Notes under the pieces: generated by a model
Database searches by the model: none
What the model was told of the DNA's origin: nothing
Seen by the model: only the letters and a program-made list of their open reading frames with translations
Assembly (NCBI GenBank): GCA_012838715.1
Contig: DUOR01000123.1
Coordinates: 1-10,270, forward strand
Direction of reading: 5' to 3'
From: Actinomycetales bacterium
Lineage (GTDB): Bacteria; Actinomycetota; Actinomycetes; Mycobacteriales; Mycobacteriaceae
Length of the DNA stretch: 10,270 nucleotides
Translations under genes and position numbers: made by a program
Shown: positions 1 to 10,270 of the stretch, piece by piece
Layout: every line of letters starts with the position of its first letter
Numbering within the stretch: position 1 is the first letter of the stretch

Positions 1-432
1 GGACTGCACCTCTTCGCGGGCATGCCCGACAACGCGGTGCTCACCTGCGTCGACCCGGAGATCACCCACCAGAAGCTGGCCCGGGACTCCTTCCAGCGCG
101 CGGGCATCCCCGCCTCCCGCCACCGTTTCCTGCCGTCGCGCCCGCTGGACGTGCTGTCGCGCCTGGCGCCGGGCGCCTACGACCTCATCTACGCCGACGT
201 CTCCCCCGCCGAAATCGAGACCTTCCGCGAGCGCGCGTGGCCGTTGCTTTCCGACGGCGGCGTCCTCGTCTTCGCCGGCGTCCTCCTCGACGGCACCATC
301 GCCGACGGGTCCCGCCGCGACCGCGACACCGAAGCCGCCCGCGAGGCCGAGAAGGCCTTGCTGGAGCGCGAGGACGCCCTGGTGACGCGGCTGCCGGTCG
401 GCGCCGGCGCGGTCGTGCTCATCAAGAAGTAG
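1..432 (+). CDS. O-methyltransferase (SAM-dependent), 3' part
   Basis: The frame is open from the first base, so the true start lies upstream of the window; 143 codons are visible before the TAG stop. The fragment is the C-terminal two thirds of a class I Rossmann-fold methyltransferase of the O-methyltransferase family 3 type. Seen features are CVDPE, the acidic end of strand beta2 that normally holds the SAM ribose; YDLIYADV at the beta4 position; and a GGVLVFAGVLLDG segment resembling the family's GG-x-DNVL-x-G strand. The metal-binding DADK signature is replaced by ADV, so catechol-type chemistry cannot be assumed. Similar genes (Rv1220c in mycobacteria, cg1270 in C. glutamicum, from memory) lie divergently beside sigE, so sigE may be just left of the window. 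Substrate unknown. Confidence 0.8.
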   Translation, partial: GLHLFAGMPDNAVLTCVDPEITHQKLARDSFQRAGIPASRHRFLPSRPLDVLSRLAPGAYDLIYADVSPAEIETFRERAWPLLSDGGVLVFAGVLLDGTIADGSRRDRDTEAAREAEKALLEREDALVTRLPVGAGAVVLIKK

Positions 433-498
433 GTCCGGGGCGCGGAGCCCGGGGCACGGTTCGAGCTCGGTCCCCGGCGCACGGTCCCCGGGCACGCG

Positions 499-528
499 AA
501 AGGCCACCCGCAGCGGCGGGTGGCCTTT
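499..528. terminator. bidirectional intrinsic terminator
   Basis: A perfect 13-bp stem (499-511 with 516-528) closes on the 4-nt loop AGCG. The plus strand ends in TTTT after the stem and the minus strand in TTT, so it can stop both the O-methyltransferase transcript (stop at 432) and the converging DJ-1 transcript (stop at 558). Confidence 0.8.
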
Positions 529-557
529 TCCGTTGTGCCGTTGACCGGCGCCGGGAA

Positions 558-1163
558 CTAGCGCTGGACCTGCGCGATGGAGTCCACGATGGCGGCGTTG
601 AAGTGCTCCAGGTCGCCGGGGTTGCGCGAGGTGATGATGTTGCCGTCGACGACGAGCGGCTCATCCACCCAGTCCGCGCCCGCGTTGACCAGGTCGACCT
701 TGCAGGAAATGTACGAGGTCAGCTTCACGCCCGACGCGAGGCCCGCGTCGATGAGGAGCCACGGCGCGTGGCAGATGGCGGCGAGCGGACGCCCGGTCTC
801 ATGGAACGCCGCGACGAAACGGCGGACGTCCTCGTCGATGCGGCCGGCGTCGGCGTTCAGGGTGCCGCCCGGCAGCACCAGGCCGTCGTAATCGGCGACC
901 TCGGCCTCGGCCACCGCGACGTCGACGACGAAACTGTCGGCGTGCTCCCAGTCGCCGTTCATGGCCACGAAGGACCCGTCGGAGTAGGACACGAGCACCG
1001 GCTCGCCGCCCGCCGCGCGAACGGCCTTCATCGGGTCGGTCAGCTCAATCTGCTCGACGCCTTGGCCCGCCAGGAAAGCGACACGGCGCCCCTCGAGAAC
1101 CCGGGAACCGTTGCCTCCTTCGGAACCGGCGGAAGTGTCCTGGGTCTCATTCGAATCGGTCAT
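558..1163 (-). CDS. DJ-1/PfpI family protein (class I glutamine amidotransferase-like)
   Basis: A 201-residue cytoplasmic protein of the DJ-1/PfpI superfamily, whose members act as stress-protective hydrolases, proteases or glyoxalase/deglycase-like enzymes; the exact activity cannot be told here. The nucleophile elbow AICHAPWLL carries Cys131 followed by His132. The family's supporting acidic residue is present in GVEQIEL (Glu40 aligns with Glu18 of human DJ-1). VLPGG at 97-100 is the oxyanion-side loop and TSYISCK follows the elbow, as in PfpI/YhbO. The first 22 residues are a polar Ser/Gly/Asn-rich extension. The ATG at 1161-1163 is preceded by a GGAGAGGA Shine-Dalgarno. It is a single gene between its own promoter and the terminator it shares with the O-methyltransferase. 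In C. glutamicum, as I recall, glgC and the methyltransferase gene are adjacent, so DJ-1 looks like an insertion into that order. Confidence 0.9.
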   Translation of the reverse strand: MTDSNETQDTSAGSEGGNGSRVLEGRRVAFLAGQGVEQIELTDPMKAVRAAGGEPVLVSYSDGSFVAMNGDWEHADSFVVDVAVAEAEVADYDGLVLPGGTLNADAGRIDEDVRRFVAAFHETGRPLAAICHAPWLLIDAGLASGVKLTSYISCKVDLVNAGADWVDEPLVVDGNIITSRNPGDLEHFNAAIVDSIAQVQR

Positions 1164-1188
1164 CGTCGTCCTCTCCCCGTAAAAATCG

Positions 1189-1194
1189 ATTATC
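1189..1194 (-). promoter_or_regulatory. -10 box of the DJ-1/PfpI gene
   Basis: GATAAT on the minus strand lies about 25 nt upstream of the ATG in an AT-rich patch that stands out from the GC-rich surroundings. It would give a 5' UTR just long enough to hold the GGAGAGGA ribosome site (about 1169-1176). No good -35 is visible, which is common in corynebacteria. Confidence 0.45.
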
Positions 1195-1341
1195 TGTTGT
1201 CATTCTCCGGCGGCCGCGCAACCCGGCGCTTTCCACCGCGCGCGTTTGGCGCGGGCGGTCATCGCGTAGGCGAACCGCCGTGGTGAACATTATTCTCCAA
1301 GCCCCGGCGGCCCAACAACCCGGGACCGGTCACAATGCCCT

Positions 1342-1426
1342 AACGAAAAGGCGCCAGCGAGAAGGCCTCACCGAAAAAGGCCCCACCGAAAACGCCCCAC
1401 CGAAACGGCGCCGACGAAAAGGCCCC
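1342..1426. repeat. tandem array of six 14-15 bp degenerate units
   Basis: Six head-to-tail units with plus-strand consensus ACCGAAAAGGCCCC lie at 1342-1355, 1356-1369, 1370-1384 (one extra A), 1385-1398, 1399-1412 and 1413-1426. Units differ from the consensus by a few substitutions, always keeping a purine-rich GAAA core followed by a GC-rich half. A weaker related unit (ACGCGAAAGGCC) is at 1464-1475. Read on the minus strand, each unit gives GGGGCC followed by TTTTCGG. The unit length is not a multiple of three, which argues against coding. Confidence 0.75.
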
Positions 1427-1536
1427 GACCACAAACCACCGCGTCGGAAAGCAGGGGGCGCGCACGCGAAAGGCCGGCCCCGGCGGACCACCGAAGTGGC
1501 CCGGCCGGAACCGGCCATGGAGTCAGCCGCGCACGC

Positions 1537-1572
1537 GCCACCCGCCCCACCGGCAACCGGTGGGTGGGCGGC
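1537..1572 (-). terminator. GC-rich hairpin downstream of glgC
   Basis: The core is a perfect 7-bp stem, CCACCGG at 1547-1553 with CCGGTGG at 1557-1563, around a CAA loop. It extends outward to G1537-C1572 with one bulged C and one mismatch. It starts 27 nt after the glgC stop codon. There is no T-run on the minus strand, so it may be an inefficient terminator, an RNA-end stabiliser or just GC-rich structure. Confidence 0.45.
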
Positions 1573-1598
1573 TCCTGCCGCGGTCCCGGAAGGGAGGG

Positions 1599-2816
1599 TT
1601 AAATGACCTCGCCCTTACCCACGGTGACGACGCCACCGGGGCTGATCTTGAAGCGCTCCGCATCGCGGGCATGGTCGACGCCGATGATCTCGCCGTCGGA
1701 CACCACGACGTTCTTGTCCAGAATCGCGTGGCGCACGACCGCACCGCGACCGACGCGGACACCCGGGAAGAGGACCGAGCCCTCGACCGTCGCGCCATCC
1801 TCGACGACGACGTTGGTGCTCAGCACCGAGTTGCGGACCGTACCGCCCGACACGATGGTGCCCGCGCCGACCATCGACGCCTGGGCGATGCCGCCCTGGA
1901 CGAACTTCGCCGGCGGCAGGTTCTCCTCGGAGAACGTGTGGATCGGCCACTTCTTGTTGTAGAGGTTGAACACCGGGTGGACCGAGATGAGGTCCATGTT
2001 CGCCTCGTAGAACGCGTCGATGGTACCGACGTCACGCCAGTAGCCCTTGTCGCGCTCGGTCTCGCCGACGACGTAGTTGTCCTTGAAGTCGTAGACGTAC
2101 GCCTCGCCACGCTCGACGAGCATCGGGATGATGTCGCCGCCCATGTCGTGGTCGGAGTCCTCGTTCTCCGAGTCCTCCTTCAGCGCCTCGAGGAGGGCCT
2201 CGGTGGTGAAGACGTAGTTGCCCATGGAGGCGAAGGTCGACTCCGGGTCATCCGGGGTGCCGGGCGGATCGGACGGCTTCTCCAGGAAGCTGGTGATCCG
2301 GTTGCTCTCGTCGGCGTCGATGCAGCCGAAAGCGTGCGCGTCCTTGCGGGGGACGCGGATGCCGGCGACGGTCACCGCGGCACCGGACTCGATGTGCGCG
2401 CGCACCATCTGCTCCGGATCCATGCGGTACACGTGGTCGGCGCCGAAGACGATGACGTGCTCCGGGTCCTCGTCGTAGACGAGGTTCAGGGACTGAAGGA
2501 TCGCGTCCGCCGAACCGGTGAACCAGCGCTTGCCCAGTCGCTGCTGAGCCGGCACCGGGGTGACGTACTGGCCGGTGATGCCGGACAGCTGCCACGCCTG
2601 CGAAATGTGACGGTCGAGCGAATGGGACTTGTACTGGGTCAGCACGCAGATCTTGTGGTAACCCGCGTTGACCAGGTTCGACAGCACGAAGTCGATGAGC
2701 CGGTAGCTTCCTCCGAAAGGAACGGCGGGCTTTGCGCGGTCCGCAGTGAGCGGGAACAGACGCTTGCCCTCACCGCCGGCGAGAACGATGGACAGGACGT
2801 TAGGTTGACTCCTCAC
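1599..2816 (-). CDS. glgC: glucose-1-phosphate adenylyltransferase (ADP-glucose pyrophosphorylase)
   Basis: The enzyme makes ADP-glucose and pyrophosphate from ATP and glucose-1-phosphate, the committed step to bacterial glycogen. The predicted protein has 405 residues, the usual length. The N-terminal nucleotidyltransferase domain shows [11 protein letters not shown] (14-24), KPAVPFGG (29-36) and YRLIDF (38-43), then WFTGSADA (98-105), GADHVYRMD (125-133) and LEKP (178-181). The C-terminal quarter has the hexapeptide-like runs of a left-handed beta-helix ending in VVVGKGE-type residues. I chose GTG at 2814-2816 because it aligns with the C. glutamicum protein start (M-K-N-P-A-R-V-L-S) and lies 7 nt after a TAGGTT box, as expected for a leaderless mRNA. 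A TTG at 2823-2825 would add three residues. It is divergent from glgA. Confidence 0.95.
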
Positions 2817-2823
2817 AACCACC

Positions 2824-2829
2824 AACCTA
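2824..2829 (-). promoter_or_regulatory. -10 box of glgC (probably leaderless transcript)
   Basis: On the minus strand TAGGTT (2829-2824, inside CATATAGGTTGG) fits the corynebacterial TANNNT box. Seven bases separate it from the GTG at 2816, so transcription would begin at or next to the start codon. No convincing -35 is seen. Confidence 0.5.
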
Positions 2830-2904
2830 TATGCGTTTTGCGGGTTGTGCCGGGGAGGAAATCACCCCCGGTTTTCGGGCCGGGCCGGGGCCGCGTTTTC
2901 CGGT

Positions 2905-2910
2905 TACGCT
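2905..2910 (+). promoter_or_regulatory. -10 box of glgA (probably leaderless transcript)
   Basis: TACGCT fits TANNNT and is 7 nt upstream of the glgA ATG (2918), with no Shine-Dalgarno between them. The glgC/glgA intergenic region (2817-2917) therefore has two facing -10 boxes about 76 bp apart. Between them lies a CCCCGG...CCGGGG inverted motif (2866-2871 and 2885-2890) that could be structural or a regulator site. Confidence 0.5.
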
Positions 2911-2917
2911 GGATGCC

Positions 2918-4114
2918 ATGCGAGTTGCGATGATGACCCGAGAGTATCCCCCGGAAATCTACGGCGGCGCCGGCGTGCACGTCACCGAGCTGACCCGATT
3001 CATGCGCGAGCTCGACGGCGTCGACGTCGACGTGCACTGCATGGGTGCCCCGCGCGATATGGCGGAAACCTACGTGCATGGCGTGGACGAGGCGCTGGCC
3101 GACGCGAACCCCGCCATCAAGACCCTGTCCACCGGCCTGCGGATGGCGGACGCCGCCGCCGCGACCGACATCCAGGTCGTCCACTCCCACACCTGGTACG
3201 CGGGCCTGGGCGGCCACCTGACCGGCAAGCTGAAGGGCATCCCGCACATCGCGACCGCCCACTCGCTGGAGCCGCACCGCCCGTGGAAGCGCGAGCAGCT
3301 GGCCGGCGGCTACGACGTGTCGTCGTGGTCGGAGAAGAACACCATGGAGTACGCCGACGGCGTCATCGCGGTGTCGGCGCGCATGAAGGACGCCATTCTG
3401 GAGGCGTACCCGCGCATCGAGCCGGACAACGTCCACGTGGTGCTCAACGGAATCGACACCGGCCTCTGGTACCCGCGCCCGACGTGGGAGGAGTCGAAGG
3501 AGGCCAACGGTTGGTCGGTCCTCGATGAGCTGGGCGTAGACCCGTCCCGCCCGATGGTGGCGTTCGTCGGCCGCATCACCCGCCAGAAGGGCGTCGGCCA
3601 CCTGGTCAAGGCGGCGTCGCAGTTCGACGAGGGCGTGCAGCTGGTGCTGTGCGCCGGTGCGCCGGACACCCCGGAGATTGCGGCGGAGACCGAGCAGCTG
3701 GTCACCGACCTGCAGGCCGAGCGCGACGGTGTGTTCTGGGTGAAGGACATGCTGGAGAAGGAGAAGATCCAGGAGATCCTCACCGCCGCCGATTCCTTCG
3801 TCTGCCCGTCCATCTACGAGCCGCTGGGCATCGTGAACCTGGAGGCCATGGCCTGCGGCACCGCGGTCGTCGCTTCCGACGTCGGCGGCATCCCGGAGGT
3901 CGTGGTCGACGGCGAGACCGGTGCGCTGGTGCATTACGACGAGAACGACCCGGAGGGCTTCGAGGCCGACATCGCCGCCGCGGTGAACAAGATGGTGTCG
4001 GACCGCGACGCCGCCAAGAAGTTCGGCGAGGCCGGCAAGCAGCGCGCCATCGACGTGTTCAGCTGGGAGTCCATCGCGAAGCAGACGGTCGACGTCTACA
4101 AGTCGCTGATGTAG
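2918..4114 (+). CDS. glgA: GT4 glycogen synthase / alpha-maltose-1-phosphate synthase
   Basis: A 398-residue glycosyltransferase of family GT4 (GT-B fold) that uses ADP-glucose. The N-terminal Rossmann domain begins MRVAMMTREYPPEIYGGAGVHV, whose glycine loop holds the donor phosphate. HSHTWYAGLGG (89-99) and ATAHSLEPHRPW (112-123) are acceptor-side motifs. The C-terminal domain carries GRITRQKG (218-225) with Arg219 and Lys224 as donor phosphate contacts, and EPLGIVNLE (301-309), the EX7E motif with Glu301 and Glu309. Actinobacterial proteins annotated GlgA of this GT4 type include the mycobacterial enzyme shown to make alpha-maltose-1-phosphate (GlgM) rather than to elongate glycogen, so both activities remain possible here. 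The divergent glgC supplies its substrate. The ATG at 2918 is fixed by its spacing from the -10 box and by the family start; in-frame sequence upstream is not conserved. Confidence 0.93.
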   Translation: MRVAMMTREYPPEIYGGAGVHVTELTRFMRELDGVDVDVHCMGAPRDMAETYVHGVDEALADANPAIKTLSTGLRMADAAAATDIQVVHSHTWYAGLGGHLTGKLKGIPHIATAHSLEPHRPWKREQLAGGYDVSSWSEKNTMEYADGVIAVSARMKDAILEAYPRIEPDNVHVVLNGIDTGLWYPRPTWEESKEANGWSVLDELGVDPSRPMVAFVGRITRQKGVGHLVKAASQFDEGVQLVLCAGAPDTPEIAAETEQLVTDLQAERDGVFWVKDMLEKEKIQEILTAADSFVCPSIYEPLGIVNLEAMACGTAVVASDVGGIPEVVVDGETGALVHYDENDPEGFEADIAAAVNKMVSDRDAAKKFGEAGKQRAIDVFSWESIAKQTVDVYKSLM

Positions 4115-4117
4115 CGG

Positions 4118-4150
4118 CGGGGCGGCGCCCCTTGCGGGCTCCCCGCCCCG
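4118..4150 (+). terminator. GC-rich hairpin after glgA
   Basis: A perfect 8-bp outer stem (4118-4125 with 4143-4150) encloses a second 4-bp GCCC/GGGC stem (4127-4130 with 4136-4139). It begins 4 nt after the glgA stop. No T-run follows, so it may attenuate rather than fully stop transcription before the next gene 20 nt downstream. Confidence 0.5.
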
Positions 4151-4169
4151 ATGCGCCACTGTGGAGCAC

Positions 4170-4634
4170 ATGACCGACGCGACAACCGACGTTCAATCCA
4201 CCGGCCCCGCGGCCACCTTCGTTTTCGACGGTGACTGCGGGTTCTGCGCATGGTCGGCCGATTGGCTCGCCCACCTGACCGACCGGCCCGACCACCACGG
4301 CAGCCGGCCCCTCTCCGTCGTCTCCTCGCATGACGTCGATTTCGCGGACTTGGGCATCGACCCCGCGCTCATCCAACGCCACGCCCTGTACTTCGAGCCA
4401 CGGCCGGTCGGCCCCGTGTTCCTCGCACGTGGCTCGGTAGCCATCGGTTACGCCTTGCGCGACCATGCCGCGTCGCGGGTGTGGCGTGGCGTCGGGGTCG
4501 TCCTCCTCAATCCCCTGGTCGCCGCCCCCGCCTCCATCGCGTACCGCCTGGTCGCCGCCAACCGCTCGCGCTTGGCGCCGCTGCGGAAGCTTGCCGACGC
4601 CGCCCTGGGTGCCCCGCCCCGCCGCCGCGGCTAG
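4170..4634 (+). CDS. thiol-disulfide oxidoreductase-like DCC family protein (DUF393)
   Basis: A small protein, 154 residues from the ATG at 4170 or 157 from an in-frame GTG at 4161. The family signature is near the N terminus: FVFDGDCGFCAWSADWL, a D-G-D-C-x-x-C motif whose two cysteines give the family its name and are thought to act in thiol-disulfide exchange. The conserved FLARGSVAIGYAL segment in the middle and a hydrophobic stretch (about 107-135, VGVVLLNPLVAAPASIAYRLV) followed by a basic tail are also usual for the family. No signal peptide is seen, so it is probably cytoplasmic or loosely membrane-associated. GGAG lies only 3 nt before the ATG, so the start is uncertain. It heads a tightly spaced gene run; the next gene starts 10 nt after its stop. 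The specific substrate is unknown. Confidence 0.85.
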   Translation: MTDATTDVQSTGPAATFVFDGDCGFCAWSADWLAHLTDRPDHHGSRPLSVVSSHDVDFADLGIDPALIQRHALYFEPRPVGPVFLARGSVAIGYALRDHAASRVWRGVGVVLLNPLVAAPASIAYRLVAANRSRLAPLRKLADAALGAPPRRRG

Positions 4635-4637
4635 CCT
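4632..4637 (+). promoter_or_regulatory. possible -10 box of alpha-acetolactate decarboxylase gene
   Basis: TAGCCT overlaps the TAG stop codon of the DCC gene and is 7 nt upstream of the GTG at 4645. This is the same spacing as at glgA and glgC and there is no Shine-Dalgarno, which suggests an internal promoter giving a leaderless mRNA. TANNNT boxes are short, so chance is possible. Confidence 0.35.
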
Positions 4638-4644
4638 GGCGTAC

Positions 4645-5472
4645 GTGAACACCGACGCAGCCACGAACTCCACCGGCGCCAACCCCGCACCAGGCGCCCG
4701 CCAGGCCAACCCCGCCCCGGGCCCCCACCCGGATGCCCTGCAGGCGGACCTGCCCATCAATCGCCACACTTTCTTCCAGGCGTCGCTGATGACCGCGCTC
4801 CTCGACGGCATCTACGACGGCGAGCTGACCATCGGCGAGCTGCTGGGCAAGGGCAACTTCGGCATCGGCACCTTCAACGGGCTCGACGGGGAGATGGTGA
4901 TCCTCGACGGCGTGTGCTGGCAGCTCCGCGGCGACGGCACCGCGACCCGCGCGACGATGACGCAGAAGACCCCCTTCGCCGTGGCCACCAACTTCGTGCC
5001 GCACATCGTCCGCCGCGCCCCGGAGAACACCGTCCGCGCGGACATCACCCCGTACATCGACTCCGTCGTGCCGAGCGCGAACTACATGTACGCCCTGCGC
5101 ATCTGCGGGGAATTCGAATGGGTCAAGACCCGGACCGTCGTCAAGCAGAGCAAGCCCTACCCGAAGATGGTGGATGCCACCGAGGCCGACGAGTCCATCG
5201 ACTTCGAGAACGTGCGCGGGGTCATCGCCGGCTTCCGCACGCCGGTGTACGAGAAGGGCATTTCGGTGCCCGGCTGCCACGTGCATTTCATCGACGACGA
5301 CCGGACGTCCGGCGGGCACGTCCTCGACTTCAAGTTGAAGTCCGGCACCATCGAGATTTGCCCCGGCACCGACCTTGAGCTGCGGTTGCCGCTGACGCCG
5401 GAGTTCTCGCACGCCCATCTGGCGCCCGAGGATCTGGACGCGCAGATTCACGCCACCGAGGTCAAGGACTGA
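4645..5472 (+). CDS. alpha-acetolactate decarboxylase
   Basis: The enzyme converts (S)-2-acetolactate to (R)-acetoin and CO2 in the cytoplasm, the budA/alsD/aldB reaction of the butanediol pathway. The zinc ligands are present in GCHVHFIDDDRTSGGH (His212, His214, His225). The catalytic Glu83 sits in NGLDGEMVILDG and the catalytic Arg198 in VIAGFRTPVY. TPFAVATNF and ALRICGEFEWVKTRTV are typical family segments. The 275-residue length is longer than the usual roughly 235-260 because of a Pro/Ala/Asn-rich N-terminal extension of about 35 residues that contains ANPAPG twice; it is probably disordered. No later start codon fits, so GTG at 4645 is kept. The GH32 gene follows after 4 nt, implying co-transcription. 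No acetolactate synthase or butanediol dehydrogenase gene lies in the window. Confidence 0.93.
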   Translation: MNTDAATNSTGANPAPGARQANPAPGPHPDALQADLPINRHTFFQASLMTALLDGIYDGELTIGELLGKGNFGIGTFNGLDGEMVILDGVCWQLRGDGTATRATMTQKTPFAVATNFVPHIVRRAPENTVRADITPYIDSVVPSANYMYALRICGEFEWVKTRTVVKQSKPYPKMVDATEADESIDFENVRGVIAGFRTPVYEKGISVPGCHVHFIDDDRTSGGHVLDFKLKSGTIEICPGTDLELRLPLTPEFSHAHLAPEDLDAQIHATEVKD

Positions 5473-5476
5473 GCCC

Positions 5477-7084
5477 GTGGCGGGAAACGGGCACCGGCCG
5501 GCGTTCCACCTGGCCCCGCCGAAGGGCCGCCTCAACGACCCGAACGGGCTCGTGCACCTGGACGGGACCTGGCACGTGTGTTACCAGTGGGACCCCGGGT
5601 TCCCGCATGCGCCGCGGCGGACGGGCTGGGGCTACGCCACGTCGCCGGACCTGCTCGAGTGGCGCCATCACCCGCCGATGCTGGCGCCCGGCGAGGAGTA
5701 CGACGCCGACGGCTGCTTCTCCGGCGGAGCGGTCGCCCCGCAGCGCCCCGGCGACCCGGTCGAGTTTTTCTACACCGGAAACCTGCCGGGGCCGGCTGCC
5801 CTGACCGGCGCGGAGTTGGCCCAGCGGTTCCCCGACGGTATCCCGGTGGGCCACGTCTGGGGTGCGACGCAATGCCTGGCCACCACCGCCCCCGGCCCCG
5901 ACGGAATCCTGCGCCCGGCCGTGAAGGACGCGGCGAACCCGCTCGTCGCCGGGCCGCCGCCGGGCTACACCGCCCATTACCGGGATCCTGTGGTCACCGC
6001 GGATCCGGATGTCCCGGGCCGATGGCGGATGCTGCTCGGCGCGCAAACCGACGACCGCCGCGGCACCGCGCTGCTGCACTATTCCACCGACCGGCGGCGA
6101 TGGGACCGGGGCCGCGAGATCGTCCTCGACGGCCCCACCCCCGGCGGGTACATGTGGGAATGCCCGAACCTGCTGCGCATGACGGACGCGGCGACCGGCG
6201 TGGAGTACGACGTCCTGATCGTTTCGCCGCAGGGAATCCGCGCCGAGGACGGCGACGAACGCCGGAACCGCTACCAGTGCGGGTACGTGGTCGGCCACCT
6301 GCTTGCCGACGACGCCGGCGCCCCCGGTCCCCTCACGTTCCGGGTGACCGAACCGTTCCGGGAGCTGGACCACGGCTTCGAGTTCTACGCACCGCAGGCG
6401 TTCGCGGGCACGGGCCGGCACGTACTGCTGGGATGGATGGGCATGCCCGAGGAGGACGACCAGCCGACCATGGCCTCCGGCGGCTGGCTCCACTGCCTGA
6501 CCTTCGCCCGCGAACTGACTCTGCATGAGGGGCGGCTCATCCAAACCCCCATCGTGCCCGGCGAGGAGGCGATGCCCACCGTGGGCGACGGGCACCGCGG
6601 CGACATTTTCCGGGTGGCCCTCACCGGCGACGGCGCCGTCACTATCCGCGATTCCGGCGGGACCGGCGGACAATACGGGGCCGGCGGGACCGGCGGACTC
6701 CCCCGCACCCGTCTCGACGTCGAGCTGCGCGGCGACCGCCTGATGGTGCGGAGGCATTCCCCCGAGTGGCCGAACCATTTCGGCGACGAGCGCGCCACCA
6801 CCCTGCCCCGGCGGCGGCGCGGAAGCGGGACACACCGCGACCTGGAACTCGGCGACCACGGCGACGCCGACGACGGCAACGCGGGCCACGGCAAGGCTGG
6901 CACGATCGGGGGCGGCGGCCACCGCGTCGACATCCTCGCGGATCACTCGGCAGTCGAAATCGTCGCTGACGACGGTGCTGCCATCTTCTCGCTCCGCCTG
7001 TTCGGGCTGGCGGGCCCATGGGAGGTGTCGTCCCCGGCACTCCGGGGCGGCTCCCGCAATGCCGGCAATGCCCGCAACGATTGA
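5477..7084 (+). CDS. GH32 beta-fructofuranosidase / sucrose-6-phosphate hydrolase
   Basis: A 535-residue glycoside hydrolase family 32 enzyme that cleaves terminal beta-fructosides such as sucrose or sucrose-6-phosphate. The five-bladed propeller has all active-site motifs: RLNDPNG with nucleophile Asp21, CYQWDP, WGYATSPDLLEW, GCFSGGAV, FYTGN, YRDPVV with Asp170 as transition-state stabiliser, and WECPNL with acid/base Glu228. With no signal peptide it should be cytoplasmic, favouring a ScrB-type role, but no sucrose PTS gene is nearby. The C-terminal beta-sandwich is odd: it contains a Gly-rich duplication (about 393-407) and a Gly/Asp/His-rich stretch (about 459-481) where the family is normally compact. 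The start is GTG at 5477, served by AAGGA at 5464-5468 inside the end of the preceding gene, so translation is likely coupled. Confidence 0.92.
   Translation: MAGNGHRPAFHLAPPKGRLNDPNGLVHLDGTWHVCYQWDPGFPHAPRRTGWGYATSPDLLEWRHHPPMLAPGEEYDADGCFSGGAVAPQRPGDPVEFFYTGNLPGPAALTGAELAQRFPDGIPVGHVWGATQCLATTAPGPDGILRPAVKDAANPLVAGPPPGYTAHYRDPVVTADPDVPGRWRMLLGAQTDDRRGTALLHYSTDRRRWDRGREIVLDGPTPGGYMWECPNLLRMTDAATGVEYDVLIVSPQGIRAEDGDERRNRYQCGYVVGHLLADDAGAPGPLTFRVTEPFRELDHGFEFYAPQAFAGTGRHVLLGWMGMPEEDDQPTMASGGWLHCLTFARELTLHEGRLIQTPIVPGEEAMPTVGDGHRGDIFRVALTGDGAVTIRDSGGTGGQYGAGGTGGLPRTRLDVELRGDRLMVRRHSPEWPNHFGDERATTLPRRRRGSGTHRDLELGDHGDADDGNAGHGKAGTIGGGGHRVDILADHSAVEIVADDGAAIFSLRLFGLAGPWEVSSPALRGGSRNAGNARND
6654..6698 (+). 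repeat. 18-bp perfect direct repeat inside the GH32 gene
   Basis: The 18-nt word CCGGCGGGACCGGCGGAC occurs at 6654-6671 and again at 6681-6698. The 27-nt period keeps the reading frame and encodes a repeated GGTGG motif separated by QYGA. It is an in-frame nine-codon duplication. Confidence 0.85.
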
Positions 7085-7096
7085 AGGGGACGCCCG

Positions 7097-7441
7097 ATGA
7101 CCGCAGGCAATGAAGCCCGCGACGACCTGGTGCAGCGGGTGCGCGAGGCACTGGCCGACCTTGCACCTCGCGAGGTGCGCATGTTCGGCGGCACCTCCTT
7201 CATGGTGGACGACCGCATGGTCGCCGCCGCCCGCAGCGGCGGAAACCTGCTGTTGCACGTCGACCCGGAAGACAATGAACGGCTCCTGAGCGAACCCGGC
7301 GCGGGCCCCGCGTACATGGGTGCGGACAGGGAGATGGGACCGGGGTGGATCACCGTGCATCCCGACGCACTTCGCGGCGAAAAGCTGCGGAAGTGGCTCG
7401 AACCGGCGCTTGCGTTCCACGCCTCGCAACGCGACGGCTGA
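7097..7441 (+). CDS. TfoX N-terminal domain protein
   Basis: A 114-residue protein consisting of essentially one TfoX N-terminal domain. Visible hallmarks are REVRMFGGTSFMVDDRMVAA (MFGG at 29-32, then the F-M-V-x-x-x-M-V strand), LLLHVDPEDNERLL, EPGAGPAYMG and GWITVHPDAL, followed by a C-terminal KLRKWLEPAL helix. Stand-alone TfoX_N proteins are common in actinobacteria and are not shown to be competence regulators; the TfoX C-terminal domain is missing, so a competence role should not be assumed. The ATG at 7097 has AGGGG (7085-7089) at 7-nt spacing directly after the GH32 stop codon, so it is the last gene of the plus-strand run. It converges with the ABC-F gene across a 16-bp gap in which I see no hairpin terminator. 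Confidence 0.85.
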   Translation: MTAGNEARDDLVQRVREALADLAPREVRMFGGTSFMVDDRMVAAARSGGNLLLHVDPEDNERLLSEPGAGPAYMGADREMGPGWITVHPDALRGEKLRKWLEPALAFHASQRDG

Positions 7442-7457
7442 GGCGGACGGCGCCGGT

Positions 7458-9092
7458 TCAGAGGCCCCCTTCCTCGGGTTCGTCAGCCACGGTCAACGCG
7501 CCGCCATCGCCGAGATGCAGCCACGTATCGATACCCAGCCTGCGCAGGAACGCATAGTCGTGGCTCACCACGACCACGGCGCCGCGATAGGCCACCAAGG
7601 CACCGACCACTTCATCGATGCTGCTTAAGTCGAGGTTGTTCGTCGGCTCGTCGAGAACCAGCAGATGGTGGGCGGGCTCCGCGAGAAGCAACCGCGCCAG
7701 AGCTACCCGGAATCGCTCGCCACCGGACAACGCGGCGACGCGCTTGCCGACGTCGTCGCCGGTGAACAGGAAGCGGGCGAGATTCGCCCGCACGCGCTGC
7801 GGGTCCGCGGACGGTACCGCCTGGAGCACGCTTTCGATGACGGTCACGCTTTCATCGAGGTGATCGAGGCGCTGCGGAAGGTACCCAATCCGGTTGGTGT
7901 GAGGCACCAACCGGGGATACGTCTCCGATTCGGGATGCCACAGGGTTTCCAGCAACCGCGTTTTGCCGGCTCCATTCCTGCCGATCAACGCGACCCGCTC
8001 CGGCCCGAACATAAGGTGGGCCGGGCCGTCGGCGGCGCGCCACTCGAGAATGCGGCGGCCGGCCGGCACATCCGGGTCGGGGAGATCGATCCGGATACTC
8101 TCCTGCCTCCGCACGCGGGTCTCCCGGGCTTTCAGGGCCCGCTCGGCGTCTTCGACGGCCCGCTGGTGCTCGCCGCGGAGTTTTCCGGCGGAGACCTGCG
8201 CTTCGCTGCGCCGCAGATTCATGATTATCTTCGGCCGCCGTTTATTGCGGTAGTCGGTCTTCGCGTACGACTTTCGGCGGGAGAGCTTCGTCTCGGCCTC
8301 GATGCGCTGGCGCTTTTCCGCGTTCAGCGCTTGTTCGGCGGTGCGCACCGCTTGTTCGGCCGCGGCCTGCTCCCGGGCGAGGTGCTCGCGGTATTCGCCA
8401 TAGGAACCACCGAACACGGAGATCGTGTGATTCCGCAGTTCGGCGATGGAATCCATGCGTTCCAACAGTTCGGTGTCATGGCTGACGACGACGAGGGTGC
8501 CTTTCCAACCGTCGACGATGTCCCCGAGCCGGAGCCGTGCTTCACGATCCAGGTTATTCGTCGGCTCGTCGAGAATCGCGATGGTCGCCCCCGACAATTT
8601 GATGCCGATGAGGGCGGTGAGCACCACCTCTCCGCCCGAGAGCGTGCCGACGGTGTGGCTCAATCCGATTCCCGCCAAGCCGGCGGAATCGAGGAGTGCC
8701 CGCGCCCGGGGCCCGATGTCCCAATCGTCGCCGATCACCTGGAAATGTTCGGGTGCCGCGTCCCCGTGTTCGATGGCGGTCAGGGCATCGAGTTTTCCTT
8801 CGATACCCAACAACTGGGCCACAGTCGTCTCCGCGTCGAGGATGAGTTGCTGCGGAAGGTACGCCACGTCACCGGTGCAGGTGATGGTGCCCGCGGTGGG
8901 TACGAGATCACCCAGAATCAACCGGATCAACGTGGACTTGCCGGCTCCGTTATCGCCGATGAGCCCGGTCCGGCCGACGCCGATTACCGCATCGGTGGGA
9001 TGGAGGATTTCGGCGCCGTCGGGCCAGGAGAATGACACGTCGGCCAACGTGATGGCGGGCGTGATGGGGGTGGAAGTGGTTGAGGTAGACAT
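7458..9092 (-). CDS. ABC-F family ATPase (ribosome-associated; possible antibiotic resistance protein)
   Basis: A 544-residue soluble protein with two ABC ATPase domains and no membrane segments, which marks ABC-F proteins; these bind the ribosomal E site and either tune translation or displace peptidyl-transferase and tunnel drugs. Domain 1 has Walker [10 protein letters not shown] (47-55), signature LSGGE (151-155), Walker B ILDEP with Glu176 and switch His205. The linker (about 232-335) is a long charged K/R/E-rich helical hairpin, the P-site tRNA interaction region. Domain 2 has GRNGAGKT (371-378), LSGGE (455-459), LVLDEP with Glu482, and SHD. The first signature continues [11 protein letters not shown] instead of the usual R-x-x-L-A, a variation I associate with an actinobacterial ABC-F clade. 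The ATG at 9092 has GAAGGAG at 5-nt spacing. The structured leader with a short ORF favours drug-inducible resistance over a housekeeping role. Confidence 0.93.
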
Positions 9093-9147
9093 GAGGGCTC
9101 CTTCGATGTTCAGCGGAACGCGCTGAACGGGCCCTCGGAAGGCGCCC
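9093..9147 (-). promoter_or_regulatory. candidate translational attenuator sequestering the ABC-F ribosome-binding site
   Basis: On the minus-strand RNA the segment GGGCGCCUUC (9147-9138) can pair with GAAGGAGCCC (9104-9095), which contains the whole Shine-Dalgarno of the ABC-F gene: nine pairs, one mismatch. Nested inside is a perfect 8-bp stem, GUUCAGCG (9128-9121) with CGCUGAAC (9115-9108), and a 5-nt loop. An alternative 6-bp pairing, GAGGGC (9136-9131) with GCCCUC (9098-9093), would cover the bases between Shine-Dalgarno and ATG. The leader ORF stop is 5 nt before the first arm. Its last bases CGCGCUGA (9160-9153) can also pair with UCAGCGCG (9126-9119), a competing fold. The pairings are visible; control is inferred. 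Confidence 0.6.
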
Positions 9148-9152
9148 CTGCG

Positions 9153-9191
9153 TCAGCGCGGAAAAATGCGGTGAACGATCGGGTTGAGCAC
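9153..9191 (-). CDS. 12-codon leader peptide upstream of the ABC-F gene
   Basis: GTG at 9191-9189 opens a 12-codon frame, MLNPIVHRIFPR, ending at TGA (9155-9153). It has a strong Shine-Dalgarno, GAGGA at 9202-9198, 6 nt before the GTG, and lies about 30 nt after the predicted transcription start. The frame ends 5 nt before the arm that can mask the ABC-F ribosome site, the classic geometry of an attenuator leader. The final Phe-Pro-Arg is an X-Pro-X sequence, a class known to arrest ribosomes in the presence of macrolides. If a ribosome stalled with the Pro codon in the P site, its front edge would reach the first bases of the masking arm. It is too short for homology support, so the call rests on ribosome site, position and structure. 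Confidence 0.55.
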   Translation of the reverse strand: MLNPIVHRIFPR

Positions 9192-9227
9192 TGTCTTTCC
9201 TCACCTCGACGACAAAACAGGAGGCCA

Positions 9228-9256
9228 ACCGTAGCCCCCTCGCCGAATGGGCGCAA
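9228..9256 (-). promoter_or_regulatory. promoter of the ABC-F leader transcript
   Basis: On the minus strand a -35-like TTGCGC (9256-9251) is separated by exactly 17 nt from a -10 TACGGT (9233-9228). Transcription would start near 9221, giving a leader of about 130 nt before the ABC-F ATG that contains the 12-codon ORF and the hairpins. I see no AT-rich block directly upstream of the -35 of the kind found at WhiB7-dependent promoters. Confidence 0.5.
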
Positions 9257-9302
9257 GAGCCGACGCCGAAAAAGTGTGTGCGGGCATCGGCCGGGAGAAA
9301 CG

Positions 9303-9329
9303 AAAAGGCCGCCCCACGAGGGGGCGGCC
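9303..9329 (-). terminator. intrinsic terminator of the RlmA-type methyltransferase gene
   Basis: A perfect 9-bp stem (GGCCGCCCC at 9307-9315 with GGGGCGGCC at 9321-9329) has a 5-nt loop, and on the minus strand is followed directly by TTTT (9306-9303). It lies 34 nt after the methyltransferase stop and upstream of the ABC-F promoter, so the two minus-strand genes are probably separate transcripts. Confidence 0.85.
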
Positions 9330-9363
9330 GTCGGCAAGCGGGAACGGGGCGGCTACGTGCAGG

Positions 9364-10248
9364 CTATGCGCCGACCTTCCCCAGTCGCGTCACGTACGCA
9401 CGGGCGGTGACCTCCATCTGCTCCGGCAGAGCGGCGATGCGCTCGGCCAGAACGTCCGGGTGGATGTGTCGGGCCGACGGGCTCATGCCGATCTGGGCGG
9501 CGATGGCGTCCTGGTCGAGGGTCATCGGGAACTCCACCAGCTCCGGCTCCCCCACGGGCGCCAGGTGCCCCTCGGCCTGGGCGATCATGCGCTCGACCTT
9601 GCCGCGCTCCACGTCGATGATGCCCAGCGGCTGGCGCAGCTCACCCAGGTGGCCGGTCGCGGCGGTGAGCACGACGACCTGGCCGCCCGGCTTGAGCACG
9701 CGGGCGAACTCCTCGGCGTTGCGCGGCGCGAAAATGACGGTGATGGCGTCGATGGAGTTGTCGCGGATGGGCAGGCGCGCCCACGCGTCGGCCACCACGG
9801 CGCCGACGCGCGGGTGGCACTTCGCCAGGTGCTTGGCCGCCGGGACGGAGACGTCGATGCCGACGCCGCGCGCGCCGTCCACCCCGTCGAGGGTGTGCGC
9901 CAGGTAGTAGCCGGTGCCGGCGCCGATCTCGAGGATGGCCGGGTTGGCCTCCTCGGCGACGTTCGCGTCGTCGAGGACGTCCTGCACGTTGCCGGTGACG
10001 GCCTCCACGAACGGGGCGTAATGGCCGCCGGAAAGGAAATCCTCGCGGGCGGCGATCATCTTCGCGTCGTCGCCGCTGTAACGCAGGCCGGCGCCGCCGG
10101 CGAGGGTGACGTACCCCTGCCGGGCCACGTCGTAGCTGTGGCCGGACTCCGATTTCACGGTCTGCCACTCGGAGTCCCCGCGCTCCAGCGGGGTGCCGTC
10201 GATGGGGTCGGCGAGCACGTCGATGACGTCGGCGAGCAACCTGTTCAC
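9364..10248 (-). CDS. RlmA-family 23S rRNA (guanine-N1)-methyltransferase-like protein
   Basis: A 294-residue SAM-dependent methyltransferase resembling RlmA(I)/RlmA(II) (RrmA, TlrB), which methylate N1 of G745 or G748 in 23S rRNA hairpin 35 at the exit tunnel. The N-terminal family block is clear: GHSYDVARQGYVTLAGG (36-52), GDDAKMIAAREDFLSGGHYAPF (59-80). The Rossmann domain has ILEIGAGTGYY (105-115), Asp132 after strand beta2, VADAWARLP (152-160) and APRNAEEFARVLKPGG (174-189), then MSPSARH (255-261), a TlrB-like motif. The zinc-finger cysteines of the family are missing: the CPxC position reads DPID and the third cysteine is also replaced, only the His of GH remaining. It may thus have altered RNA recognition or another substrate. 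Start GTG at 10248; GAGGA abuts it, too close for a ribosome site. Confidence 0.85.
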   Translation of the reverse strand: MNRLLADVIDVLADPIDGTPLERGDSEWQTVKSESGHSYDVARQGYVTLAGGAGLRYSGDDAKMIAAREDFLSGGHYAPFVEAVTGNVQDVLDDANVAEEANPAILEIGAGTGYYLAHTLDGVDGARGVGIDVSVPAAKHLAKCHPRVGAVVADAWARLPIRDNSIDAITVIFAPRNAEEFARVLKPGGQVVVLTAATGHLGELRQPLGIIDVERGKVERMIAQAEGHLAPVGEPELVEFPMTLDQDAIAAQIGMSPSARHIHPDVLAERIAALPEQMEVTARAYVTRLGKVGA

Positions 10249-10256
10249 TCCTCGGA

Positions 10257-10262
10257 AAATTA
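10257..10262 (-). promoter_or_regulatory. possible -10 box of the RlmA-type gene (leaderless)
   Basis: TAATTT on the minus strand ends 8 nt before the GTG at 10248, in an AT-rich patch. It would place the transcription start on the start codon and explains why GAGGA directly touching the GTG need not work as a ribosome site. The window ends before any -35 can be assessed. Confidence 0.4.
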
Positions 10263-10270
10263 CGGGGCCC

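What the first reader, a model, noticed from the sequence alone, without database searches (positions are those of the whole stretch)
9093..9256. Apparent drug-responsive translational attenuator in front of an ABC-F gene
Within 165 nt on the minus strand there is, in order: a 17-nt-spaced promoter; a 12-codon ORF with a well-placed Shine-Dalgarno; an anti-Shine-Dalgarno arm starting 5 nt after the ORF stop (9147-9138); an internal perfect 8-bp hairpin (9128-9121 with 9115-9108); and the ABC-F Shine-Dalgarno as the closing arm (9104-9095, 9 of 10 paired). A ribosome paused at the end of the short ORF would overlie the masking arm and free the ribosome site. Leader-peptide attenuation is established for erm and several resistance ABC-F genes, but I do not know this leader from any described system.
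Basis: partly seen in the sequence, partly recalled or inferred. Interest (0 to 1): 0.75.

Follow-up and report, generated by a model that had tools for sequence, protein, structure and literature searches.

The report
Antibiotic-sensing RNA switch before ABC-F gene
In front of a ribosome-protection (ABC-F) gene of a Corynebacterium lie a tiny decoy gene and competing RNA hairpins, shared with several related bacterial families, that most likely keep the gene off until an antibiotic stalls ribosomes on the decoy.

Summary
The window (ABC-F protein 99% identical to one named Corynebacterium xerosis) has a 12-codon uORF, an 8-bp hairpin and Shine-Dalgarno (SD)-masking arms. A covariance model found 10 non-training matches at E<=3.6e-6; all 10 lie directly before this ABC-F gene, three of which are interrupted. 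Covariation supports the masking hairpin.

Across clades the uORF peptide varies while this RNA stays. I infer that a drug-held ribosome at the uORF start leaves S2 free to pair with S3, keeping the SD open. The window is atypical: S1:S2 is degenerate and its equilibrium folds do not show the switch.

Relatives carry uORFs published for ARE5 genes (MLV; GDDDISG type). No Rfam match in 9000-9400; eight paper searches turned up no description in Corynebacterium. Drug response is untested.

The parts
9228..9256 (-). weak promoter-like pair TTGCGC (9256-9251), 17 nt, TACGGT (9233-9228)
   Evidence: 3 of 6 consensus letters in each hexamer; not reported by the sigma-70 scan
9153..9191 (-). uORF, 12 codons, MLNPIVHRIFPR, GTG start; GAGGAAAG at 9202-9195 before it
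   Evidence: short ORF at the same place in the aligned leaders
9172..9181 (-). segment S1 (CGATCGTTCA). In most relatives S1 pairs with S2; in the window that pairing is degenerate and S1 pairs with S4 in the minimum-energy fold
9153..9160 (-). segment S2 (CGCGCTGA, includes the uORF stop), competitor of S4 for S3
   Evidence: register not shared with relatives
9131..9136 (-). anti-SD arm in the conserved register (GAGGGC), pairs with GCCCTC 9098-9093
9119..9128 (-). segment S3, 5' arm of the hairpin
9108..9115 (-). segment S4, 3' arm of the hairpin
9098..9104 (-). ABC-F Shine-Dalgarno (GAAGGAG)
7458..9092 (-). ABC-F gene, 544 aa, ARE5-like

Best explanation
A translational attenuator that couples an ARE5-like ABC-F gene to ribosome stalling on a uORF. 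Four RNA segments compete. OFF: S3 pairs with S4 and the adjoining anti-SD pairs with the SD and start region, hiding the ABC-F start; in many relatives S1:S2 inside the uORF keeps S2 away from S3. ON: a ribosome held by a peptidyl-transferase-centre drug at or near the uORF start touches S1 and spares S2; S2 pairs with S3 as soon as S3 is transcribed, so S4 and the SD stay open. Shown by comparison: the segments, their pairing and (for S3:S4, anti-SD:SD and S1:S2) covariation, the spacing, and adjacency to this gene. Inferred: the direction of the switch, stalling at the start codon (carried over from published toeprints on Streptomyces ARE5 uORFs) and the drug class (lincosamide, streptogramin A, pleuromutilin). 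In the window S1:S2 is degenerate, so its OFF state may rest instead on S1:S4 plus pairing of the uORF's SD region with the ABC-F start region.
For: Relatives' leaders: anti-SD:SD plus S3:S4 15 double-change cells against 6.9 +/- 2.1, 0 of 500 shuffles (16 leaders); S1:S2 6 against 2.4, 8 of 500; whole modelled structure 46 against 16.3 +/- 3.3, 0 of 500 (23 leaders, alignment fitted to the model). S2:S3, left out of the model, keeps at least 6 of 8 pairs in 23 of 23; summed S2:S3 run length 191 against shuffled mean 122.6, maximum 139 of 300. Ten non-training model matches at E<=3.6e-6, ten of ten directly before this ABC-F gene. S2 is read in phase 0 in 8, phase 2 in 14 and lies beyond the stop in 1 of 23, so it is kept as RNA. 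S2 starts at +33 to +48, outside a ribosome at the start codon, while aligned S1 lies at +12 to +19. With a start-stalled ribosome, transcripts ending after S3 form S2:S3 with P 0.85-1.00 in 16 of 16. Holding S2:S3 opens the ABC-F start region relative to the free fold in 19 of 23. [quoted passage not shown]
Against: Full-length equilibrium folds return to S3:S4 after start stalling (P>=0.97) in 8 of 16, the window included; the window's free fold already favours S2:S3 (0.93) and S1:S2 scores 0. Without a ribosome the truncated transcript already forms S2:S3 (P>=0.95) in 7 of 16, so S1:S2 does not hold S2 in every leader. The ABC-F SD core stays about 0.25 unpaired at every stall position in the window. 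S2:S3 covariation is weak: 5 cells against 2.5, 37 of 500, since 4 of 8 pairs never vary. In 4 of 23 the start region is not more open with S2:S3 held. Two published relatives differ: are5sc is regulated at the transcript level, and in lmrC uORF2 translation is required to form the terminator. No expression data.
Confidence: 0.62

Rival explanations
1. One reading: a ribosome paused at the end of the uORF covers the anti-SD arm and frees the SD.
Against: That arm is not shared in register with relatives, and the conserved anti-SD starts 10-45 nt after the stop. A ribosome there would cover S2 and so favour S3:S4, that is OFF.
Confidence: 0.12
2. An amino-acid or stalling-peptide sensor: arrest depends on specific codons or on the nascent peptide, as in erm or biosynthetic leaders.
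For: A short ORF with its own SD; within single clades the peptide is nearly constant (MTGIxGLxPLSAR in L181-L184).
Against: Across clades the peptides share no motif I could see, and S2 is read in two phases or lies past the stop.
Confidence: 0.12
3. A transcriptional attenuator like lmrC or are5sc.
For: The gene's Streptomyces relatives use one.
Against: No terminator-like site at the S3:S4 hairpin in the window (9050-9400); S4 is followed by the SD, not a T-run. Rho-dependent termination is not excluded.
Confidence: 0.08
4. No drug-dependent switch: a structured 5' region that only sets a low translation rate.
For: No expression data; weak promoter match; equilibrium folds do not show the switch in the window.
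Against: The uORF, S2 and spacing recur in 23 leaders and the 10 best new model matches are all before this gene. Leaders before interrupted genes do not decide it: S2 has a changed base in L173 and L174 but is intact in L005 and L192.
Confidence: 0.06

Closest known systems
are5sc and tiaA leaders of Streptomyces coelicolor (ARE5 ABC-F; PMC12421871, section 7 and passages read)
   Same: Related ABC-F genes; very short uORFs; LSAP drugs hold the ribosome at the uORF start codon; [quoted passage not shown]
   Different: uORFs MLV and MVGDDDISG; terminator/antiterminator predicted there; no S1-S4 architecture with an SD-masking stem is described in the passages I saw.
lmrC leader of Streptomyces lincolnensis (ARE5; PMC8546547, passages)
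   Same: ARE5 gene, LSAP-induced ribosome-mediated attenuation, uORF overlapping the switching hairpin.
   Different: Acts by a mapped premature terminator; none is seen at the window's hairpin.
cplR leader of Clostridioides difficile (PMC10201436, passages)
   Same: ABC-F with a tiny uORF (MRI); SD accessibility controlled as well as termination, translational attenuation alone sufficing for repression.
   Different: Has an intrinsic terminator with a poly-U stretch; an ARE1 gene.
ermC-type translational attenuator (recalled, no call)
   Same: Four segments, 1:2 and 3:4 when off, 2:3 when on, with the SD next to segment 4.
   Different: erm leaders depend on macrolide-dependent arrest at a specific peptide; here the peptide is not conserved, and the anti-SD is a separate arm before S3.

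Membership tests
ARE5 ABC-F (LmrC, VarM, Are5sc, TiaA) | Two ABC-F ATPase domains with LSGGE and LDEPTNNLD motifs | tested here: met
   Sequence; motif columns invariant in 11 relatives
ARE5 ABC-F (LmrC, VarM, Are5sc, TiaA) | Falls in the ARE5 clade | tested here: inconclusive
   Groups with 10 Streptomyces proteins whose uORF is TTG CTC GTC TGA = MLV, the published are5sc uORF; no LmrC, Are5sc or TiaA reference sequence was compared
ARE5 ABC-F (LmrC, VarM, Are5sc, TiaA) | Confers lincosamide/streptogramin A/pleuromutilin resistance | not testable with these tools
   -
Ribosomal-protection ABC-F (NCBIfam NF000355) | Score above the curated cut-off | tested here: not met
   303.9 bits against 380; best of 185 models listed
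Ribosome-mediated translational attenuator | uORF with its own ribosome site upstream of the regulated gene | tested here: met
   some relatives show no clear SD before the uORF (L036, L037)
Ribosome-mediated translational attenuator | Mutually exclusive structures, one of which masks the SD | tested here: met
   S2:S3 against S3:S4 with anti-SD:SD, by prediction and comparison
Ribosome-mediated translational attenuator | Drug-dependent stalling and induction | not testable with these tools
   -
lmrC/are5sc-type transcriptional attenuator | Intrinsic terminator between uORF and gene | tested here: not met
   Window 9050-9400 scan: two terminator-like sites, neither at the hairpin
erm-type leader peptide | Conserved stalling peptide | tested here: not met
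   Peptides differ between clades, judged by eye
Any Rfam family | Match to a curated model | tested here: not met
   0 matches up to E=1 in window 9000-9400

The most novel reading that the evidence does not exclude
Actinobacterial ARE5-like genes share one sensing principle, a ribosome held at a uORF start codon whatever the peptide, but the RNA that reads it has been replaced several times at the same gene: the S1-S4 switch described here, the MLV type, the GDDDISG type, MLxxRVxA, and, in other corynebacteria, a 5-codon, probably leaderless uORF (MKIxS/A) whose own sequence is largely the antisense of the ABC-F ribosome site.
Probability: 0.45. Interest if true: 0.68.

Novelty: new variant of a known kind. 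Interest (0 to 1): 0.55.

Why it matters
It would extend ABC-F attenuation from Firmicutes and Streptomyces to corynebacteria and other actinobacterial families, some with species that infect people. It offers a conserved switch that looks independent of the uORF peptide, and a set of leaders for testing how attenuators are rewired at one gene. If the model holds, tolerance to lincosamides or pleuromutilins in these genera could be inducible and be missed by uninduced tests (inference).

Tried and rejected
Equilibrium folding as proof of the switch: it does not show one in the window, so I rely on comparison. Stall-position scan in 7 leaders: uninformative for the window. Leader decay beside broken genes: I first took L173 and L174 as support; the check shows L005 and L192 also have ABC-F matches in two frames but an intact S2 (2 of 4), so I dropped it. 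tblastn on the 31 short fetched loci L054-L084 often hit by chance or not at all; of these I used only leaders found later by pattern. Model R1 over 71 loci of relatives (65 named, 6 unnamed) found at E<1e-6 only its three training members; next is L147 at 0.0014, so most distant ARE5-like genes lack this architecture or escape the model. In the genus 23 weaker rows (E 4.9e-5 to 0.0445) were not followed up. In the order sample 7 of 12 non-window hits (L185-L191, E 2.1e-4 to 0.0087) have no orthologue beside them; L187 has a weak ABC match. Leaders of the genus relatives outside the window's group were not modelled. Consensus fold of 10 MLxxRVxA leaders: no pair with both sides changed. Selection: L085, L113 and L086 entered the training set because I saw the motif in them among 16 upstream regions printed (80 loci fetched, a capped list); uORF starts were assigned by eye. 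S3:S4 in L003, L032 and L086 is aligned in a wrong register, so their S3:S4 numbers are too low.

Full report
What is there. The minus strand of the window carries, 5' to 3', a weak promoter-like pair (9256-9251, 9233-9228), a 12-codon uORF (9191-9153), an 8-bp hairpin (9128-9121/9115-9108), the ABC-F Shine-Dalgarno (9104-9098) and the ABC-F start at 9092. A terminator-like hairpin at 9329-9307 lies between it and the upstream gene. The closest protein in a large catalogue is 99% identical and named Corynebacterium xerosis.

The gene. 65 of 242 genomes of the genus hold a relative at E<=1e-80. In a tree of 86 proteins the window falls in a 27-row group (support 99), 21 rows of which I labelled, by pattern or eye, as having an S2-type leader. 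Outside that group, and on the same side of the tree, are 10 Streptomyces proteins labelled MLV; in 10 of 10 the uORF is TTG CTC GTC TGA, matching the published are5sc uORF (MLV, TTG start). Proteins with a GDDDISG-type uORF, as in the published tiaA leader (MVGDDDISG), lie in another clade (15 rows, with 3 unlabelled). I therefore call the gene ARE5-like. No LmrC, Are5sc or TiaA sequence was compared, and the best NCBIfam model is below its cut-off.

The leader in relatives. I compared the window with 12 leaders from the genus and 3 from named genomes, the latter picked because the motif was visible. Four RNA segments recur: S1 near codons 5-7 of the uORF; S2 (GCGYTGA) at the uORF's 3' end; S3 and S4, the hairpin arms; with an anti-SD before S3 and the SD after S4. 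S2 mimics S4, so both compete for S3. On this MAFFT alignment anti-SD:SD plus S3:S4 has 15 double-change cells against 6.9 +/- 2.1 (0 of 500 shuffles), S1:S2 has 6 against 2.4 (8 of 500), and S2:S3 is paired in 96.0% of cells, slid controls 16-48%. The structures were read from members of the same alignment, which favours them.

Test on new sequences. A covariance model with S1:S2, anti-SD:SD and S3:S4, but not S2:S3, was run over 242 genus, 298 order and 394 class genomes, sets that overlap. In the genus, 15 matches at E<=2e-13 are the 13 training leaders and two new ones. The order sample gave five new ones and the class sample three more, all at E<=3.6e-6. Ten of these ten lie directly before this ABC-F gene; in L173, L174 and L192 the gene looks truncated or is matched in two frames. 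In the order sample 7 of 7 weaker hits lie beside no orthologue; weaker hits in the genus were not checked. Over 23 leaders (the three class-level ones not included) the modelled structure has 46 double-change cells against 16.3 +/- 3.3 (0 of 500; the alignment is fitted to the model). S2:S3 keeps at least 6 of 8 pairs in 23 of 23, and the summed run length is 191 against a shuffled mean of 122.6, maximum 139. Its covariation is weak (5 cells against 2.5, 37 of 500) because 4 of its pairs never vary. The three class-level leaders have GCGCTGAC at +36 and TCAGCG downstream.

Peptide or RNA. uORF peptides differ between clades (MLNPIVHRIFPR, MLIDDRHPAHCRALTSS, MKNLRVPAAAKQR, MIICDSHSAPLSARSVR, MTGIAGLAPLSAR, MWNRGRHFAQ). 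S2 is read in phase 0 in 8, phase 2 in 14, and lies beyond the stop in 1 of 23, so it is kept as RNA. S2 starts at +33 to +48 from the uORF start, the aligned S1 columns at +12 or +13: a ribosome held at the start codon would touch S1 and spare S2. Published toeprints show LSAP drugs stopping ribosomes at the start codons of the Streptomyces ARE5 uORFs.

How it probably works. With no drug, S3:S4 and anti-SD:SD hide the ABC-F start, and in part of the leaders S1:S2 occupies S2. With a start-stalled ribosome S2 is free and pairs with S3 before S4 is made: P (mean of the five best pairs) 0.85-1.00 in 16 of 16 truncated transcripts. Holding S2:S3 makes the ABC-F start region more open than the free fold in 19 of 23, mean 0.57 against 0.35 (related sequences, so the test there is not independent). 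Against this: truncated transcripts without a ribosome already form S2:S3 (P>=0.95) in 7 of 16; full-length equilibrium folds return to S3:S4 after stalling (P>=0.97) in 8 of 16, the window included; and the window's free fold favours S2:S3 with S1:S4 and uORF-SD:start-region pairs. The model needs co-transcriptional trapping, and the window may have a modified OFF state.

Relation to known systems. It works like an erm-type translational attenuator (recalled) with ARE5-style start-codon sensing (inferred). It is not an lmrC/are5sc-type terminator at this hairpin, nor an erm-type conserved stalling peptide. No Rfam family matches 9000-9400. Eight paper searches (listings), passages of PMC12421871, PMC8546547, PMC10201436, PMC6723617 and PMC10219788 and one section of PMC12421871 showed no description in Corynebacterium.

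Verdict. A real, conserved attenuator, new to the sources I could search, of a known kind with its own architecture. My odds: element real about 0.95; switch as described about 0.6; drug class by inference only.

Noticed in passing
L015-L017, L059-L078 (15 distinct leaders): Other corynebacteria have a 5-codon uORF (MKIxS or MKISA), probably leaderless (a -10-like box 7-8 nt before the ATG, by eye), much of whose sequence pairs with the ABC-F SD and start in predicted folds: a minimal attenuator design.
   Followed up: partly
L012-L014, L040-L051, L053, L056 (10 distinct leaders): A further group has MLIRRVFA/MLTFRVSA-type uORFs with GTGCTCA facing TGAGCAT at the ABC-F start; the consensus fold showed no pair changed on both sides.
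   Followed up: partly
L036, L037, L085 (upstream of the uORF): The uORF ATG sits about 7-8 nt after a -10-like box with no clear SD, suggesting leaderless uORFs within the S2-type group (by eye).
   Followed up: no
L005, L173, L174, L192: Four relatives' ABC-F genes look truncated or are matched in two frames; S2 has a changed base in two and is intact in two, so decay of the switch with its gene is not shown. Sequencing errors not excluded.
   Followed up: partly
window 9364-10248 (-): The next gene upstream resembles 23S rRNA guanine-N1 methyltransferases (MyrA, Erm(32), ChrB, RlmA models, below cut-off), another ribosome-drug-related family; a terminator-like hairpin (9329-9307) separates the two.
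   Followed up: no
L181-L184: Four genomes of one other genus in the family share a nearly constant uORF MTGIxGLxPLSAR, possibly from close kinship.
   Followed up: no
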